Below are positions 1 through 64,000 of a stretch of DNA of 64,000 nt, one piece after another. The first letter of the stretch is position 1, and each line of letters starts with the position of its first letter. The notes beneath the pieces were generated by a model. That model was not told the DNA's origin, did not search any database, and was given only the letters and a program-made list of their open reading frames with translations. The position numbers and the translations under genes are program-made. This stretch comes from Pedobacter helvus. Its GTDB lineage: Bacteria > Bacteroidota > Bacteroidia > Sphingobacteriales > Sphingobacteriaceae. The stretch lies in NCBI RefSeq assembly GCF_005925325.1, contig NZ_SRMP01000005.1, forward strand, positions 496,001 through 560,000. Reading direction: 5' to 3'.

Positions 1-1
1 T

Positions 2-3000
2 CATGATTGGGATAAATCTGGACCAAACGGTTTGGCTAAAATCCAAGCTCAAGGAGAGTTTCTAGCCTCTTTTAATGATCCGTTGTTGAAACTCATTCCA
101 GAAAATGGCTGCCCTAATCCGGTAGCTATCAACCTTACTGATAAGTTGACCGTTATAGCTTACGATAGTGAGTGGTGGCTGTTCCCATACGATAAAACCA
201 ATCCAGATTGCGAATGCAATACCAGAGATCAAGTAACCATGAGGATGAGGGAGTTGTTGGACCAAAATAAGGGGAAAATGATCATTCTCGCTTCACATCA
301 CCCGTTTCAAAGCTATGGTGTGCATGGAGGCTACTACACTTTTAAAAATCATCTTTTCCCGCTTACTTCGCTCAACAAAAACTTATACATTCCTTTGCCT
401 GTAATTGGTTCGTTGTACCCTTTTTTAAGAACAACATTTGTAAATCCAGAAGATATGGGGCATCCCTTGTATAAGGAGATGATAGAAAAGGTAAATGGTG
501 TTTTTGGAGATATACCCAATGTGGTTTATGCCGCGGGTCACGAACATGGCTTACAATTAATCAAAAATAAGCAGTTGCAGATTGTAAGTGGTGCTGGAGC
601 AAAACATTCACCAAATAAATTGGGTAAAAATTCACTTTTTCACAGTTATGAGAGTGGTTATGTAGTAGCAGATCAGTTAATGAACAACGATATGCGTTAT
701 GAGTACTACACCTACAACGATGCGGAAGGTGTTAGGAAAGTTTTTACTTACACGCAGTCTTATCAGCAGGTTGATGTTAGCCAGCCTACTCAATTGTCAA
801 AGGTAATTACTGCCGACAGTGTGATTACCAAAGTAAAACCTTCTTTCGATAGTGTAAGCAGGTTTCATCGGTATCTTTTCGGAGATAACTATCGGAAGGA
901 TTACGCAATGGATATCAAACTTCCTGTAATACGTATTTCCGAAATTGAGGGTGGTTTAAAACCAACGCAGTTGGGTGGTGGCAATCAATCGAGATCGCTT
1001 AGGTTAGTAGACAAGAACGGGAAAGAATATGTGCTTCGTAGCGTAGAAAAATATCCAGAAGTGCTATTGCCACAAGGCTTAAGAAATACTTTTGCTAAAG
1101 ATGTAATGCGTGATAACATGGCATCACAACATCCATTTACGGCTTTAATCGTTCCGGTTTTGGCCAAAGCGGCTAAGGTTCCATACAGTAATCCAATGAT
1201 AGGTCTGGTTTCTCCGGATAAAAATTTAGGAGATTACGCTTCCATATTCGAGAATACGATTTGTCTTTTAGAGGAAAGAAACCCAATGGGTGCTTCAGAC
1301 AATACTACCAAGATGTTAAAGAAGCTAGATAAGGACAATGATAATACTTACGATGCCAAAATGTATTTAAGAGCAAAGGCATTAGATGTATTGCTTGGAG
1401 ATTGGGATAGGCACGAGGATCAATGGCGCTGGAAGGCTGATACTACTAAAAAAGGTATTAAATATCTTCCTGTTCCAAGAGATAGAGATCAGGTGTTATT
1501 TAGAGCTGATGGTAAAATACAGCGTTTTGCACAAAAATCGGATATGTTACCGATGATGCAGGGTATTGAGAAAGATTTGAAAGACGGTAACTGGTTTTTA
1601 TGGGAGGGCAGGGCAATGAATAGTAAAATTCTATCACAATATACCGAAGCACAATGGGATAAGGAAATAAAAGAATTTTGCGATTTTTTTACCGACGAAG
1701 TTTTTGAGGAAGCTTTAAAAAGACTGCCTAAAGAAAGTTACGACTTAAGGCACAAAGAATTTTTAGCTCAACTTAAACAACGTAAAGCTAGCTTACCAAA
1801 GGTGATGAACGAGTATTATCATTTCTTTAATAGGATAGTAGATGTGCAGGCAAGCCATAAAAATGAGAAAGCCGAAATCAATGGACTGGCCGATGGTCAT
1901 TTGAAAGTAGAACTGTACAAAATCAACAAGTCTGGCAACGTAAAAGATGTAACTTTCAGCCGTGTTTTCGATCCTAAGGTGACAAAGCAAATTCGTTTGT
2001 ATATGAGAGACGGGAATGACAGTGTTTTTATCGACAACAAAACTTCGCCAATTAATTTAAAGGTAATTGCTGGCCACGGAAAGAAGGTATATCACGTTAG
2101 TTCTTCTCGCAATTCTGTTCGTTTGTTTGGTCTTAAAGATGAGAATATTTTTGAAGGAGAAGAGGTAAGCAAATTGCGCACTAAACTCTCTTCCGATACT
2201 GGTAATGCAACCTATTTAGGCAAAGATTTGTATAGCAGAACATCTCTATATCCCAACTTTGGTTTCAACGTAGACGATGGTTTGTCTGTAGGGGCATTCA
2301 TGAAAATTACCAACCCCGGATTTAGAAAACAGCCTTACGGTAATTCTCAATCTTTTAGCGCACTTTACTCGTTCGCCACTTCTGCCATTAGATTTAAATA
2401 CACAGGAGATTGGTTAAAAGCTTTAGGCAATGCCGATGTTGTAGTGCATGCCAACGTGCAAGCACCAGATAATACCCGTAACTTTTTTGGTGTAGGTAAC
2501 GAAACGTCGTTTGAAAACAACATCAGATATTACCGTACAAGAGTAAATTTGATACAGCTAGAAACTACTTTGCGTTGGCGTAGACCAAAATCTACGTTCA
2601 GCATTGGACCAAGTTTTCAATTTTATACTTTCGATCCGTCAGACAATCAAAATAAGTTTATTAATAACACAGCCGAACTCAATTCTTCAGATCGTTTCGT
2701 AATAGACCAAGAAAAGTTGTATGCGGGAGCGATCATTAATTTCGTAAATAATACAAAGGATAACGAGTTGCTACCCACATTAGGTAGTTATATAGATTTC
2801 AAGTTAGTAGGTTACAAAGGCGTAAGTAGTGCTGCAAGATCGTTTTCTCAGTTTAATGGTTCTATTGCTTTGTACAAAAATCTTGATGGACGTGCTAATT
2901 TGGTACTTGCCAATAGGTTTGGTGGAGCGGTAACTGTGGGGCATCCGGCTTTTTACCAATATGCCTATTTAGGTGGCGAAGGTACACTTTTAGGCTACAG

Positions 3001-3280
3001 ACAGTTCCGATTTGCGGGTAAACATAGTTTCTACAATAATTTGGAGCTAAGGATAAAACTTGGTGATTTTGTAAGCTATGTGCTGCCAGGTCAAGTGGGT
3101 TTTATGGGATTGTATGATATAGGTAGGGTATGGGCTAAAAACGACCCTTCGAGCCAATGGCATCATGGTGTTGGTGGTGGTTTATATTTTTCGCCTGCTC
3201 AGTTAACTATTTTAAGGATGATTGCCGCTTACTCAAAAGAGGGTTGGTATCCTCAGTTTTCAATGAATTTTAGATTTTAA
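2..3280 (+). CDS. Metallophosphoesterase fused to an Omp85-like outer-membrane barrel (5' end missing)
   Basis: The frame is open from the first bases of the window, so the gene starts upstream; the in-frame TTG near base 32 is not a credible start. The visible first 250 residues carry calcineurin-type phosphoesterase signatures (SHHPFQSYG and AAGHEHG). The middle region is unassigned. The last 350 residues look like a BamA/TamA-type surface-antigen barrel (YLGGEGTLLGYRQFRF, then VGFMGLYDIGRVW, ending in phenylalanine as barrel proteins do). The protein probably sits in the outer membrane with its phosphoesterase domain on one face. The substrate is unknown. The next gene begins 4 bases later, so the two are probably co-transcribed. 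Confidence 0.85.
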   Translation, partial: HDWDKSGPNGLAKIQAQGEFLASFNDPLLKLIPENGCPNPVAINLTDKLTVIAYDSEWWLFPYDKTNPDCECNTRDQVTMRMRELLDQNKGKMIILASHHPFQSYGVHGGYYTFKNHLFPLTSLNKNLYIPLPVIGSLYPFLRTTFVNPEDMGHPLYKEMIEKVNGVFGDIPNVVYAAGHEHGLQLIKNKQLQIVSGAGAKHSPNKLGKNSLFHSYESGYVVADQLMNNDMRYEYYTYNDAEGVRKVFTYTQSYQQVDVSQPTQLSKVITADSVITKVKPSFDSVSRFHRYLFGDNYRKDYAMDIKLPVIRISEIEGGLKPTQLGGGNQSRSLRLVDKNGKEYVLRSVEKYPEVLLPQGLRNTFAKDVMRDNMASQHPFTALIVPVLAKAAKVPYSNPMIGLVSPDKNLGDYASIFENTICLLEERNPMGASDNTTKMLKKLDKDNDNTYDAKMYLRAKALDVLLGDWDRHEDQWRWKADTTKKGIKYLPVPRDRDQVLFRADGKIQRFAQKSDMLPMMQGIEKDLKDGNWFLWEGRAMNSKILSQYTEAQWDKEIKEFCDFFTDEVFEEALKRLPKESYDLRHKEFLAQLKQRKASLPKVMNEYYHFFNRIVDVQASHKNEKAEINGLADGHLKVELYKINKSGNVKDVTFSRVFDPKVTKQIRLYMRDGNDSVFIDNKTSPINLKVIAGHGKKVYHVSSSRNSVRLFGLKDENIFEGEEVSKLRTKLSSDTGNATYLGKDLYSRTSLYPNFGFNVDDGLSVGAFMKITNPGFRKQPYGNSQSFSALYSFATSAIRFKYTGDWLKALGNADVVVHANVQAPDNTRNFFGVGNETSFENNIRYYRTRVNLIQLETTLRWRRPKSTFSIGPSFQFYTFDPSDNQNKFINNTAELNSSDRFVIDQEKLYAGAIINFVNNTKDNELLPTLGSYIDFKLVGYKGVSSAARSFSQFNGSIALYKNLDGRANLVLANRFGGAVTVGHPAFYQYAYLGGEGTLLGYRQFRFAGKHSFYNNLELRIKLGDFVSYVLPGQVGFMGLYDIGRVWAKNDPSSQWHHGVGGGLYFSPAQLTILRMIAAYSKEGWYPQFSMNFRF

Positions 3281-3284
3281 GGTA

Positions 3285-5627
3285 ATGAACACCAACGTTA
3301 TAAAGATCAATAAAAATGAGTGTATTGCTTGTCAGATAGAATGGAGCCTTTCGTTTAGACCATTGGTCGCTTATTTAAAAAAGAGATTAAAAACGGAAGA
3401 AACTATGAAAAAAGAATTTTATAGATTTCTTTTGGAAAAGATAGAAAAGGAGGGGGCGTTAGCAAAAAACTTAGTGATAGAAGATCTTTCGAAATACAAA
3501 GAAACGCTAGAGCTGATATTCACTATTTTAACGCCTTTAATGGCAAATGAAAAAGAGCTTTATTGGGCCTTGAGTACGCCTGTGCCAGATCAAATTTTCT
3601 TTAGTACCGATTTACTTTACAACTTTATTCAGGAGCATGTTGCAGAGAAACAGCTTGATCCTGAACACAGGAAACAAAAAGAAAAAGATCAGATCAAGTT
3701 TATTTATAACGTAATATTAAAGCGTTACTATAATTATACAGCATTAACTACCAGTGAAATGCGTTTTGCTTACAACAATCCGCAAACTGGCTTGACGCAA
3801 TATTTCAACGTAAATGTAGATACGCAATTTGTAGATATCAGTTATAATAAAAGTGAACTGCCTGCACTTAATTTTGAGCAATTTTCTGGTTTCGTAAATG
3901 ATGAACATGGTTTAGAACTTCTCCACGAAGTTTTGCCATTACATGATTTTAAATTCGATGGTTTTACCGTAATCTCTGTTACCGATGTAACACTACAACA
4001 TGCCATAGATGGAATTAGGGAAGCGTTGGTAAACCATAATTATCAAACAGAAGCCTATCTGCATATTCTGCAAACTTTAAAAACCTTAGGCGGAAACGCC
4101 GATATCGACTATGGCTTACTACCATTGATCACGGTTAACAATAAACCCGTGTTAGATATAGATGACCACTCAAGTATCATCATCAATGCTGGGAAGCAAT
4201 TTGGTATAAGCGATAGCGTCTTTTTTGAGCAGTTACGATCTTATCAGCAAAATCCTAAACCTATTTTTTTCAATAAAATTACCGATGAGCATATAGAAAA
4301 AATGCCATTTATGGATGCGATTAGAAGTAGCGGGATTAACTCCTACTCTATTTTGCCCGTATTCTATAATGCTCAATTGGTAGGGATATTGGAGATCTAT
4401 TCTAAACAAGAAGTGCTGATAGATGATATGTTACTTTCGCGTTTACACTCTGCAATGCCACTTTTGGGTCAGCTCTTCCAATACCGGATAGAAGAGTTCA
4501 ATGCAAAAATGGACGAAGTGCTTAAAGATAAATTTACTGCTTTGCAGCCATCTGTTCAATGGAAGTTTAATCAGCAGGTATGGGAGTTCATTAAGAAAAA
4601 CAAAGGCAATAAAAATGCACAGAATATAGAGACGGTTACTTTTAAAAACTTGTATCCGCTTTTTGGAGCAATTGATATTAGAAACTCTACGATAGAAAGA
4701 AATCTGGCACTTAAGGATGATTTAAAAGTACAATTAGAGAAATTAAGCACATCGTTAGTAGAACTTAAAAAGACAATAAAGCTAGATCTGATAGATAAAA
4801 TTCTTCATAGTTGTAAACTTTGGGTAGAAAGGACCAGTAGCTTTATCAGCTCTAGCGATGAAGATGCTTTGAACGATTTTTTAGAGATGGAGGTGTATCC
4901 AATACTTAAGCATGTAGAGAAAAGTCAACCTTTGGCTAAAGAAATTGTTAACGAATATTTCGAAAGTATCAACCCTGAAACTGGAATTGCATTTGAAAAT
5001 AGAAGAACTTTAGAAACTTCTATGCAATTTATTAACGCTACAGTGGGAGAATATCTGGAAAGTGCGCAAGATGAGTTACAAAAAGCTTTTCCATTTTACT
5101 TTGCCAAATTTAGAACTGATGGCGTAGAATACGATATTTACATTGGTCAAGAGATTGCACCAGATGTACCATTTGATATGCTGTACTTAAAGAATATGAG
5201 GTTATGGCAATTGCAGTCTATGGTAGAGATTGCTCGTTTAACCAATCGCTTGGTAGATCAGATGGAAAAGCCATTGCTTACTACTCAGTTAATTTTTATC
5301 CACTCTAATCCAATAGATATAAGTTTCAGAAACGATGAAAGGCGTTTTGACGTAGAAGGAAGCTACAACATTAGGTACGAAGTGATTAAAAAGCGTATTG
5401 ATAAGGTGAAAATCAAGGATAAAAACGAAAGGTTAACGCAGCCTGGAAAAATTGCCCTGATTTACTACAACGCTTTCGAAGCTAATGAATACCTTACTTA
5501 CATCAGTTATCTACAAGAACAGGGATTGCTCTTAGCCGAAGTAGAAACTGTAGAGTTGGAAGAATTACAAGGGATTAGCGGTTTAAAAGCTTTAAGGGTT
5601 GCCGTAAATTACGAGGAAAATAAATGA
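3285..5627 (+). CDS. GAF-domain-like protein, 780 aa
   Basis: This is a large soluble protein without a signal peptide. Residues about 290-400 resemble a GAF sensor fold, seen in the stretch around SYSILPVFYNAQLVGILEIYS. The rest is helical and charged and I cannot assign it. No kinase, cyclase or DNA-binding motif is visible, so its output is unknown. The ATG lies 4 bases after the stop of the phosphoesterase-barrel gene, which suggests translational coupling and a shared envelope-related role. The GAF assignment is moderately sure; the function is open. Confidence 0.75.
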   Translation: MNTNVIKINKNECIACQIEWSLSFRPLVAYLKKRLKTEETMKKEFYRFLLEKIEKEGALAKNLVIEDLSKYKETLELIFTILTPLMANEKELYWALSTPVPDQIFFSTDLLYNFIQEHVAEKQLDPEHRKQKEKDQIKFIYNVILKRYYNYTALTTSEMRFAYNNPQTGLTQYFNVNVDTQFVDISYNKSELPALNFEQFSGFVNDEHGLELLHEVLPLHDFKFDGFTVISVTDVTLQHAIDGIREALVNHNYQTEAYLHILQTLKTLGGNADIDYGLLPLITVNNKPVLDIDDHSSIIINAGKQFGISDSVFFEQLRSYQQNPKPIFFNKITDEHIEKMPFMDAIRSSGINSYSILPVFYNAQLVGILEIYSKQEVLIDDMLLSRLHSAMPLLGQLFQYRIEEFNAKMDEVLKDKFTALQPSVQWKFNQQVWEFIKKNKGNKNAQNIETVTFKNLYPLFGAIDIRNSTIERNLALKDDLKVQLEKLSTSLVELKKTIKLDLIDKILHSCKLWVERTSSFISSSDEDALNDFLEMEVYPILKHVEKSQPLAKEIVNEYFESINPETGIAFENRRTLETSMQFINATVGEYLESAQDELQKAFPFYFAKFRTDGVEYDIYIGQEIAPDVPFDMLYLKNMRLWQLQSMVEIARLTNRLVDQMEKPLLTTQLIFIHSNPIDISFRNDERRFDVEGSYNIRYEVIKKRIDKVKIKDKNERLTQPGKIALIYYNAFEANEYLTYISYLQEQGLLLAEVETVELEELQGISGLKALRVAVNYEENK

Positions 5628-5666
5628 TCGTTTACATCAGAAAACAATTATTTTTCACAGTCTTCT

Positions 5667-5927
5667 CTAAGCCATACCCACATCAGACAGTTGCGTAACC
5701 GTTTCGAAACTACACAACGCTACTCTAGGAAACTCCATGAATTTTTTAGAAAGTAATTTGGTGTTGCTTTGATAAATGCCAAGACCATTCTCGAATAACT
5801 TAGTTAATGCTTGGTTGTCCGGTTCGCTTTGTGCTAAATCTTGCAATAGCATTTTTTCGGTATTATCTTCTGGTATCAGCTCAATACGTACAGTAGTAGG
5901 CGAGATGCGCATGTAGTGGTATTTCAT
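5667..5927 (-). CDS. Small conserved-looking hypothetical protein, 86 aa
   Basis: This ORF converges on the preceding plus-strand gene and is divergent from the exonuclease gene. The protein has a mixed alpha/beta composition with no signal peptide or membrane segment. I do not recognise a family. It is kept because it fills an otherwise empty interval, starts with ATG, and nothing overlaps it on the other strand. The 70-base gap to the next gene can hold promoters for both directions. Confidence 0.6.
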   Translation of the reverse strand: MKYHYMRISPTTVRIELIPEDNTEKMLLQDLAQSEPDNQALTKLFENGLGIYQSNTKLLSKKFMEFPRVALCSFETVTQLSDVGMA

Positions 5928-6001
5928 AATTTGAAGCTAAAATAATAAAAAATACCAAATTTAATATTTGTTTTTGCTAATTTTTTTAGTAATATTGCGT
6001 A

Positions 6002-7408
6002 ATGGGCTCAGTTGGTAAAAAGAGTATTGTAAATGTGGCAGAAACGCTTTATGCAATTGTCGATATCGAAACAACTGGTGGGAGTGTGTCTGGTAGTAGG
6101 ATAACCGAAGTTGCAATCCTTTTACATAATGGCAGTGAAGTAATTGACCGTTGGACTACCTTGGTAAACCCTGAAATGGAAATTCCAATGCACATTACAG
6201 CTTTAACAGGTATAGATGATGATATGGTGGCGAAAGCTCCTGTATTTAAACAGGTAGCTGAAAAGATTTATTCGTTGCTAAAGGACAAAGTTTTCGTAGC
6301 TCATAATGTAAATTTCGATTATTCATTTTTGAGGGGACAGTTGGCTGCTTGTGGGCAACTTTGGGATTCGCCTAAATTATGTACTGTACGACTTTCTCGT
6401 AAATTGCTGCCCGGCCTCAACTCTTACAGTTTGGGTAAATTATGCAGTCAGGTGGGGATCAATTTGAAAGATAGACACCGAGCCATGGGCGATGCTTTGG
6501 CTACGGCAGAACTTTTTTCGATGCTGTTAAGCAAGGACAGCGAGGGCATAATTTCTGGAATGTTGCGTAAAGTTTCTCCCGAACAAAGGTTACCATCTAA
6601 TGTGCCAACTAATGATTTTGCTGCTCTACCTGAATGTCCTGGTGTATATTATTTTCATGATCAGAAAGGAAAAGTAATTTATGTGGGTAAAGCTATAAAT
6701 TTGAAAAAACGAGTAGCCTCTCATTTTACAGGTAACAACACAACTTTACGTAGGCAAAATTTTCTTCGCGATATTTATCATATTTCCTTTGAGCGCTGTG
6801 GTTCAGAATTGATGGCCTTATTGTTAGAATGTACCGAAATTCAGAAACATTGGCCAATACACAATCGAGCACTCAAACGGTTCGAGGCTAAATTTGGTCT
6901 TTATCACTACGTTGCAGTGAATGGCTATAGTTATTTAGCAGTAGGTAAATTGCCTAAACAACAACACTGTTTAAAAGCATTTGATGATGAAGCAGAAGCA
7001 GTGAGTTTCTTAGTCGATAAAAGTCGAACTTTTGATATAGACCCACGTTTTTGCAGGTTTGGCAATGCTAGTGTTTTTCAGTCAGATCTTCCGCGACCAA
7101 ACGTCGATAAACATAATCTAAATGTACAGCAACTTTTAAACGAACTAGAAGGAAGCGTAGAGCAATTTGTGCTGATGTTAGATGGCAGAGACCGAAACGA
7201 GAAGGGATTTGTTTGGGTAGAAAATGGAAAGGTTTATGGCATGGGATATTTGGACGAAAGTTTGGGAGGTGATATGGACCAATTAAAAGAGAGCTTAGCC
7301 AAGTGTAGGAGCAACTATTACATGCTTAAATTAGTGACAGGATACGCCGATAGATATCCTCACAAAGTCTTATATCCAGTGGTTAATGAGAAAAGGCAAT
7401 TAGCGTAA
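6002..7408 (+). CDS. DnaQ-like 3'-5' exonuclease fused to a GIY-YIG (UvrC/Cho-type) nuclease
   Basis: The N-terminal 180 residues are a DEDDh exonuclease domain of the DNA polymerase III epsilon type. Asp21 and Glu23 lie in AIVDIETTG, Asp106 in HNVNFDYSFL, and His159 and Asp164 in HRAMGDALAT. Residues about 210-290 form a GIY-YIG domain with GVYYF, VIYVGK and Arg237. The C-terminal part is unassigned. The fusion of proofreading-like exonuclease and UvrC-like incision domains is known in several bacterial phyla and points to DNA repair or nucleic-acid trimming. It is a stand-alone gene with flanking genes unrelated in function. It is not the replicative epsilon subunit as far as the sequence shows. 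Confidence 0.88.
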   Translation: MGSVGKKSIVNVAETLYAIVDIETTGGSVSGSRITEVAILLHNGSEVIDRWTTLVNPEMEIPMHITALTGIDDDMVAKAPVFKQVAEKIYSLLKDKVFVAHNVNFDYSFLRGQLAACGQLWDSPKLCTVRLSRKLLPGLNSYSLGKLCSQVGINLKDRHRAMGDALATAELFSMLLSKDSEGIISGMLRKVSPEQRLPSNVPTNDFAALPECPGVYYFHDQKGKVIYVGKAINLKKRVASHFTGNNTTLRRQNFLRDIYHISFERCGSELMALLLECTEIQKHWPIHNRALKRFEAKFGLYHYVAVNGYSYLAVGKLPKQQHCLKAFDDEAEAVSFLVDKSRTFDIDPRFCRFGNASVFQSDLPRPNVDKHNLNVQQLLNELEGSVEQFVLMLDGRDRNEKGFVWVENGKVYGMGYLDESLGGDMDQLKESLAKCRSNYYMLKLVTGYADRYPHKVLYPVVNEKRQLA

Positions 7409-7492
7409 TTTGACAGTGTTTTTCTAGACTGCATAACTTTTTATTTATTTAAGCTTAACATTAAGTTAACATTGCGGCACTACCTTTAACGT

Positions 7493-7723
7493 ATGAATTA
7501 TCCAGTATTTATTTTCCATGAATTAGTGCTCCGGTTCTCTTACATTAATCGTCAGGTTGGTAGGTATATTTCTAGCACTATCGAAGGTGGTGATATCTTG
7601 ATAAAGACCACAAGCGGTAAAATTGCTATAGCTCAAGAGTTTTTAGAAAAACAATATCGTGATCCTAGCGGAATTTCTGCAGATCAATTGAGAGAACTGG
7701 CAGCGGGTTTTCAAGCAGAGTAA
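7493..7723 (+). CDS. Small hypothetical protein, 76 aa
   Basis: This short soluble protein has no recognised domain. It starts at ATG about 85 bases after the nuclease gene. The sequence TACCTTTA, close to the TAnnTTTG promoter box, lies just upstream, so it may have its own promoter. It converges with the beta-propeller gene. The function is unknown. Confidence 0.55.
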   Translation: MNYPVFIFHELVLRFSYINRQVGRYISSTIEGGDILIKTTSGKIAIAQEFLEKQYRDPSGISADQLRELAAGFQAE

Positions 7724-7752
7724 TTTTAATCTCGGCTTTAATGGTTTTGTGC

Positions 7753-8586
7753 TTATCTCAACTGATAAGCAATGACACTGTTTTGGTTAAAGGTTGGGAT
7801 ATATATGATCCTGTCTTTAGGATTGTAACCTAAATCTGCAGTGTTCATTTTTCCCTGTACATCTTGTAATTTGTAGATGGTTCCGTCCGCTTTTACATGA
7901 TAGATGATTCCTGCCCAGCAAGTTGCAATAAATTCGCCATTTCCGATAGGCTCTAATCCATCGCCAACTTTTTCAAACCCTTTAGCAAACAAGTTGATCT
8001 GTTTTTTAGCATCTATTTTCCAAAGCTCGGTGCCAGCTAATACAAACAGTTCTTTTTTAATCCATTTTAGGCCGTTGGCACTGGTTACGTTTTCTAAATA
8101 AAGAGAATAATTACCATTCTTGACTTGATAGATTTTGTTAGTGCGTGTATCAGAAACATATAAAGTTCCTTTATCGTCAACGGTGACATCATTTAAAAAT
8201 ACAGCACCTTCTATTTCCAGTTTGTTTTTCACTTTTCCGCTTGGGATATCTACACTAACAACAGCTGTAATGTCGGCGATGTACAAAGTGTTTCTATAAA
8301 TTGCCAGTCCTTTTGGAGCATTTAAACCTGTAATCCATTCAGGGTTTTTCATTGAGCCATCTAAATTTAAGATGGCTACGCCACCTTTGCCATCCTTTAC
8401 ATTTCCTGCACCATCTATTAAACTAACATACAATTCTTTGGTATCGCCTCTGTACAATACAGATTCTGGAATAGGCAGATTTTTGTCTACTTCCCAGAGC
8501 GGTGCTGATAATTTAATTTGCGCTTTGCCGCTGTTAAGTGCAGCTGCGGCTATTGTAAATGCTATTAAAAATATTTTGGTTCTCAT
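7753..8586 (-). CDS. Secreted SMP-30/NHL-like beta-propeller protein
   Basis: Residues 1-22 form a Sec signal peptide with a short basic N-terminus and an Ala-rich end before QIKLSAP. The rest shows repeated propeller blades with strings such as NAPKGLAIYRNTLYIAD and GTLYVSDTRTNKIYQV, typical of SMP-30/gluconolactonase or NHL-type six-bladed propellers. The metal-binding residues of true gluconolactonases could not be confirmed by eye, so no enzyme activity is claimed. It is probably periplasmic. It stands alone between a convergent small gene and the MCE gene. Confidence 0.75.
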   Translation of the reverse strand: MRTKIFLIAFTIAAAALNSGKAQIKLSAPLWEVDKNLPIPESVLYRGDTKELYVSLIDGAGNVKDGKGGVAILNLDGSMKNPEWITGLNAPKGLAIYRNTLYIADITAVVSVDIPSGKVKNKLEIEGAVFLNDVTVDDKGTLYVSDTRTNKIYQVKNGNYSLYLENVTSANGLKWIKKELFVLAGTELWKIDAKKQINLFAKGFEKVGDGLEPIGNGEFIATCWAGIIYHVKADGTIYKLQDVQGKMNTADLGYNPKDRIIYIPTFNQNSVIAYQLR

Positions 8587-8674
8587 TAACGTAAAGATAG
8601 GAAATCAATTAGGGGAGAGAATAGCTAAAATCGATTTATGTTTAAATTGAAGAAGAGTTAAAATATTTCTCAAT

Positions 8675-8705
8675 AAAAAAGCGAAGAACATCAGTCCCTC
8701 GCTTC
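8675..8705 (-). terminator. Rho-independent terminator of the MCE gene
   Basis: Read on the minus strand, the sequence forms an AAGCGA/TCGCTT stem with a 14-base loop, followed by a run of T residues. It lies about 20 bases past the stop of the MCE gene. Confidence 0.6.
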
Positions 8706-8727
8706 TCAAATCTTTAATATTTGCAGA

Positions 8728-9681
8728 TTATTTGTCTTTTTTGTTGCCGCCGCCAAATACAGAGAAGTGTACATAACGCTTAGGATTTGCTTTCAGATCA
8801 ATCATCAAAGCATCTAAGTTTTTAGACGCATTATTTAGGTTGTCGTATATCTGTCTGTCGTTAAGTAAAGCGCCCAAAGTTCCCTTTCCGTTTTTTACGT
8901 CACTTAACATGCCTTGTAAATCGGCCATTGCTTTATTGGCATTGTTAACCGTTTCTTCGAAATTAAGGGCTGCAACCTTATCCGTAACTTTATTTAAGTT
9001 GTTCATTACGGCATCAATTTTAGCACCGTTGTTCTTAAAGTTAGCAGTAATAGCTTCTACGTTGCTTAAAATAGCTGAAAGTTTAGAGCTTTCTGATCCT
9101 ACTAAAGCATCAACTTTTTTAGAAGTAGATTCTAATGAGCTTAAAGTACCTGCAATGCTTGTAAAACTTTTGTCGATGTTCTTTTGTAGATTAGGATTTA
9201 AAATCGTGTTTACACTAGATAATATCGAGTCCATTTTAGTGATAATCAGCTCTGCTTTCTTTTGTACCGGTTGGAAAGTCTCCATTAAACCTTTTTGGAC
9301 GTTGGTTTCTAAGAAGTCTCCATCTTGCGCAAAGTTCTTATCATTACCTAAAGTTAAAATAATGGCTTTGCTACCTAATAAATCTGTACCTTCTAAGCGA
9401 GCAATGGTGTTTTTAGGAATTTCGTATTTGCCATTTATTTTTAACGTAGCCATAATGGTAGCATCTGGCTGAAGTTCTAAAGCGGCAACCCTACCGATTT
9501 GGTAACCATTGATTAAAATGGGTTTAGAAACAGTTAGGCCATCTACTTGAGAATATTTAGCGTACAAAACTGTTTCGTTGGTGAAAATACTATTACCCTT
9601 TAAGAAATTATATCCGATAATGAGTAGGGCAATGGCAACAGCGGCTAATACACCTACTTTTGTTTCGTTTTTGATTTTCAT
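8728..9681 (-). CDS. MlaD/MCE-family lipid-transport protein
   Basis: An N-terminal membrane anchor (about residues 8-28) is followed by an MCE domain at about 35-115, with the typical start LYAKYSQVDGLTVSKPILINGYQIGRV. A long helical coiled-coil-like tail follows to residue 317. MCE proteins form hexameric rings that carry phospholipids between inner and outer membranes with an MlaFE-type ABC transporter. No ATPase or permease gene is next to it here, so its partners must be elsewhere. It stands just downstream of two peptidoglycan amidase genes on the same strand, which fits an envelope-maintenance cluster. Confidence 0.88.
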   Translation of the reverse strand: MKIKNETKVGVLAAVAIALLIIGYNFLKGNSIFTNETVLYAKYSQVDGLTVSKPILINGYQIGRVAALELQPDATIMATLKINGKYEIPKNTIARLEGTDLLGSKAIILTLGNDKNFAQDGDFLETNVQKGLMETFQPVQKKAELIITKMDSILSSVNTILNPNLQKNIDKSFTSIAGTLSSLESTSKKVDALVGSESSKLSAILSNVEAITANFKNNGAKIDAVMNNLNKVTDKVAALNFEETVNNANKAMADLQGMLSDVKNGKGTLGALLNDRQIYDNLNNASKNLDALMIDLKANPKRYVHFSVFGGGNKKDK

Positions 9682-9766
9682 TTATGTTGTAGCGATGTTT
9701 AATGGTATTATTGAATGCGAGTAAGCAAATTTAATGCTGCTAAATTTCACATTTTTCTTTGTATGG

Positions 9767-10537
9767 TTAGTTTTCTACTTCTTTTTTATATTGTTTTACA
9801 GCATTCACAATCGCCATCACTATTTCCTCTTGGCCTTCGGCAGAATTAATATATTTCTCTTCTTCTTTGTTAGATATAAAACCTATTTCTGTAAGTACCG
9901 ATGGCATGGCTGCACGTTGCAGTATCAGTAATCCTTGCTCTTTAACACCTCTGTTTACCCTTTTGTTTACATCAGTATAATTTTTTTGGATATAACTAGC
10001 CAAAGCTAAACTTTTAGAACGATAAAGCGATTTATAAAGTGACAATAAGATCGCTTCTTCTGGATCTGTTGGATCGCCTTGCTTTTTATAGTTTTTATCT
10101 TTGATGATTTCTTCGTTTTCCTTTAACCCTGCATCCATTTCATTGATACGACGATAAGCTCCTACAAAAGTTTCTGTACCACGCACGTGGGCGTTTCCTG
10201 GCGGCATAGAATTACAGTGTATCGAGATAAAAAGGTCTGCCTTTGCATCGTTAGCTATTTCGGCTCTACGGTACCAATCCACATCTACGTCTGTTTTACG
10301 GGTTTGGATAATCTTAATATCAGGAAGCTCTTCCTGCAACTTAAGCCCCAATTTCAGGGCAACTTTTAACGCCACATCTTTTTCCCAAGAGTAAGCTCCT
10401 TTCGCACCGGGTTTAACTCCACCGTGACCAGCGTCTACTACTATGGTTTTTATTTTATAACCTTGTGCATTGGCATTGGAAAAAGAGAGGACGCTAGCTA
10501 GAAAAGTAAGGTATATAAAAGTGTTTTTTAATCGCAT
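9767..10537 (-). CDS. N-acetylmuramoyl-L-alanine amidase (Amidase_3), shorter copy
   Basis: This is a zinc amidase that cleaves the amide bond between MurNAc and the stem peptide. The start is placed at the ATG giving MRLKNTFIYL because a clean signal peptide ending in NANA-QG follows; an in-frame ATG 27 bases upstream would add an unlikely extension. Motifs are VDAGHGG near the N-terminus (zinc His), an Arg-Arg-Ala-Glu segment with a zinc Glu, SIHCNSMP with the third His, and the catalytic TEIGFISN near the C-terminus. The longer amidase lies 31 bases upstream on the same strand. The two are clear paralogues and probably one transcription unit. Confidence 0.9.
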   Translation of the reverse strand: MRLKNTFIYLTFLASVLSFSNANAQGYKIKTIVVDAGHGGVKPGAKGAYSWEKDVALKVALKLGLKLQEELPDIKIIQTRKTDVDVDWYRRAEIANDAKADLFISIHCNSMPPGNAHVRGTETFVGAYRRINEMDAGLKENEEIIKDKNYKKQGDPTDPEEAILLSLYKSLYRSKSLALASYIQKNYTDVNKRVNRGVKEQGLLILQRAAMPSVLTEIGFISNKEEEKYINSAEGQEEIVMAIVNAVKQYKKEVEN

Positions 10538-10568
10538 TGATGTGTGTTTTCGACAAAAATACAAAATA

Positions 10569-11447
10569 TTAGAGTTCTACACTCAATTTATATGCTTGAA
10601 TAGCTTTTAGTAAACAATTTGCTATTTCAGCTTGGCCAGATTCTGAATTCATGTAGTCTTCTTCGCCTGGATTGGAAATAAAACCAATTTCGGTAAGTAC
10701 TGCTGGCATACCCGCTCTTGCCAATACCGCTAAACTTTTTTCTTGTACCCCTCTATTCACTCTGCCTACGCTAACATATTGATCTTGTATAGATTTGGCG
10801 AACTTTAAACTTTGCGTTCTAAAAGTGTTTTTCATTAATGACAAAATGATAGCGCTTTCTGGATCATTAGAATCAAAACCTTCGTAGTTTTCTTTATAGT
10901 TGTCTTCTAAAAACATCGAAGCGTTCTCCCTTTTAATTGCTTCGTCTTGTTCATCTATACGGCCACTACCAGAAACAAAGGTTTCCGTACCTTTCGTAGA
11001 AGTGCTTTTTGCATGCCTTGTTTTGTAAACAGGAACTTTTTTGCCTTTTTTATTTCGAGTATAACCGCTAATGTAGCGTTGTGTGTATACTGGCATATCG
11101 TTACAATGTATAGAAATGAAAAGGTCTGCTTTAACTTGATTGGCCAATCCAATTCGTTCATAAAGCGGAATAAAAACATCTTCGGTACGGGTATAAACTA
11201 CCTTCACGTCTTTCATGTTTTCTTCAATAAGCTTTCCTAGGCGAAGGGCAGTCCTTAGCGCTACATCTTTTTCTGTAGAATAAGCTCCTCTGGTAGAACC
11301 GTCTTTGCCACCATGGCCAGCATCAAGTACAATTGTTTTTATTTTGTATTCTTGTGCAATTGCTTGATTTTCAGATATAAAAATTAAAAAACAAGAAATT
11401 AATAGTATCAATATTCGTTTTGCTCTAGTCAATGGTATATTTTTCAT
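10569..11447 (-). CDS. N-acetylmuramoyl-L-alanine amidase (Amidase_3), longer copy
   Basis: This has the same fold and motifs as the downstream amidase: VLDAGHGGKDG, RIGLANQVKADLFISIHCND, and VLTEIGFISNPGEE. It differs by an extra basic insertion after the third zinc His (about 25 residues rich in Lys, Arg and Thr). The start is set at MKNIPLTRAK, which opens a good signal peptide ending near AIAQ. Two upstream in-frame ATG codons would overlap the divergent lptD start. With this start only 29 bases separate it from lptD. Its likely role is periplasmic peptidoglycan cleavage during division or recycling. Confidence 0.9.
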   Translation of the reverse strand: MKNIPLTRAKRILILLISCFLIFISENQAIAQEYKIKTIVLDAGHGGKDGSTRGAYSTEKDVALRTALRLGKLIEENMKDVKVVYTRTEDVFIPLYERIGLANQVKADLFISIHCNDMPVYTQRYISGYTRNKKGKKVPVYKTRHAKSTSTKGTETFVSGSGRIDEQDEAIKRENASMFLEDNYKENYEGFDSNDPESAIILSLMKNTFRTQSLKFAKSIQDQYVSVGRVNRGVQEKSLAVLARAGMPAVLTEIGFISNPGEEDYMNSESGQAEIANCLLKAIQAYKLSVEL

Positions 11448-11476
11448 TAATTTTGAACGTTTTGTGGTAAACATTA

Positions 11477-14215
11477 TTGCAAAATAAACATTCACGCACA
11501 AATTTGAAACTTTTACAGATACTCATTTTTTCAACCTTTTTTGTGTTGTTAGCCTTAATGGTTGATAATAAAGTTCTTGCATCTACTCATGCGAACTTTT
11601 TTCAGACCTTACCTCAACAGACAGATAGTGCCAAGCGAGACACCACTAAAAAGGTGATGAAAAAAAGTGGACTAGATTCGAAATTAGAGTATTACGCAAA
11701 AGACTCTGTGGTGCTAGATCGAAAGAACGAGATACAGTATCTGTATGGCGGTGCCCGCGTAAAATACGAAGGTCTTGAATTGGATGCTGAATACATCAGG
11801 TTTGATAACAAGAACAAAGTAATTTTTGCTAGCGGTGTTAAAGATGAAAAAGGCAAGTACTACGGCAGACCAATATTTAAAACCGAAGGACAGGGTTCTT
11901 CAATGGCAGATTCGTTAAGCTACAATACAGAAACAGGAAAAGGAATTGTTGACGGTGTTTTCACCGAGCAAGAAGGCGGTTTCTTTTCGGGCGGTAAAAC
12001 TAAAATGCAGCCAGATAACGAATTCCACGTTCATGGTACTACTTTTAGTACTTGTAATTTACCACATCCGCATTTTGGTATACAGATTTCTAAAGGTATC
12101 GCAACAGAAAACCACATTATCGCTGGGCCGGTATTTATGAAGTTTGAAGACATCCCTATGCCAATTGGTCTGCCTTTCTTATTTTTCCCGAAGCCTAATA
12201 AAAAAGCATCTGGTTTTATTTTACCCACGCCAGGAGAAGATGCTACAAGAGGTTTTTCATTATTAGGTGGAGGTTATTATTTGGCATTTAATGATTATTT
12301 AGACGCTAGATTGACTTCAAATATTTTTACTAATGGATCTTATGATTTAAACCTAGTGTCCAACTATACCAAACGTTATAAATATAATGGTAGTCTGAGC
12401 TTGGCTTATTCTAGCAGTCGTAATGGTTTAGAGGGGACTCCAGAGTACGAGCCATTAAAAAACTTTAATATTACTTGGTCACATAGCCAGGGGGCAAATG
12501 CTAGACCTGGTACCACTTTTAGTGCTTCTGTAAATGCAGGAACGAGTAGTTATTTTAGAGAAACAAACGCTTATGGAACCTATGATCCGTCTCAGGCGTT
12601 GAGAAATACGATGAGTTCCAGTATCGCTTATGGTAAAGTATTTGGCGATGGACTATTTAACTTCACTTCGGCGTTAACGCATTCACAAGAAACGCAGAAC
12701 AAAACCATTAGTTTAACCTTGCCAGACATCGCCTTGAACATGACTACGATTAGTCCTTTTGATTCAAAGAAACGAGTGGGAGAAGCAAAATGGTATCAGA
12801 AATTAACGGTTGGTTACAGCATGAGTGCCTATAACCGCGTGAATACTACAGAAGATGTGCTTTTTTCAAAAAGTGGGTTAAATGCATTTACCAATAGCGT
12901 TGATCATAACGTTCCTATCAGTTTGCCATTTACATTGTTTCAGTATTTAAACTTTTCTTCAAGTGTTAATTACAACGAAAAATGGGATTTCAAAACGATT
13001 AGAAACAGATACATTCGTAGTTCAACAGGTACAGGATATGAAGTTCGTCCAGATACGGTAAACGGATTTAAACGTGGTGGACAGTATAGCTTAAGTACAT
13101 CTATGTCTACCAAAATTTATGGTACCAAGCAGTTTAAAGGTAATGGTAGTATCAGAGCTATGCGACACGTGATGACACCAAGCTTAAGCTTTAGCTATAG
13201 ACCTGATTTTGCAAAAGAAAGCTATGGTTACTATTTGCCAGCCCAATATTATACGGATGATTTGAGGCCAGGCATGAGCCAGCCAACTGGCGAATATGTG
13301 AAAGATCAGTTCGGTAATCAGGTATTGTATTCTGTTTTTATGAACGGTGGACCGTCGCAAGGACGAAGTGGAAGTATTGGTTTTTCTATGGATAACAATG
13401 TGGAGTTGAAAGTTAGAAACCGTAAAGATACTACAGGAACTGGTGAGAGAAAACTGGCTATTTTACAAGGTTTAACCTTTAACACCAACTACGATTTATT
13501 TAGAGAGAATAAGAAACTTGCGCCAATTAATTTTAGTGGTCGTTCACAGTTTACCGAAAAATTAGGAATTAACTTTAATGGCATATTCAGCCCGTATTCT
13601 GTGGGCTTAGTTTCTTACACTACGGGTACGGGCGCTAATCAAGTTACTACAACTTCTTACCAAGAATTGGATAGATACGTTTGGAAAGACGGAAAGCTAC
13701 CTAGGTTGACCAACTTCGGATTTTCTTTCGATTACAGTTTGAATCCTGAAGCTTTCAAGAAACGAAACGAGAATATCGATCAGTTAAATCAACAAAATAC
13801 GCCAGCTAATAGAACACAGGAGCAGATAGATCAGTTAAACGCCATAAGTAGAGATCCAAACGCATTCGTGGATTTTAATATTCCGTGGAATTTTTCTTTC
13901 AACTATCGTTTTGATTACTCTAATACTTTGGGGAGGCCAGAGACGCGAAATGTTACCAATACATTGAACTTTAGTGGCGATTTTAATCTCACGCCAAAGT
14001 GGAAAATTCAATACACCTCTGGTTACGATTTTAAAGCGAAAAACTTGTCACAAACCAATTTTGCAATTTACAGAGATTTGCACTGTTGGGATTTAAGCGC
14101 AACTTGGGTTCCTTTTGGTGCTTATCAAAGTTATTCTATTGATATTCGTGTTAAAGCATCAGTTTTACAAGATTTGAAATTGAGCAAACGTAAAGGGTAT
14201 TATACAAGGTACTAG
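11477..14215 (+). CDS. lptD: LPS-assembly outer-membrane protein LptD
   Basis: LptD inserts lipopolysaccharide into the outer leaflet together with LptE. Residues 1-35 hold a signal sequence. Residues about 65-200 form the OstA-like beta-jellyroll (DSVVLDRKNEIQYLYGGARV, then FASGVKDEKGKYYGRP). The rest is the large barrel, with the conserved IPMPIGLPFLFFPKP segment near residue 225. The 912-residue length is usual for Bacteroidota LptD. No ATG exists before residue 28, so the start must be TTG at the given position. It is divergent from the amidase genes with a very short gap. No lptE is visible in the window. Confidence 0.9.
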   Translation: MQNKHSRTNLKLLQILIFSTFFVLLALMVDNKVLASTHANFFQTLPQQTDSAKRDTTKKVMKKSGLDSKLEYYAKDSVVLDRKNEIQYLYGGARVKYEGLELDAEYIRFDNKNKVIFASGVKDEKGKYYGRPIFKTEGQGSSMADSLSYNTETGKGIVDGVFTEQEGGFFSGGKTKMQPDNEFHVHGTTFSTCNLPHPHFGIQISKGIATENHIIAGPVFMKFEDIPMPIGLPFLFFPKPNKKASGFILPTPGEDATRGFSLLGGGYYLAFNDYLDARLTSNIFTNGSYDLNLVSNYTKRYKYNGSLSLAYSSSRNGLEGTPEYEPLKNFNITWSHSQGANARPGTTFSASVNAGTSSYFRETNAYGTYDPSQALRNTMSSSIAYGKVFGDGLFNFTSALTHSQETQNKTISLTLPDIALNMTTISPFDSKKRVGEAKWYQKLTVGYSMSAYNRVNTTEDVLFSKSGLNAFTNSVDHNVPISLPFTLFQYLNFSSSVNYNEKWDFKTIRNRYIRSSTGTGYEVRPDTVNGFKRGGQYSLSTSMSTKIYGTKQFKGNGSIRAMRHVMTPSLSFSYRPDFAKESYGYYLPAQYYTDDLRPGMSQPTGEYVKDQFGNQVLYSVFMNGGPSQGRSGSIGFSMDNNVELKVRNRKDTTGTGERKLAILQGLTFNTNYDLFRENKKLAPINFSGRSQFTEKLGINFNGIFSPYSVGLVSYTTGTGANQVTTTSYQELDRYVWKDGKLPRLTNFGFSFDYSLNPEAFKKRNENIDQLNQQNTPANRTQEQIDQLNAISRDPNAFVDFNIPWNFSFNYRFDYSNTLGRPETRNVTNTLNFSGDFNLTPKWKIQYTSGYDFKAKNLSQTNFAIYRDLHCWDLSATWVPFGAYQSYSIDIRVKASVLQDLKLSKRKGYYTRY

Positions 14216-14303
14216 GAGTTGTCGTAGTTGGGACGTTGTCGGGTTGGAAAGTTGTAAGGTTAATTCAATCATTCCCTCATTTAATTATTTATTCATTTGA
14301 AAT

Positions 14304-15554
14304 ATGCTCGCAGAAATTATAACCATAGGCGATGAAATTCTAATCGGCCAAATTGTAGACACCAACTCTGCTTGGATGGGAGTTGAGCTAAATAAAATAG
14401 GAGTAAAGGTTAAACAAATTACATCTATTTCTGATGAGGCTGAACATATTATTAGCGCACTTGAAGAAGCGCAGAAGCGTGCTGATATTATACTAATTAC
14501 TGGCGGATTAGGTCCAACTAAAGATGATGTGACCAAGATCACCTTGTCTAAATATTTCAATATGCCATTGAAATTAGATGAGGCCACCCTAGCTCATGTC
14601 AAACAGTTTTTCGAGAAATTGAATAGACCAATGATCGAAGCTAATGTTAAACAAGCGGAGGTGCCGGATGGTTGCACCGTCATCATGAATAAAAACGGTA
14701 CAGCGCCCTGTATGTGGTTTGAGCATCATGGTAAAATCATTGTGTCTATGCCGGGTGTGCCATTTGAAATGAAATACCTGATGACTGATGAAATCATCCC
14801 TCGTATTCAGCAACGGTTTCAAATGCCTTTCATCGTGCATCAAAATATTTTAACTGCAGGCCTGGGTGAGTCTTTTTTAGCAGAACAAATTGCAGATATA
14901 GAAGAAGCGCTGCCATCACATATTAAATTGGCTTATTTGCCTAAATTGGGGCAGGTAAGATTAAGGTTAAGTGCTACTGGTGACAACGAAGTGGCATTAT
15001 TAGCAGAAGTTGCTTTTCATACAAATAGAATTGTAGAGCGAGTTGATAAATATGTGGTGCTAACTGAAGATTTGCCTTTCGAGAAAGCAATTTTAAATTT
15101 AATGAGTAAGCACGGTTTAACACTTTCTTTAGCCGAAAGTTGTACTGGCGGATATTTATCTCATCTTTTTACCCAACATCCTGGTTCTTCTGCTGTTTTT
15201 CAAGGTGGCGGTGTAACGTATTCCAATGCGCTAAAACAGTCGGTTTTGGGAGTGAAAGAGGAAACGTTGGCCAAATTTGGTGCGGTGAGTGAACAAACAG
15301 CTTCGGAAATGGCGCTAGGAGCGCTGGTTAATTTTAATACAGATTATGCGATCGCAATAACAGGTATTGCTGGTCCCGATGGTGGCTCAGAACAAAAACC
15401 TGTAGGAACTGTTTGGATAGCAGTGGCTAGCAAGAACGGAGTAAAAGCTAAATTGTATCAATTCGCTAGTCAGCGGTTGCAGAATATAGAACGTTCGGCT
15501 ATGGCCGCCATGATGATGCTTTTTTTACAGTTGAAACAAGATTTAAGCGTTTAA
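14304..15554 (+). CDS. cinA: CinA: competence/damage-inducible protein, NMN deamidase type
   Basis: The N-terminal domain (about 1-170) is MoaB/MogA-like (IITIGDEILIGQIVDTN and LITGGLGPTKDD). The C-terminal domain (about 255-412) is the CinA amidase, which in studied members converts nicotinamide mononucleotide to nicotinate mononucleotide in NAD salvage; its signature is LAESCTGGYLS with ITGIAGPDGGSEQKPVGTVW. The length of 416 residues is standard for the full two-domain form. It follows lptD by 88 bases, and that gap contains low-complexity GTTGT-type repeats. Confidence 0.93.
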   Translation: MLAEIITIGDEILIGQIVDTNSAWMGVELNKIGVKVKQITSISDEAEHIISALEEAQKRADIILITGGLGPTKDDVTKITLSKYFNMPLKLDEATLAHVKQFFEKLNRPMIEANVKQAEVPDGCTVIMNKNGTAPCMWFEHHGKIIVSMPGVPFEMKYLMTDEIIPRIQQRFQMPFIVHQNILTAGLGESFLAEQIADIEEALPSHIKLAYLPKLGQVRLRLSATGDNEVALLAEVAFHTNRIVERVDKYVVLTEDLPFEKAILNLMSKHGLTLSLAESCTGGYLSHLFTQHPGSSAVFQGGGVTYSNALKQSVLGVKEETLAKFGAVSEQTASEMALGALVNFNTDYAIAITGIAGPDGGSEQKPVGTVWIAVASKNGVKAKLYQFASQRLQNIERSAMAAMMMLFLQLKQDLSV

Positions 15555-15653
15555 TCTTTTACTAGTCGGTTTGGGGAAACTAGATTTAGAGTGCGGGTTG
15601 TTGTTTATACGATTTAGATCTCACACCGTATTAATTTAAAACCCCTAGTGTGC

Positions 15654-15683
15654 TTTGTGTCTTAGTGGTTTTTCTTATTTTTG
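15654..15683 (+). promoter_or_regulatory. Bacteroidota-type promoter for the E2 gene
   Basis: TTTG at 15654-15657 and TATTTTTG at 15676-15683 (a TAnnTTTG match) are 18 bases apart, close to the usual 19-21. They lie about 33 bases before the chosen ATG of the E2 gene. Confidence 0.5.
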
Positions 15684-15716
15684 TCGGCATACCAAATTTA
15701 CATTAACAGAAAATAT

Positions 15717-17072
15717 ATGGCTCAATACGAATTGTTATTGCCTAAAATGGGGGAGAGTGTTGCTGAAGCAACCATTATCAAGTGGACTAAACAACCTGGT
15801 GATCATATAAAATTGGATGATACCATTTTGGAGATCGCTACAGATAAAGTTGATTCGGAAGTGCCATCGCCGGTAGAAGGTAAATTGGTGAAACATCTAT
15901 ATGCAGCCGATGAGGTAGTACAGGTAGGTGCAGTAATTGCGGTTATTGAAGTGGAAGGTACTGGAGAAGCAGAAACTAAAACTCCAGAGCCAGAAAATAC
16001 CATTGAAATAAAGGAAGAGCCTGCTGTAGAAGCTTCAATTCCAGGGATTAGCCAGTTGCCAAGCGAAACGGTTGCCACAACTCAAGTAGATTTCAAATCA
16101 TCAGATAGGTTTTATTCTCCACTAGTAAAAAATATAGCTAAAGAGGAAGGTATTTCTATCGAGGAACTAGACGCTATCAAAGGCTCAGGTGCTGAAGGTC
16201 GTTTAACGAAAGAAGATTTGCTAAATCACATACAAGTTAAAAAAGGAGGATCTACTTCAAGAATTAGCGATACTTTAGCACAAGCGAAATCGGCGGTAGA
16301 AGCACCTAAGCAAGATAAAATTGCTCAGCCTGCTCCAGTAGCTGCTACTAGTGTAAGCGGCGGCGACGAGATCATCGAAATGGACAGGATGCGCAAGCTG
16401 ATAGCTGACCACATGGTGATGAGTAAACATACTTCGCCTCATGTTACGTCATTCGTAGAAGCCGATGTTACTAACCTGGTGTTATGGCGCAACAAGGTGA
16501 AAAATACTTTTGAAAAACGTGAGAATGAAAAAATAACTTTCACGCCAATATTTGTTGAAGCTGTTGCCAAAGCAATCAAAGATTTTCCAATGATCAATGT
16601 TTCCGTAAATGGAACACAAATCATTAAAAAGAAAGACATCAATATAGGTATGGCGGCGGCTTTGCCATCGGGTAATTTGATTGTTCCGGTAATTAAAAAT
16701 GCAGATCAATTAAATTTGGTTGGTTTAACAAAAGCAGTAAACGATTTAGCTAACAGAGCTCGTAATTCGAAATTAAAACCAGACGAAACCCAAAATGGTA
16801 CCTTTACTTTAACTAATGTTGGTTCTTTTGGTAACGTGATGGGAACGCCAATTATTAACCAACCGCAGGTGGCTATTTTAGCCGTAGGTGCAATTAAAAA
16901 GAAACCAGCAGTTTTAGAAACCGAACATGGTGATGTGATTGCGATTAGACACATGATGTTCTTGTCTCTTTCCTACGATCATAGAGTGGTTGATGGTTCT
17001 TTAGGCGGATCTTTTGTTCGTAGAGTAGCAGATTACTTAGAAAACTGGGACATTAACAGAGAAATATCTTAA
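15717..17072 (+). CDS. 2-oxoacid dehydrogenase E2 (dihydrolipoyl acyltransferase)
   Basis: This is the core acyltransferase of a pyruvate or branched-chain 2-oxoacid dehydrogenase complex. A single lipoyl domain occupies residues 1-78, with the lipoylated Lys in IATDKVDSE. An acidic linker follows, then a peripheral-subunit-binding domain (FYSPLVKNIAKEEGIS). A second flexible linker leads to the catalytic domain from about 220, with SYDHRVVDG holding His422. The ATG giving MAQYELLLPKMGE was chosen over an upstream TTG because it starts exactly at the lipoyl domain. No E1 or E3 gene is adjacent, so substrate specificity is not decided; the single lipoyl domain and ending fit the branched-chain type. 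Confidence 0.9.
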   Translation: MAQYELLLPKMGESVAEATIIKWTKQPGDHIKLDDTILEIATDKVDSEVPSPVEGKLVKHLYAADEVVQVGAVIAVIEVEGTGEAETKTPEPENTIEIKEEPAVEASIPGISQLPSETVATTQVDFKSSDRFYSPLVKNIAKEEGISIEELDAIKGSGAEGRLTKEDLLNHIQVKKGGSTSRISDTLAQAKSAVEAPKQDKIAQPAPVAATSVSGGDEIIEMDRMRKLIADHMVMSKHTSPHVTSFVEADVTNLVLWRNKVKNTFEKRENEKITFTPIFVEAVAKAIKDFPMINVSVNGTQIIKKKDINIGMAAALPSGNLIVPVIKNADQLNLVGLTKAVNDLANRARNSKLKPDETQNGTFTLTNVGSFGNVMGTPIINQPQVAILAVGAIKKKPAVLETEHGDVIAIRHMMFLSLSYDHRVVDGSLGGSFVRRVADYLENWDINREIS

Positions 17073-17098
17073 GACTTCTATTTGAATGATATATATTG

Positions 17099-17127
17099 AT
17101 CCTGGCAATTTTTGCTGGGATTTTTTG
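17099..17127 (+). terminator. Terminator of the E2 gene
   Basis: A ten-pair stem with two G-T wobbles and a three-base loop is followed directly by six T residues. It sits 27 bases past the E2 stop codon. Confidence 0.7.
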
Positions 17128-17180
17128 TTTCTTTTTTTGCCGTCATTGCTAGGGGGAAAGACTTGGCAATCTTTAAAATT

Positions 17181-17318
17181 AACTCTCTCTGCCCTTTGGA
17201 CATCTCTCCCTAAGAGCGAGAGAATAGCATTTAGGAATGTTCAGTGTTATTAGCACGAACTGTATTAGTTGCTATGCCAAATTCCCTCTACTTTTCAAGG
17301 AGAGGGTTAGGGTGAGAT
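17181..17318. repeat. Imperfect inverted-repeat element
   Basis: The left part, with CTCTCCCTAAGAGCGAGAG and AATAGCA, is imperfectly complementary to the right part, with TGCTATG, CCCTCTACTTTTCAAGG and GTTAGGGTGAGA. It has the look of a small non-coding mobile or REP-type element. No ORF is contained in it. Confidence 0.45.
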
Positions 17319-17399
17319 TTTTCCATATCGTCATTCCCATGTATGCAGAAACCACGAAGTGTTCAGCTTAGCTAATCTTAAAGTGTTATGTGTTTACTT

Positions 17400-17640
17400 T
17401 CGCATTACGATACCCAATTGGGGTTGGGTATGGACAGAAGAGTAACGTTAGGGAGATGCCCTAAGTTAACTAGACTGGATGGAAGTGGAAACCCCACAGC
17501 CAAGTGCAACGCAGGCGAGGAGTTGGAGCGAACAGCCAGACTTTAATGGAATAGCAGCATTGAAATTGATCTTCAAAAAAAGAATTGTTTTCGAAAACCT
17601 GTTCCGATTAATCGGGAGGCTCAGACTGACATCGTTTTTT
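17400..17640. other. Gene-free, GC-richer, probably structured block of unknown nature
   Basis: This stretch stands out from its AT-rich flanks by higher GC and many short complementary segments. Examples are CCCAATTGGGGTTGGG, GGGAGATGCCC, and a perfect CCGATTAATCGG palindrome near 17606. No coding frame of length survives in any phase. It could be a repeated genomic element or a non-coding RNA gene. Confidence 0.35.
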
Positions 17641-17656
17641 TATTAAAAACGTAAAA

Positions 17657-17676
17657 GCCCAGACATCCATCTGGGC
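17657..17676. terminator. Hairpin, probably a bidirectional terminator
   Basis: A perfect seven-pair stem (GCCCAGA/TCTGGGC) has a six-base loop. T-rich sequence follows it on both strands. It would serve the hom operon read on the minus strand or any transcript entering from the left. Confidence 0.5.
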
Positions 17677-17739
17677 ATTTTACTATCAAAACAAAACAAT
17701 ATAAAAATTTAATTTACTATGAAACTTGATAATGACGAT

Positions 17740-17785
17740 GGCGGGGACGCCAACGTGAGCACATTCCGCAGTTGGCGTCCTCGCC
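17740..17785. repeat. Palindromic element downstream of hom
   Basis: Two 15-base arms (GGCGGGGACGCCAAC and GTTGGCGTCCTCGCC) pair with one mismatch around a 16-base loop. It lies 34 bases past the hom stop and is much richer in GC than the flanks. It resembles REP-like intergenic palindromes and may also stabilise the 3' end of the met operon transcript. Confidence 0.6.
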
Positions 17786-17818
17786 AACAATCATATATTT
17801 CCAATTATAGATATATGC

Positions 17819-19063
17819 TTAACCATTTACTAAAATTCCTTCTTCTGCTATAGCTTTAATATCTTGTTCGCTATAGCTAATTCTGCCAGTTTGGGCAATG
17901 AAAATATCTTTATTTACCAAAATGTCTTTGTTTTCTATCAGGTTTTTTAAGCTTACACTTCCAATCACATATTTATAGTCGTTGCGAGAGAAACGCTCAG
18001 AGATATTCTCGATTTGTAGTTTCTCTACGGTGTATTCATGTTGGTAGCGTAAATAAACTTCCAAGCTCACCTTATCTGTGTGGATCAAACCGTTTTGCTG
18101 CTTGTATTTTTTGTATTCGTAACGATAATCGTAACGCAATGCGGCGATGTCTGAAAGTACAGCGGCACCTGTAGGATGGCCACCAGCACCTTTGCCGAAG
18201 AAGAATTGCTTGTCGGCAAAAGCAGCTTGCACGGTTACGCCATTGTACTCGTTTTCTACGTTGTAAAGGAAGTCATCGCTCTTCACAAACTTTGGCAATA
18301 CAAAAGTGATGACCTGTTTGGTGCTGATTTTTCTGGTAGTTGGCACCAACTTGATTTTGTAATTTTTTTCTTTAGCGTATTGAATATCTGCGTCGCTCAG
18401 GTTTTGGATACCGATGTTCAAAATCTTATCAGGATTTAAGAACAAACCGTAAGCGTGAGCAGTAGCAATGGTTAATTTAAACTTAGGATCGTAACCACCC
18501 ACATCTAAAATAGGGTTGGTTTCTGCAAAACCCAAATCCTGTGCTTCTTTTAAAGCAGCATCGTAACTAGCGCCTTCGTTAAATATTTTAGAAAGAATGT
18601 AATTCGATGAACCGTTAAAAATACCACTGATGCCATGCAAAAGCTCATTATCATAGTATTCTTCTAAGTTTCTGATGATTGGAATACTACCACAAACCGC
18701 ACCTTCATATAACAATGAAGTGCCGTATTTTTCTTGTAAATGAACCAATTCTTCCAAGTGGGTAGCAATCATTTTTTTATTGGCTGATACCACGTTTTTC
18801 CCATTGGTTAATGCTCTTTTGGTGATGTTATAAGCCGCGTCTGCATCATCAATTAACTCTACAACGGTATTGATTTCAGGATTGTCCAAAATCTCGTCAT
18901 GTGAGGTAGTGAAAAGATGTGCATCTAAAGTTCTGCGTTTTTTAGGGTTTTTGATGGCTATTTTAACAATTTCTAGATTTAGGTTTTGTGCTTTAATGAT
19001 GTCGTGTAGACCTTGTCCAACAACTCCAAATCCAAATAATCCTATTTTAAGTTTCTTGCTCAT
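17819..19063 (-). CDS. hom: Homoserine dehydrogenase
   Basis: It reduces aspartate semialdehyde to homoserine, the branch point toward methionine and threonine. The N-terminal Rossmann motif GLFGFGVVGQGL binds NAD(P)H. The substrate region carries VSANKKMIA and the family signature around ISGIFNGSSNYILSKI and AETNPILDVGGYDPKFKL. The 414-residue length fits a monofunctional enzyme without fused aspartokinase. A C-terminal segment after residue 320 is unlike the usual ACT domain and cannot be assigned by eye. It is the last gene of metY-metX-hom, so it supplies homoserine to the O-acetylation step encoded just upstream. Confidence 0.9.
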   Translation of the reverse strand: MSKKLKIGLFGFGVVGQGLHDIIKAQNLNLEIVKIAIKNPKKRRTLDAHLFTTSHDEILDNPEINTVVELIDDADAAYNITKRALTNGKNVVSANKKMIATHLEELVHLQEKYGTSLLYEGAVCGSIPIIRNLEEYYDNELLHGISGIFNGSSNYILSKIFNEGASYDAALKEAQDLGFAETNPILDVGGYDPKFKLTIATAHAYGLFLNPDKILNIGIQNLSDADIQYAKEKNYKIKLVPTTRKISTKQVITFVLPKFVKSDDFLYNVENEYNGVTVQAAFADKQFFFGKGAGGHPTGAAVLSDIAALRYDYRYEYKKYKQQNGLIHTDKVSLEVYLRYQHEYTVEKLQIENISERFSRNDYKYVIGSVSLKNLIENKDILVNKDIFIAQTGRISYSEQDIKAIAEEGILVNG

Positions 19064-19171
19064 TTTCTTTTAGTATTGCGATAAGCGTACAGCGTATTGA
19101 GATGTGTCTTTCAATACTTAAACCGCTTTGCTATCTGCTATTTTTACTTTTTTACTTTCCTCTTTTAACTT

Positions 19172-20275
19172 CTAAGCGGTGTGCTGTAGTTTAATTACTT
19201 TTTTATTTTTTGAGGCGTTCTCTTTTAAAAAGTTGCCAATGATGTTGGTTAACTTATCCGTTTCTATTAAAAATCCGTCGTGACCGTAGGCGCATTTAAT
19301 GCTAGCGAATTGTGCATCAACGATATGTTTTGCCAAAAACTGTTGTTCGGTAATAGGGAAGAGTACATCGTTCTCGATACCTATAACTAAAGTGTTTGCT
19401 TTCACTAATTTCAAAGCATCAGCTATGCTTTTTCTACCGCGACCAACATTGTGGCTATCCATCGCTTTGCTTAAATACCAATAACTGTAAGCATTAAAGC
19501 GTTTGCACAGTTTCTCACCTTGGTAGTTTTGGTAAGACGAAGCCCTGAAATCGGTTACTTTATCGTTTACACTTTCTAATTGTGTTTCGTTGTAAGCTTC
19601 GTAAGTTCTGTAAGAAAGCAAGGCAATGCTTCGTGCAGTTTTCAAACCTTTGTAACCACCATCAGGTTTGTTGGCGAAAAACGTTCTGTCGGTTGCAATT
19701 GCTAAACGCTGACTTTCGTTAAAGGCAATTCCCCAAGGTGAGTGAGCTGCATTGGTAGCTACTAAAATCAAGTTTTCGATTTCGGTTTTACCTGAGATAG
19801 ACCATTCCAAAGCTTGTTGGCCACCTAACGAACCACCAATCAATGTTTTAACCGTTTTAATTCCTAGATGATCTGCCAATATTTGATGAATTGCGGCCAA
19901 ATCTCTAATGGTAAACTCTGGAAAAGCCAAGTAATAAGGTTGGCCAGTCACTGGGTTTACGCTTAAAGGATTGGTAGTGCCGTAGTTAGAACCTAACACA
20001 TTTGCGCATACAATGAAGTGTTCTTCTGGATTGAACAAATCTTTAGCGCCAAATAGGCCTTTCCACCAATCTAATACGTCGGCATTAGCTGTTAAAGCAT
20101 GGCAAGCCCAAATCACATTATCTTTTTTTGCGTTTAATGTGCCATAGGTTTGGTATGCAATTTCCAGATTGCGTAGTTTTTTGCCGCTTTCTAGCTTGAA
20201 TATTTTTGAATATTTATGCACCCCTAAATCCCATAAAGGGGACTTGGCGCTTACCTTATTTATATTATTTGACAT
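19172..20275 (-). CDS. metX: Homoserine O-acetyltransferase
   Basis: It transfers acetyl from acetyl-CoA to homoserine. The alpha/beta-hydrolase fold shows the nucleophile elbow LIGGSLGGQQALEW, and Asp/His of the triad near VIGIENDVLFP and AYGHDGFLIE. The conserved part begins at about KYSKIFKLESGKKL. The residues before it (SPLWDLGVH) are encoded inside the left arm of an inverted-repeat element, so the natural start is uncertain. Candidates are the ATG used here, an ATG 15 bases upstream, or GTG at 20221, just at the edge of the repeat. It sits between metY and hom on one strand. Confidence 0.9.
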   Translation of the reverse strand: MSNNINKVSAKSPLWDLGVHKYSKIFKLESGKKLRNLEIAYQTYGTLNAKKDNVIWACHALTANADVLDWWKGLFGAKDLFNPEEHFIVCANVLGSNYGTTNPLSVNPVTGQPYYLAFPEFTIRDLAAIHQILADHLGIKTVKTLIGGSLGGQQALEWSISGKTEIENLILVATNAAHSPWGIAFNESQRLAIATDRTFFANKPDGGYKGLKTARSIALLSYRTYEAYNETQLESVNDKVTDFRASSYQNYQGEKLCKRFNAYSYWYLSKAMDSHNVGRGRKSIADALKLVKANTLVIGIENDVLFPITEQQFLAKHIVDAQFASIKCAYGHDGFLIETDKLTNIIGNFLKENASKNKKVIKLQHTA

Positions 20276-20320
20276 ATTTATTTTATACAATTTCCATAAA
20301 GCCCCTTTAGGGGTTTGGGG

Positions 20321-20322
<2 letters not shown>
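20221..20322. repeat. Inverted-repeat element, copy 1 (metY/metX gap)
   Basis: Arms CCCCTAAATCCC..AAAGGGGACTT and AAGCCCCTTTAGGGGTTTGGGG are complementary over about 22 bases and enclose an AT-rich centre of about 50 bases. One arm ends on the metY stop codon, the other lies in the first codons of metX. A second copy fills the gap at 48996-49092. Confidence 0.75.
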
Positions 20323-21622
<1,300 letters not shown>

Positions 21623-21660
21623 TCAGTTTTAATGTTGTAAAGTTGGAATGTTGACCTGTT

Positions 21661-21701
21661 AAGGTACGTCAGTGGGGCGTATCCCGTTTTGGCGGGACCT
21701 T
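21661..21701 (-). promoter_or_regulatory. Hairpin between leader ORF and metY (possible attenuator)
   Basis: An outer AAGGT/ACCTT stem and an inner CCCG/CGGG stem enclose a GC-rich loop region, standing out in AT-rich surroundings. It lies about 40 bases past the leader stop and 45 bases before the metY ATG. No T-run follows, so it is not a simple intrinsic terminator. It could be an attenuator of another kind or a repeat element. Confidence 0.4.
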
Positions 21702-21739
21702 CCTAATTGTTAAAAATTACAAGTGGAAGATTTTTGAGT

Positions 21740-21874
21740 TTAGTACATGCGAATGCACATACACATCATCAATTGCATGTTGCAGCAATTGCCAATAATA
21801 GAAGTAGAAATAGGATTTTGTCCGACCTGCTCGGGAAACGTGTTTCTTGAAGAAATAGAATTAATTAGTTTCAT
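21740..21874 (-). CDS. Cys/Met-rich 44-aa leader peptide upstream of metY
   Basis: The ATG is 8 bases past the closing stem of the SAM riboswitch and the frame runs 44 codons to TAA. The peptide starts MKLINSISSRNTFPEQ and ends CCNMQLMMCMCIRMY. That last stretch holds 4 Cys and 5 Met in 15 residues. Translational leaders that monitor charged tRNA have exactly this design, with codons of the end-product amino acids bunched near the stop. The operon behind it makes homocysteine from a sulfide acceptor pathway, so Met and Cys are the right signals. No homology is claimed. The alternative is that CAT/ACA low-complexity on the other strand creates the Met codons by chance, but that does not explain the TGC and TGT codons. 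Confidence 0.65.
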   Translation of the reverse strand: MKLINSISSRNTFPEQVGQNPISTSIIGNCCNMQLMMCMCIRMY

Positions 21875-21881
21875 CTTATTA

Positions 21882-21990
21882 ATTTATATTTCCAAAATGC
21901 ACCATGCAATTTGGCCAGGAATTGGCACCTTCTCTTTTTGAGGGTTGCCAGTGGGTCTTTGAGCCTGTCTCTCGCCACTTCTTTATAAAT
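21882..21990 (-). ncRNA. SAM-I (S-box) riboswitch of the met operon
   Basis: Read on the minus strand, the order matches the S-box core. There is AAGAAGTGGCGAGAGA, then GGCTC, GACCCACTGGCAACC, and AAGGTGCCAATTCCTGGCC. A closing P1 stem ATTTATA/TATAAAT is formed by 21984-21990 and 21882-21888. S-box RNAs bind S-adenosylmethionine and repress methionine genes. The P1 3' strand runs almost to the ATG of the leader ORF, so the aptamer may control that initiation region as well as the transcript. Confidence 0.88.
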
Positions 21991-22039
21991 CAATACCGTT
22001 AAGGTGATTGACTTTTATTTGGTTCTCCAAATAATGTTT

Positions 22040-22070
22040 CAAATATAGGCTGTTTTTTGTTTCAAACAAA
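22040..22070 (-). promoter_or_regulatory. Promoter of the metY-metX-hom operon
   Basis: Read on the minus strand, TTTG (22070-22067) and TATATTTG (22047-22040) are separated by 19 bases, an exact Bacteroidota primary-sigma pattern. Transcription would start near 22033, about 40 bases before the riboswitch. Confidence 0.7.
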
Positions 22071-22248
22071 ATAAAATTCTGAAAAATAATTATCTATCTG
22101 ATTTTCAATTAGTTTTTTATAGGTTAGCTACAGATGCACCGATAATAATTTTAAATTAAATACCTATAAATGAAAAAATATATGTGTATCTGTTGCTAAA
22201 AAAAATATTTGAATGATATATCAAACTATTCTTGGAAGAATAAAATAC

Positions 22249-22256
22249 TAACTTTG
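22249..22256 (+). promoter_or_regulatory. Possible -7 box of cysE
   Basis: TAACTTTG matches TAnnTTTG and lies 26 bases before the TTG start of cysE. No well-spaced TTTG upstream element is seen, so this is only a half-site. Confidence 0.35.
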
Positions 22257-22282
22257 TAGACTTACTATACAATTTAAACACT

Positions 22283-23077
22283 TTGAATACCGAATTTCTA
22301 AATAGCATCATCGAGCGCCAAAATCAGCAACAGGTTGTGCCTTCTAATCAAACGATTGCGAATTGGGCTCAGTCGTTGTTAAATTTGATTTTTCCAGAAA
22401 GAGGAGCATCTACAAATTATAATCAAGATGTATTGAAGGGCGTTTTCTTTGAACTTAAGGAAGAACTCTTACTTATATTGAAATCTACAAAGTCATCAAA
22501 CAAAGTCTTAAATAAAGGAATTGCTGATGCTTTTTTCGATAGATTACCTGAAATTTATCGCAAGTTAAATACAGACTTGGTTTCTCTGGTTGATGGCGAC
22601 CCAGCAGCGCAAAGTGAGTTTGAAATCATTAGATGTTATCCCGGTTTTTTTGCAGTGGCGATGTATCGCTTTGCACACGAACTACATTTATTGGATGTGC
22701 CTCATATTCCACGTATCATTACTGAATATGCACATACAACAACTGGAATTGACATTCATCCGGCAGCAGAAATTGGGGAATATTTATACATAGACCACGG
22801 TACAGGCTTGGTGATAGGGGAGACTACGGTAATCGGCAATCATGTGAAATTATATCAAGGAGTTACCTTGGGCGCACTGAGTGTAGATAAGTCGAAATCT
22901 AATGTTAAGCGGCATCCAACAATCGGTAATCATGTCATTATTTATTCTGGAGCAACTATTTTAGGCGGAGAAACGTTTATTGGAGATCACAGTGTGATTG
23001 GTGGCAACGTTTGGTTAACGAGAAGTGTTCCAGAAGGGTCGACGGTTTACCATCAAGCGGAAATAAAAATTAAGTAG
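22283..23077 (+). CDS. cysE: Serine O-acetyltransferase
   Basis: It acetylates serine for cysteine synthesis. An N-terminal helical domain (about 1-130) precedes a left-handed beta-helix of hexapeptide repeats from about 150, with DIHPAAEIGEYLYIDHGTGLVIGETTVIGN and the catalytic His in IDHGTG. The C-terminus ends in EIKIK, without the Ile end used by enterobacterial enzymes to dock on O-acetylserine sulfhydrylase, except for this I-K pattern. No ATG is available upstream of the conserved part, so the TTG is taken as the start. It is divergent from the met operon; cysM follows 161 bases later. Confidence 0.88.
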   Translation: MNTEFLNSIIERQNQQQVVPSNQTIANWAQSLLNLIFPERGASTNYNQDVLKGVFFELKEELLLILKSTKSSNKVLNKGIADAFFDRLPEIYRKLNTDLVSLVDGDPAAQSEFEIIRCYPGFFAVAMYRFAHELHLLDVPHIPRIITEYAHTTTGIDIHPAAEIGEYLYIDHGTGLVIGETTVIGNHVKLYQGVTLGALSVDKSKSNVKRHPTIGNHVIIYSGATILGGETFIGDHSVIGGNVWLTRSVPEGSTVYHQAEIKIK

Positions 23078-23238
23078 CAAATAGCTGATAGTTGATAGTT
23101 TTGGGCGACTAGATAAATCCCCTTAAATCTGCATTATCATCTGCGAAAATCAGCGGGAGCTAAATTAAGATTGAATAGATAAGTTAAATACTTAAGACGA
23201 TATCTGTGAAATCTCTTAATCTGTGAAATTTTAAAAAT

Positions 23239-24111
23239 ATGAAAACCATTATAGATTGCATCGGAAATACACCATTGGCGGAAATTAGATATCTCAATAC
23301 CAATCCGAACGTTAAAATTTATGCAAAGCTAGAGGGAAATAATCCTGGCGGAAGTGTAAAAGACAGAGCGGCTTTAAATATGATCCGCAGTGCGATGGAG
23401 CGAGGAGAAGTAGATAAAAATACAAAGCTCATTGAAGCTACCAGCGGAAACACAGGGATTGCATTGGCGATGATTGCTTCTATTTACGGTATCGATATTG
23501 AGTTGGTGATGCCGTCAAGCTCTACCAGAGAACGCACTTTAACGATGGAAGCTTTTGGCGCTAAAGTGACTTTATTAGATTCTATTGAGGTTTGTAGAGA
23601 TTACGCAGAAGAGAAAGGAACACAACCTGGTTATTTTTTACTGAACCAATTTGCCAATCCAGATAATTATTTAGCGCATTACAAAACTACCGGTCCGGAG
23701 ATTTGGGAAGGGACTGAAGGAAAGATTACGCACTTTGTAAGTAGTATGGGAACTACAGGTAGTATCATGGGCAATTCGAGATACTTGAAAGAAAAGAACC
23801 CTGATATCCAGATTGTAGGTTGCCAACCAACAGAAGAATCATCTATTCCTGGTATTCGTCGTTGGCCTATCGAATATTTGCCAAAGATTTATGAGCCAGA
23901 ACGTGTAGATAGAATTATGGATGTTTCTCAGCAAGATGCGACTTTAGCAGCTAGAGCATTGGCAAAAAAAGAAGGTATTTTCGCTGGAATGAGCAGTGGC
24001 GGTGCGCTGCATTGTGCTTTGCAACTAGCAGAAGAATTAGAAAGCGGCTTGATCGTTTTTATCACCTGCGATAGAGGGGATAGGTATTTGAGTAGTGATT
24101 TGTTTGGGTAG
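23239..24111 (+). CDS. cysM: O-acetylserine sulfhydrylase B (cysteine synthase B)
   Basis: This PLP enzyme makes cysteine from O-acetylserine and a sulfur donor. The PLP lysine is in NPGGSVKDRAA, the substrate loop is EATSGNTGIAL, and the phosphate loop is SSMGTTGSIMG. At 290 residues it matches CysM rather than the longer CysK. With cysE directly before it, the pair forms a complete serine-to-cysteine route, which also feeds the Met genes on either side. Confidence 0.9.
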   Translation: MKTIIDCIGNTPLAEIRYLNTNPNVKIYAKLEGNNPGGSVKDRAALNMIRSAMERGEVDKNTKLIEATSGNTGIALAMIASIYGIDIELVMPSSSTRERTLTMEAFGAKVTLLDSIEVCRDYAEEKGTQPGYFLLNQFANPDNYLAHYKTTGPEIWEGTEGKITHFVSSMGTTGSIMGNSRYLKEKNPDIQIVGCQPTEESSIPGIRRWPIEYLPKIYEPERVDRIMDVSQQDATLAARALAKKEGIFAGMSSGGALHCALQLAEELESGLIVFITCDRGDRYLSSDLFG

Positions 24112-24129
24112 CAGCGCTAAGCAGCATCG

Positions 24130-24239
24130 TCGTCATTTCGACCTTGTGGAGAATTGAAAAAAAACGTAGTTAAATCTTTGGATATGCTGTACATTTTCAA
24201 AGATTTCTCCGTTACGCTGCGCTCCAGTCGAAATGACGA
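24130..24239. repeat. 110-bp element with 13-bp terminal inverted repeats
   Basis: TCGTCATTTCGAC at the left and GTCGAAATGACGA at the right are perfect inverted repeats. An inner GGAGAA/TTCTCC pair nests within them. There is no ORF inside. It occupies most of the gap between the convergent cysM and cystathionine gamma-synthase genes and looks like a MITE-type or REP-type element. Confidence 0.7.
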
Positions 24240-24290
24240 ATGTAGTATAGGCTTCTGCGAATTTGAATTTTAACTTTCGACTCTACACTT

Positions 24291-25409
24291 TTAACTCCCT
24301 AGCGCTTGTTCCAAATCTGCAATCAAATCATCGATATGCTCTAAACCAACTGAAATACGGATTAAGTTTTGCGGAGTTTTACTAGTTGGGCCTTCTACAG
24401 AAGCACGGTGTTCAATTAAGCTTTCTACACCGCCCAAACTTGTCGCCTGGCTGAAAACTTTCACGCTGTTTACCACTTTTCTAGCAAAATCAGCATCACC
24501 TTTGGTTAGAATGGAAAGCATGCCACCGAAACCTTTCATTTGTTTCTTCACAATTTCGTGTTGCGGATGCAAAGCTAAGCCAGGGTAAAAAACAGCTTCA
24601 ACTTTAGGATGCTCGTTCAAGTAATTAGCTAATTTTTCCGCGTTTTCACAATGACCTTTAATTCGGTAAGCTAAGGTCTTGATACTTCTAAGCAATAAAA
24701 AGCAATCGAATGGTGAAGGTACTGCACCGCCAGTTTCCTGTATGTTCTTGATCTTATCGTAGAATTCGTTTTTAGCCGAAAAGGTTAAAGAACCGCCTAA
24801 AACATCACTATGCCCACCAATGTATTTGGTTGTAGAGTGCATGACAATATCAGCCCCTAAAGCGATTGGATTTTGTAAAATTGGGGAAGCAAAAGTGCTA
24901 TCAACGGCAAATATAAGTTGATGTTTTTTCGCAATTTTTCCCAGAACTTCGATATCGCAAATTTTCAATAAGGGGTTAGAAGGTGTTTCTGCCCAAAGTA
25001 AAACAGTATTTGGTTTTACATGTTTTTCAACTTCATCAACAACTGTTAGATCAACGAAATCGAAAGTTAGGATATCTGCAAAAATGGTCAGTAATTGTTT
25101 TTTGAAACCCCAATACATATCGTCTGGCGCAATAATATGACTACCAGGCTTCAAAGCTTGAAAAATTGCCATTCCAGCAGTGTTGCCAGAAGAAAAAGCA
25201 CAAGTATCGGCACCACCTTCTAACTCAGTAATTACTTTTTCTAAGGCAGAACGGTTTGGATTGCTTACTCTACTATACATGTGACCTCCAGGATAGCCAC
25301 CATCTTCGCCTCTAAAGTAGGTTGTAGACAGATGAATTGGAGAGGTAACATCCCCGGTAGCGGCTTTTACCAAGCTAGAGGCGTGAATAGCAGTAGTTTC
25401 TGGCTTCAT
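24291..25409 (-). CDS. Cystathionine gamma-synthase/lyase family PLP enzyme
   Basis: This belongs to the Cys/Met-metabolism PLP family, with the PLP lysine in MHSTTKYIGGHSDVLGG and the C-terminal RISVGLEHIDDLIADLEQAL. The start is placed at MKPETTAIHAS; the open frame continues 102 bases upstream but those residues are unlike the family. The length of 372 residues and the motif set fit a gamma-synthase (MetB) or a gamma/beta-lyase (MetC/MGL type), and these cannot be separated by eye. A TACATTTG promoter box lies at 25444-25437. With metY nearby, the cell seems to own both direct sulfhydrylation and transsulfuration. Confidence 0.85.
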   Translation of the reverse strand: MKPETTAIHASSLVKAATGDVTSPIHLSTTYFRGEDGGYPGGHMYSRVSNPNRSALEKVITELEGGADTCAFSSGNTAGMAIFQALKPGSHIIAPDDMYWGFKKQLLTIFADILTFDFVDLTVVDEVEKHVKPNTVLLWAETPSNPLLKICDIEVLGKIAKKHQLIFAVDSTFASPILQNPIALGADIVMHSTTKYIGGHSDVLGGSLTFSAKNEFYDKIKNIQETGGAVPSPFDCFLLLRSIKTLAYRIKGHCENAEKLANYLNEHPKVEAVFYPGLALHPQHEIVKKQMKGFGGMLSILTKGDADFARKVVNSVKVFSQATSLGGVESLIEHRASVEGPTSKTPQNLIRISVGLEHIDDLIADLEQALGS

Positions 25410-25621
25410 GATAATCAGGTTTAAAAGGTGATTAAACAAATGTAGATTAAATAGCCCAAATACTTTATTTTTGGCAAGATTTATGTAAAGAGTTTCACGA
25501 AAATTATACAAAGAGTGAAGGTTTAACCATAAATCTTAATCTACTTTAAAATAAACAAGAAATGAAACCATTCCGTCATATCAGGAATAGCTTCATCACA
25601 AAAGAAAACAAAATCAAGAAA

Positions 25622-26113
25622 ATGAAAAGATTAATTTTAGCTATCGCTTTATTCTCTGCATCCTTAGTGGTGTTAGAAAGTTGTTCTCCAAAAACTACCT
25701 CAGGTGCGCCTGCGGTAAGAAGAGGCAATGTTACAGGTAACTGGATGTTAAACAATATCACTTTTGAAGGTATTCCTGATGTAGCAGTAAGATCGTTTTT
25801 AGGAGAAAGCTCTTATAAATGTTTTGTTGGCAGTACTTGGAGATTAACCAACAGCGGAAATGGTAGCTACAGCTTGCCTTCTAGTGCAAGTTGTTCAGCT
25901 AAAACTCAAAATATTTTTTGGTCGGTAAGCACGGCTGATGAGACTTTCCAGTTTAAAAAACTATACGAAGGTGAGAAAGCTAAAAATGTAACAGAAGGTT
26001 ATCGTTTAGTGCTATCTAGTGCTGACGATAATACCATGACTGTAAAATCACCAATTGAATATAGTGGTAAAACTGCTTACGTAGTAATGAACTTCGTGAA
26101 AGCAGTAAATTAA
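25622..26113 (+). CDS. Lipocalin-like lipoprotein, 163 aa
   Basis: The ATG giving MKRLILAIALF is chosen because a lipoprotein signal with the box VVLESC follows; the longer frame upstream adds a non-signal segment. The mature part (GNWMLNNITFEGIP to the end) has alternating beta strands and four Cys residues. It resembles small lipocalin-like proteins of Bacteroidota. It is probably attached to the outer membrane. The ligand is unknown. A strong terminator follows. Confidence 0.75.
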   Translation: MKRLILAIALFSASLVVLESCSPKTTSGAPAVRRGNVTGNWMLNNITFEGIPDVAVRSFLGESSYKCFVGSTWRLTNSGNGSYSLPSSASCSAKTQNIFWSVSTADETFQFKKLYEGEKAKNVTEGYRLVLSSADDNTMTVKSPIEYSGKTAYVVMNFVKAVN

Positions 26114-26133
26114 GCTTAAAACATATTTGCTAG

Positions 26134-26164
26134 GAGCCGTGAGCATTTGCTTACGGCTTTTTTG
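26134..26164 (+). terminator. Terminator after the lipocalin-like gene
   Basis: A nine-pair stem (GCCGTGAGC/GCTTACGGC, one wobble) with a four-base loop is followed by a run of T residues, 20 bases past the stop codon. Confidence 0.85.
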
Positions 26165-26269
26165 TTGCCGTATAAATACGTGATCCAATCCGTATTTACT
26201 CCTAAAAGTTAATTAGAAGGAACTTTTGCCTTACTCAATCGTTCAGTTTTATATCATTAGTTAAATATC

Positions 26270-27154
26270 ATGAACGAGAATATAGATCCGAAGAAATTAT
26301 ACCCATCGCCACCATTTGATACACCAGACCAGGATTACCCTGGTACAGAAAATAAAATGGAGCCCAAAGCAGACCACGGCGAAGAAAGCTATGTAGGCTA
26401 CGGTCGTTTTAAAGGTAAAAAGGTAATAATCACTGGAGGAGATTCTGGAATAGGCAAGGCAGTAGCTATAGCATTTGCAAGAGAAGGGGCTGATGTATTG
26501 ATCAGTTATCTAGCCGATGTGGAAGATAAAGACGCAGAAGATACCGCTGAATATGTAAGAAAAGCTGGAAGAAAAGCAGTTTTGATGAAAGGCGACATCA
26601 CCAGTGAAAAACATTGCAAAGCAATTATAGATAAAGCTGTAGAAGAATTTGGGCAGATAGATGTATTGATCAATAATGCCGCTTTTCACATCGCTAGAAA
26701 AAAGCTTGAAGATATTCCAACAGATGAATGGGAACTGACCTTTGATACTAATGTAAATGCAATCTTCTATTTATGTAAGGCTGCTGTTCCCCACATGCCG
26801 AAGGGAAGTAGTATCATCAACACCAGTTCGGTGGTAGCTTTTGATCCTTCCGAAGATTTATTGCCCTATTCTGCAACCAAAAGTGCAGTAATTAATCTCA
26901 CAGCCAATCTTAATCAAATTTTATTAAAGCAAGGTACGGGAATTCGAGTTAACTCGGTTGCCCCAGGTCCAGTTTGGACACCGTTAATTCCTGCTACCAA
27001 GTTCGATGTGGAAACTTTCGGCGAAAATACAGCGATGGAGCGTCCAGGGCAACCCGTAGAAATAGCACCAGCATTCTTGTTTTTGGCTTCCGCCGATGCC
27101 AGTTTTATTTCTGGTGCCGTATTGCCAGTAACTGGTGGTAGAATTACAATTTAG
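26270..27154 (+). CDS. Short-chain dehydrogenase/reductase, general-stress type
   Basis: This is an NAD(P)-dependent oxidoreductase. The Rossmann motif is IITGGDSGIGKAVA, the catalytic Ser is in NTSSVVAF, and Tyr and Lys are in YSATKSAV. An N-terminal extension of about 45 residues, rich in Pro, Asp and Gly, matches the form found in YghA/GsiB-region-type stress SDRs. The substrate is unknown. It overlaps the small convergent gene by 11 bases and opens a region of stress-type genes. Confidence 0.85.
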   Translation: MNENIDPKKLYPSPPFDTPDQDYPGTENKMEPKADHGEESYVGYGRFKGKKVIITGGDSGIGKAVAIAFAREGADVLISYLADVEDKDAEDTAEYVRKAGRKAVLMKGDITSEKHCKAIIDKAVEEFGQIDVLINNAAFHIARKKLEDIPTDEWELTFDTNVNAIFYLCKAAVPHMPKGSSIINTSSVVAFDPSEDLLPYSATKSAVINLTANLNQILLKQGTGIRVNSVAPGPVWTPLIPATKFDVETFGENTAMERPGQPVEIAPAFLFLASADASFISGAVLPVTGGRITI

Positions 27155-27383
27155 TGAAATAAGCGAGCGCTTCTGTTATCACCTGTTGAACATAGTCTTT
27201 CTGTGCTTCGGCAGGTGAATTTTCTTTAGTTAATAGTTTGTGCATATGTATAATTTTGCTATCCAATGCAATCGCCATGAAAGCATACAATTCATCAACT
27301 CCTTTTTCTGGAACCTGACTAGCATAACCAGTAGCGGCAATCGCCTTCCTACTATTTTGGAGTTTGTATGTATTTAAGGCCAT
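27144..27383 (-). CDS. Small hypothetical protein, 79 aa
   Basis: This soluble, mostly helical protein has no recognised domain (ends in QVITEALAYFTKL). Its 3' end overlaps the SDR gene by 11 bases. It is kept because it has a good ATG and fills an otherwise empty stretch. The following gap to 27674 holds no other ORF, only AT-rich promoter-like DNA including a GTATTTATAC site and a nearby inverted ATAAATAT copy. Confidence 0.5.
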   Translation of the reverse strand: MALNTYKLQNSRKAIAATGYASQVPEKGVDELYAFMAIALDSKIIHMHKLLTKENSPAEAQKDYVQQVITEALAYFTKL

Positions 27384-27674
27384 AACCTCTGCGTAGCTCT
27401 AGAAACGCAATTGCAACTAATACCGTAGATGTGCTGATTTAAACAGTGCTTACTCAGTTCTTTTAAGTTAGCTAGGTAATATTCATATGAATTAAAACAC
27501 TAAGCCTTAATAAATTGTTAAATTTTCAAACCAGTACATCGTAGTTAAATACAGTATTTATACGCTATTTTTTAGTATAAATATCCTTTTTAAGGTAAAT
27601 GGGATGTCGGAAATTAGTTAGTACAAATCATCACGTAGTGAGATGGTTATTCTTTGATTTTTAATTAGTTAGTT

Positions 27675-28205
27675 ATGGTTAACACAATTGAATCTAATGC
27701 TTCAAAAAAGAAAACACTCAACAAAGGAGATTTTAAATCTTTAGTAGAAGGTTTACAGCAGGTTTATGGTGCCGAAAAACAATGGTCTACCGTATTGCCA
27801 ATTTTGCAATTAGCAGTTGGTTGCGAAGATTTACTGGAAACGCTCAACAAGTTCGAAAAAGAAGAGAAGGAGCATATTCATCGTTTAGAAAGTATTTTCT
27901 ACGCACTTGATGTTCCGGTTGAAGAAGTACAGAACAAAGATGTAGAAGTATTGATTGATGAATGTTACGATATTATAGATGTAACTCCGAGGAATAGCTT
28001 TATCAGAGATGCAGGTTTGATAGTAGGAATGCAACAATTACAGCAGTATCAAATTACTGCTCACACTTCGCTACTAGCTCAGGCACTAGAATGTAATGAA
28101 GAAAAAGTAGTTAACCTTCTACGTGTAATCATTCATAATAAACAGCAAGAAGAGGACCAATTGGCAATGGCTGGCACTAGCCAGATGCTCGATGAAATAA
28201 CCTAG
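27675..28205 (+). CDS. DUF892 (YciE/YciF-like) ferritin-like protein
   Basis: This four-helix bundle protein has glutamates placed as in ferritin-like families (YGAEKQW, then EKEEKEHIHRLE, and a late QQEEDQLA). DUF892 proteins are induced by osmotic and general stress in several bacteria. The exact reaction is not known, and metal binding is inferred from the fold only. The receiver-domain gene starts 5 bases after its stop, so the two form one transcript. Confidence 0.75.
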   Translation: MVNTIESNASKKKTLNKGDFKSLVEGLQQVYGAEKQWSTVLPILQLAVGCEDLLETLNKFEKEEKEHIHRLESIFYALDVPVEEVQNKDVEVLIDECYDIIDVTPRNSFIRDAGLIVGMQQLQQYQITAHTSLLAQALECNEEKVVNLLRVIIHNKQQEEDQLAMAGTSQMLDEIT

Positions 28206-28209
28206 GCAC

Positions 28210-28590
28210 ATGATAAAAATTCCTATCGCTACCGAGAAACGTAAGTTGTTGATATTTGAGGATGAAGACAGTATGCAAAATGTACTTGCAGAAGCATTAG
28301 TTTCCGAAAGATTTCAACTTGAATTTGTTTCAAAAGAGGCGATAGGAAAAACTGATGTTTCTTATCCAGAGCTTATTTTGCTCGATCATTTTTCAGCACC
28401 TTTATCTCACGTAGAAAATTACTGTGAAAAAATTAAGGCGTTTTTCCCTAATACACCTTTAATTGTGCTTTCCGCGTATCCGCTAAATAGTTTTTGCAAT
28501 TATACAAGCCATATGGATTTGTTTATTGCCAAGCCGTTTGATTTAAATCACCTTTTATCAAGTGTAGAAAGCTGTTTAATTGAAGGTTGA
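28210..28590 (+). CDS. Stand-alone response-regulator receiver domain
   Basis: The receiver fold has acidic residues Glu17/Asp18 in LLIFEDED, the likely phospho-acceptor Asp59 in LILLDHF, and Lys108 in IAKPF. There is no output domain, so it would act by protein contact or as a phosphate sink. The dimerisation face and the helix after Asp59 are divergent from the usual CheY pattern. It is co-transcribed with the DUF892 gene and is 81 bases before the PAS kinase gene. Confidence 0.8.
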   Translation: MIKIPIATEKRKLLIFEDEDSMQNVLAEALVSERFQLEFVSKEAIGKTDVSYPELILLDHFSAPLSHVENYCEKIKAFFPNTPLIVLSAYPLNSFCNYTSHMDLFIAKPFDLNHLLSSVESCLIEG

Positions 28591-28671
28591 TAATTTATAA
28601 AGTGTTACCACTATATGGTTTATTTAACTCATTTTGTTTATATTTATTGAAATAACTATCTCAAAAGCTTA

Positions 28672-29790
28672 ATGGACAAATGTCGAGATGTAAATATCCT
28701 AGATGATTTAGATTATCAACTACTGATAGAGGATTTTGAGCTTGAATCTACCGTGTTTTCTAAAATAGCAGATGCCGTGCCTGATATGTTGTACGTGACA
28801 GATATCCAGCAGATGCGAAAAATATACTCTAATACTCGCATTCACTGTTTGTTTAATATGGAAAGGAAGGAAATCAGTGAGATGGGATCCCGCTTTTTCG
28901 AAAAGGTAATACATCCTGCAGATCAGCACACATACTTTGAAAGCATAAATAGTTTGCGTAATGCTAAAGACAACGATGTTGATGTGTTAGAATATCGAAT
29001 AATAGATCATGAGGGAAAGGTACATTGGCTTACAACGAAAAGGAGAATACTAAAACGAGATGAATATGGTATTCCATTACTTGTTATTGGTATTTCCCAA
29101 GATATTACAGCTCAGGTTAAATTAAATGAAGAGCGACAACGTCTAAAAGAAGAACAAACCAAATTAAAAGCTGTTCAGCAGCATCAGTTGTTTAAGGCAA
29201 TTATCAATGCGCAAGAAGAAGAGCGCAGAAATATTGCAGAAAACCTACACAATGAGATTGGGCAGTTGTTGTTTGCAGCCCAGTTAAAGTTAGATGCTTC
29301 TGAGGCCGAAAGCAGGGCATTGATCAATACTGCTATCAAAAAAGTAAGACAGATTTCATTCGAACTTACACCTGTGTTGTTAAATGATATGGGTCTGGAA
29401 GTGGCTTTAAAAGATATGTTGGAGAGGAAGTTAGACGCTCAGCAAATCAGTTTTAATTTCAGTTTCAATATCAAATTAAGTAGATTGAGCAGTAGCATAG
29501 AGGTGGTAATTTATCGAATTATTCAAGAATTATTAAACAATACGATAAAACATGCTGCAGCTACCCAAGTAAATGTACTTATCCTTCAAAAGGGCGAAGA
29601 ATTGTATATAAGCCAAACAGATAATGGAAAAGGTATGGATATTAAAATGCTTTCAGATCTGAAGAAAGGTTTTGGTTTAAAAAGTGTAGTGAATCGTTTG
29701 CACGTTTTAAATGGCGTATTCGAAGTTTTTTCGAAACCCGATAAAGGAACAAAAGTATTAATGAATATCCCTCTAAATGGTGCAGAATAG
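28672..29790 (+). CDS. PAS-domain sensor histidine kinase, HisKA_3 (NarX-like) type
   Basis: A PAS/PAC domain (about 27-150, ending GISQDITAQ) is followed by a short coiled coil and a HisKA_3 dimerisation domain with His193 in NIAENLHNEIGQLL. The ATPase domain carries IIQELLNNTIKHA, DNGKG and GFGLKS. No membrane helix is visible, so it senses a cytoplasmic signal. Its last 14 bases overlap the LuxR-type regulator gene, which marks them as a cognate pair. They probably control the surrounding stress genes, which is inference from position. Confidence 0.9.
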   Translation: MDKCRDVNILDDLDYQLLIEDFELESTVFSKIADAVPDMLYVTDIQQMRKIYSNTRIHCLFNMERKEISEMGSRFFEKVIHPADQHTYFESINSLRNAKDNDVDVLEYRIIDHEGKVHWLTTKRRILKRDEYGIPLLVIGISQDITAQVKLNEERQRLKEEQTKLKAVQQHQLFKAIINAQEEERRNIAENLHNEIGQLLFAAQLKLDASEAESRALINTAIKKVRQISFELTPVLLNDMGLEVALKDMLERKLDAQQISFNFSFNIKLSRLSSSIEVVIYRIIQELLNNTIKHAAATQVNVLILQKGEELYISQTDNGKGMDIKMLSDLKKGFGLKSVVNRLHVLNGVFEVFSKPDKGTKVLMNIPLNGAE

Positions 29791-30460
29791 TAAGAAAATC
29801 AATATCTTATTGGCAGATGATCATCATTTGGTGCGAGACGGTATTAAGTCTCTATTAGGGAAATATAATGAGTTCAACGTAGTTGGCGAAGGTGCCGATG
29901 GTACTGCGATTATCCAAATTCTACAAACAACAGAAACACCTATTGATTTGGTATTGGCTGATATTAACATGCCGAACATGAGTGGGTTGGAGTTGTCTGC
30001 AAAAATTGCAGATCAATATCCAGTCACAAAGGTACTGATGCTATCTATGTTAGATCACGAAAAATATGTGTCTCAGGCGCTGCAGTCAGGAGCCAAAGGA
30101 TATTTGCTGAAAAGTGTAAATGAAGACGAATTGGTTTTCGCTATCAAACAGGTAGTGAGCAATTCATTCTATGTGTGTTCGGAGTTAACCCATCAGTTAT
30201 TAACTAAAAGCTTATTTAGAACAAGTGGTATAAAAAGTAAACCTGGTAATGGCGTAAAGGTAGATTTTACTAGCAGAGAAATTGAGATTTTAGAACTTAT
30301 TGCCGAAGGTTTCACTAATCTGGAAATTGCAGACAAATTATTTACCAGCAAACGCACCGTAGAAGGACATCGGTTGCAGATGATTGCCAAAACTGGTGTA
30401 CGTAATACTGCTGCTTTAGTAAAATTTTGTATCACCAATGGTGTATTAAATTATGTTTAA
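29777..30460 (+). CDS. LuxR/NarL-type response regulator paired with the PAS kinase
   Basis: A receiver domain (1-125, Asp62 in LVLADINMP, Lys in YLLKSV) is joined to a LuxR helix-turn-helix (about 165-225, with FTSREIEILELIAEG and TSKRTVEGHR). It overlaps the kinase gene, so phosphotransfer from that kinase is expected. It is clearly paralogous to the regulator at 38260-38907: both share ADINMP and the segment LSM.DHEKYV. Confidence 0.92.
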   Translation: MVQNSKKINILLADDHHLVRDGIKSLLGKYNEFNVVGEGADGTAIIQILQTTETPIDLVLADINMPNMSGLELSAKIADQYPVTKVLMLSMLDHEKYVSQALQSGAKGYLLKSVNEDELVFAIKQVVSNSFYVCSELTHQLLTKSLFRTSGIKSKPGNGVKVDFTSREIEILELIAEGFTNLEIADKLFTSKRTVEGHRLQMIAKTGVRNTAALVKFCITNGVLNYV

Positions 30461-30702
30461 GGTGGCGTAATTTGTTTTTCAATCTGTTTACCTAATTGCT
30501 GTATGGTTTTATCGTCTAAATTGCCCCAAAGCTGCTCCCATTTTCCGTAAGTTTCATTTCTTAATTGCGTAATTTCTACCTCTTCGGCATGACAGGCGTA
30601 ATAAGGAACACCATCAGTAGTTTCTAATTGTGTAACGTTAACTTGCTTTTCTTTTCCGTCAATTTCGGCCGTGATATTAAATTTTACTTCTGATGATTTC
30701 AT
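30457..30702 (-). CDS. Small hypothetical protein, 81 aa
   Basis: This soluble, acidic protein has three likely beta strands at the start (VKFNITAEIDGKEKQVNVTQ) and a helical C-terminus. It converges on the regulator gene with a 4-base overlap. I do not recognise the family. It faces the GH130 gene divergently across 111 bases. Confidence 0.6.
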   Translation of the reverse strand: MKSSEVKFNITAEIDGKEKQVNVTQLETTDGVPYYACHAEEVEITQLRNETYGKWEQLWGNLDDKTIQQLGKQIEKQITPP

Positions 30703-30813
30703 AACAACTTTTTATTTAATAACACTTGCTTTGATGCTTTAGTTTGAAGCCTTTTGCAATAGCGAAAACATCTGTGCTTTTAATATTGTTATTTCATTTT
30801 AACATGAACTAAT

Positions 30814-32292
30814 ATGAGGATAACAGTTAGTAGAAAGCCCGTTAAGGTTTACCCGGATCCGAAAAGAGTAATCGCAAGGTTTTTTTATAACGGCGATGAA
30901 CGAGCTAGAGAGGTAATTAGAAAAGTTACCAGTCTAACCGAACGACAGATTTTTGACATCGTTTCGCCCTTGCTTCAAGAATTTTCCAAGCGTCACCGCA
31001 ACATTACCAAGGTGTTTTTAAAACATTGTAAAAAGATACAATGGCTTATCGAAGAAATGGATATTGATTATAAGGAAATGGATGAATTTACAAAGTACCT
31101 TATCGGATCTTACTTCACTCACGAATATTCCATTGAATCGGCGGCGTTCTTTAATCCCTCAATTGTGGAAGATCCCGACCAATCTAATTTGGTAGAAGGA
31201 GAAAAGCGAGTGATTATTAGTTTTAGAGCAGTGGGCGAGGGACATATCTCTTCGGTAGTTTTTAGAAGGGCCTTGATAGACTGCCATAATAATATCCATG
31301 TATTGCCGGCTGGAAATTACATTGATGAAGCAGAAGTGGTTAAAAATGCGATCTATAACAAAAAACTCTTCTTAAAAAAAGCTGCAGACGCGAATATCTC
31401 GATGAATGTGATTACTGATGTAAATGCTCATTTAGGAGATAAATTTGATTATCCACAGTTGAGAAGGTTGGTTCTGGATGCTAAAGAAAAACAAAATGAT
31501 GATGCTGATAAGTTAGAGTACGACAGAATTCTTTGGCTATCTGACACCTATCATGAAATTTGTTTTTCGAAGGATACCGATATTTCAGACCGAGTAATCT
31601 TCCCGATTTCAGAGTTCGAAAGAAAAGGAATAGAAGATGCTCGATTTGTACGTTTTACCAAAGACGATGGTAGTATCATTTACTACGGTACGTATACTGC
31701 TTTTGATGGAGCGTTCATCATTCCGAAACTAATGCAAACCACCGATTTTTATGATTTTAAGGTAAGCCCATTGCACGGAAAAGGAGCCCAGAACAAGAAT
31801 TTAGCTTTGTTTCCGAAGAAAATTAATGGTAAATACGCAATGATGTCGAGGATTGATGGTTGGAATAATTACCTGATGTATTCCGATAGAATTACAGTTT
31901 GGGACCAGCCTATCAAGTTGCAAGCTCCTTTGTACTCTTGGGAATTCATTCAAATTGGGAACTGTGGTTCACCTATAGAAACAGAAGCAGGTTGGTTAAT
32001 TATTACCCACGGTGTTGGCCCAATGCGTAGGTATTGCTTGGGAGCAAGTCTTTTGGATTTGAATGATCCATCCATAGAAATTGGAAGGTTACACGAGCCA
32101 TTGCTGGTTCCAAATCCTGACGAACGAGAAGGTTACGTGCCAAACGTGCTCTATTCTTGTGGATCTATCATACATAACGATGAACTGATTATCCCTTATG
32201 GCCTTTCAGATTATTGTTCTTCGTTCGCAACTGTAAATTTAAAACGGTTGTTAGAACGAATTATGGAAACTAATAATGGCAGTTCGGTATAG
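30814..32292 (+). CDS. GH130 family glycosidase/phosphorylase, 492 aa
   Basis: GH130 members are mostly inverting phosphorylases or hydrolases of mannosides. The five-bladed propeller part starts near residue 130; the family signature is GIEDARFVRFTKDDGS, with the Asp of the ED pair as proposed acid, and later the RIDGWNNY and SPIETEAGWLIITHG segments. The first 130 residues are a helical extension typical of the longer GH130 group. It is soluble with no signal peptide, so it handles a cytoplasmic sugar. A second, shorter GH130 (39807-40844) and a GT4 enzyme are nearby. Confidence 0.88.
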   Translation: MRITVSRKPVKVYPDPKRVIARFFYNGDERAREVIRKVTSLTERQIFDIVSPLLQEFSKRHRNITKVFLKHCKKIQWLIEEMDIDYKEMDEFTKYLIGSYFTHEYSIESAAFFNPSIVEDPDQSNLVEGEKRVIISFRAVGEGHISSVVFRRALIDCHNNIHVLPAGNYIDEAEVVKNAIYNKKLFLKKAADANISMNVITDVNAHLGDKFDYPQLRRLVLDAKEKQNDDADKLEYDRILWLSDTYHEICFSKDTDISDRVIFPISEFERKGIEDARFVRFTKDDGSIIYYGTYTAFDGAFIIPKLMQTTDFYDFKVSPLHGKGAQNKNLALFPKKINGKYAMMSRIDGWNNYLMYSDRITVWDQPIKLQAPLYSWEFIQIGNCGSPIETEAGWLIITHGVGPMRRYCLGASLLDLNDPSIEIGRLHEPLLVPNPDEREGYVPNVLYSCGSIIHNDELIIPYGLSDYCSSFATVNLKRLLERIMETNNGSSV

Positions 32293-32304
32293 CCATTATA
32301 AATG

Positions 32305-32339
32305 AAAAGCCCTCGTTTCAAATCGAAACGAGGGCTTTT
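32305..32339. terminator. Bidirectional terminator between GH130 and GT4 genes
   Basis: A perfect 15-pair stem (AAAAGCCCTCGTTTC and its complement) has a five-base loop and T-runs in both directions. It sits between convergent genes, 12 and 14 bases from their stops, and serves both. Confidence 0.92.
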
Positions 32340-32353
32340 TCATTGGATTCTTT

Positions 32354-34636
32354 TTATTTCTCTTCTACCATATCAGCTTTGAGTTTATTGTCATCAGCTA
32401 AGTAACGATATTCAATTTCTAAAGCTTTGAAAACTACCAAATGTGAGATCAGGTAAGCCAGTGTACTTTCTGCACCTTGGTTTCTATTCACTCCATAATT
32501 CTGAAGCCCATCTGCGCAACCTTTAGTTTCATGATCATAAAGTGGAAGATTTAAGCTGTTTTCGCCTAAAAACCACTGATAGCTTTGATACAGGTTTCGC
32601 ATGTAACCCTCTTCTTTAGTCACTTCGTAAGCTTTAAAGTAAACCAACACCATTGCCATTGTTTCTATTGCCTGTTGATCGTATTGAGCCATTGGCTTAT
32701 TTTTTTCCAGCCAACCATCATTACCAACTGGGTTTAAAAAACCGAACGTTAAAGTTTTATCAGTTAGAAAGGTTAAAGCTTCTAATGCAATGTTAAGCGA
32801 TTGCTCATCACCACTAATTTCGTAATGGCAAAGCAGTGCTAATGGCAATATGGCATTATCATAAGTGAGTTTTTGTTCAAACCAATGCCAGTCGCCCTCT
32901 TTATTGCTTTTATAAGCATTAACCAGAGGAGCAGCCAGTTTATTAAATTCCTCTACAATGTAGCCATCGTATGGGTTTGCTTTTAAATAATGATTAATAC
33001 CTATCATCGTATTTGCAACACCTCTCAAATGCTCTAAATGAGTAAAATGAGGCACCGATTTTAGAAATAACTCGGTAGCGAACTCCTTGTAAGAGTTGTT
33101 TGGTGCGAAATTGATGAGATAACCTAACGACCAAATCGTTCTACCAAAGGAATCTTCAGAACCAACTTCATCTAGGTAATTTCTGTTAAAACTTAAGAAA
33201 TTGCGGAAATTACCATCATCTTTTTGCATGTACTGGATGTAGCTCAAATAAATTGGGAGCAAATCTAAAGCTTCCTTACTTTTGTATTGTTCAAAGGCCA
33301 TTAAAGCCATGATAAGAGCCCTAGCGTTGTCATCCAGACAATAACCCTCCTTTAAATTCGGTATACCATATTTAGCGTGTTGAACAATTCCAGTATCGTC
33401 TGTTAAACGTCGAATGTGGCTTAAATTAAAAGTTGGGATACTATCTACATCGATAATATTTTTAATGCTGAGATTAGATTTTTCTTTCTCTAAAATTGCT
33501 TTTTCTAATACGGTGATATAATTTTTGCCAATACTAGGCCAACGTAACGATAAACCATATTGATAAGCGTTGTATTTAAGCTCCCTTAATTTTTTAGGCT
33601 GCGTTAACAATTCGTTAGTTAGCTTGGCTAATTGTTCATGATCCTTAAAATCAAACAACAAACCGCGGTTTTGGGCTAACAATTCTTGTGCATGCCAATA
33701 AGGTGTTGATATCACTGCAGCTCCGGCACCTATGGCGTAAGATAGCGTTCCACTGGTGATTTGTGCTTCGTTTAAATAGGGTGTAATATAAATGTCTGCT
33801 GCGGAAAGATAATGATGTAATTCTTGCTCGCCTACAAATTTGTTTACAAAAACTAAATGGTCTTCTACATTAAGTTTTTTAGCTAATCTCTTTAAGCTGT
33901 CGCGATATTCTTCGCCCGCGTTTTTTACCACGCCAGGATGTGTATTTCCCAAAACTACGTACTTAACATCTGGATTTTGTCTCACAATCTCGGGCAAAGC
34001 TTCCACTACGGTTTCTAAGCCCTTTCCTCTGCTAATCAATCCAAAGGTAAGTAGCACTTTGCTATCCTTAAATGGATAAGCTTTTTTAATTGGATTATCT
34101 GCAGAAGGCTCCAAGTCAGGCACTCCGTGTTCTATATATTGAATTTTATCTTTCTGAACTTGATAAATACTGGTTAAAAATCCAATTGCTTTTTGGCTCA
34201 TTACCACAATTTTCGACGAACGCTTAGCAATTTGCTGAATGATAGTTTGTTGTATATAGGTAGGTTGTTTAAGTACGGTATGTAAAATGGTAACAATAGG
34301 CTTGTTAATTCTCGCCATTAAGGTCAACAAGTACAAACCGCTTTCTCCTCCATAAATACCGAACTCGTGTTCAATAATACAGGCATCAACTTGACTTGTA
34401 TTAATATAATCTGCTGCTCTTAAATAATCTTTTTGATTGCTCTGTCTAATGATGTACTTCACATCGTTAGGATATTGGTAAGTATCCAAATTTTCAGAGT
34501 CGCTTAATGCAACAACAAAGCTGTCTTTTGAAATAGCTTCGTGTTGGTTAATAGCAAGTGCAAGATTTGCGTTAAAGGTTGCAATTCCGCATTCATTAGG
34601 GAGCGAGGTACTGATATAAGCTATTTTCATTGTCAT
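32354..34636 (-). CDS. GT4 glycosyltransferase with a C-terminal (alpha/alpha)-barrel-like domain
   Basis: Residues 1-390 are a GT-B fold glycosyltransferase (IAYISTSLPNECGIATF, FGLISRGKGLETVVEAL, and the late E-x7-E-type segment around SGTLSYAIGAG). Residues about 400-745 resemble helical-hairpin barrels of glycosidase or epimerase type (LDDNARALIMAL, DGNFRNFLSF, YDNAILPLALLCHYE). The fusion suggests that sugar transfer and another carbohydrate step are coupled. The start could also be the Met two codons later. There is no signal peptide. It faces a GH130 gene and probably acts in the same sugar route, which is inference. Confidence 0.85.
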   Translation of the reverse strand: MTMKIAYISTSLPNECGIATFNANLALAINQHEAISKDSFVVALSDSENLDTYQYPNDVKYIIRQSNQKDYLRAADYINTSQVDACIIEHEFGIYGGESGLYLLTLMARINKPIVTILHTVLKQPTYIQQTIIQQIAKRSSKIVVMSQKAIGFLTSIYQVQKDKIQYIEHGVPDLEPSADNPIKKAYPFKDSKVLLTFGLISRGKGLETVVEALPEIVRQNPDVKYVVLGNTHPGVVKNAGEEYRDSLKRLAKKLNVEDHLVFVNKFVGEQELHHYLSAADIYITPYLNEAQITSGTLSYAIGAGAAVISTPYWHAQELLAQNRGLLFDFKDHEQLAKLTNELLTQPKKLRELKYNAYQYGLSLRWPSIGKNYITVLEKAILEKEKSNLSIKNIIDVDSIPTFNLSHIRRLTDDTGIVQHAKYGIPNLKEGYCLDDNARALIMALMAFEQYKSKEALDLLPIYLSYIQYMQKDDGNFRNFLSFNRNYLDEVGSEDSFGRTIWSLGYLINFAPNNSYKEFATELFLKSVPHFTHLEHLRGVANTMIGINHYLKANPYDGYIVEEFNKLAAPLVNAYKSNKEGDWHWFEQKLTYDNAILPLALLCHYEISGDEQSLNIALEALTFLTDKTLTFGFLNPVGNDGWLEKNKPMAQYDQQAIETMAMVLVYFKAYEVTKEEGYMRNLYQSYQWFLGENSLNLPLYDHETKGCADGLQNYGVNRNQGAESTLAYLISHLVVFKALEIEYRYLADDNKLKADMVEEK

Positions 34637-34674
34637 TTAATTAAGTATAGATCGTTAAGTTAGTTTTAGTATAG

Positions 34675-35253
34675 TTACTTGAGTCCGTCTTTTATTTTTC
34701 TGATCGCATTTAGATGTGAGTTAATTACTGGAACGTTTTTACTTGCAAACGCTTTCAAATCTGGATCTGTACCTTTTCTAGCCTGATGCTCCATAAATGC
34801 CAAAACCTTCACATGGTTTTCTTCCATGAGCTTTGCATATTTTTTATCGAAATCTGAGCCAGTTAAGCCCGCCAGTTCATCTCTGTGTTTTTGATTTTCG
34901 GCACTCATGGCGATAGGAAGTGTGATGTTTTTACTTTTCGCTAATACAATTAGCTCGTCATTAGCCATACCATGGTCTTTTAACATCATATTAGCGTAAG
35001 CTTTTATCTCCGTATTGGTCGTTTTGCCGATAGCTAAATTTGCCAGATTGATTTCTGCCAAACCTGCATCTGCTGCGTTAGTGGCAAACTCAGCTTCGTT
35101 ATCGCGAACGGTAATGATATCTGCCGAGTTGGTTACCGTATCTTTAGTTTGGTTAATGCTATCAGCAACTTCTTTCGCGTCTTTTTCTTGCGAACTGCAG
35201 GCGATCATTACTGTAAAAGCTGTACTGTATAACAGGAAAAGGAAATTTTTCAT
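34675..35253 (-). CDS. DUF4142 lipoprotein
   Basis: A lipoprotein signal with the box VMIACSS is followed by a Lys/Asp-rich linker and a helical DUF4142 domain (about 50-190, with IKAYANMMLKDHGMANDEL and ENHVKVLAFMEHQARKGTDPDLKAFA). The family is a ferritin-like helical bundle of unknown activity, common in soil Bacteroidota. It lies 38 bases before the GT4 gene on the same strand, so the two may be co-transcribed. Confidence 0.85.
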   Translation of the reverse strand: MKNFLFLLYSTAFTVMIACSSQEKDAKEVADSINQTKDTVTNSADIITVRDNEAEFATNAADAGLAEINLANLAIGKTTNTEIKAYANMMLKDHGMANDELIVLAKSKNITLPIAMSAENQKHRDELAGLTGSDFDKKYAKLMEENHVKVLAFMEHQARKGTDPDLKAFASKNVPVINSHLNAIRKIKDGLK

Positions 35254-35393
35254 AAAATGTGAATTGATATAATTTTTGTGGGTCTATTGACTTTTGTACC
35301 TCTTTAAAAGAGAAAGTGCAAGGATTTTGTTTGACAGGTAGTGAAAAAAGGTACTTTACTGATAGTAGCAAGTACTAATACCTATTTAGCATA

Positions 35394-35405
35394 TTGTTTA
35401 AACAA
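35394..35405. promoter_or_regulatory. 12-bp palindrome between divergent stress genes
   Basis: TTGTTTAAACAA is a perfect palindrome in the 199-base gap between the DUF4142 gene and the small basic protein gene. It could be an operator for both. The DNA around it is AT-rich, so chance is possible. Confidence 0.3.
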
Positions 35406-35452
35406 AAGCTTGTAATTAAGCTTGTTAATGAGTTAACAAAAACTTAAAAACA

Positions 35453-35629
35453 ATGGCGAAATATTCTAAAAAAGCAGGCGAAAAAGTTGGAGAAGCCATG
35501 CATGAAATGAAAGAGGGAAAGTTAAAAACCGGCACTGGGAAAAAAGTGACGTCGAAGAAACAAGCAATTGCTATTGGTTTATCTGAAGCAAAAGAAGCTG
35601 GCGCAAAGGTGCCGAAAAAGAAATCTTGA
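35453..35629 (+). CDS. Small basic Lys-rich protein (DUF6496-like), 58 aa
   Basis: The frame runs from ATG to TGA for 58 codons. It is very basic, with repeated Lys and Gly (MAKYSKKAGEKVGEAMHEMK, ending KVPKKKS) and a segment SKKQAIAIGLSEAKEAG. That segment is characteristic of small DUF6496-type proteins. It may bind nucleic acid, but this is only suggested by charge. It lies among other stress-type small genes. Confidence 0.7.
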   Translation: MAKYSKKAGEKVGEAMHEMKEGKLKTGTGKKVTSKKQAIAIGLSEAKEAGAKVPKKKS

Positions 35630-35646
35630 TGTTGAAGTAGGTGAGT

Positions 35647-35811
35647 TTAATGCTGCTTAGGTTTATGCTTATCTGGGTGGATAAACTCATCTACTTGAGC
35701 TTTCAATGCATTGAACTTATTTTCTGTTTCCTTTGATTTGGCCCTCAATGCTTTTGATTTTTCTAACAAATTAGCTGTGTCTTGTTGATTTTTACTTGCT
35801 TTCTCCGCCAT
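35647..35811 (-). CDS. Small charged helical protein, 54 aa
   Basis: This short ORF (MAEKASKNQQDTANLLEKSK to HKPKQH) is fully helical and highly charged. A second ATG two codons upstream would give 56 residues. It converges on the small basic protein and is divergent from the KTSC gene. I know no family for it. Confidence 0.5.
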   Translation of the reverse strand: MAEKASKNQQDTANLLEKSKALRAKSKETENKFNALKAQVDEFIHPDKHKPKQH

Positions 35812-35882
35812 AACCATATTTTTTAGAGTGTTTATCTCAAATATACCTATTAAACGTCAGCAAAGGTTATCTATTACCATAT

Positions 35883-35908
35883 TGGGTATTCATCCGGTTA
35901 AATACCCA
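35883..35908. promoter_or_regulatory. Inverted repeat upstream of the KTSC gene
   Basis: TGGGTATT and AATACCCA are perfect 8-base arms 10 bases apart. They lie between the divergent small-protein and KTSC genes, 27 bases before the KTSC start. This is a plausible operator. Confidence 0.4.
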
Positions 35909-35935
35909 GTACCCTTCGTATAAATAATATGAAAT

Positions 35936-36139
35936 ATGCCGTCTTCAGTAGTTGCACATATCAAATATGAGTTAGCAAGTAAGAAACTTATTGTAGTCTT
36001 TCTCTCTGGCGACGTGTATTCGTATAATGATGTTCCTGAAAAAATCTACAAAGAATTTAAGGCTGCCACTTCTAAAGGCAATTATCTCAATAGGAAAATA
36101 AAGAAGCTCTTTAAGGCCGAGAAGATATCATGGGGTTAA
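35936..36139 (+). CDS. KTSC-domain protein, 67 aa
   Basis: The whole protein is one KTSC domain (VVAHIKYELASKKLIVVFLSGDVYSYNDVP then FKAATSKGNYLNRKIK), a small domain first noted next to lysyl-tRNA synthetase domains. Its function is unknown; it is frequent in stress and phage loci. It stands alone with its own upstream inverted repeat. Confidence 0.85.
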   Translation: MPSSVVAHIKYELASKKLIVVFLSGDVYSYNDVPEKIYKEFKAATSKGNYLNRKIKKLFKAEKISWG

Positions 36140-36248
36140 GTTAAATACGCTATTCAAAAAAACAAAATACCTGATTTTAAGATAATAAGAACTTTTTGTG
36201 CTTTTGCTGTATTAATCTGTCAAATAATTCAACCAAAAATTAATAAAC

Positions 36249-36482
36249 ATGAAAAAAGTAATTTTTATATGCGCAATGGCAATTGGTTTTTTAGCCGTTG
36301 GTTGCAGTTCGGAAAACAAACAAGAGCAAATGGCAGATAGTAGTATGGGCACTGATACTAACATGATGATGGAAACAGATACAGGAAATGTAGATACTGT
36401 TAGAAATACCAACTCTAGTGCTGCGCATACAGACAGTGTGAATAGGGCGAGTACCGTAAATTCTGATAGTGTAAGGCAATAA
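36249..36482 (+). CDS. Small lipoprotein, 77 aa
   Basis: A lipoprotein signal with the box LAVGC at residue 19 precedes a hydrophilic, Asp/Ser/Thr/Asn-rich mature part without hydrophobic core. It is therefore probably disordered and surface- or periplasm-exposed. I see no domain. It is the first of four short plus-strand genes in a row. Confidence 0.7.
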   Translation: MKKVIFICAMAIGFLAVGCSSENKQEQMADSSMGTDTNMMMETDTGNVDTVRNTNSSAAHTDSVNRASTVNSDSVRQ

Positions 36483-36500
36483 ATTCTAAATCGATTAACT

Positions 36501-36854
36501 ATGGAAATTCAATTTGAGCAAAACAAAAATTTCAATCAATCGCACCGAGATGAAAGTGTAACGGATACGCGAGAGGGAGAAAAAGGACAACCACAGGGCA
36601 GAGAAGGAGATCCGAATATTAGGATGGCTAAAAGAGAAGCTTTGCAAAGTGAAAAAACAGAGTTAGATCGAAGGCCTTATGATGTAGCTAATGGTGATGC
36701 AAGCAATACTGGCGATGAAAATTCTTCGGCGGTCGCCGGTGTAAGAAGTGATCAGCAAGATGCAGCAAGTGGTGATAGTAGGCCTTTGGCAGAAGATCCA
36801 GATGATGTAAATGACGAAAACGAAGACAGAAGGGAGCACGATGGAAACAAATAA
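36501..36854 (+). CDS. Acidic, disordered hypothetical protein, 117 aa
   Basis: This protein is extremely hydrophilic, with no hydrophobic segments and many Glu, Asp, Arg, Gly and Asn residues. Its C-terminus overlaps the DUF2383 gene by 14 bases. The composition recalls hydrophilin-like proteins linked to desiccation or osmotic stress, but this is composition only. Confidence 0.6.
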   Translation: MEIQFEQNKNFNQSHRDESVTDTREGEKGQPQGREGDPNIRMAKREALQSEKTELDRRPYDVANGDASNTGDENSSAVAGVRSDQQDAASGDSRPLAEDPDDVNDENEDRREHDGNK

Positions 36855-37296
36855 AAAAGTGATTGATGACTTAAAAGGTTTGGTAAATATTGTAAACGAT
36901 GGTAAAGAAGGTTACCTATCTGCCAGCGATACCACCGAAAGTTTAGAGCTGAGAGATTTGTTTTTACGTTTCGCTTCGCAACGTGTAGGTTTTGCTAACG
37001 AACTCAAAAATCATATCATCTTGCATGGCGGTAGCAGTGAAAATGAGGAAGGTGGAATTTTAGGCGCACTGCACAGAACCTGGATTGATATTAAAGAGGC
37101 TTTAAGCAGTAAGGAAGATGCAGCGATTTTGGGTGCCATAGAAACGGGTGAGAAAGCTGCGATAGAAAAGTATGATAAAGTGTTGGAAGATTATGCTACT
37201 CATGCAGATCATATTGCTTTACTTCAGGCTCAAAGAACAGGTATTTTGGAAGCACTGAAAGAAATTGAAACCTATCATTTGCATTTGGAAAGATAA
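36841..37296 (+). CDS. DUF2383 (PA2169-type four-helix-bundle) protein
   Basis: The start METNKKVIDDL overlaps the previous gene; a longer frame from 36811 lies inside that gene and is rejected. The helical pattern (LKGLVNIVNDGKEGY, LRDLFLRFASQRVGFANELK, and GGILGALHRTWIDIKEAL) matches the ferritin-like PA2169 group. Its role is unknown, often stress-linked. It is co-transcribed with the two small genes before it. Confidence 0.85.
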   Translation: METNKKVIDDLKGLVNIVNDGKEGYLSASDTTESLELRDLFLRFASQRVGFANELKNHIILHGGSSENEEGGILGALHRTWIDIKEALSSKEDAAILGAIETGEKAAIEKYDKVLEDYATHADHIALLQAQRTGILEALKEIETYHLHLER

Positions 37297-37308
37297 AATA
37301 GAATTACG

Positions 37309-37614
37309 ATGGAGTATACAGATGAAAACCTGCACGAAGAGCAAGGCTCTATGCAGCGGCAAACTCAGTTAAACGACAAATTTAATGAGACTGAAGAACG
37401 AGAAAATAATAGTGGAGTAACAGGAATTATTCCGGTATCTGAAGTTAAAGGAAGTGATGCGGATCAGGATAGAAACGGCGAACCGAGCTTGGAAGATATA
37501 GAAGATAGCGGAGACCAAGATGACTACATTTCAAATGAAAAACCCAAACGCAGCTCGTGGAATTCTATCACATTTGATCATGATGATTTTGTGAGTGGAC
37601 TAATGCCTGCGTAA
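37309..37614 (+). CDS. Acidic hypothetical protein, 101 aa
   Basis: This protein is very acidic and low in hydrophobic residues except for the last 20 residues (SWNSITFDHDDFVSGLMPA). It starts 12 bases after the DUF2383 gene and ends this run of small genes. It is probably disordered and of unknown function. It is similar in style to the 117-aa protein upstream. Confidence 0.55.
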   Translation: MEYTDENLHEEQGSMQRQTQLNDKFNETEERENNSGVTGIIPVSEVKGSDADQDRNGEPSLEDIEDSGDQDDYISNEKPKRSSWNSITFDHDDFVSGLMPA

Positions 37615-37629
37615 AGCTGCAAAACGATA

Positions 37630-37900
37630 TTATAGCAGGAGTTGGATACGGACGATGGTTTCGGAAGATTTAGAAGAAATGGCGATTGTCATTCGATAAC
37701 TTTACTTTAGATTCGATTGTTTGTAATCCAATTCCTTTGTTTTGACGTCGTTTGCTAAAACCTTTTGCCGTTATCTATACCATCAAACTCGCATCCCCAA
37801 GTTTCAATGATATTCATGAAAATTTCTTGCACAATTCGATAAATGGCTTTATCTCGCTGCCAGTTAACTTCCTCAAATTTGTATAGAATTTTCTTTAAAT
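37630..37900 (-). pseudogene. Decayed HisKA_3-type histidine kinase (C-terminal part)
   Basis: On the minus strand, fragments of a kinase ATPase domain appear in order but in shifting frames. They are KAIYRIVQEIFMNIIE (N-box), DNGKRF followed by a stop (D-box), NKGIGLQTIESKVKL (G-box), and SSKSSETIVRIQLLL at the end. Sequence between the N-box and D-box is missing. Several stops and frameshifts separate the parts, so it cannot be functional. It lies beside an orphan LuxR-type regulator that has lost its cognate kinase. Confidence 0.65.
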
Positions 37901-38259
37901 AAGTTCTTTTTCAGCTTATTTACTTGAATATAATCCTTTTTAAAATTTTTAAAACAAAAGGTTGTGTCTTCAAATTATTAGGATAGTTAAGTAATACGAA
38001 TTTAGTTAGTTTAAAATCGCCTTTTTGTAGAATAAAACAAAATATACGTGCAAGAGGAAAATAATAGTGGTTAAGATTATTGATTTCGATCTCACAACCT
38101 CGAGGGGTATTTGTACGTGTTTAATACTGTATAATACTTGTTTTTTAACTTCAAATGCGATTATGTCTTTGTAGGGTGTTTAATCAGGTGATAGATAATT
38201 AATGTTTATATAATTTCGAACTTTTGGAACAATCAATTATAGCAAAACACAGAGGAAGA

Positions 38260-38907
38260 ATGATAAATATCATATTAGCAGAAGATCATAATATCGTTAG
38301 AAACGGCATCAAATTGCTTTTAGAATCCGACGAGCAAATTAGGGTTTTAGGTGAAGGTATCAATGGTGTTGAAGTGATGAAATTACTGGCCTCAGAGCAG
38401 GTTGACATGATATTGGCAGATATTAATATGCCTGAAATGGATGGCATGCTATTACTTAAAGAAGTAAAAGCTAAATACCCGAAGATAAAGGTAGTGATGC
38501 TTTCTATGCATGATCATGAAAAGTATGTGATGGAGGCTTTTAAAAATGGCGGAGATGGTTATTTGCTGAAAAACATTGGTGCCGAAGAGTTGATTTTCGC
38601 AGTGAAATTTGTTAATCAAGGTCGACGATACCTTTGTGCCGAACTAACTATGTCGTTAATGGATACCATGCTACAAAGCAAGCAATATCTAATGGCCATG
38701 CCAGAAAATGAAATCGATTTTTCGTTACGAGAATTAGAGATTTTACAGCTTATTGCAGAAGGTTTAACCAATCTAGAGATGTCAGAAAAGTTGTTCTTGA
38801 GCAAACGAACCATAGAAGGGCATAGACAGAGTTTATTGGATAAAACAGGTTCAAAAAATTCTGCCGCACTTATTAGATATGGCGTAATTAACGGTCTTAT
38901 CCAATAG
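38260..38907 (+). CDS. Orphan LuxR/NarL-type response regulator
   Basis: The start is taken at ATG giving MINIILAEDHN, preceded by a purine-rich AGAGGAAGA; an earlier TTG frame is rejected. The receiver domain has the phospho-acceptor in MILADINMP and the LuxR helix-turn-helix is near DFSLRELEILQLIAEG and LSKRTIEGHR. It is strongly similar to the regulator at 29777-30460. The only kinase remnant beside it is the decayed copy at 37630-37900. It may therefore be driven by the intact PAS kinase or be phosphorylation independent. Confidence 0.9.
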   Translation: MINIILAEDHNIVRNGIKLLLESDEQIRVLGEGINGVEVMKLLASEQVDMILADINMPEMDGMLLLKEVKAKYPKIKVVMLSMHDHEKYVMEAFKNGGDGYLLKNIGAEELIFAVKFVNQGRRYLCAELTMSLMDTMLQSKQYLMAMPENEIDFSLRELEILQLIAEGLTNLEMSEKLFLSKRTIEGHRQSLLDKTGSKNSAALIRYGVINGLIQ

Positions 38908-39001
38908 CATCTAATTCTCTAAAACCATTCTTTTTGCTAACTGTTTAGAATATAGTATCAGGTTTTTAATCTTATAACTGCCTGTTTTAAAATAGAAAAG
39001 C

Positions 39002-39766
39002 ATGAAAACAATTTGGAAAGGCGCTATTGGTTTTGGTTTGGTAAATATCCCAGTTAAACTTTACTCGGCAGTACAAAATAGCAACCTCGATCTTGATATG
39101 CTTGATGGGAAAGATATGCAGAGAATCAAATACCATCGCGTTAACGAGAAAAGTGGTAAAGAAGTGCCTTACGATCGCATTGTAAAAGGTTTTCTTTTAA
39201 AAGATAATTATGTGATTTTAGAAGATGAGGATTTTGCTAGTGCTTTGCCAGAAAAAAACAAGCTGATTGAATTAGAAAGCTTTGTAGACATCGGGGAAAT
39301 CAATCCTATTTACTATGAAACATCCTATTACGCTCAACCAGAACCACAGGGCAAGAAAGCATATGCGCTGCTGTTAAAAGCATTACAAAAATCGAAGAAA
39401 GCTGGTGTAGCAAGATTTGTACTTCGTACTAGCGAAAATTTGTGTGTTTTACATCCCTTAGAGAACACTTTGGTGGTCACAAAAATCAGGTTTAACGAAG
39501 AGATTAGAAGTACCAAAGAGTTAGAAATTGATACGCAAGCTGTTAAGCCTAAAGAGCTGGAAGTAGGATTGGCGTTAATTAAACAATATAGCGGCGAGTT
39601 CGATATCAGTGCGTTTAAAGATGAATATAGCAAAGAGCTGATGAAGATCATTAGAGCTAAGGCAAAAGGCAAAAAAGTGGTAGTAAAGAAAATGCAGCCA
39701 GAAAAGCGTGTCAGCGACGATTTGTACGATCAGCTTATGCAAAGCCTAAGCAAAAAAGGAGCTTAA
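39002..39766 (+). CDS. ku: DNA end-binding protein Ku
   Basis: Bacterial Ku forms a ring on broken DNA ends and recruits ligase LigD in non-homologous end joining. The full family pattern is present: MKTIWKGAIGFGLVNIPVKLY at the N-terminus, YHRVNEKSGKEVPYDRIVKG, ENTLVVTKIRF, and a Lys-rich C-terminal tail typical of the extended bacterial type. The length of 254 residues is normal. No ligD gene is in the window. It sits among stress genes, which fits survival of desiccation or oxidative damage. Confidence 0.95.
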   Translation: MKTIWKGAIGFGLVNIPVKLYSAVQNSNLDLDMLDGKDMQRIKYHRVNEKSGKEVPYDRIVKGFLLKDNYVILEDEDFASALPEKNKLIELESFVDIGEINPIYYETSYYAQPEPQGKKAYALLLKALQKSKKAGVARFVLRTSENLCVLHPLENTLVVTKIRFNEEIRSTKELEIDTQAVKPKELEVGLALIKQYSGEFDISAFKDEYSKELMKIIRAKAKGKKVVVKKMQPEKRVSDDLYDQLMQSLSKKGA

Positions 39767-39806
39767 TCACATTTAACTTTTCCTTTGATTTTAACTTCCG
39801 AATACA

Positions 39807-40844
39807 ATGGATATCGCCAAAAGATTTAAGGAAAATCCACTGCTTAAACCACAAGATTTAACACCTAGTGCCGAAAATCTAAAGGTGGTTTGTTTACTCA
39901 ACCCAGGTGTGTTTAATTGGCAAGGGAAAATCTGCTTATTAGTTAGGGTGGCGGAAAACGTAGCGCCAGAGGCCGGAAAGCTTTTCATTCCCATGCGCTC
40001 AACTTCTGATTTGCTTGAGATTATGGAGTTAAAGCTAGATGATCCAGATTTGATCAGTACCGACCCGAGGGTTATCAATTACAAAGGATTAGATTATTTA
40101 ACCACCATTTCTTATTTGCGGTTATTTAGTAGCGATGATGGGATCAATTTTAAAACAGAGCCATTAGAGCTACACGGTAAGGGTTACGCCGAACGTTTTG
40201 GCATTGAAGATTGTAGGGTTAGCCGCATAGATGAAACATTTTACTTGAGCTACACGGCCGTTTCTGATAATGGCGTGGCAGTTGGATTAAGAACCACGAA
40301 AGATTGGCAAAACTTCGAAAATCGCGGCTTAATTTTTCCTCCGCATAATAAAGATGTGGCAATTTTCGAAGAAAAAATCAACGGAAAGTTTTACGCCTTA
40401 CATCGCCCAACAAGTAAAAATATTGGCGGCAATTACATTTGGTTGGCCGAATCGCCCGATGGCATCCACTGGGGCAACCATCAATGTATCGTGAAGACTA
40501 GAGCTAATAATTGGGAAAGTGCTAGAGTTGGGGCAGGAGCAGCGCCGATTAGAACAAACCTAGGTTGGTTAGAAATTTACCATGGAGCAAATGCAGACCA
40601 TCGATATTGTTTGGGTGCAGTGTTACTAGATTTAGAAAATCCTGCCAAAGTTTTGGCTCGTACCGAAGAACCAATTATGGAACCTAAAGAAAGCTATGAA
40701 CTGAGTGGTTTCTTCAGTTCGGTAGTTTTTACCAACGGTCATGTTGTAAATGGCGACGAGCTAATTGTCTATTATGGCGCAGCCGATGAATTTATTTGCG
40801 GCGCAAAGTTCTCCATAAAAGAAATTCTTAAATACTTAAGCTAA
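39807..40844 (+). CDS. GH130 family glycosidase/phosphorylase, 345 aa
   Basis: This is a short-form GH130 enzyme of about 340 residues, with the signature GIEDCRVSRIDETFYLSYTA and later LGWLEIYHGANADHRYCLGAVLLD. It shares the fold with the 492-aa enzyme at 30814-32292 but lacks its N-terminal extension. There is no signal peptide. Both enzymes and a GT4 transferase lie within 10 kb, suggesting one oligomannoside-type route in the cytosol. The substrate is inferred only from the family. Confidence 0.9.
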   Translation: MDIAKRFKENPLLKPQDLTPSAENLKVVCLLNPGVFNWQGKICLLVRVAENVAPEAGKLFIPMRSTSDLLEIMELKLDDPDLISTDPRVINYKGLDYLTTISYLRLFSSDDGINFKTEPLELHGKGYAERFGIEDCRVSRIDETFYLSYTAVSDNGVAVGLRTTKDWQNFENRGLIFPPHNKDVAIFEEKINGKFYALHRPTSKNIGGNYIWLAESPDGIHWGNHQCIVKTRANNWESARVGAGAAPIRTNLGWLEIYHGANADHRYCLGAVLLDLENPAKVLARTEEPIMEPKESYELSGFFSSVVFTNGHVVNGDELIVYYGAADEFICGAKFSIKEILKYLS

Positions 40845-40862
40845 GTGTTTTGCTTTAGGCTT

Positions 40863-41000
40863 TCAGTTTTTTGCTTTCTTTCGCTGGTTATCCTCAGCCT
40901 GTTTAACTTCATCTTTTTCAGCTAGGGGCGTTTCAGTCTTCACTTTAGATTTAGGGTGCTGAGTTGCTTTGGTAGATTTGTTTTTAACTGGAGTTTTCAT
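40863..41000 (-). CDS. Small basic protein, 45 aa
   Basis: The frame runs ATG to TGA for 45 codons. It is Lys-rich and without hydrophobic core (MKTPVKNKSTKATQHPKSKV), ending RKKAKN. It converges on the GH130 gene. It resembles the other small basic proteins at 35453 and 35647. The function is unknown. Confidence 0.5.
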   Translation of the reverse strand: MKTPVKNKSTKATQHPKSKVKTETPLAEKDEVKQAEDNQRKKAKN

Positions 41001-41168
41001 CGTTATATTTTATAATAACTAACATTTGACCTATGTTTTTGTTGCTTTTTTATATCATTTTTCTGAAAAATAAGTATTTATACTTTACAATTTTGCGTTA
41101 AATGTTGTAACGATAAAATCATAAATCGTAGACCTAAAATTGTAAATCTTTTGTACCTTTGGTTTTTA

Positions 41169-43205
41169 ATGAATTTCCTCTATCCGGGCTTCCTTTTTGC
41201 ACTTTTAGCGGTCTTAATCCCGGTAATAATTCATTTATTCAATTTCCGCAAGTTCAAGAAAGTTTATTTCAGTAATGTTTCCTTCTTAAAAGAAGTGAAG
41301 GAACAAAACTCCTCTAGAGAAAAACTGAAGAACCTGCTGATTTTAGCTGCCCGTATTTTGGCCATCGTTTTCTTGGTTTTTGCTTTTGCGAGACCGTTTA
41401 TCAATTCTAACGAAGAGACTAACAAGGCAAACGGTAATATTGTGAGTATCTATCTCGATAATTCTTACAGCATGGATGCGGTAAATAAGGAGGGAAGTTT
41501 ACTAGATGAAGCCAAGCGCAGAGCGAAGGAAATAGCAAAAAGTTATCAATTGAATGACCGTTTCCAGTTATTAACTAACGATTTTGAAGGAAAACATCAG
41601 CGATTACTAAATGCAGAAGAGTTTGTGCAAGCTGTGGATGAAGTGAAGATATCGGCTGCCAACAGAAATTTACAGCAAGTGGTTAATCGCCAGCAAGGTG
41701 TATTTAACGGAGCAGCTAATCGATACGCTTATGTCGTTTCCGATTTTCAGCAAAATTTTGCAGGTACGGATGCGATTAAAAAAGATCAATCTACACAACT
41801 TGCGCTAGTAAAATTGAGTGCCAACGAATTGCCGAATATATCGGTAGATAGTGTTTGGTTTCTTTCTCCAGTGCATCAACCTAATACTTCCGAAAAAATC
41901 ATTGTTCGTTTAAAGAACTTTGGAAGCGATGAAGCGAAGAATGTGCCTCTTAAACTCACGATCAATAATCAACAGAAAGCAATTGGAAGCATTACTGTAG
42001 CTGCAGGAGCAACGGCAATCGACACACTTTCATACAGTGGTTTAGGTTTGGGATGGCAAAAAGGTGTATTGAGCATTAAAGATTTTCCATTGACCTTTGA
42101 TGACGAGCTGAATTTTAGTTTCAACGTTAATGCCAATCAGCAAATTTTGAGCATCAATGGAAATAAAACAGCGAATTACATCGAAGCGCTTTTCAATGCC
42201 GATCCTTATTTCAAGTTAACTTCGGTTTCCGAAAACAACATTAATTATGCGGCTTTCTCAAACTATAGCTTAATCGTTTTAAATGGCGTTAGTCAGCCCT
42301 CTAGTGGCTTGGCTCAAGAGCTAAAAAACTATTTAAGTAATGGTGGTTCGGTAGTCGTTTTCCCATCTACAACGGTCAATCCCGCTACTTATTCATCTTT
42401 TTTAACTACTTTGAATTTACCGTCGGTAGCAGGTTTGGTTACAGAGCCAACTAAGGTTGCTCAAATAGAATTGAAACACAGTTTGTTTAAGGATGTGTTT
42501 GAGACTTTGCCAAAAAATATGGATTTGCCTTTGGCTAATCGTTACTTCACTTATACTGAAAACAGTAGGATAGCTAAAGAACCGATATTACAATTACCTG
42601 CTGGAAAAACTTTTTTAGCTCGCTATCCAATGGCATCTGGGCAAATTTTCTTGGCAGCTACCGGATTGGAAGAAACCGACGGGAACCTTTCTAAACATCC
42701 TCTGTTTGTGCCATTGATGTACAAAATTGCCTTTGAGAGTGCAAAAGATCAGCCATTGTTTTATACTATTGCTAAAGACAACGTAATTACTTTGCCATCG
42801 GTTAAGCTGGGAGCTAATCAATCGTTAAAGCTTATTGGTGATGGTTTTGAAGTGATTCCAGATATCAGCCACCAAAATGGCAAAACCTTACTTTACATAG
42901 CGGATCAAATTCAAAAATCTGGGTTTTACAATGTGAAAAAAGCAGATTCTACTTTAGCAGTAGTTGCATTTAATGATAACAGAACCGAATCGAATATGAA
43001 ATACGACAGCCAAAGCGATTTAGAGGAGCGTTTTGGGACGCAGAAAGTTCATTTCATCGATGCTAAAAAAGAGAATATTTCATCGGCTATTGCCGAAAAA
43101 AATAATGGAACTGAGTTATGGAAACTTTGCCTAATTTTGAGCTTAATTTTCATAGCCGCCGAAATATTGTTAGTAAGATATTTTAAGCCGCAAGTAAACA
43201 AATAA
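41169..43205 (+). CDS. BatA-domain membrane protein with von Willebrand-type region
   Basis: The start is taken at MNFLYPGFLFALL. Two N-terminal membrane helices with the BatA signature follow (IPVIIHLFNFRKFKKVYFSNVSFL and LILAARILAIVFLVFAFARPF). After them comes a vWA-like domain (SIYLDNSYSMDAVN). A C-terminal helix ends the protein near residue 665. BatA-type proteins are part of aerotolerance or MoxR-linked assembly operons. A TACCTTTG box lies 8 bases before the start. The next gene is the dihydroorotase homologue. Confidence 0.85.
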   Translation: MNFLYPGFLFALLAVLIPVIIHLFNFRKFKKVYFSNVSFLKEVKEQNSSREKLKNLLILAARILAIVFLVFAFARPFINSNEETNKANGNIVSIYLDNSYSMDAVNKEGSLLDEAKRRAKEIAKSYQLNDRFQLLTNDFEGKHQRLLNAEEFVQAVDEVKISAANRNLQQVVNRQQGVFNGAANRYAYVVSDFQQNFAGTDAIKKDQSTQLALVKLSANELPNISVDSVWFLSPVHQPNTSEKIIVRLKNFGSDEAKNVPLKLTINNQQKAIGSITVAAGATAIDTLSYSGLGLGWQKGVLSIKDFPLTFDDELNFSFNVNANQQILSINGNKTANYIEALFNADPYFKLTSVSENNINYAAFSNYSLIVLNGVSQPSSGLAQELKNYLSNGGSVVVFPSTTVNPATYSSFLTTLNLPSVAGLVTEPTKVAQIELKHSLFKDVFETLPKNMDLPLANRYFTYTENSRIAKEPILQLPAGKTFLARYPMASGQIFLAATGLEETDGNLSKHPLFVPLMYKIAFESAKDQPLFYTIAKDNVITLPSVKLGANQSLKLIGDGFEVIPDISHQNGKTLLYIADQIQKSGFYNVKKADSTLAVVAFNDNRTESNMKYDSQSDLEERFGTQKVHFIDAKKENISSAIAEKNNGTELWKLCLILSLIFIAAEILLVRYFKPQVNK

Positions 43206-43273
43206 ATCATTTATCTGTGCATCTGTGGCTAATAAAATGTGGTTTAAAATTTGAAAATAAAATATAGAAATTC

Positions 43274-44533
43274 ATGAGCCTCTTAATTAAGGGAATTACC
43301 ATTGCCGATGCCAGTAGCGAGTTTAACGGGAAAACTTGCGATGTGAGAGTTGATAAAGGAACGATTGCAGAAATAGGTGCAAATCTAACGACACAAAAAT
43401 CGGAGACTGTTTTTGAAGGAAATGGATCAATTTTATCGCCAGGATTTTTCGACTTAAATTGTGTTTTTGGAGATCCAGGTTTCGAAACTAAGGAAGATAT
43501 CCAAACAGGTACAGCCGCTGCTGCTGCGGGTGGTTTTACAGGCGTTGCCATTATGCCTAATACCAAGCCTGTAGTACATAGCAAAGGCGAGGTTGCATAT
43601 ATCCTAAATAGGGCTAAAGGCAATTTGGTAAATGTACACCCAATAGGTGCCATTAGCCAGAATTTAGAAGGAAAAGAGCTAGCCGAAATGTATGATATGA
43701 AACAAGCCGGCGCAGTTGCGTTTGCAGAAGCAGGAAAAGCTATCGCAGATGATGGTTTTATGAGCCGGGCTTTGCAATATGCTTTAGGTTTCGACGGTTT
43801 GTTATTTACCCATCCAGAAAACAAGGCATTGGTGGGTAAAGCTCAAGTCAATGAAAGCGCTACCACTATTTTATTAGGCATGAAAGGTATTCCAGCATTA
43901 GCCGAAGAAATGCAGGTGGCTAGAGACATCTTCTTGGCACAATATCACAACGCACCAATCCACATCAGTAATATTTCTATTGCTGGTTCGGTTGCTTTGA
44001 TCAAAAAGGCCAAGAAAGATGGCGTAAAAGTAACTTGCGATGTAGCTGCCCATCAATTGGTATTTACCGAAGAGTTGTTGAACGATTTTGATAGCAATTA
44101 CAAAGTAAAACCGCCATTGCGTAGCAAAGCTGATAATAAGGCTTTGATTGCAGGTTTGAAAGATGGTACCATCGATGCGATTTCATCACAACATCGTCCT
44201 TACGAAATCGAGTTTAAAAATGTGGAATTCGAAATTGCCAACTACGGAATTATCGCACTTCAAACAGTATTGCCATTGTTGTTGCGAGCTGGTTTAGATA
44301 CGGCTTTAATTGTAGAGAAATTAGCAGTTACGGCTAGAAAATTATTAAAATTGGAAGTTCCTCAAATTAAACAAGGAGCAGTAGCCAATTTTACGGTTTT
44401 CAATACAACTAAGGAATGGACTTTCAATAGCGAAACAAATCAATCAAAATCAGCTAATTCACCGTTGTTTAATACAACATTGAAAGGAAAAGTTGAATTG
44501 GTTTATAATAATAATCAATATCAGATTTTTTAA
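43274..44533 (+). CDS. Dihydroorotase-family protein lacking catalytic metal ligands
   Basis: The fold and length (419 residues) match dihydroorotase, with FTGVAIMPNTKPVV and the IHISNISIAGSV segment (His230). At the usual D-x-H-x-H metal site the protein reads DLNCVFGDPG, so His62, His64 and Arg66 are replaced by Asn, Val and Gly. At the usual TDH motif it reads SQH, replacing the catalytic Asp by Gln306. His180 and His230 remain. It is therefore probably not active. Non-catalytic dihydroorotase homologues that scaffold aspartate transcarbamoylase exist in other bacteria; that role here is inference. Confidence 0.85.
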   Translation: MSLLIKGITIADASSEFNGKTCDVRVDKGTIAEIGANLTTQKSETVFEGNGSILSPGFFDLNCVFGDPGFETKEDIQTGTAAAAAGGFTGVAIMPNTKPVVHSKGEVAYILNRAKGNLVNVHPIGAISQNLEGKELAEMYDMKQAGAVAFAEAGKAIADDGFMSRALQYALGFDGLLFTHPENKALVGKAQVNESATTILLGMKGIPALAEEMQVARDIFLAQYHNAPIHISNISIAGSVALIKKAKKDGVKVTCDVAAHQLVFTEELLNDFDSNYKVKPPLRSKADNKALIAGLKDGTIDAISSQHRPYEIEFKNVEFEIANYGIIALQTVLPLLLRAGLDTALIVEKLAVTARKLLKLEVPQIKQGAVANFTVFNTTKEWTFNSETNQSKSANSPLFNTTLKGKVELVYNNNQYQIF

Positions 44534-44538
44534 ACAAA

Positions 44539-44600
44539 TGTCTTTCCGACGATAGGAGGAATCTAGTAAGATAGATCCTTCGCTGCGCTCTGGACGACAA
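44539..44600. repeat. Inverted-repeat element, TGTCATTCC family, copy 1
   Basis: This begins TGTCTTTCCGACGATAGGAGG and ends AGATCCTTCGCTGCGCTCTGG then ACGACA. It aligns well with the element at 50599-50656. It occupies nearly all of the gap before the next gene. Confidence 0.6.
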
Positions 44601-44614
44601 GCAACAGGAATACG

Positions 44615-45289
44615 ATGAATAACACAGTAAAAAAAACAATAACGGCATCACTAGCTAAGTTTGGTGAAGTAAACAAAGTGGCAAGTGTAGAACTAACGCA
44701 CAAATTGGTATCGGTTTTTGAAGCTGATGCAGAGTTTATGGATAAAGTAGCGCAGTTCGACGGTGTTTTCGATGAATATCCAAAGTTTGAAGAGCTTAGG
44801 GAAACTTTCTTCGATCTATTGATGATCAACTTCTTTACCAGTGATGTAAATAAATTGGAAGCCGATTATTTAGACTCTAAAGAATGGGAGGCCATTGAAG
44901 ATGAAACCATTGATAGAGGAACGGAACTGTTAAACTTGTTATTGTACATCAATGAGTGTCATGATGAGCAAATCAAGCCAGAGTTGGAAGACTTCTTAAA
45001 AGAATTTTTATTGGTTGATGAAGATGAGTTTCAAGATGAATTTCATATTTACGAAGACTTGATCAGTAACCAACAATTGGCTGAAACTAGCATTCAAGAA
45101 ATCTGTGAAAACGCCAAGATTTTAAATTTAGCCGAAGAAATGCAAGAGTTGTTCGTTCCGTTCATGGCTTTCTTCTTGCAGCCAGTTGCTTCAGAGCAGG
45201 CCTATAAAGATTTAGAAAAATACAGTAACAATAAGGCGTTCGATGCGTCTGTATATAGTCTAATCACTAGTTTTAATCAGAATAGGTAA
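44615..45289 (+). CDS. Hypothetical acidic helical protein, 224 aa
   Basis: This soluble, acidic, mostly helical protein has no signal peptide, no membrane segment and no motif I recognise (WEAIEDETIDRGTELLNLLL and DFLKEFLLVDEDEFQDEF). It lies between the dihydroorotase homologue and a DUF4199 membrane protein, all on one strand with short gaps. Its frame is long and clean, so it is a real gene, but the function is unknown. Confidence 0.75.
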   Translation: MNNTVKKTITASLAKFGEVNKVASVELTHKLVSVFEADAEFMDKVAQFDGVFDEYPKFEELRETFFDLLMINFFTSDVNKLEADYLDSKEWEAIEDETIDRGTELLNLLLYINECHDEQIKPELEDFLKEFLLVDEDEFQDEFHIYEDLISNQQLAETSIQEICENAKILNLAEEMQELFVPFMAFFLQPVASEQAYKDLEKYSNNKAFDASVYSLITSFNQNR

Positions 45290-45307
45290 AAAGCAAATTA
45301 AATTATT

Positions 45308-45889
45308 ATGGAGAAAGCAGTAAACATTAAGAACGAAGCCCTAAAAAATGGATTGATTTGGGGTATCGTGAACATCGTATTATTTTTAGTGACTTGGTAT
45401 GTAGCCCCAAGCTTAATGAGCTCGTACTGGTATGCAGGTATTTCTTTGTTAATTGGTTTAGCTTTCGCTATATTTTTCTGTATCGATATGCGCAAAAAAG
45501 TAGGCGGATATTGGACTTTCGGCGAAGCACTATGGCCAATTTTCGTCACTTTTGTAATGGCTATGGGTTTAGTTTTCGTGTTTAATATCCTTTTCGGAAA
45601 ATATATCGATACTTCTTATCCAGAGCAGATGAAAGAAATGGTAATGGCCAAATCTGAAGCGACCATGAAGTCTTTTGGTTTGAGCGATGAAGAAACTGCA
45701 AAAGCTATGGCTAAGACTAGCGAGAATTTAGAACAGCAATTTAGTCCATCTTTTAGCCAAGCTGTAATGGCATTTGGTATATCGGCAATCATGTATTTTA
45801 TTGGTGCGGTAATTTTTGCTTTGATTTTTAAACGCAATAATCCAAATCCGTTCGCCAACCAAACAACAGATCAATTTGGTGTTAACTAA
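45308..45889 (+). CDS. DUF4199 membrane protein
   Basis: Four hydrophobic segments are visible (about 17-33, 43-57, 75-95 and 152-174) with a charged loop between the third and fourth. It matches the DUF4199 family common in Bacteroidota, often beside GT2 glycosyltransferases as here. It is thought to be an inner-membrane protein of unknown role. The GT2 gene follows after 168 bases. Confidence 0.85.
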   Translation: MEKAVNIKNEALKNGLIWGIVNIVLFLVTWYVAPSLMSSYWYAGISLLIGLAFAIFFCIDMRKKVGGYWTFGEALWPIFVTFVMAMGLVFVFNILFGKYIDTSYPEQMKEMVMAKSEATMKSFGLSDEETAKAMAKTSENLEQQFSPSFSQAVMAFGISAIMYFIGAVIFALIFKRNNPNPFANQTTDQFGVN

Positions 45890-46023
45890 GGCTTTTTAAA
45901 TTATATTCTAAACGTGCAAATTATCTCAATTTATTTGATGAAATTTGCACGTTGTTTTTTAGTTTAGGTATCACATCCAGATACTAATTACTACAACTAA
46001 ATAATGAATTGATGTCGGGTATT

Positions 46024-46053
46024 TCAATACTCAGTACTCAATACTCAATACTA
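46024..46053 (+). repeat. Tandem TCAATACT-type repeat before a start codon
   Basis: Three to four copies of an 8- to 9-base unit (CAATACTCA) directly precede the GT2 start. A diverged version (CTCAAATCTCAATACTC) precedes the membrane-protein start at 48120. Confidence 0.6.
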
Positions 46054-46057
46054 AAGA

Positions 46058-47008
46058 ATGGATATATCAATTGTAGTACCGCTATATAACGAAGACGAGT
46101 CGCTGCCCGAGTTAATTTCTTGGATAGATGATGTGATGCAGAAGTATAATTTTTCTTACGAAGCAATTTTTATCGACGATGGCAGTACCGATCGTTCTTG
46201 GCAGGTGATTACAGAACTGAAATTAAGGTTCGCAAGCATCAGAGCTATCAAATTTAGACGTAATTACGGAAAATCAGCCGCTTTAAATGTGGGTTTTGCT
46301 GCAGCGCAGGGCGATGTGGTGATTACTATGGATGCCGATTTACAAGATAGTCCAGATGAAATACCGGCACTTTACAGTCGCATTAAAGATGAAGGTTATG
46401 ATGTAATTTCGGGCTGGAAGAAAAAACGCTACGATCCAATTACCAAAACCATTCCTACCAAATTGTTCAATGCGGCTACCCGTAAAATGAGTGGTATCCA
46501 ATTGAACGATTTCAACTGCGGTTTAAAATCATACCGTAACGATGTCATCAAAACCATCGAAGTTTACGGTGAAATGCATCGTTATATACCTGTACTGGCA
46601 AAATGGGCCGGTTTTTCTAAAATAGGAGAACAGGTGGTAGAGCATCGTGCTCGTAAATATGGCGTTACTAAATTCGGTTTAAGCAGGTTTATCAATGGTT
46701 TCTTAGACTTGATGTCTATTTTCTTCGTAGGTAAATTTGGTAAACGACCAATGCACTTTTTCGGCTCTTTAGGCGTATTGAGTTTCTTCTTGGGGATTAT
46801 CATGGCTATCTACATCATGGTAGAGAAGCAAATTCATATTTGGAACAATTTACCCTATCGTAACTCTACGGACCAGCCTTTATTTTATTTAGCATTAGTA
46901 GCTATTGTGGTAGGTTCGCAAATGTTTTTGGCAGGTTTTGTGGCTGAGTTAGTTGGTCGTAATGCCCCAGAAAGAAATCAGTATTTAATAGAAAAGGAAA
47001 TTAATTAG
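46058..47008 (+). CDS. GT2 glycosyltransferase with membrane tail (DPMS/ArnC-like)
   Basis: The GT2 domain covers about residues 1-225 (SIVVPLYNEDESLP, the DDGSTD nucleotide motif, and MDADLQDSP). Two C-terminal membrane helices follow (about 232-252 and 270-292). The architecture matches polyprenyl-phosphate glycosyltransferases of the dolichol-phosphate-mannose synthase or undecaprenyl-phosphate type. The sugar is not decided. It follows DUF4199 and precedes another GT2, suggesting surface-glycan synthesis. Confidence 0.9.
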   Translation: MDISIVVPLYNEDESLPELISWIDDVMQKYNFSYEAIFIDDGSTDRSWQVITELKLRFASIRAIKFRRNYGKSAALNVGFAAAQGDVVITMDADLQDSPDEIPALYSRIKDEGYDVISGWKKKRYDPITKTIPTKLFNAATRKMSGIQLNDFNCGLKSYRNDVIKTIEVYGEMHRYIPVLAKWAGFSKIGEQVVEHRARKYGVTKFGLSRFINGFLDLMSIFFVGKFGKRPMHFFGSLGVLSFFLGIIMAIYIMVEKQIHIWNNLPYRNSTDQPLFYLALVAIVVGSQMFLAGFVAELVGRNAPERNQYLIEKEIN

Positions 47009-47027
47009 CTAATTAGCTAATTAGATC
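47002..47027. repeat. CTAATTAG tandem repeat
   Basis: Short units of CTAATTAG overlap the stop codon of the preceding gene and run on for three copies, with a partial copy after. They fill most of the 35-base gap to the next start. Confidence 0.55.
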
Positions 47028-47043
47028 ATCAGCTAATTGTTAA

Positions 47044-48015
47044 ATGTTCTTTTCAATAATCATCCCTTTATATAACCGTCCGCAGGAAATTAAAGAACTG
47101 CTATCTACTTTGTGCAAGCAAACCTACATGCAATTTGAGGTTTTGGTGATAGAGGATGGCTCGGTTAACGATGCGAAAGATATTGTGGCGAGTTTTGAGA
47201 ATAAGCTCGATGTAAAGTATTTCTACAAAGAGAATTCTGGCCAGGGGTTTTCGAGAAACTTTGGCTTTGAACGTGCCAAAGGCGATTATTTTATCATCTT
47301 CGATTCGGATATTTTAGTTCCTTCCGATTACCTCGAAATCGTTAAGGATTACCTTTACGAACATAAGTTAGATGCTTTTGGAGGCCCAGATGCAGCGCAT
47401 GAAAGTTTCACGCCAGTTCAAAAAGCCATCAGCTACGCCATGACTTCCCCATTTACAACAGGCGGAATTCGTGGTAATAAAAAGCATATCGGGCAATTCC
47501 ATCCGCGTAGCTTTAACATGGGGCTTTCTAGAGAAGTTTATGAGAAAGTAGGCGGGTTCATTCTCACCCGCTTGGGCGAAGATATTGAGTATAGCATCCG
47601 TATCCATGAAAATGGCTTTAAAATTGGTTTAATCCCGGCTGCAAAAGTTTACCATAAGCGCAGAACAAGTTTCAAGCAGTTTTATAAGCAACTACACTTT
47701 TTTGGGAGGGCACGTATCAATATTTACAAACATTTTCCATCAGAGTTAAAAGCAGTACATTTTTTTCCTGCAATTTTTACGCTAGGCCTAGGCTTTACTA
47801 TCCTTTGTAATGTCTTTTTTCGGCCTTTACCTTATGTTTGTAATTTCTTTGTACTCTTATACTTTTTGTTGATATTTTTTCATGCTTGGCAGATTAACAA
47901 ATCAATAAAAATTGCATTTTTGAGTGTAATAGCTTCCTTTATTCAGCTTACAGCTTATGGCCTAGGTTTTATACAGGATTTTGTGAAACGAGTGTTGTTG
48001 AAGAGCAAGGATTAA
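47044..48015 (+). CDS. GT2 glycosyltransferase
   Basis: This GT-A fold has IIIPLYNRPQEIKELL, EDGSVNDAKD and FDSDILVP motifs in the first 110 residues. An acceptor region with the ED dyad follows (LGEDIEYSIRI). Two membrane helices lie near residues 240-310. It is close to family-2 transferases that act on surface polysaccharides. It follows another GT2 by 35 bases, so the genes are co-transcribed. The substrate is unknown. Confidence 0.88.
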   Translation: MFFSIIIPLYNRPQEIKELLSTLCKQTYMQFEVLVIEDGSVNDAKDIVASFENKLDVKYFYKENSGQGFSRNFGFERAKGDYFIIFDSDILVPSDYLEIVKDYLYEHKLDAFGGPDAAHESFTPVQKAISYAMTSPFTTGGIRGNKKHIGQFHPRSFNMGLSREVYEKVGGFILTRLGEDIEYSIRIHENGFKIGLIPAAKVYHKRRTSFKQFYKQLHFFGRARINIYKHFPSELKAVHFFPAIFTLGLGFTILCNVFFRPLPYVCNFFVLLYFLLIFFHAWQINKSIKIAFLSVIASFIQLTAYGLGFIQDFVKRVLLKSKD

Positions 48016-48119
48016 GAACAAAGAAAAAGGACGAGTAATAGTAAATTAACAATCAAAAATTGATAGATGTAGTGGGATTAAGTCTCAAATCTCAATACTC
48101 AAATCTCATATCTAAAACA

Positions 48120-48995
48120 ATGATTAACTACTTAAAAGAAAGTACCTTTGCGGTAAAAGATGTAATCATGCAAGCGTGGAAAGTAACTCGAGAGAATTAC
48201 TTTTCTATTGCTACACTTTGCTTTCTAATTTTCCTTACTGCATCCACTTCAACGTTTATGGCTTTCTTTATGGAAGACGTAAATATGGGGATTAAAACCA
48301 TCATGCTGTTGATTTTTGTACTGAGCTATTGCGTAGTGGAGCTGTGTATGATCAAGTACATTTTCAAGCTTTTGGATACTGAAAATGCAGATATTCAAAT
48401 TATAGAAACCTTACCTACTAGAGCAGAAATTATCAAGTTTTTAATTGCTGCCGTATACTTTGGTTTAAGTATATTTTTTGTGGGTATTTTATTAATGCCC
48501 ATATTATACGTACTTGATTTATTATTAAAGCTATTGGTAAATCAGGGTGTGATCTCGGGATATGCGCAAACTGGAGCCATCATTGTAAATATCGCAGTTG
48601 GTATTGCAGTGTTGAGTATCTTTTTTACTTTCGTGAGGATCATTTTTTTTCCATTCTTTATCATCGATAAACATAGTTCGCCTTTTGAGTCAATAAAGCT
48701 GAGTTTGGCAACTACCAAAGGTAATTTTATCAAGCTTTTGATGATTTTATTGGGTTTGGTAATCGTGCAAGCCATCGTTTTTGGCTTCTTTTACATTGTG
48801 ATTTTGATGGGTTTCAGATTGGTGAATCTCTTCTTGGATTATGATATCAGTCAGTACAGTTCGCTAATTGTAGTGATTTTTAGCTCTTTCGTAATCGTAC
48901 CATTCTCTACTGCTTTTTTCGCTGTGGCTTATCGTAAAATTATGAGTGAATATAAAGGCGATGAGCATCCAGATATTATTCACAATATTATGTAA
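48120..48995 (+). CDS. Multi-pass membrane protein, 291 aa
   Basis: The frame could begin earlier at 48060 but the upstream codons encode a low-complexity repeat; the ATG giving MINYLKESTFAVKDV is preferred. Six hydrophobic segments are seen, with KYIFKLLDTENADIQ between helices. I do not assign a family. It is likely a permease-like or DUF membrane protein in the same transcription unit as the GT2 enzymes. The stop codon forms the edge of a repeat element. Confidence 0.7.
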   Translation: MINYLKESTFAVKDVIMQAWKVTRENYFSIATLCFLIFLTASTSTFMAFFMEDVNMGIKTIMLLIFVLSYCVVELCMIKYIFKLLDTENADIQIIETLPTRAEIIKFLIAAVYFGLSIFFVGILLMPILYVLDLLLKLLVNQGVISGYAQTGAIIVNIAVGIAVLSIFFTFVRIIFFPFFIIDKHSSPFESIKLSLATTKGNFIKLLMILLGLVIVQAIVFGFFYIVILMGFRLVNLFLDYDISQYSSLIVVIFSSFVIVPFSTAFFAVAYRKIMSEYKGDEHPDIIHNIM

Positions 48996-49092
48996 CTCCT
49001 AAATCCCCCAAAGGGGACTTGAATAACATGTGCAAAATAATTAACTCAAATATAAACGAAAGCAAGGAAAAGCCCCTTCAGGGGTTTGGGGT
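48996..49092. repeat. Inverted-repeat element, copy 2 (before the GH3 gene)
   Basis: This begins with CTCCTAAATCCCCCAAAGGGG right after a stop codon and ends with AAGCCCCTTCAGGGGTTTGGG, 4 bases before the next ATG. The arms are complementary to each other and match those of copy 1 at 20221-20322. Confidence 0.8.
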
Positions 49093-49095
49093 ATT

Positions 49096-50595
49096 ATGGG
49101 ATTAAAATCAGCACTTAGTAAGGTATTTGCATCTATTGTTGTTAAAGGAATTAATAAATGGAAATACGCTGCGGTTTCGGCACAGGAACGTACTTTGCAG
49201 AAGTTAGTAGCCGACGCAAAAAACACAGTTTTTGGTAAAGATCACCAGTTTTCTAGTATTAAAACCTACGAAGATTTTAAAATCAATGTACCCATAAGAG
49301 ATTACGAAGATTTAAAACCGTACATAGAAAGAGTAGTAGCTGGAGAACCAGATATTTTATGGAAAGATAAACCAGAATATTTGGCCAAAACTTCTGGTAC
49401 AACATCTGGGGTAAAGTATATTCCTATCTCTAAGCAGTCTATGCCTGAACATATCAAAGCTGCCAGAAACGCATTATTAACTTACATTCACGAAACTGGA
49501 AATGCCAGTTTTGTAGATGGTAAAGTGATTTTTTTACAAGGCAGTCCTGTTTTAGCAAAAAAGAATGGTATTAATGTAGGTCGTCTTTCTGGAATTGTAG
49601 CTCATTTGGTGCCCGCCTATCTGCAGAAAAATAGGATGCCAAGCTATGAAACCAATTGCATTGAAGATTGGGAGCAAAAAGTAGATGCCATTGTGGATGA
49701 AACCATTAATGCAGATATGAGATTGATTTCAGGTATTCCACCTTGGGTACAAATGTATTTCGATAAACTGACTGAAAAATCAGGTGGTAAGCAAATCAAG
49801 GATATCTTCAAGAATTTTCAATTGTTTGTTTATGGAGGGGTGAACTTTGAACCTTATCGTGCAAAAATTGAAGCTAGTATTGGCAAAAAAATAGCTGCTA
49901 TTGAAACTTATCCTGCATCAGAAGGTTTTATTGCCTATCAAGACAGTCAGACGGAAAAAGGATTACTACTATTGGCAGATGCGGGCATGTTCTATGAATT
50001 TATCCCATCAGAAGAATTCTATAACGAAAAACCAACAAGATTGAGTTTAGGTGAAGTTGAACTTGACAAAAACTATGCGCTAATTTTGAATACAAATGCA
50101 GGTTTATGGGGTTATAGTATTGGTGATACCATTAAATTCGTTTCTTTAAATCCTTACAAGATAGTAGTTACAGGCAGGATAAAACATTTTATTTCGGCCT
50201 TTGGTGAGCATGTAATCGGAGAGGAAGTGGAGCATGCTTTGCTTTCCATAGCTAATGAAGAAGGCATCGAGATCACAGAATTTACAGTGGCGCCACAGGT
50301 AAATCCGCCGATTGGCGAACTGCCTTACCACGAGTGGTTTGTAGAGTTTGTAAAAGCCCCAGCAGAATTAGCTGCATTTGCCTTAAAGGTGGATAAAGCA
50401 TTGCAGCAGAAAAATATTTACTATTTTGATTTAATTGAAGGAAACATTCTTCAACCTTTGAAAATTACTACACTTCAAAAAGAAGCGTTTGTAAATTACA
50501 TGAAAGCCGAAGGTAAATTAGGCGGACAGAACAAAGTGCCTAGATTAAGTAATGATAGAAAGATAGCGGAGGGATTGGAGAAATATAAAAATTAA
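49096..50595 (+). CDS. GH3 auxin-responsive-promoter-family adenylating ligase
   Basis: This is an acyl-adenylate/thioester-forming superfamily member of the GH3 type, about 500 residues long. The ATP-binding P-loop-like motif is AKTSGTTSGVKYIPIS; later come ETYPASEGFIAYQ and GEEVEHALLSIANE. Plant relatives join amino acids to hormones; the bacterial role is not known. It is cytosolic, with no signal peptide. dxr follows after 75 bases with a repeat in between. Confidence 0.88.
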   Translation: MGLKSALSKVFASIVVKGINKWKYAAVSAQERTLQKLVADAKNTVFGKDHQFSSIKTYEDFKINVPIRDYEDLKPYIERVVAGEPDILWKDKPEYLAKTSGTTSGVKYIPISKQSMPEHIKAARNALLTYIHETGNASFVDGKVIFLQGSPVLAKKNGINVGRLSGIVAHLVPAYLQKNRMPSYETNCIEDWEQKVDAIVDETINADMRLISGIPPWVQMYFDKLTEKSGGKQIKDIFKNFQLFVYGGVNFEPYRAKIEASIGKKIAAIETYPASEGFIAYQDSQTEKGLLLLADAGMFYEFIPSEEFYNEKPTRLSLGEVELDKNYALILNTNAGLWGYSIGDTIKFVSLNPYKIVVTGRIKHFISAFGEHVIGEEVEHALLSIANEEGIEITEFTVAPQVNPPIGELPYHEWFVEFVKAPAELAAFALKVDKALQQKNIYYFDLIEGNILQPLKITTLQKEAFVNYMKAEGKLGGQNKVPRLSNDRKIAEGLEKYKN

Positions 50596-50598
50596 CCT

Positions 50599-50656
50599 GT
50601 CATTCCGAGGAACGAGGAATCTATTATATAGATACTTCGCTTCGCTCTGCATGACA
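50599..50656. repeat. Inverted-repeat element, TGTCATTCC family, copy 2
   Basis: TGTCATTCCGAG and CTCTGCATGACA are imperfect inverted ends around a 58-base body with a second pairing of GAATCTAT with ATAGATAC. It matches the element at 44539-44600 and sits 15 bases before the dxr start. Confidence 0.7.
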
Positions 50657-50670
50657 AAGAGACAAAGTAT

Positions 50671-51837
50671 TTGAAACACATATCTATATTAGGTTCAACA
50701 GGTTCAATTGGGACGCAAGCATTGGAAGTGGTGCGGGCAAATCCCGATTTGTATAAAGTTGATGCCTTAACAGCACAACATAATGCCGATTTGCTGATTG
50801 CACAAGCTTTGGAATTTAAACCAGAATTGGTAGTCATTGGCAACGAAAGTCTATATCAGCAGGTAAAATCGGCTTTGCCGAAAACGCAAGTAATCTCAGG
50901 TGAGGAAGGCCTAATTGCCGCAGTAAAATTACCGCAAACTCAACTAGTTTTAACGGCAGTGATGGGTTCTGTAGGTTTAAAGCCAACTGTTGCTGCAATA
51001 GAAGCTAAGAAGGATATCGGTCTTGCCAATAAAGAAACATTGGTAGTTGCTGGAGAATTGGTGATGGATTTGGCGAAACAGCATGGTGTAAAAATCATTC
51101 CTGTAGATTCGGAGCACTCGGCTATTTTTCAGTGCTTGGTAGGTGAAGAACACAATGAGATAGAAAAGATTTTATTGACAGCTTCTGGTGGACCTTTCCG
51201 TGGCAAAGACAGAGATTTTTTAGCTAAAGTAACTAAAAACGAAGCCTTGAAGCATCCCAACTGGGTGATGGGAGCAAAGATTACTATCGACTCCGCTTCG
51301 TTGATGAACAAAGGTTTAGAAGCTATTGAGGCTAAATGGCTGTTCAATTTGAAACCCGAGCAGGTGGAAGTGGTTGTTCATCCGCAATCAATTATCCATT
51401 CTATGGTGCAATTTACCGATGGCTCTATAAAAGCGCAGATGGGCGTACCTGATATGAAGTTGCCCATCCATTATGCTTTAGCCTATCCGAATAGATTAAA
51501 AACAGATTTTGAACGTTTTAGCTTTTTGAATTATCCTGAGTTGACATTTTCTGAGGCAGATACAAAAAGTTTTCGTAACCTTGAGCTTGCTTACATCGCA
51601 ATGGAAAAGGCTGGAAACATGCCTTGCATTTTAAATGCAGCTAATGAAATAGTGGTAGATGCATTTTTGAAAGATAAAATAGGCTTTTTGGAGATGAGCG
51701 ATGTAATTGAGCAATGTATGGAAGAGGTAGCGTTTGTAGCTCATCCAACATTAAACGATTATTTAAAAGCAGATGAAGTGACAAGAGCATTTGCAACTGA
51801 ATTAGTAACAAAACAGATTTTAACACATCTAAAATAG
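50671..51837 (+). CDS. dxr: 1-deoxy-D-xylulose-5-phosphate reductoisomerase
   Basis: It converts DXP to MEP in isoprenoid synthesis. The NADPH motif is ISILGSTGSIGTQALEV, and metal and substrate residues lie in VDSEHSAIFQCL and SASLMNKGLEAIEAKWLF with VHPQSIIHSMV. At 388 residues it is the standard length. The start codon is TTG; an ATG 20 bases upstream is closed by a stop after seven codons. The rseP gene follows 20 bases later. Confidence 0.95.
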   Translation: MKHISILGSTGSIGTQALEVVRANPDLYKVDALTAQHNADLLIAQALEFKPELVVIGNESLYQQVKSALPKTQVISGEEGLIAAVKLPQTQLVLTAVMGSVGLKPTVAAIEAKKDIGLANKETLVVAGELVMDLAKQHGVKIIPVDSEHSAIFQCLVGEEHNEIEKILLTASGGPFRGKDRDFLAKVTKNEALKHPNWVMGAKITIDSASLMNKGLEAIEAKWLFNLKPEQVEVVVHPQSIIHSMVQFTDGSIKAQMGVPDMKLPIHYALAYPNRLKTDFERFSFLNYPELTFSEADTKSFRNLELAYIAMEKAGNMPCILNAANEIVVDAFLKDKIGFLEMSDVIEQCMEEVAFVAHPTLNDYLKADEVTRAFATELVTKQILTHLK

Positions 51838-51857
51838 AAATACACGACAATTAAAAT

Positions 51858-53258
51858 ATGGACGGACTGATTATGGCGGGCCAGCTTTTGCTGGGGTTAT
51901 CGATACTAGTAATTTTACACGAATTAGGACATTTTTTAGCAGCAAGAGCTTTCGGAATTAAAGTAGAAAAATTTTACCTTTTCTTTGACGCTTGGGGATT
52001 TAAACTCTTTAGTTTCAAAGTAGGGGATACAGAGTATGGTGTGGGATGGTTGCCGCTGGGTGGTTATGTAAAAATTTCAGGAATGATCGATGAATCTATG
52101 GATACGGAGCAAATGGCAGCACCGGCACAGCCTTGGGAGTTTCGTTCTAAACCAGCTTGGCAACGTTTGATTGTGATGATGGGGGGTATTATCGTTAACG
52201 TTATTGTAGGTATTTTCATTTTCTGGATGATGGCCTTTAAATACGGTGATACTTTCGTACCTAATGACAAACTAGTAAATGGTATTAGTCCTGGTATTGT
52301 TGGCAAGCAAATGGGTTTACAACCAGGTGATAAAATTTTAGCCGTAAATGGTCAGAAACTGATTTATCTAGACGAGATTTTAAGCTCAAAAGTATTGCTG
52401 AACAATACCAAATTGACTATCTCCCGTGATGGAAAAGCAATGGATTTGAGAGTGCCTGAGTCTGTTTTGGATAGCATCAGCAAATATAAAATTAGAGAGT
52501 TTGTGGGGCCGAGAGTGGTAGCTAAACGCATCGACTCCGTGGTAACACCTCAAGATTTACAACCTAAAACTAGCTTCTTTGGTAAAATTAAAGCCGTATT
52601 CGTAAAACCAGACTCGGTAAAAATTGATGCTCCTGCTTTTGAAGCTGGTATGAAAAAAGGGGATAGTATCTTAGCTGTAAATGGTAAACCGGTAAAGTTT
52701 TACAATGATATCACTACCGAAGTAGCAAAAAATAAAGGTAAAAAGATTGCCGTAGAGGTGTTGAGGGGAAGTGAAGTATTGACTTTAACTCCAAAAGTTT
52801 CCAAAGATGGTACTTTAGCAATCGTCATACCTACTATTGCGCCGCCGGTGGTAAATATCAGTTATGGCTTCATGGAGTCGTTCTCGATAGGAGTAAATAA
52901 AGGCTGGAGTTCATTTACCGATAACGCTAAAGGTATTTGGAAGATGATTACCGGAAAATTAAGTGCAAGAAACATCAGTAGTCCAATAGGTATTGCGCAA
53001 GTTTATGGTAGCGAGTTTAATTGGGAGAAATTCTGGAGCTTAACTGGTTTGATCTCGATGGCTTTAGCGTTCATGAATTTATTGCCAATTCCGGCATTAG
53101 ACGGTGGTCACGTAGTGTTTTTAATAATCGAAATGATTAAAGGCAAACCACTAAGTGACAAATTTATGGAAAGAGCGCAAGTAGTGGGTTTTGTAATCTT
53201 ACTGTGTTTAATGGTCTTCGCTTTCGGTAACGATATATTGAAAAAGTTTGGAATATAG
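51858..53258 (+). CDS. rseP: Site-2 intramembrane metalloprotease RseP
   Basis: The zinc motif HELGH is at residues 21-25 and the third ligand lies in IPALDGGHVVFL near the C-terminus. One PDZ-like region is around residues 150-205 (GKQMGLQPGDKILAVNGQ) and a second near 270-310 (FEAGMKKGDSILAVNGKPVKF). Membrane helices stand at the start, middle and end. It cleaves membrane anti-sigma factors and signal-peptide remnants in known systems. It is close after dxr, a common Bacteroidota pair. Confidence 0.93.
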   Translation: MDGLIMAGQLLLGLSILVILHELGHFLAARAFGIKVEKFYLFFDAWGFKLFSFKVGDTEYGVGWLPLGGYVKISGMIDESMDTEQMAAPAQPWEFRSKPAWQRLIVMMGGIIVNVIVGIFIFWMMAFKYGDTFVPNDKLVNGISPGIVGKQMGLQPGDKILAVNGQKLIYLDEILSSKVLLNNTKLTISRDGKAMDLRVPESVLDSISKYKIREFVGPRVVAKRIDSVVTPQDLQPKTSFFGKIKAVFVKPDSVKIDAPAFEAGMKKGDSILAVNGKPVKFYNDITTEVAKNKGKKIAVEVLRGSEVLTLTPKVSKDGTLAIVIPTIAPPVVNISYGFMESFSIGVNKGWSSFTDNAKGIWKMITGKLSARNISSPIGIAQVYGSEFNWEKFWSLTGLISMALAFMNLLPIPALDGGHVVFLIIEMIKGKPLSDKFMERAQVVGFVILLCLMVFAFGNDILKKFGI

Positions 53259-53262
53259 AAAG

Positions 53263-53342
53263 TTTTAAGGTGGAAGGTATAAGGTTTAGGGTTTCTCCCA
53301 ACGCCTTACACCTTCGGCCTTTCATCCCTCCACCTTTAAAAA
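53263..53342. repeat. Inverted-repeat element before hscB
   Basis: TTTTAAGGTGGA at the left and TCCACCTTTAAAA at the right are near-perfect inverted ends, with further pairing of AAGGTATAAGG and CCTTACACCTT inside. The element fills the gap from 5 bases after the rseP stop to the hscB start codon. Confidence 0.7.
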
Positions 53343-53863
53343 TGAATTACTTCGAACTATACGATTTGCCAATATCATTTCATCCAGATCAAAATGTGGT
53401 GAAACAACAGTTTTATGCGCTAAGTAAGAAATACCATCCAGATTTCTATATCAACGAAAGTGCTGGAAAACAGGATGAAGTTCTAGAGCTATCTACGCTA
53501 AATAATAAGGCATTTCAGGTGCTCAAAAACTCTCAGAAAGTGCTTCACTATGTGCTAGAGTTAAAGGGAGTGATTGCTGAAGGAGAAAGTTATGCCCTGC
53601 CTCAATCTTTCTTGATGGAGATGATGGATGTAAACGAAACCATTATGGATTTGCAGTTTGACCCGGATGCTGAAAAGCTGGCTCAGGTAAAGGCCGAAAT
53701 TGCAGCCATTGAGCAATCGTTAAATGACGAGTTACATGCTCACACTAATGGATTTCAGGATCTTAGCGTAGATGAACAAGAGCAAAAATTGATGAAAATC
53801 AAAGATATCTACTATCGAAATAAATATATACTTCGATTAAAGGAAAGTTTGGCTAAACTTTAG
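53342..53863 (+). CDS. hscB: Fe-S assembly co-chaperone HscB (J-domain)
   Basis: The N-terminal J-domain carries HPD at residues 32-34 in KKYHPDFY. It is followed by the C-terminal helical domain that binds the scaffold IscU (from about residue 80, with EMMDVNETIMDLQFDPDAEK). The frame could be read from 53270, but that part lies in a repeat element; the ATG giving MNYFELYDLPISF is the natural start. HscA and IscU are not in the window. The protein is 173 residues, the normal length. Confidence 0.9.
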   Translation: MNYFELYDLPISFHPDQNVVKQQFYALSKKYHPDFYINESAGKQDEVLELSTLNNKAFQVLKNSQKVLHYVLELKGVIAEGESYALPQSFLMEMMDVNETIMDLQFDPDAEKLAQVKAEIAAIEQSLNDELHAHTNGFQDLSVDEQEQKLMKIKDIYYRNKYILRLKESLAKL

Positions 53864-53939
53864 TTAGGTTATTGTCATAAAGGATATTGGACTAAAATGC
53901 TGACATAAATTCGGTTATTTTAGCCCAAATTTTAAATAT

Positions 53940-54236
53940 ATGTCTTCATTACATCTTTTCAGAAAAGTAGCCTTAGCCGAAGGTATCTCTTACATTGTTC
54001 TACTTTTTATTGCTATGCCGCTTAAATACTGGGCTGATTTACCATTAGCTGTAAAATATGTAGGCTGGGCGCACGGGTTGCTATTTGTGCTTTATATCGC
54101 TTGTTTAGTAATGGCTTGGCAAGAAAGAAAATGGGGATTTGGTAAGGTTGTGGTTTTATTTGTAGCCTCATTATTGCCATTTGTTCCGTTCTATGTAGAA
54201 AAGAAACTAAAAGAAGAGGAAGCTGTTAAAAATTAA
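53940..54236 (+). CDS. DUF3817 membrane protein
   Basis: Three hydrophobic helices are visible (about 10-28, 37-60 and 67-86), with the family pattern RKVALAEGISYIVLLFIAMPLKY and GWAHGLLFVLYI. DUF3817 proteins are small membrane proteins of unknown function found in many phyla. It is 98 residues long. A tRNA-Leu gene follows 116 bases later. Confidence 0.88.
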   Translation: MSSLHLFRKVALAEGISYIVLLFIAMPLKYWADLPLAVKYVGWAHGLLFVLYIACLVMAWQERKWGFGKVVVLFVASLLPFVPFYVEKKLKEEEAVKN

Positions 54237-54352
54237 TTCGCTGTGTATCTGTGTGAAAGAACAGGTGCTTGAAAATAATAGCGAATATTTTAAATAATAC
54301 TTGCGTAATCGCATGTCTTTTTATAGATTTGCGCTCCCGCTTACGAGGAAAT

Positions 54353-54435
54353 GCCCAGGTGGCGGAATTGGTAGACGCGTTGGTCTCAAACACCAATGGG
54401 AAACCGTGCCGGTTCGATCCCGGCCCTGGGTACCA
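54353..54435 (+). tRNA. tRNA-Leu (anticodon CAA)
   Basis: The acceptor GCCCAGG pairs with CCTGGGT, with discriminator A and an encoded CCA. The anticodon stem TTGGT/ACCAA encloses loop CTCAAAC, giving anticodon CAA. A long variable arm and the T-loop GGTTCGATCCC are present, as expected of class II leucine tRNA. The 3' half is also read, antisense, as the end of the recombinase gene. Confidence 0.95.
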
Positions 54436-55957
54436 TACCGGAAATAGAGTTTTTTAAAACTGTGTTTCCGGTTTTTTTATTTTGTAACTCCTTGTTTCTC
54501 ATATAGATTAACTCAGCTCCTTCACTCATTCTACCGGTTCGATGTTTTTTGCCGTCAAACAGCCATTTATTGGGAAAAAGCGTCGCAATGATCGTTCGCT
54601 TGTGATCGACGTCAGAATCCTCATACAGCCGAATGATGTCCCTAAGGTTCTCCAAGGCCTTTTTTATGGTTTTTTCAATTTTTTTTCTTTCCTCTGTGGT
54701 TCGACCTTGCTGTAATTGGCGCGTTTTGAAGTTGGAAATCTTGGCTTGGCAGTCTTCTTTGATCTCTTGGTATTCGTCTATATCGATGATTTCGGAAAGT
54801 AGTAGGCTCTTGGCCTTTTTCACTTTGTTCTCCTGGTCTGTGATCAGCGCCAAACAACGTTTGATGTGTGTTTCCCTAGCACTTTCCTCAACGGCAACAA
54901 TGTCCATGATGATTTCTTGGTAGATTTCCATCGAGCCTGGCCTCGGGATAAGTGCCCTGAGCTCATTTTCAAAAGTCTCGTGTACCAATGAAATAGGATA
55001 TCGCACCTTACATTCATGTTTACAATGGTAGTAGTGATAATAGGCGCTGCGTCCCTTGGAGGCACTACCGGTCATCAGCCAGTCGCATTTCGGGCACATC
55101 AGAAATCCACGAAGTGGTAGCTTTTCATCAAAGGTTTGTCTGAGCGCAGGTTTTTTCTTTCTTCCTTTCATGACCTCCTGTACTTCATTGAATAGCTCCT
55201 CGCTGATCAATGCTTCGTGCTTCCCTTCTACAATCTGCATTTCCTCATCCTTGTAGGCCGGAACTACGACTTTGCCGCAATAGCAGGGATTGGTGATAGC
55301 AGACCAAAAGGAGCCCTTCGAACATTTCAGGCCACGTCTCCTAGCCATTTTCCAAATCACTTCAGTTCCGTAGATACCTTCGGAAATTCTCTCGAATGCC
55401 CATTTCATGTGGCTGGCTTCGGGTTCTATGAGCGCGATGTATTTTCTACCGCTCTCTGTGGTCAGGTTCTTATAACCGGGCAGGGCCATGCCCATCCAAC
55501 GACCTTCCTTTTTGCCGCGTCTCATGCCGAAAAATACATTTGATGCCCTACGGTCATTTTCCACTTCGGGCATGGAAAGGAAGACGGCCAGCATCATCTT
55601 GCTCTCGGGGATGGACAGGTCAAGGGGCTGGTCGATGGCCATGACCTCGATGCCGTAGCTTCTAAGGATGGAGATCATCTGGTAAGCATCTGAGGTGTTC
55701 CTGCTGAAACGGTCCCATTTGGTAAAGAGGATAAAGTCGCAGTCGTTTCCCTTGCTGCGTTTAATGTTGGATAGGAGGTTTTTCCATTCGGGGCGCTCGA
55801 ATGTTTTGGCGGAATGGTCCTCGAAGATGACTTTTCCGATGTCGATCTGTAGCCTTTGGCAGTAGGCGGTGAGCCTTTCTGCCTGGTCGCGCTGGGAGAA
55901 GCCACGGTCGGCCTGTTCGTCCGTGCTTACCCTAATGTACAAATGTGCTTTTGCCAT
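54386..55957 (-). CDS. Large serine recombinase (site-specific integrase)
   Basis: It cuts and joins DNA by a phosphoserine link. The resolvase domain (1-150) has the catalytic Ser11 in YIRVSTDEQ and Arg in KWDRFSRN. A recombinase domain follows (WMGMALPGYKNL and SKGSFWSAITNPCYCG), then a zinc ribbon (CPKCDW and HCKHEC) and a coiled coil. Its last 16 residues (MVPRAGIEPARFPIGV) are encoded on the antisense strand of the tRNA-Leu. It is much richer in GC than the neighbours. The gene is intact and probably marks one end of an integrated element. Confidence 0.92.
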   Translation of the reverse strand: MAKAHLYIRVSTDEQADRGFSQRDQAERLTAYCQRLQIDIGKVIFEDHSAKTFERPEWKNLLSNIKRSKGNDCDFILFTKWDRFSRNTSDAYQMISILRSYGIEVMAIDQPLDLSIPESKMMLAVFLSMPEVENDRRASNVFFGMRRGKKEGRWMGMALPGYKNLTTESGRKYIALIEPEASHMKWAFERISEGIYGTEVIWKMARRRGLKCSKGSFWSAITNPCYCGKVVVPAYKDEEMQIVEGKHEALISEELFNEVQEVMKGRKKKPALRQTFDEKLPLRGFLMCPKCDWLMTGSASKGRSAYYHYYHCKHECKVRYPISLVHETFENELRALIPRPGSMEIYQEIIMDIVAVEESARETHIKRCLALITDQENKVKKAKSLLLSEIIDIDEYQEIKEDCQAKISNFKTRQLQQGRTTEERKKIEKTIKKALENLRDIIRLYEDSDVDHKRTIIATLFPNKWLFDGKKHRTGRMSEGAELIYMRNKELQNKKTGNTVLKNSISGMVPRAGIEPARFPIGV

Positions 55958-55968
55958 AAATGATTGGA

Positions 55969-56166
55969 TTAAGTTTTTGGATTGATTTGCTGGTTATCTC
56001 CGTGGATGTCTGTAACCAGCTGTTTGATAGATAATTTAGCAAATCTATACATCAAATCCAAGACTTTTTTTGCCTTTTCATCTGTGATAATGGTACCGTG
56101 TTTGGCAAAGATTTCTTTAACTTTTGCTTTGGTGACTTTTCTTTTTTCAACTTCTATATAACGCAT
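55969..56166 (-). CDS. Small basic protein before the recombinase, 65 aa
   Basis: This short basic helical protein (MRYIEVEKRKVTKAKVKEIF to QINPKT) starts 11 bases ahead of the recombinase gene on the same strand and would be co-transcribed. It may be a small regulator or a recombination helper. No family is recognised. Confidence 0.6.
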   Translation of the reverse strand: MRYIEVEKRKVTKAKVKEIFAKHGTIITDEKAKKVLDLMYRFAKLSIKQLVTDIHGDNQQINPKT

Positions 56167-56220
56167 TATACTTGTTTTATTGAAACTTTAAGTAGCAATT
56201 TTAGCTAAGTGTGTGTGATG

Positions 56221-56508
56221 TTTATCTCTAGTGGGGAATAATAAATTTAGTTGATAAATTATTTATCTCTAGTAGATGCAGATTTTTTAAGAAGTTAAAG
56301 GGTGGAAGGACATGCTTTTGTCGTCGGAATTTTTGTACGATCTAGGCCTGTTGGCTAGGCTAAAGCAGAAAATGATGGAGTTGGATCCTCAACTTTCGAA
56401 CAGAATTGAGATGAAATAAAGTGTTTTTTCCGCATGCATTAATTACAATTGATTTCGATCATCTTTATCTCTAGTAGAGGCTTTACAAAGTTCTCTACTA
56501 GAGATTTT
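56221..56508. repeat. Four copies of a TATCTCTAGTAG motif
   Basis: TTTATCTCTAGT occurs at 56221, TTTATCTCTAGTAGA at 56262 and TTTATCTCTAGTAGAGG at 56464, and the inverted form CTCTACTAGAGATTTT at 56493. The third and fourth form a hairpin-like inverted repeat separated by 12 bases. The flanks between 56170 and 56822 contain no substantial ORF; a 35-codon ORF at 56312-56419 is the only one, and I cannot support it as a gene. Confidence 0.7.
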
Positions 56509-56822
56509 TCTGTTGCTAGATATGCCGCCAATGTGTTTTATTTTTTATAGATATGTTTATGTTTGAATGTATTCTAATGGATAGGATATCTGCCTATCAT
56601 AATTCTCTATAAAAAGCTTTTTTGTTAAACAAAACTTCGGTAATATAAAAGTTAGTTAACTATACTCATTTGGGACAACCTAATAATTAGATTCCGATAA
56701 GTCTATCCATTTTATCATTGAAAATCTTGAAGTTTTTTGCCCATATCACAAGTCAAATGAAAATGTTTATTGTTTGATTTGGATTCGACTTTAGTGAATC
56801 CATTGCTACTTAATAAAATAAA

Positions 56823-57725
56823 TCATTCTATGACATCAGTTTTCTTTCTTCTAAGTATCCTATACCTTTGTGGTGAAACACGCATGTTTTTCTTGAATAG
56901 CCTAGAAAAGTGAAACGGATCTTCATAGCCTAGACTGCTTGCGATATCTCTGATTTTGGTTTCGGTGCCGTATAATAGGGAGCAAGCTTTTCGAACCTTT
57001 AAGTGAATGAAGTAATCCATGGGTGGCATGCCTGTCGATTTTCGGAAAAGGTTAGAAAAATACGATACCGACAGTTGGTTTAATTCAGCAAGATTTTCCA
57101 AAGATATTTTTCTTGATAATCCTTCTTGCATATAGGAAATTGTTTTTTTAACCATATCCCTTTCATCCTGAACTTTAATACTGGTATGCTTTTCTGGATA
57201 AAGGAAAGTAGCCAGAAAATGATACAAGCATAAATTGACGTTGCTCAGGTTTTCTTTACCATAACCTAACTGTAAATTTTCATACATCGACTCCCAAAGT
57301 TGAATTCCTTTTTCGTTTAAGTGGATCTGTTTGGCTCCGTCATAAAGGTTAAGGTTGAAGCCTTTATTGAATTTTTGGAGATCTTGACCTGAAAAATGAA
57401 TCCAGTAAATTGTCCAGGGTTCCGTGTCGTCAGCACCGTAGCTCATTCTTGCTTTGGTTGCTGGAACAATGATAAATTCGTTTGCTGAAACCTCCATCCG
57501 CCGATCATCTATATTAAACCAGCCTTTACCCCGCAAACAATATATCAGTATATTCTCGCTACAACCTTCGGGGCGTTCGCGGTAATGAAACGTTGCATTA
57601 GGAAAATAGCCTATTGAGGTAACATAAAGCTGTCCCATAATGGCATTGCTTTCCATGGCGGCTTTCCAGGCTGCCTCGGGTACATAAATGTGCTTCTCAC
57701 CCTGAAAACCGTCTTTTCTTTTCAT
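56823..57725 (-). CDS. AraC-family transcriptional regulator
   Basis: The N-terminal cupin-like sensor (about 10-150) precedes a C-terminal double helix-turn-helix (about 195-295) with SLENLAELNQLSVSYFSNLF and KIRDIASSLGYEDPFHFSRLFKK. The start is placed at MKRKDGFQGEKHIYVPE, giving the usual 300 residues; an ATG 150 bases upstream would add an unlikely segment. It is divergent from susC-susD, so it probably activates that locus with the released sugar. Tandem AAAGCAGAT sites lie in the gap. Confidence 0.88.
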   Translation of the reverse strand: MKRKDGFQGEKHIYVPEAAWKAAMESNAIMGQLYVTSIGYFPNATFHYRERPEGCSENILIYCLRGKGWFNIDDRRMEVSANEFIIVPATKARMSYGADDTEPWTIYWIHFSGQDLQKFNKGFNLNLYDGAKQIHLNEKGIQLWESMYENLQLGYGKENLSNVNLCLYHFLATFLYPEKHTSIKVQDERDMVKKTISYMQEGLSRKISLENLAELNQLSVSYFSNLFRKSTGMPPMDYFIHLKVRKACSLLYGTETKIRDIASSLGYEDPFHFSRLFKKNMRVSPQRYRILRRKKTDVIE

Positions 57726-57906
57726 TTGAAGGATTTGGTTAGAAATTGGTAATGATAGTTCAACTGTATCATCTCCGATGGTAAATATAAGGAAAGCAAT
57801 TCCAAATTCTTTAAGGTAATTACATCTAAAAAAAGTAGAATAGTCCATTATAATAAATGGATATACTATTTTCATGACTTATATATAACTATAAATTTGA
57901 TTTAAT

Positions 57907-57924
57907 AAAGCAGATAAAGCAGAT
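57907..57924. promoter_or_regulatory. Tandem 9-bp direct repeat upstream of susC
   Basis: AAAGCAGAT occurs twice head to tail. A TAAATTTG box (57892-57899), matching TAnnTTTG, sits just before it. Direct repeats are the usual AraC-family operator form, so this may be the binding site. Confidence 0.4.
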
Positions 57925-57991
57925 TACTAAGTCGCTTGATGAAGTAGTTATTCTTAATTTGTTTTAACTAACCAAATAATTTAAACTAAGT

Positions 57992-60900
57992 ATGAGCCAA
58001 ACTCTACAAAAAAAATGTAAGCACCTTTATGGATTTTTCTTTTTGCTGCTCTTATTTGTAAGTAGTAATTCCTATGCACAAAATGCTGGTAAAAAAACCA
58101 TAACGGGTAAGGTTACCGACTCTTTAGGAATTGGATTGCCTGGTGTTGTAGTCGCTGTTGTTAACCAAGCAAATGTTGGTACGCAAACAGACAATAATGG
58201 TAAATTTGTACTGGACGTTAGCCAAGGACAGTTACTGAGATTTTCATTTGTTGGCTACAAAGAACAGCGTGTTACGGTTGGAGAATCAAACGTAATTAAC
58301 ATCAAACTGCTGGAAGATAATGTGATGGCAGAAGAAGTGGTAATTACGGCCCTAGGACAGCGGCAACGGAAGGAAGCTTTGGTAGGATCGGTAACCACCG
58401 TGAAGGTAGCCAATTTGAAAATTCCGTCCAGTAATTTAACCAATGCGCTTTCTGGCCAAATAGCAGGCGTAATAGGTTATCAGCGAAGCGGACAGCCAGG
58501 GCAGGATAATTCTCAGTTTTTTATTCGTGGGGTAACCACATTCGGATATAAAACAGATCCCTTAATTTTAATTGATAACGTAGAACTTACGGCATCTGAT
58601 CTCGCTCGTTTACAGGTAGATGATATCGAAAGTTTCTCTATACTTAAAGATGCCAGTGCAACTGCTTTATACGGTGCTCGTGGTGCCAATGGGGTAATTC
58701 TGGTAGCTACAAAATCTGGTAAAGAGGGCAAAGCAAAAATTAGTTTTCGATTAGAGCAATCTGCCAGTCAGGCAACTCAGAATATCGAACTGGCCGATCC
58801 GATTACCTATATGGAGCTTTACAACGAAGCTGCAATCGGTCGTAACCTTGATCCTTTGTTCACACAAAATAAGATTATCAATACTCAAAATACCATCGAT
58901 AAATCGCCAGGTTACAATGAATATGTGTATCCGGCAGTAGATTGGATGGATATGCTTTTCAAAAAAAGAACTTCTACGCAGAGAGCTAACTTGGGGATTA
59001 GTGGAGGTGGAGGTGTAGCAAGGTACTATGTTGCTGGATCTTACAATCTGGACAATGGCGTGCTGAGGGAAGATACTAGGAATAATAACGATAACAACAT
59101 CAAATTTCGCAACTACCAGTTACGTTCTAATGTAAATATCGATTTAACTAAAACCACTGAAATGGTAGTACGTCTTTCAGGTAATTTTAGTGAATATAAC
59201 GGGCCAATTGCGTCTGACGGTGGGTTTTCGACTGATTTGTATAACAAGGTAATGAACACTAGTCCTGTTTTATTTCCGGCATATTTTCCGGCCGACCAAG
59301 CAAATGCAAATGCACAGCACATTCTGTTTGGGAATACGGTAGGCAATGCGGCAAATGATATCAGAAATATTAACCCTTACGCAGCTATGTTGATGGGGCA
59401 TAAGAACTCGTCGGAATCTAGGATGTCGGCACAGTTTGAATTGAACCAAAAGTTAGATTTTGTTACAGAAGGGCTAACCTTCAGATCTATTTTCAGTACG
59501 AACCGTTATTCATATTTCGATTCGTCGATGGCTTATGCGCCATTTTATTATAGTGTGGGATCATACGATAGACAGAATAATCAATACACTCTAAACTGGT
59601 TGAATCCTTCTGTTACGGCACCGCTTAACATTGCTCGGGAATATTTGAGTTATTATCCTGGTTCGCCAAGTGTAAATACATTTTTATATGCGCAGGCTGC
59701 GGTGAACTATGATCGTACTTTTGGAAATCATACCGTTAGTACAACATTAATTGGTACGGCTCAACAGACTCGCTATAATAATGCTAGAGATCCAAAAACC
59801 GACCAGCCAACCTTACAATATTCTCTGCCTTACCGCAATATTGGTTTAGCTGGAAGGTTAACCTATTCGTATAAAAATCGTTATTTCATCGAAAGTAACT
59901 TTGGCTACAATGGGTCGGAGCGTTTTTCGGAAAACCATCGCTTCGGTTTTTTCCCAACTATTGGAGCGGGATGGATTGTATCTAATGAGGAATTCTGGAA
60001 AGGTGGAATTGCAAATGTGGTAAACCGCTTGAAACTACGTGGAAGCTTCGGTATTGTGGGTAATGATGCCATCGGCTCGCAACGGTTTTTTTATAAATCT
60101 GATGTTAACTTAAATGGAGGTGGTAACTATGCGGAGTTTGGTTTTAACGGAGGTTCTAACCGACCTGGCGTTTACATTAATAGCTACGAAAACACTGACA
60201 TTACTTGGGAAACTTCTAGACAGACCAACCTTGCACTAGAGGCCACCTTGTTCAAAAACTTGAGTATCATTGCTGAAGCTTACAATAACTATAGATACGA
60301 TATTTATATGTTACGTAGAACAGTGCCTAGTACCCTTGGCCTAGAAGCTATCAACAGGGACGGAATACCGGATATTGGCGCAAATATCGGCGTTGCCCGA
60401 TCTCGAGGAGTGGATTTGTCGCTAGATTATAAATTCAATGCCAATGCTTTTTCTTTTGCTGTGCGTGGGAACATGACTTTTGCGAAAAATAAATACATCA
60501 ATTATGAGGAACCGCAATGGGCGGAAGCTTACCGATACACCACCGGACAGCCGATCAGCAGAAACTATGGATACATTGCTGAACGATTGTTTGTAGACGA
60601 TAAAGAGGTGGCCAATTCGCCAACACAAATTTTCTCTACTGGAGGCAAAGCGCCAAGAGGTGGCGACATCAAGTATAAAGATTTAAATAATGATGGTAAA
60701 ATTGATGATGCAGATAAGGCTTACATTGGTTTCCCTCAGTCGCCGGAGTTGGTTTATGGTTTTGGTTTCAGTTCATCTTACAAAGGTTTCGATTTATCAG
60801 CATTTTTAACCGGACAGGGTAGAATGACTTTCTTTATCAAGCCTGAAAAGATAAGTCCTTTTGTACCAACAGATGATAAAAGAAAAGTAAATCCTTTTGA

Positions 60901-61282
60901 TGGTGGAGATGGAGATTACTTTGGTAATACGCAGTTGTTGAAAGATTTTGCGAACAACCATTGGTCTCCAGAAAATCAAAACCTCTATGCACTCTATCCA
61001 CGAATGGCAGTTACCAGACAAGATTTGGAAAATAATGCTCAAACCAGCACCTGGTGGATGAGAAATGGCAGGTTGATTCGCTTAAAATCAGTTGAGTTAG
61101 GTTATACCTTGCCTCAGCAAGTTTCTAAAAGGCTCAAACTATCAAGCTGTAGGGTTTATTTCAACGGCCTAAACCTAATTACCTGGTCGCCCTTTAAAAT
61201 GTGGGATCCTGAACAGGGAGGGAATGGTTTTGCCTACCCGATACAGAAAGTGTTCAATGTTGGTTTAAACGTAACATTATAA
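57992..61282 (+). CDS. SusC-like TonB-linked outer-membrane transporter
   Basis: A signal peptide (ending SYAQ) leads to a carboxypeptidase-D-like domain (TITGKVTDSLGIGLPGVVVAV), a TonB-box-like stretch (EEVVITALGQ), a plug domain (LSGQIAGVIGYQRSG and FFIRGVTTFG) and a 22-strand barrel. Together with SusD it imports a polysaccharide fragment across the outer membrane. It lacks the STN extension used by anti-sigma-controlled transporters, in keeping with control by the AraC protein divergent to it. Its stop overlaps the susD start by one base. Confidence 0.95.
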   Translation: MSQTLQKKCKHLYGFFFLLLLFVSSNSYAQNAGKKTITGKVTDSLGIGLPGVVVAVVNQANVGTQTDNNGKFVLDVSQGQLLRFSFVGYKEQRVTVGESNVINIKLLEDNVMAEEVVITALGQRQRKEALVGSVTTVKVANLKIPSSNLTNALSGQIAGVIGYQRSGQPGQDNSQFFIRGVTTFGYKTDPLILIDNVELTASDLARLQVDDIESFSILKDASATALYGARGANGVILVATKSGKEGKAKISFRLEQSASQATQNIELADPITYMELYNEAAIGRNLDPLFTQNKIINTQNTIDKSPGYNEYVYPAVDWMDMLFKKRTSTQRANLGISGGGGVARYYVAGSYNLDNGVLREDTRNNNDNNIKFRNYQLRSNVNIDLTKTTEMVVRLSGNFSEYNGPIASDGGFSTDLYNKVMNTSPVLFPAYFPADQANANAQHILFGNTVGNAANDIRNINPYAAMLMGHKNSSESRMSAQFELNQKLDFVTEGLTFRSIFSTNRYSYFDSSMAYAPFYYSVGSYDRQNNQYTLNWLNPSVTAPLNIAREYLSYYPGSPSVNTFLYAQAAVNYDRTFGNHTVSTTLIGTAQQTRYNNARDPKTDQPTLQYSLPYRNIGLAGRLTYSYKNRYFIESNFGYNGSERFSENHRFGFFPTIGAGWIVSNEEFWKGGIANVVNRLKLRGSFGIVGNDAIGSQRFFYKSDVNLNGGGNYAEFGFNGGSNRPGVYINSYENTDITWETSRQTNLALEATLFKNLSIIAEAYNNYRYDIYMLRRTVPSTLGLEAINRDGIPDIGANIGVARSRGVDLSLDYKFNANAFSFAVRGNMTFAKNKYINYEEPQWAEAYRYTTGQPISRNYGYIAERLFVDDKEVANSPTQIFSTGGKAPRGGDIKYKDLNNDGKIDDADKAYIGFPQSPELVYGFGFSSSYKGFDLSAFLTGQGRMTFFIKPEKISPFVPTDDKRKVNPFDGGDGDYFGNTQLLKDFANNHWSPENQNLYALYPRMAVTRQDLENNAQTSTWWMRNGRLIRLKSVELGYTLPQQVSKRLKLSSCRVYFNGLNLITWSPFKMWDPEQGGNGFAYPIQKVFNVGLNVTL

Positions 61283-63213
61283 TGAAAAACATTTCCAAAT
61301 ACTCCAAAAATATTTTTGCATTTGTATTGCTATGCACAATTTTTTCCTGCAAAAAATACCTCGATATCACACCAGAGAACTTAGGTACGCTAGATTATGC
61401 TTTTCGTAACAGAAATGAAGCTGAAAATTATCTCTATGGCTGCTATGCCTATCTACAAAGGTCAACAGATGTGGCTACAAATCCAGGGTTTACAACTTCG
61501 GGAGAGCTTATTTATTCCAATTCTTTGGATAATTTCTTAGGCTTTAACCGCACAGGTTTCAATCTTTTGCGAGGTACGCAGAATGCCGCAAATCCAGGTT
61601 TAAATGCCTGGGATGGAAATGAAGGAAGCTATAGCATGTTCCGTTCGATCAGACTTTGCAACATCATGTTGGAAAATATTGATAAGCCTATTGATTTATC
61701 ATCCGCTGAGAAAAAGCGTTGGATTGCCGAGGCTAAGTTTTTAAAGGCTTATTACCATTATGTGCTTTTCAAAATGTATGGTCCAATCCCTTTGATCAAA
61801 AATAATCTGTCGATCTCGGCCTCTACTGATGAGGTACGTATCAAACGATCTACGGTAGATGAGTCTGTTAATTACATCGTTTCATTGCTTGACGAAGCTA
61901 TTCCAGATCTTCCGCCTTCAATCTCAAATCAAACGATGGAACTGGGTAGGGTTACAAGTATAATTGCGCTTGCTGTTAAAGCCGAAGTACTTGCAACATC
62001 CGCAAGTCCTTTATTTAATGGTAATCCTGATTATATCAGTTTTAAGGATAAAGATGGAATAAGCTTGTTTCCACAAAGTTTTGATGCGCAAAAATGGCAA
62101 AAGGCTGCGGATGCAGCGAAAACAGCGATTACAGCTGCTGAAGGACAGGGGATAAAGCTTTACACTTTTACAGCTCCGGTAACTGTTGGCGCATTATCAG
62201 ACTCTTTGAAGCGAACGCTTGATGTTCAAAATGCAGTGACGGAGCGATGGGAGTTAAATCCTGAAATTATCTGGGCCTCTAATCCAGCATTTGGTTATCA
62301 GGGATTTGCCACGCCACGCCTTACTGAAAAGTCTGCAGTGAACGCTTTTTCTAATCCGTCCACGTTTTCGGCACCAATTTCTACCCAAGAATTATTCTAT
62401 ACGGTCAATGGTGTACCTATCAATGAAGATAAGAATTGGGACTATGCGGGAAGAAATACTATAGCTACAGGAGATTATGCCAGTCGCTACTATATCAAAG
62501 AGGGTTATCAGACAATTAAAGGGCATTTTGCAAGAGAATCAAGGTTTTATGCTGACCTTGCCTTTGACGGAGGTATCTGGTTTGGAAATGGACGTGTAGA
62601 TCCAAATAGTAGCCAAGCTCCACTTTATCATGTGGCGGCTAGAGGCTCGGGTTTTGCTGCACCTAGCGACAATATCCGCTTGAATATCACTGGATATTGG
62701 CCGAAAAAGCTGGTGAACTACCTTTCTGTGTATGATGATGGATTTCAGCCGACAGCTTTCCGTATGCCGCTGATCAGACTAGCAGGACTTTATTTACTTT
62801 ATGCCGAAGCGGTTAATGAGGTAAGTGGCCCTTCTACCGAAGTATTTACCTACGTAAATAGAGTTAGACAAAGGGCTGGCTTGCCAAGTGTTCAAGTTGC
62901 ATGGGCCAATCACTCTAAAAATCCCGATAAGTTTAATTCTAAAGACGGTTTAAGACAAATCATTCATCAGGAACGCAGGATAGAACTTTGCTTCGAAGGG
63001 CAAAGCGGCTGGGATTTAAGACGATGGAAAGAACTTCAGGCGGTGCTTACCGTTCCATTGCAAGGCTGGAGCATCAATAATGCTGAGGCGGTGAATTATT
63101 ATCGCCCTACCACGCAGTTCATTCCAGTTTTTGGTATAAAAGATTATTTATGGCCAATCAAAAACAATTCTTTGGTGGTCAACCCAAATCTGGTACAAAA
63201 TCCTTTCTGGTAA
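61282..63213 (+). CDS. SusD/RagB-like surface glycan-binding lipoprotein
   Basis: A lipoprotein signal with Cys at TIFSC precedes CKKYLDITPENLGTLDY. The TPR-rich SusD fold is visible from FLKAYYHYVLFKMYGPIPLI and the C-terminal RRIELCFEGQSGWDLRRWKE. It caps the SusC barrel and binds the glycan. The start ATG overlaps the susC stop as TAATG, so translation is coupled. The 643 residues are longer than average but within range. Confidence 0.95.
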   Translation: MKNISKYSKNIFAFVLLCTIFSCKKYLDITPENLGTLDYAFRNRNEAENYLYGCYAYLQRSTDVATNPGFTTSGELIYSNSLDNFLGFNRTGFNLLRGTQNAANPGLNAWDGNEGSYSMFRSIRLCNIMLENIDKPIDLSSAEKKRWIAEAKFLKAYYHYVLFKMYGPIPLIKNNLSISASTDEVRIKRSTVDESVNYIVSLLDEAIPDLPPSISNQTMELGRVTSIIALAVKAEVLATSASPLFNGNPDYISFKDKDGISLFPQSFDAQKWQKAADAAKTAITAAEGQGIKLYTFTAPVTVGALSDSLKRTLDVQNAVTERWELNPEIIWASNPAFGYQGFATPRLTEKSAVNAFSNPSTFSAPISTQELFYTVNGVPINEDKNWDYAGRNTIATGDYASRYYIKEGYQTIKGHFARESRFYADLAFDGGIWFGNGRVDPNSSQAPLYHVAARGSGFAAPSDNIRLNITGYWPKKLVNYLSVYDDGFQPTAFRMPLIRLAGLYLLYAEAVNEVSGPSTEVFTYVNRVRQRAGLPSVQVAWANHSKNPDKFNSKDGLRQIIHQERRIELCFEGQSGWDLRRWKELQAVLTVPLQGWSINNAEAVNYYRPTTQFIPVFGIKDYLWPIKNNSLVVNPNLVQNPFW

Positions 63214-63247
63214 AATTGAAACATGCTTAAAACTTAAGTTTAAGAAA

Positions 63248-64000
63248 ATGAAAAATATTAATCAATGGCTGTTGATCATCTTAATTCCATGCGCTTTCCT
63301 ATTTGCGTGTGAAAAGATGGAAAATTACAATGAACCGGCTTCAACTGACATGACTAAGCCGGAGGTGGTGAGCAATGTTAAGGTAGAAAACTTTAACGGC
63401 GGTGCCAATATCACCTACACATTGCCCAATTCAAAAAATATCTTGTACGTGATGGCACAGTACAAAATTAATGGAGTAACTACACGAGAAACCAAATCAA
63501 GTTATTATTCGGACACCATTATGGTGGATGGATTCGCTAAAAAGCAAGCTTACGATGTAACACTTTACACGGTGAGCAGGGCAAATGTGAAATCTGATCC
63601 GTTAATTGTAAAAGTTAACCCCGACACGCCTCCTTATTTGCTTGTAAAACCTACAATTGATGCCCAGCCAGACTTTGGTGGTATTAAAATTACAGGTTCC
63701 AATCCTCGTAAAGCAAACCTTGGAATTATTCTTTTAGGTTTTGAAGGCAACGTGTCGGATGTGATTGATCAAAATTTTTCGAAACTCGAAACCATTGACT
63801 ATTCTGTAAGAGGTTATCAGCCAGTGGAGAAAAGAATAGGTTATTATGTAATGGATAATTTTGGAAACATTTCTGATACCACTTATAAAACCATTACACC
63901 GCTGTTTGAAAGCCTTCTAGATAGAAATAAGTTTTCGGTTTACCGTTTGCCGTCTGATGGTGTAATTGCATACGGATGGGACCTACCATATCTATGGGAT
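63248..64000 (+). CDS. DUF4959-like lipoprotein of the PUL (3' end outside window)
   Basis: The frame opens with a lipoprotein signal (MKNINQWLLIILIPCAFLF, then Cys) and runs to the window end without a stop: 251 codons are visible. After the signal, VVSNVKVENFNGGANITYTLP and MVDGFAKKQAYDVTLYTV match the DUF4959 type. Such proteins follow susCD in many Bacteroidota loci and probably bind the same glycan at the cell surface, often with DUF5126 and DUF5000 domains further on. Confidence 0.85.
   Translation, partial: MKNINQWLLIILIPCAFLFACEKMENYNEPASTDMTKPEVVSNVKVENFNGGANITYTLPNSKNILYVMAQYKINGVTTRETKSSYYSDTIMVDGFAKKQAYDVTLYTVSRANVKSDPLIVKVNPDTPPYLLVKPTIDAQPDFGGIKITGSNPRKANLGIILLGFEGNVSDVIDQNFSKLETIDYSVRGYQPVEKRIGYYVMDNFGNISDTTYKTITPLFESLLDRNKFSVYRLPSDGVIAYGWDLPYLWD

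Follow-up and report, generated by a model that had tools for sequence, protein, structure and literature searches.

A SAM-I riboswitch followed by a predicted Cys/Met-codon leader 5' of metY in Pedobacter and related Bacteroidota

The ubiG-mccB-mccA operon of Clostridium acetobutylicum resembles the metY operon described here in being a sulfur operon under SAM control; the title of its primary paper reportedly names S-box and T-box together, and its T-box presumably reads tRNA-Cys. For the Cys-run leaders of Actinobacteria, Canestrari 2020 is said to be a further reference. According to the accessible part of PMC1262725, leader peptides with Cys runs are found in Actinobacteria at the cys operons of Mycobacterium, in Propionibacterium and at cbs of Bifidobacterium, and they share with the metY leader a short ORF, Cys codons near the stop, a place 5' of sulfur genes and the lack of an obvious terminator; the same text also proposes Rho for these leaders. 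The cysS attenuator of Rhodobacterales, uORFC-8-2, is like the metY leader in carrying tandem Cys codons in a stem (PMC8632094, in excerpt). Within Bacteroidota, the available portion of PMC9723704 gives, for Flavobacterium psychrophilum, clues to leader-peptide attenuation 5' of amino-acid operons; leaders of the Cys/Met kind may be among these without being named. In the retrieved passages of open-licence PMC full texts, including PMC7366714, PMC2965389 and PMC9943018, we found no mention of a SAM riboswitch separated from metY by a leader peptide, in agreement with the earlier note on this DNA, which had known of no such arrangement for metY in Bacteroidota. The same kind of full text gave no report of a Cys leader in Bacteroidota in the passages retrieved.

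The window, by which we mean the whole 64,000-nucleotide stretch analysed, comes from what we take to be a soil bacterium, and the nearest named match to its metY is that of Pedobacter xixiisoli (97% identity). The metY operon lies on the (-) strand, as do all features given here unless marked otherwise. A putative promoter at 22040..22071, read from sequence, consists of TTTTG (22071-22067), 19 nt and then TATATTTG (22047-22040); the Bacteroidota promoter consensus is TTTG-N19-TAnnTTTG, and a TAnnTTTG box occurs at the same place in L003, L004, L005 and L007 (alignment, opposite strand). The aptamer at 21881..21991 matches RF00162 over its full length (positions 1-108; 75.5 bits, E 6.8e-16, gathering threshold 44.4), which classes it as SAM-I by score and predicts SAM binding and expression switching. 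The 44-codon ORF that had been noticed between riboswitch and metY is real (21740..21874; ATG...TAA, MKLINSISSRNTFPEQVGQNPISTSIIGNCCNMQLMMCMCIRMY), and its last 15 sense codons (21743..21787) include the nine Cys or Met that had been counted, 4 Cys and 5 Met. Its start had been placed 8 bases after the riboswitch; with the aptamer at 21991..21881 and the ORF starting at 21874, the distance is 6 nt. A gap of 123 nt with conserved hairpins separates the leader from metY, which encodes O-acetylhomoserine sulfhydrylase (20321..21616; TIGR01326, 692 bits, cut-off 495), and the operon continues with a metX-like homoserine O-acetyltransferase gene (19172..20290; TIGR01392, E 3.8e-102, below the equivalog cut-off) and the homoserine dehydrogenase gene hom (17819..19063; NF004976, 309 bits, cut-off 205). 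Divergent from the operon are a cysE-like gene and cysM, with a cystathionine-gamma-synthase-like gene further out; the cysE-like and cystathionine-synthase-like matches are both below their equivalog cut-offs.

Two other places in this genome were considered. A short ORF at 22170 (+), reading MKKYMCICC before its stop, lies 5' of cysE and of a conserved TAACTTTG box. We rejected it as a chance occurrence; it is not kept in L003, L004, L005 and L007, and L003 has MIYLCICG near its place. The second SAM riboswitch of the genome (L002, G000:C5:424452-424555) is 5' of a metH-like homocysteine S-methyltransferase gene (PF02574), and no ORF of at least 20 aa between this aptamer and the metH-like gene has a Cys-rich tail.

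The comparison covered 80 metY relatives, the best of 590 in named genomes of Bacteroidota, a selection by which the sample leans to the most similar metY proteins. RF00162 was found 5' of metY in 77 of the 80, giving 78 loci with the window, and was not found 5' of metY in L019, L020 and the truncated L073. An initial regular expression for the aptamer motif had missed 21 of the 80; the Rfam scan found the aptamer in 18 of 20 of those (not L019 and L020) and none in the truncated L073. We called a leader where the first ATG after the aptamer opened an ORF of at least 15 aa whose last 15 residues included 4 or more Cys. This rule held in 68 of the 78 loci, compared with 0.1% of 3900 shuffled versions of these segments that preserved dinucleotide content, and the position of the ORF was conserved in all 78, with the first AUG 3-13 nt (median 7) past the aptamer, as against 5 of 42 metY riboswitches without a leader; these and the other leader-clade statistics ignore relatedness. 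Ten loci fall below the 4-Cys line, namely L004, L006, L023, L030, L035, L036, L056 (3 Cys), L050 (2), L052 (1) and L078, in the last of which a leader ending CCMCCCCCCC begins at the second AUG, the first being a decoy in another frame.

The residues of these leaders are distributed very unevenly. Across the 78 loci, Cys accounts for 35.4% of the residues in tails but 1.0% of those in bodies, the shares of Met being 10.7% and 0.6%, and Cys is the final residue of 40 leaders; both Cys codons are used (TGT 262, TGC 170). The earlier claim of a Met/Cys leader therefore stands as to codons bunched near the stop, but in riboswitch-bearing relatives the signal is mainly Cys, with Met second. The alignment of metY upstream regions that had been proposed as a check shows that members of the clade share the place of the ORF, its in-frame Cys/Met tail and a stop close by, whereas the body and the third bases of the Cys codons vary. 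The excess of third-position changes over close pairs is modest (284, 340 and 405 by position), and gaps in the nucleotide alignments of close pairs are mostly not multiples of three (120 are, 272 are not), so that these two measures lend little support and the strong evidence is the in-frame tail. On comparative evidence, the kind used throughout, the ORF is very probably a codon-bunching leader, Cys first and Met second. As in amino-acid leader attenuators, a short ORF bunches codons for pathway residues near its stop and is conserved in frame, and we infer that it would be translated, with ribosomes stalling under amino-acid limitation. In L054, L069 (OsmC-like), L068 (AhpC/TSA-like, Pfam) and L074 (by likeness only), a gene lies between leader and metY; the OsmC-like and AhpC/TSA-like kinds are both thiol-related.

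Beyond the closest relatives, aptamer and leader occur apart. RF00162 is present in 248 of 296 sampled Bacteroidota genomes, and 80 of 150 listed RF00162 places were examined, a sample biased to high-scoring aptamers because it was picked for genus spread; by best match, 42 of these precede metY, 18 metH, 8 metX and 6 metB, and 6 are unassigned. None of the 42 metY riboswitch segments, which come from elsewhere in the phylum, has a leader by our rule, the most Cys in any short ORF tail being 3 (L148); L116, from the window's own family, has MTITSSKSTFQACCITRMR. A class-level search found metY in 32 of 149 genomes at E <= 1e-100, and the upstream regions of 20 of 34 other places yielded 15 loci with an aptamer (2 partial at the sequence end). 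Of these 15, 12 have an ORF whose last 15 residues include 3 or more Cys; the aptamer is retained but such an ORF is lacking in L265 (which is the L116 locus), L266 and L267. Relatives that keep the riboswitch without the ORF, which had been named as a case that would count against the leader, do occur in distant Bacteroidota and in L116/L265. This distribution indicates that the pair is retained by nearly all of the closest metY relatives, that distant ones often have the riboswitch alone, and that the leader is a clade feature with losses. The predicted pairing of SAM riboswitch and Cys/Met leader is widespread in one part of Bacteroidota.

The converse is also seen. Among 13 metY loci without an RF00162 match (L019, L020, L269, L276, L278 and L330-L337), seven carry two tandem Cys/Met leaders (L333-L337, L276 and L278) and L331 has a single one, L331 and L333 being the same places as L268 and L270. 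No leader was found in the remaining five: L330 and L332, and, in an earlier and slightly different screen, L269, L019 and L020. Canonical terminators follow both leaders in L334 and L276 and the first leader in L278 (5 of 6 leader units), for example AAAGCCTCTCAAGTAAAATTTGAGAGGCTTT and a T run, and none was found after the leaders of the remaining riboswitch-less loci. The Met share of Met plus Cys is 24% where the leader follows a riboswitch (78 leaders) and 53% in 15 riboswitch-less leaders (Fisher p 2e-10). Relatedness is ignored in this comparison, and the 15 were collected with a Cys+Met criterion, which favours Met; that Met codons replace SAM sensing at loci lacking the aptamer is thus a lead only. 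In L330, a long AATC tandem repeat lies directly 5' of metY, with no riboswitch or leader there.

The aptamer of the leader clade differs from that of other metY riboswitches in its closing helix P1. The last 8 nt of the aptamer, the 3' strand of P1, are 11.7% G+C in 77 leader loci and 43.5% in 42 metY loci without a leader, and 75 of 78 leader loci have ATAA among the final 10 nt of the aptamer, compared with 13 of 42 others. In 13 Hymenobacter-group loci the P1 3' strand is still A/U-rich despite a locus G+C of 59.5%. The A/U-rich last 8 nt and the ATAA make P1 weak and place it where ribosomes would load. As in a translational riboswitch, the leader start site is within reach of P1 (3-13 nt, 78 of 78). 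SAM would, on balance, lower translation of the leader. The idea of two stacked sensors is supported in the main, although from their sequences the two look nested, with P1 abutting the leader start, rather than merely stacked.

Downstream of the leader, the RNA is structured. In an alignment of 25 Pedobacter-group sequences (A1; L012, L024 and Sphingobacterium-like loci left out), three helices are conserved. The first is a leader-end hairpin formed by the Cys/Met codons themselves (GUAUGUGC/GCAUGUAC, 21743..21762), with 80.5% of cells paired; its outer pairs are often broken (14 of 25 and 19 of 25 at two positions) and its four inner pairs almost never. The second, 3' of the leader stop, is a long-loop hairpin CUUCC...GGAAG (21699..21729) that is invariant in 25 of 25 and so speaks neither for nor against pairing. 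The third, GUCCCG/CGGGAU, is followed by a conserved UACGC (21681..21698), is 94.6% paired and has changes on both sides in 4 of 6 pairs. Of five measures on the whole structure, three (the covariation score and the cells that are paired or doubly changed) were higher than in any of 500 shuffles. The other two were not above shuffles, 336 of the 500 being as high for pairs with a double change and 473 for further pair types. Pairing of the Cys codons with downstream RNA is weak (mean z -0.42; window z +1.05), with z below -2 in only 8 of 78 loci, 4 of them among 12 Cytophagales-group loci. In 10 of those 12, a CAACA box (mostly AGCAACA) is able to pair with Cys codons, and a different element then follows.

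This compact Cytophagales-group element, UAGCC-UAYGR-YCUGCC-RRGUGAC-RGGY-UGGUUAY-GGCUA, lies between leader and metY in L071 (2384-2446) and nine other loci. It shows some covariation (4 of 9 pairs) in an alignment (A3) that leaves out L072 and L078, in neither of which it has a match, and no Rfam family matched it above cut-off. We rejected it as a free-standing or dispersed riboswitch, as it was found only at metY: among 53 sources its model (R1) matched the ten loci used to build it plus L261, which is the L054 locus again, and a scan of 16 genomes gave no match outside the metY place.

Intrinsic terminators are common at metY riboswitches without a leader, being present in 14 of 34 such loci with the gene 40-400 nt away, compared with 4.4% in shuffles. 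Between leader stop and metY there is no such excess (6 of 78, shuffles 7.1%); a simpler scan 3' of the leader gave 6 of 78 against 3.6% in shuffles, and a stricter U-tract threshold 0 of 78 against 2.1%. The Rho-independent terminator between leader and gene that marks classical trp/his-type control is thus not a feature of the leader clade, and the metY leader is not a case of textbook trp-type attenuation. Mutually exclusive RNA folds set by the position of the ribosome, another mark of such attenuators, may exist here: the hairpins are conserved, and pairing of the leader codons with downstream RNA is weak overall. The leader-to-metY gap is C-rich and G-poor (24.1% and 14.0%), with C exceeding G in 78 of 78 loci. 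This composition is compatible with Rho and is not proof; because C also exceeds G in 22 of 34 no-leader loci, the hint is weak.

Because a SAM sensor is directly followed by a leader of Cys and Met codons, the metY operon probably, though by no wide measure, reads two sulfur signals in series, which would amount to serial two-input control by SAM and then Cys/Met. In the proposed mechanism, bound SAM would let the A/U-rich P1 cover the ribosome landing site of the leader, leaving the leader untranslated and the operon off, and low SAM would allow the leader to be translated. With enough Cys-tRNA (and Met-tRNA) the ribosome would reach the stop and the downstream RNA would take up its off fold; a ribosome stalled at the Cys/Met codons would disrupt the leader-end hairpin, so that transcription or translation could reach metY. 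That a stall turns the operon on is inferred from the leaders of three riboswitch-less relatives, which precede ordinary terminators, and control would presumably be exerted through tRNA charging. For the off step, the most likely candidates are termination by Rho within the C-rich, G-poor gap and some other step driven by a hairpin, as opposed to a terminator with a U tract; for a Rho-type output by itself our confidence is low. Tentatively, the SAM-I aptamer may have no terminator of its own and leader translation as its sole output, forming an RNA AND gate (low SAM and uncharged tRNA-Cys/Met) with no protein sensor, the same job being done by two tandem leaders in some riboswitch-less relatives. 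The replacement of aptamer plus leader by tandem leaders would then make the two interchangeable modules. An AND gate also implies that metY is off in SAM-poor, Cys-rich cells, an unproven consequence that counts against the serial model.

Other explanations must be weighed against this serial control. Leaders without a riboswitch and riboswitches without a leader show that each module can work alone, and the two may be independent sensors, the aptamer acting through its own unseen platform and the leader separately, with either signal alone changing metY. Coupling is instead suggested by the constant spacing of 3-13 nt and by the A/U-rich P1. A terminator excess is absent between leader stop and metY; from aptamer end to leader stop, terminator-like matches do exceed shuffles (9 of 78 against 3.3%), which counts against the serial model, but all lie inside the ORF, 7 of them at Cys codons. 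We regard independence as distinctly unlikely. A somewhat unlikely alternative is that stalling on the leader acts, by way of the hairpins 3' of it, on the translation of metY or the decay of its mRNA and not on transcription, as reported for mycobacterial polycysteine ORFs. It would account for conserved hairpins without a U tract and has a precedent in translational Cys attenuation in M. smegmatis, as cited in the accessible part of PMC13236596, but in the window the final hairpin ends 64 nt 5' of the metY start, and three riboswitch-less relatives use intrinsic terminators.

The remaining explanations concern the ORF itself and leave little room. Its Cys/Met-rich tail might suit a functional small protein, for example a metal or thiol binder, yet the leader bodies vary freely in sequence and length, so that the codon cluster is kept and the peptide is not, and no family in NCBIfam or Pfam matches the ORF, which makes such a protein very improbable. 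A chance ORF inside a conserved RNA would explain why the Cys codons also form a conserved hairpin in Pedobacter. Across clades with differing surrounding RNA, however, 72 of 78 loci have their clustered Cys codons in frame with the first AUG (3 further loci give a tie, and in L004, L050 and L078 another frame holds the cluster), and together with the leader rule against shuffles this refutes chance as far as comparison can, leaving it a negligible probability.

The same genome holds a second Cys leader. The Cys-run leader ORF MKNNLNSMCCCCVNKSFTYLNARRSAFKIPIQQTF (L193 1533..1426 (-), G000:C1 at about 673.2 kb) stops 14 nt short of a gene whose product has a TonB-receptor plug domain, and no SAM riboswitch was found in L193. 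In the best 30 of 47 genus genomes with the receptor, the window's own included, an ATG-started ORF of 10-60 aa with CCC lies at most 400 nt 5' of the receptor in 21 loci, compared with 0 of 900 shuffles. These sequences suggest a Cys-leader regulon in Bacteroidota with the TonB receptor as second member, perhaps for sulfur uptake. The own-genome scans used a 15-base Cys-run pattern with 1 mismatch (6 sites) and TGYTGYTGYTG (92 sites, reversed control 26; 30 read as loci and 62 script-screened in 49 stretches). Only the TonB-receptor leader was convincing among their sites, with patterns that would miss the window's own leader. In L329, the scan gave an ORF ending MKCCC.

If our reading is true, the metY locus is a natural two-input RNA device in a phylum with little-studied RNA-based amino-acid control, and because related genomes carry its modules jointly, one at a time or as tandem copies, they allow the evolution of expression platforms to be tested. 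Compared with the described systems, several differences stand out. The Cys leaders of Actinobacteria, as far as the available texts describe them, have no riboswitch and no described Met codons and belong to another phylum and other genes, and the mycobacterial small ORFs lie on leaderless mRNAs, unlike the metY leader (PMC4633059, in part). In the accessible part of PMC8632094, uORFC-8-2 is followed by an intrinsic terminator, precedes cysS and has no riboswitch. At ubiG-mccB-mccA, in the material available on it, the SAM riboswitch is antisense at the 3' end and there is no leader peptide. The metY SAM-I riboswitches (S boxes) of other Bacteroidota share aptamer family and gene with the window, but have no leader (42 of 42), a G+C-richer P1 and, in 14 of 34, an intrinsic terminator. 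The arrangement at metY is new in that it combines two known kinds of RNA control, of which Cys leaders are known in other phyla.
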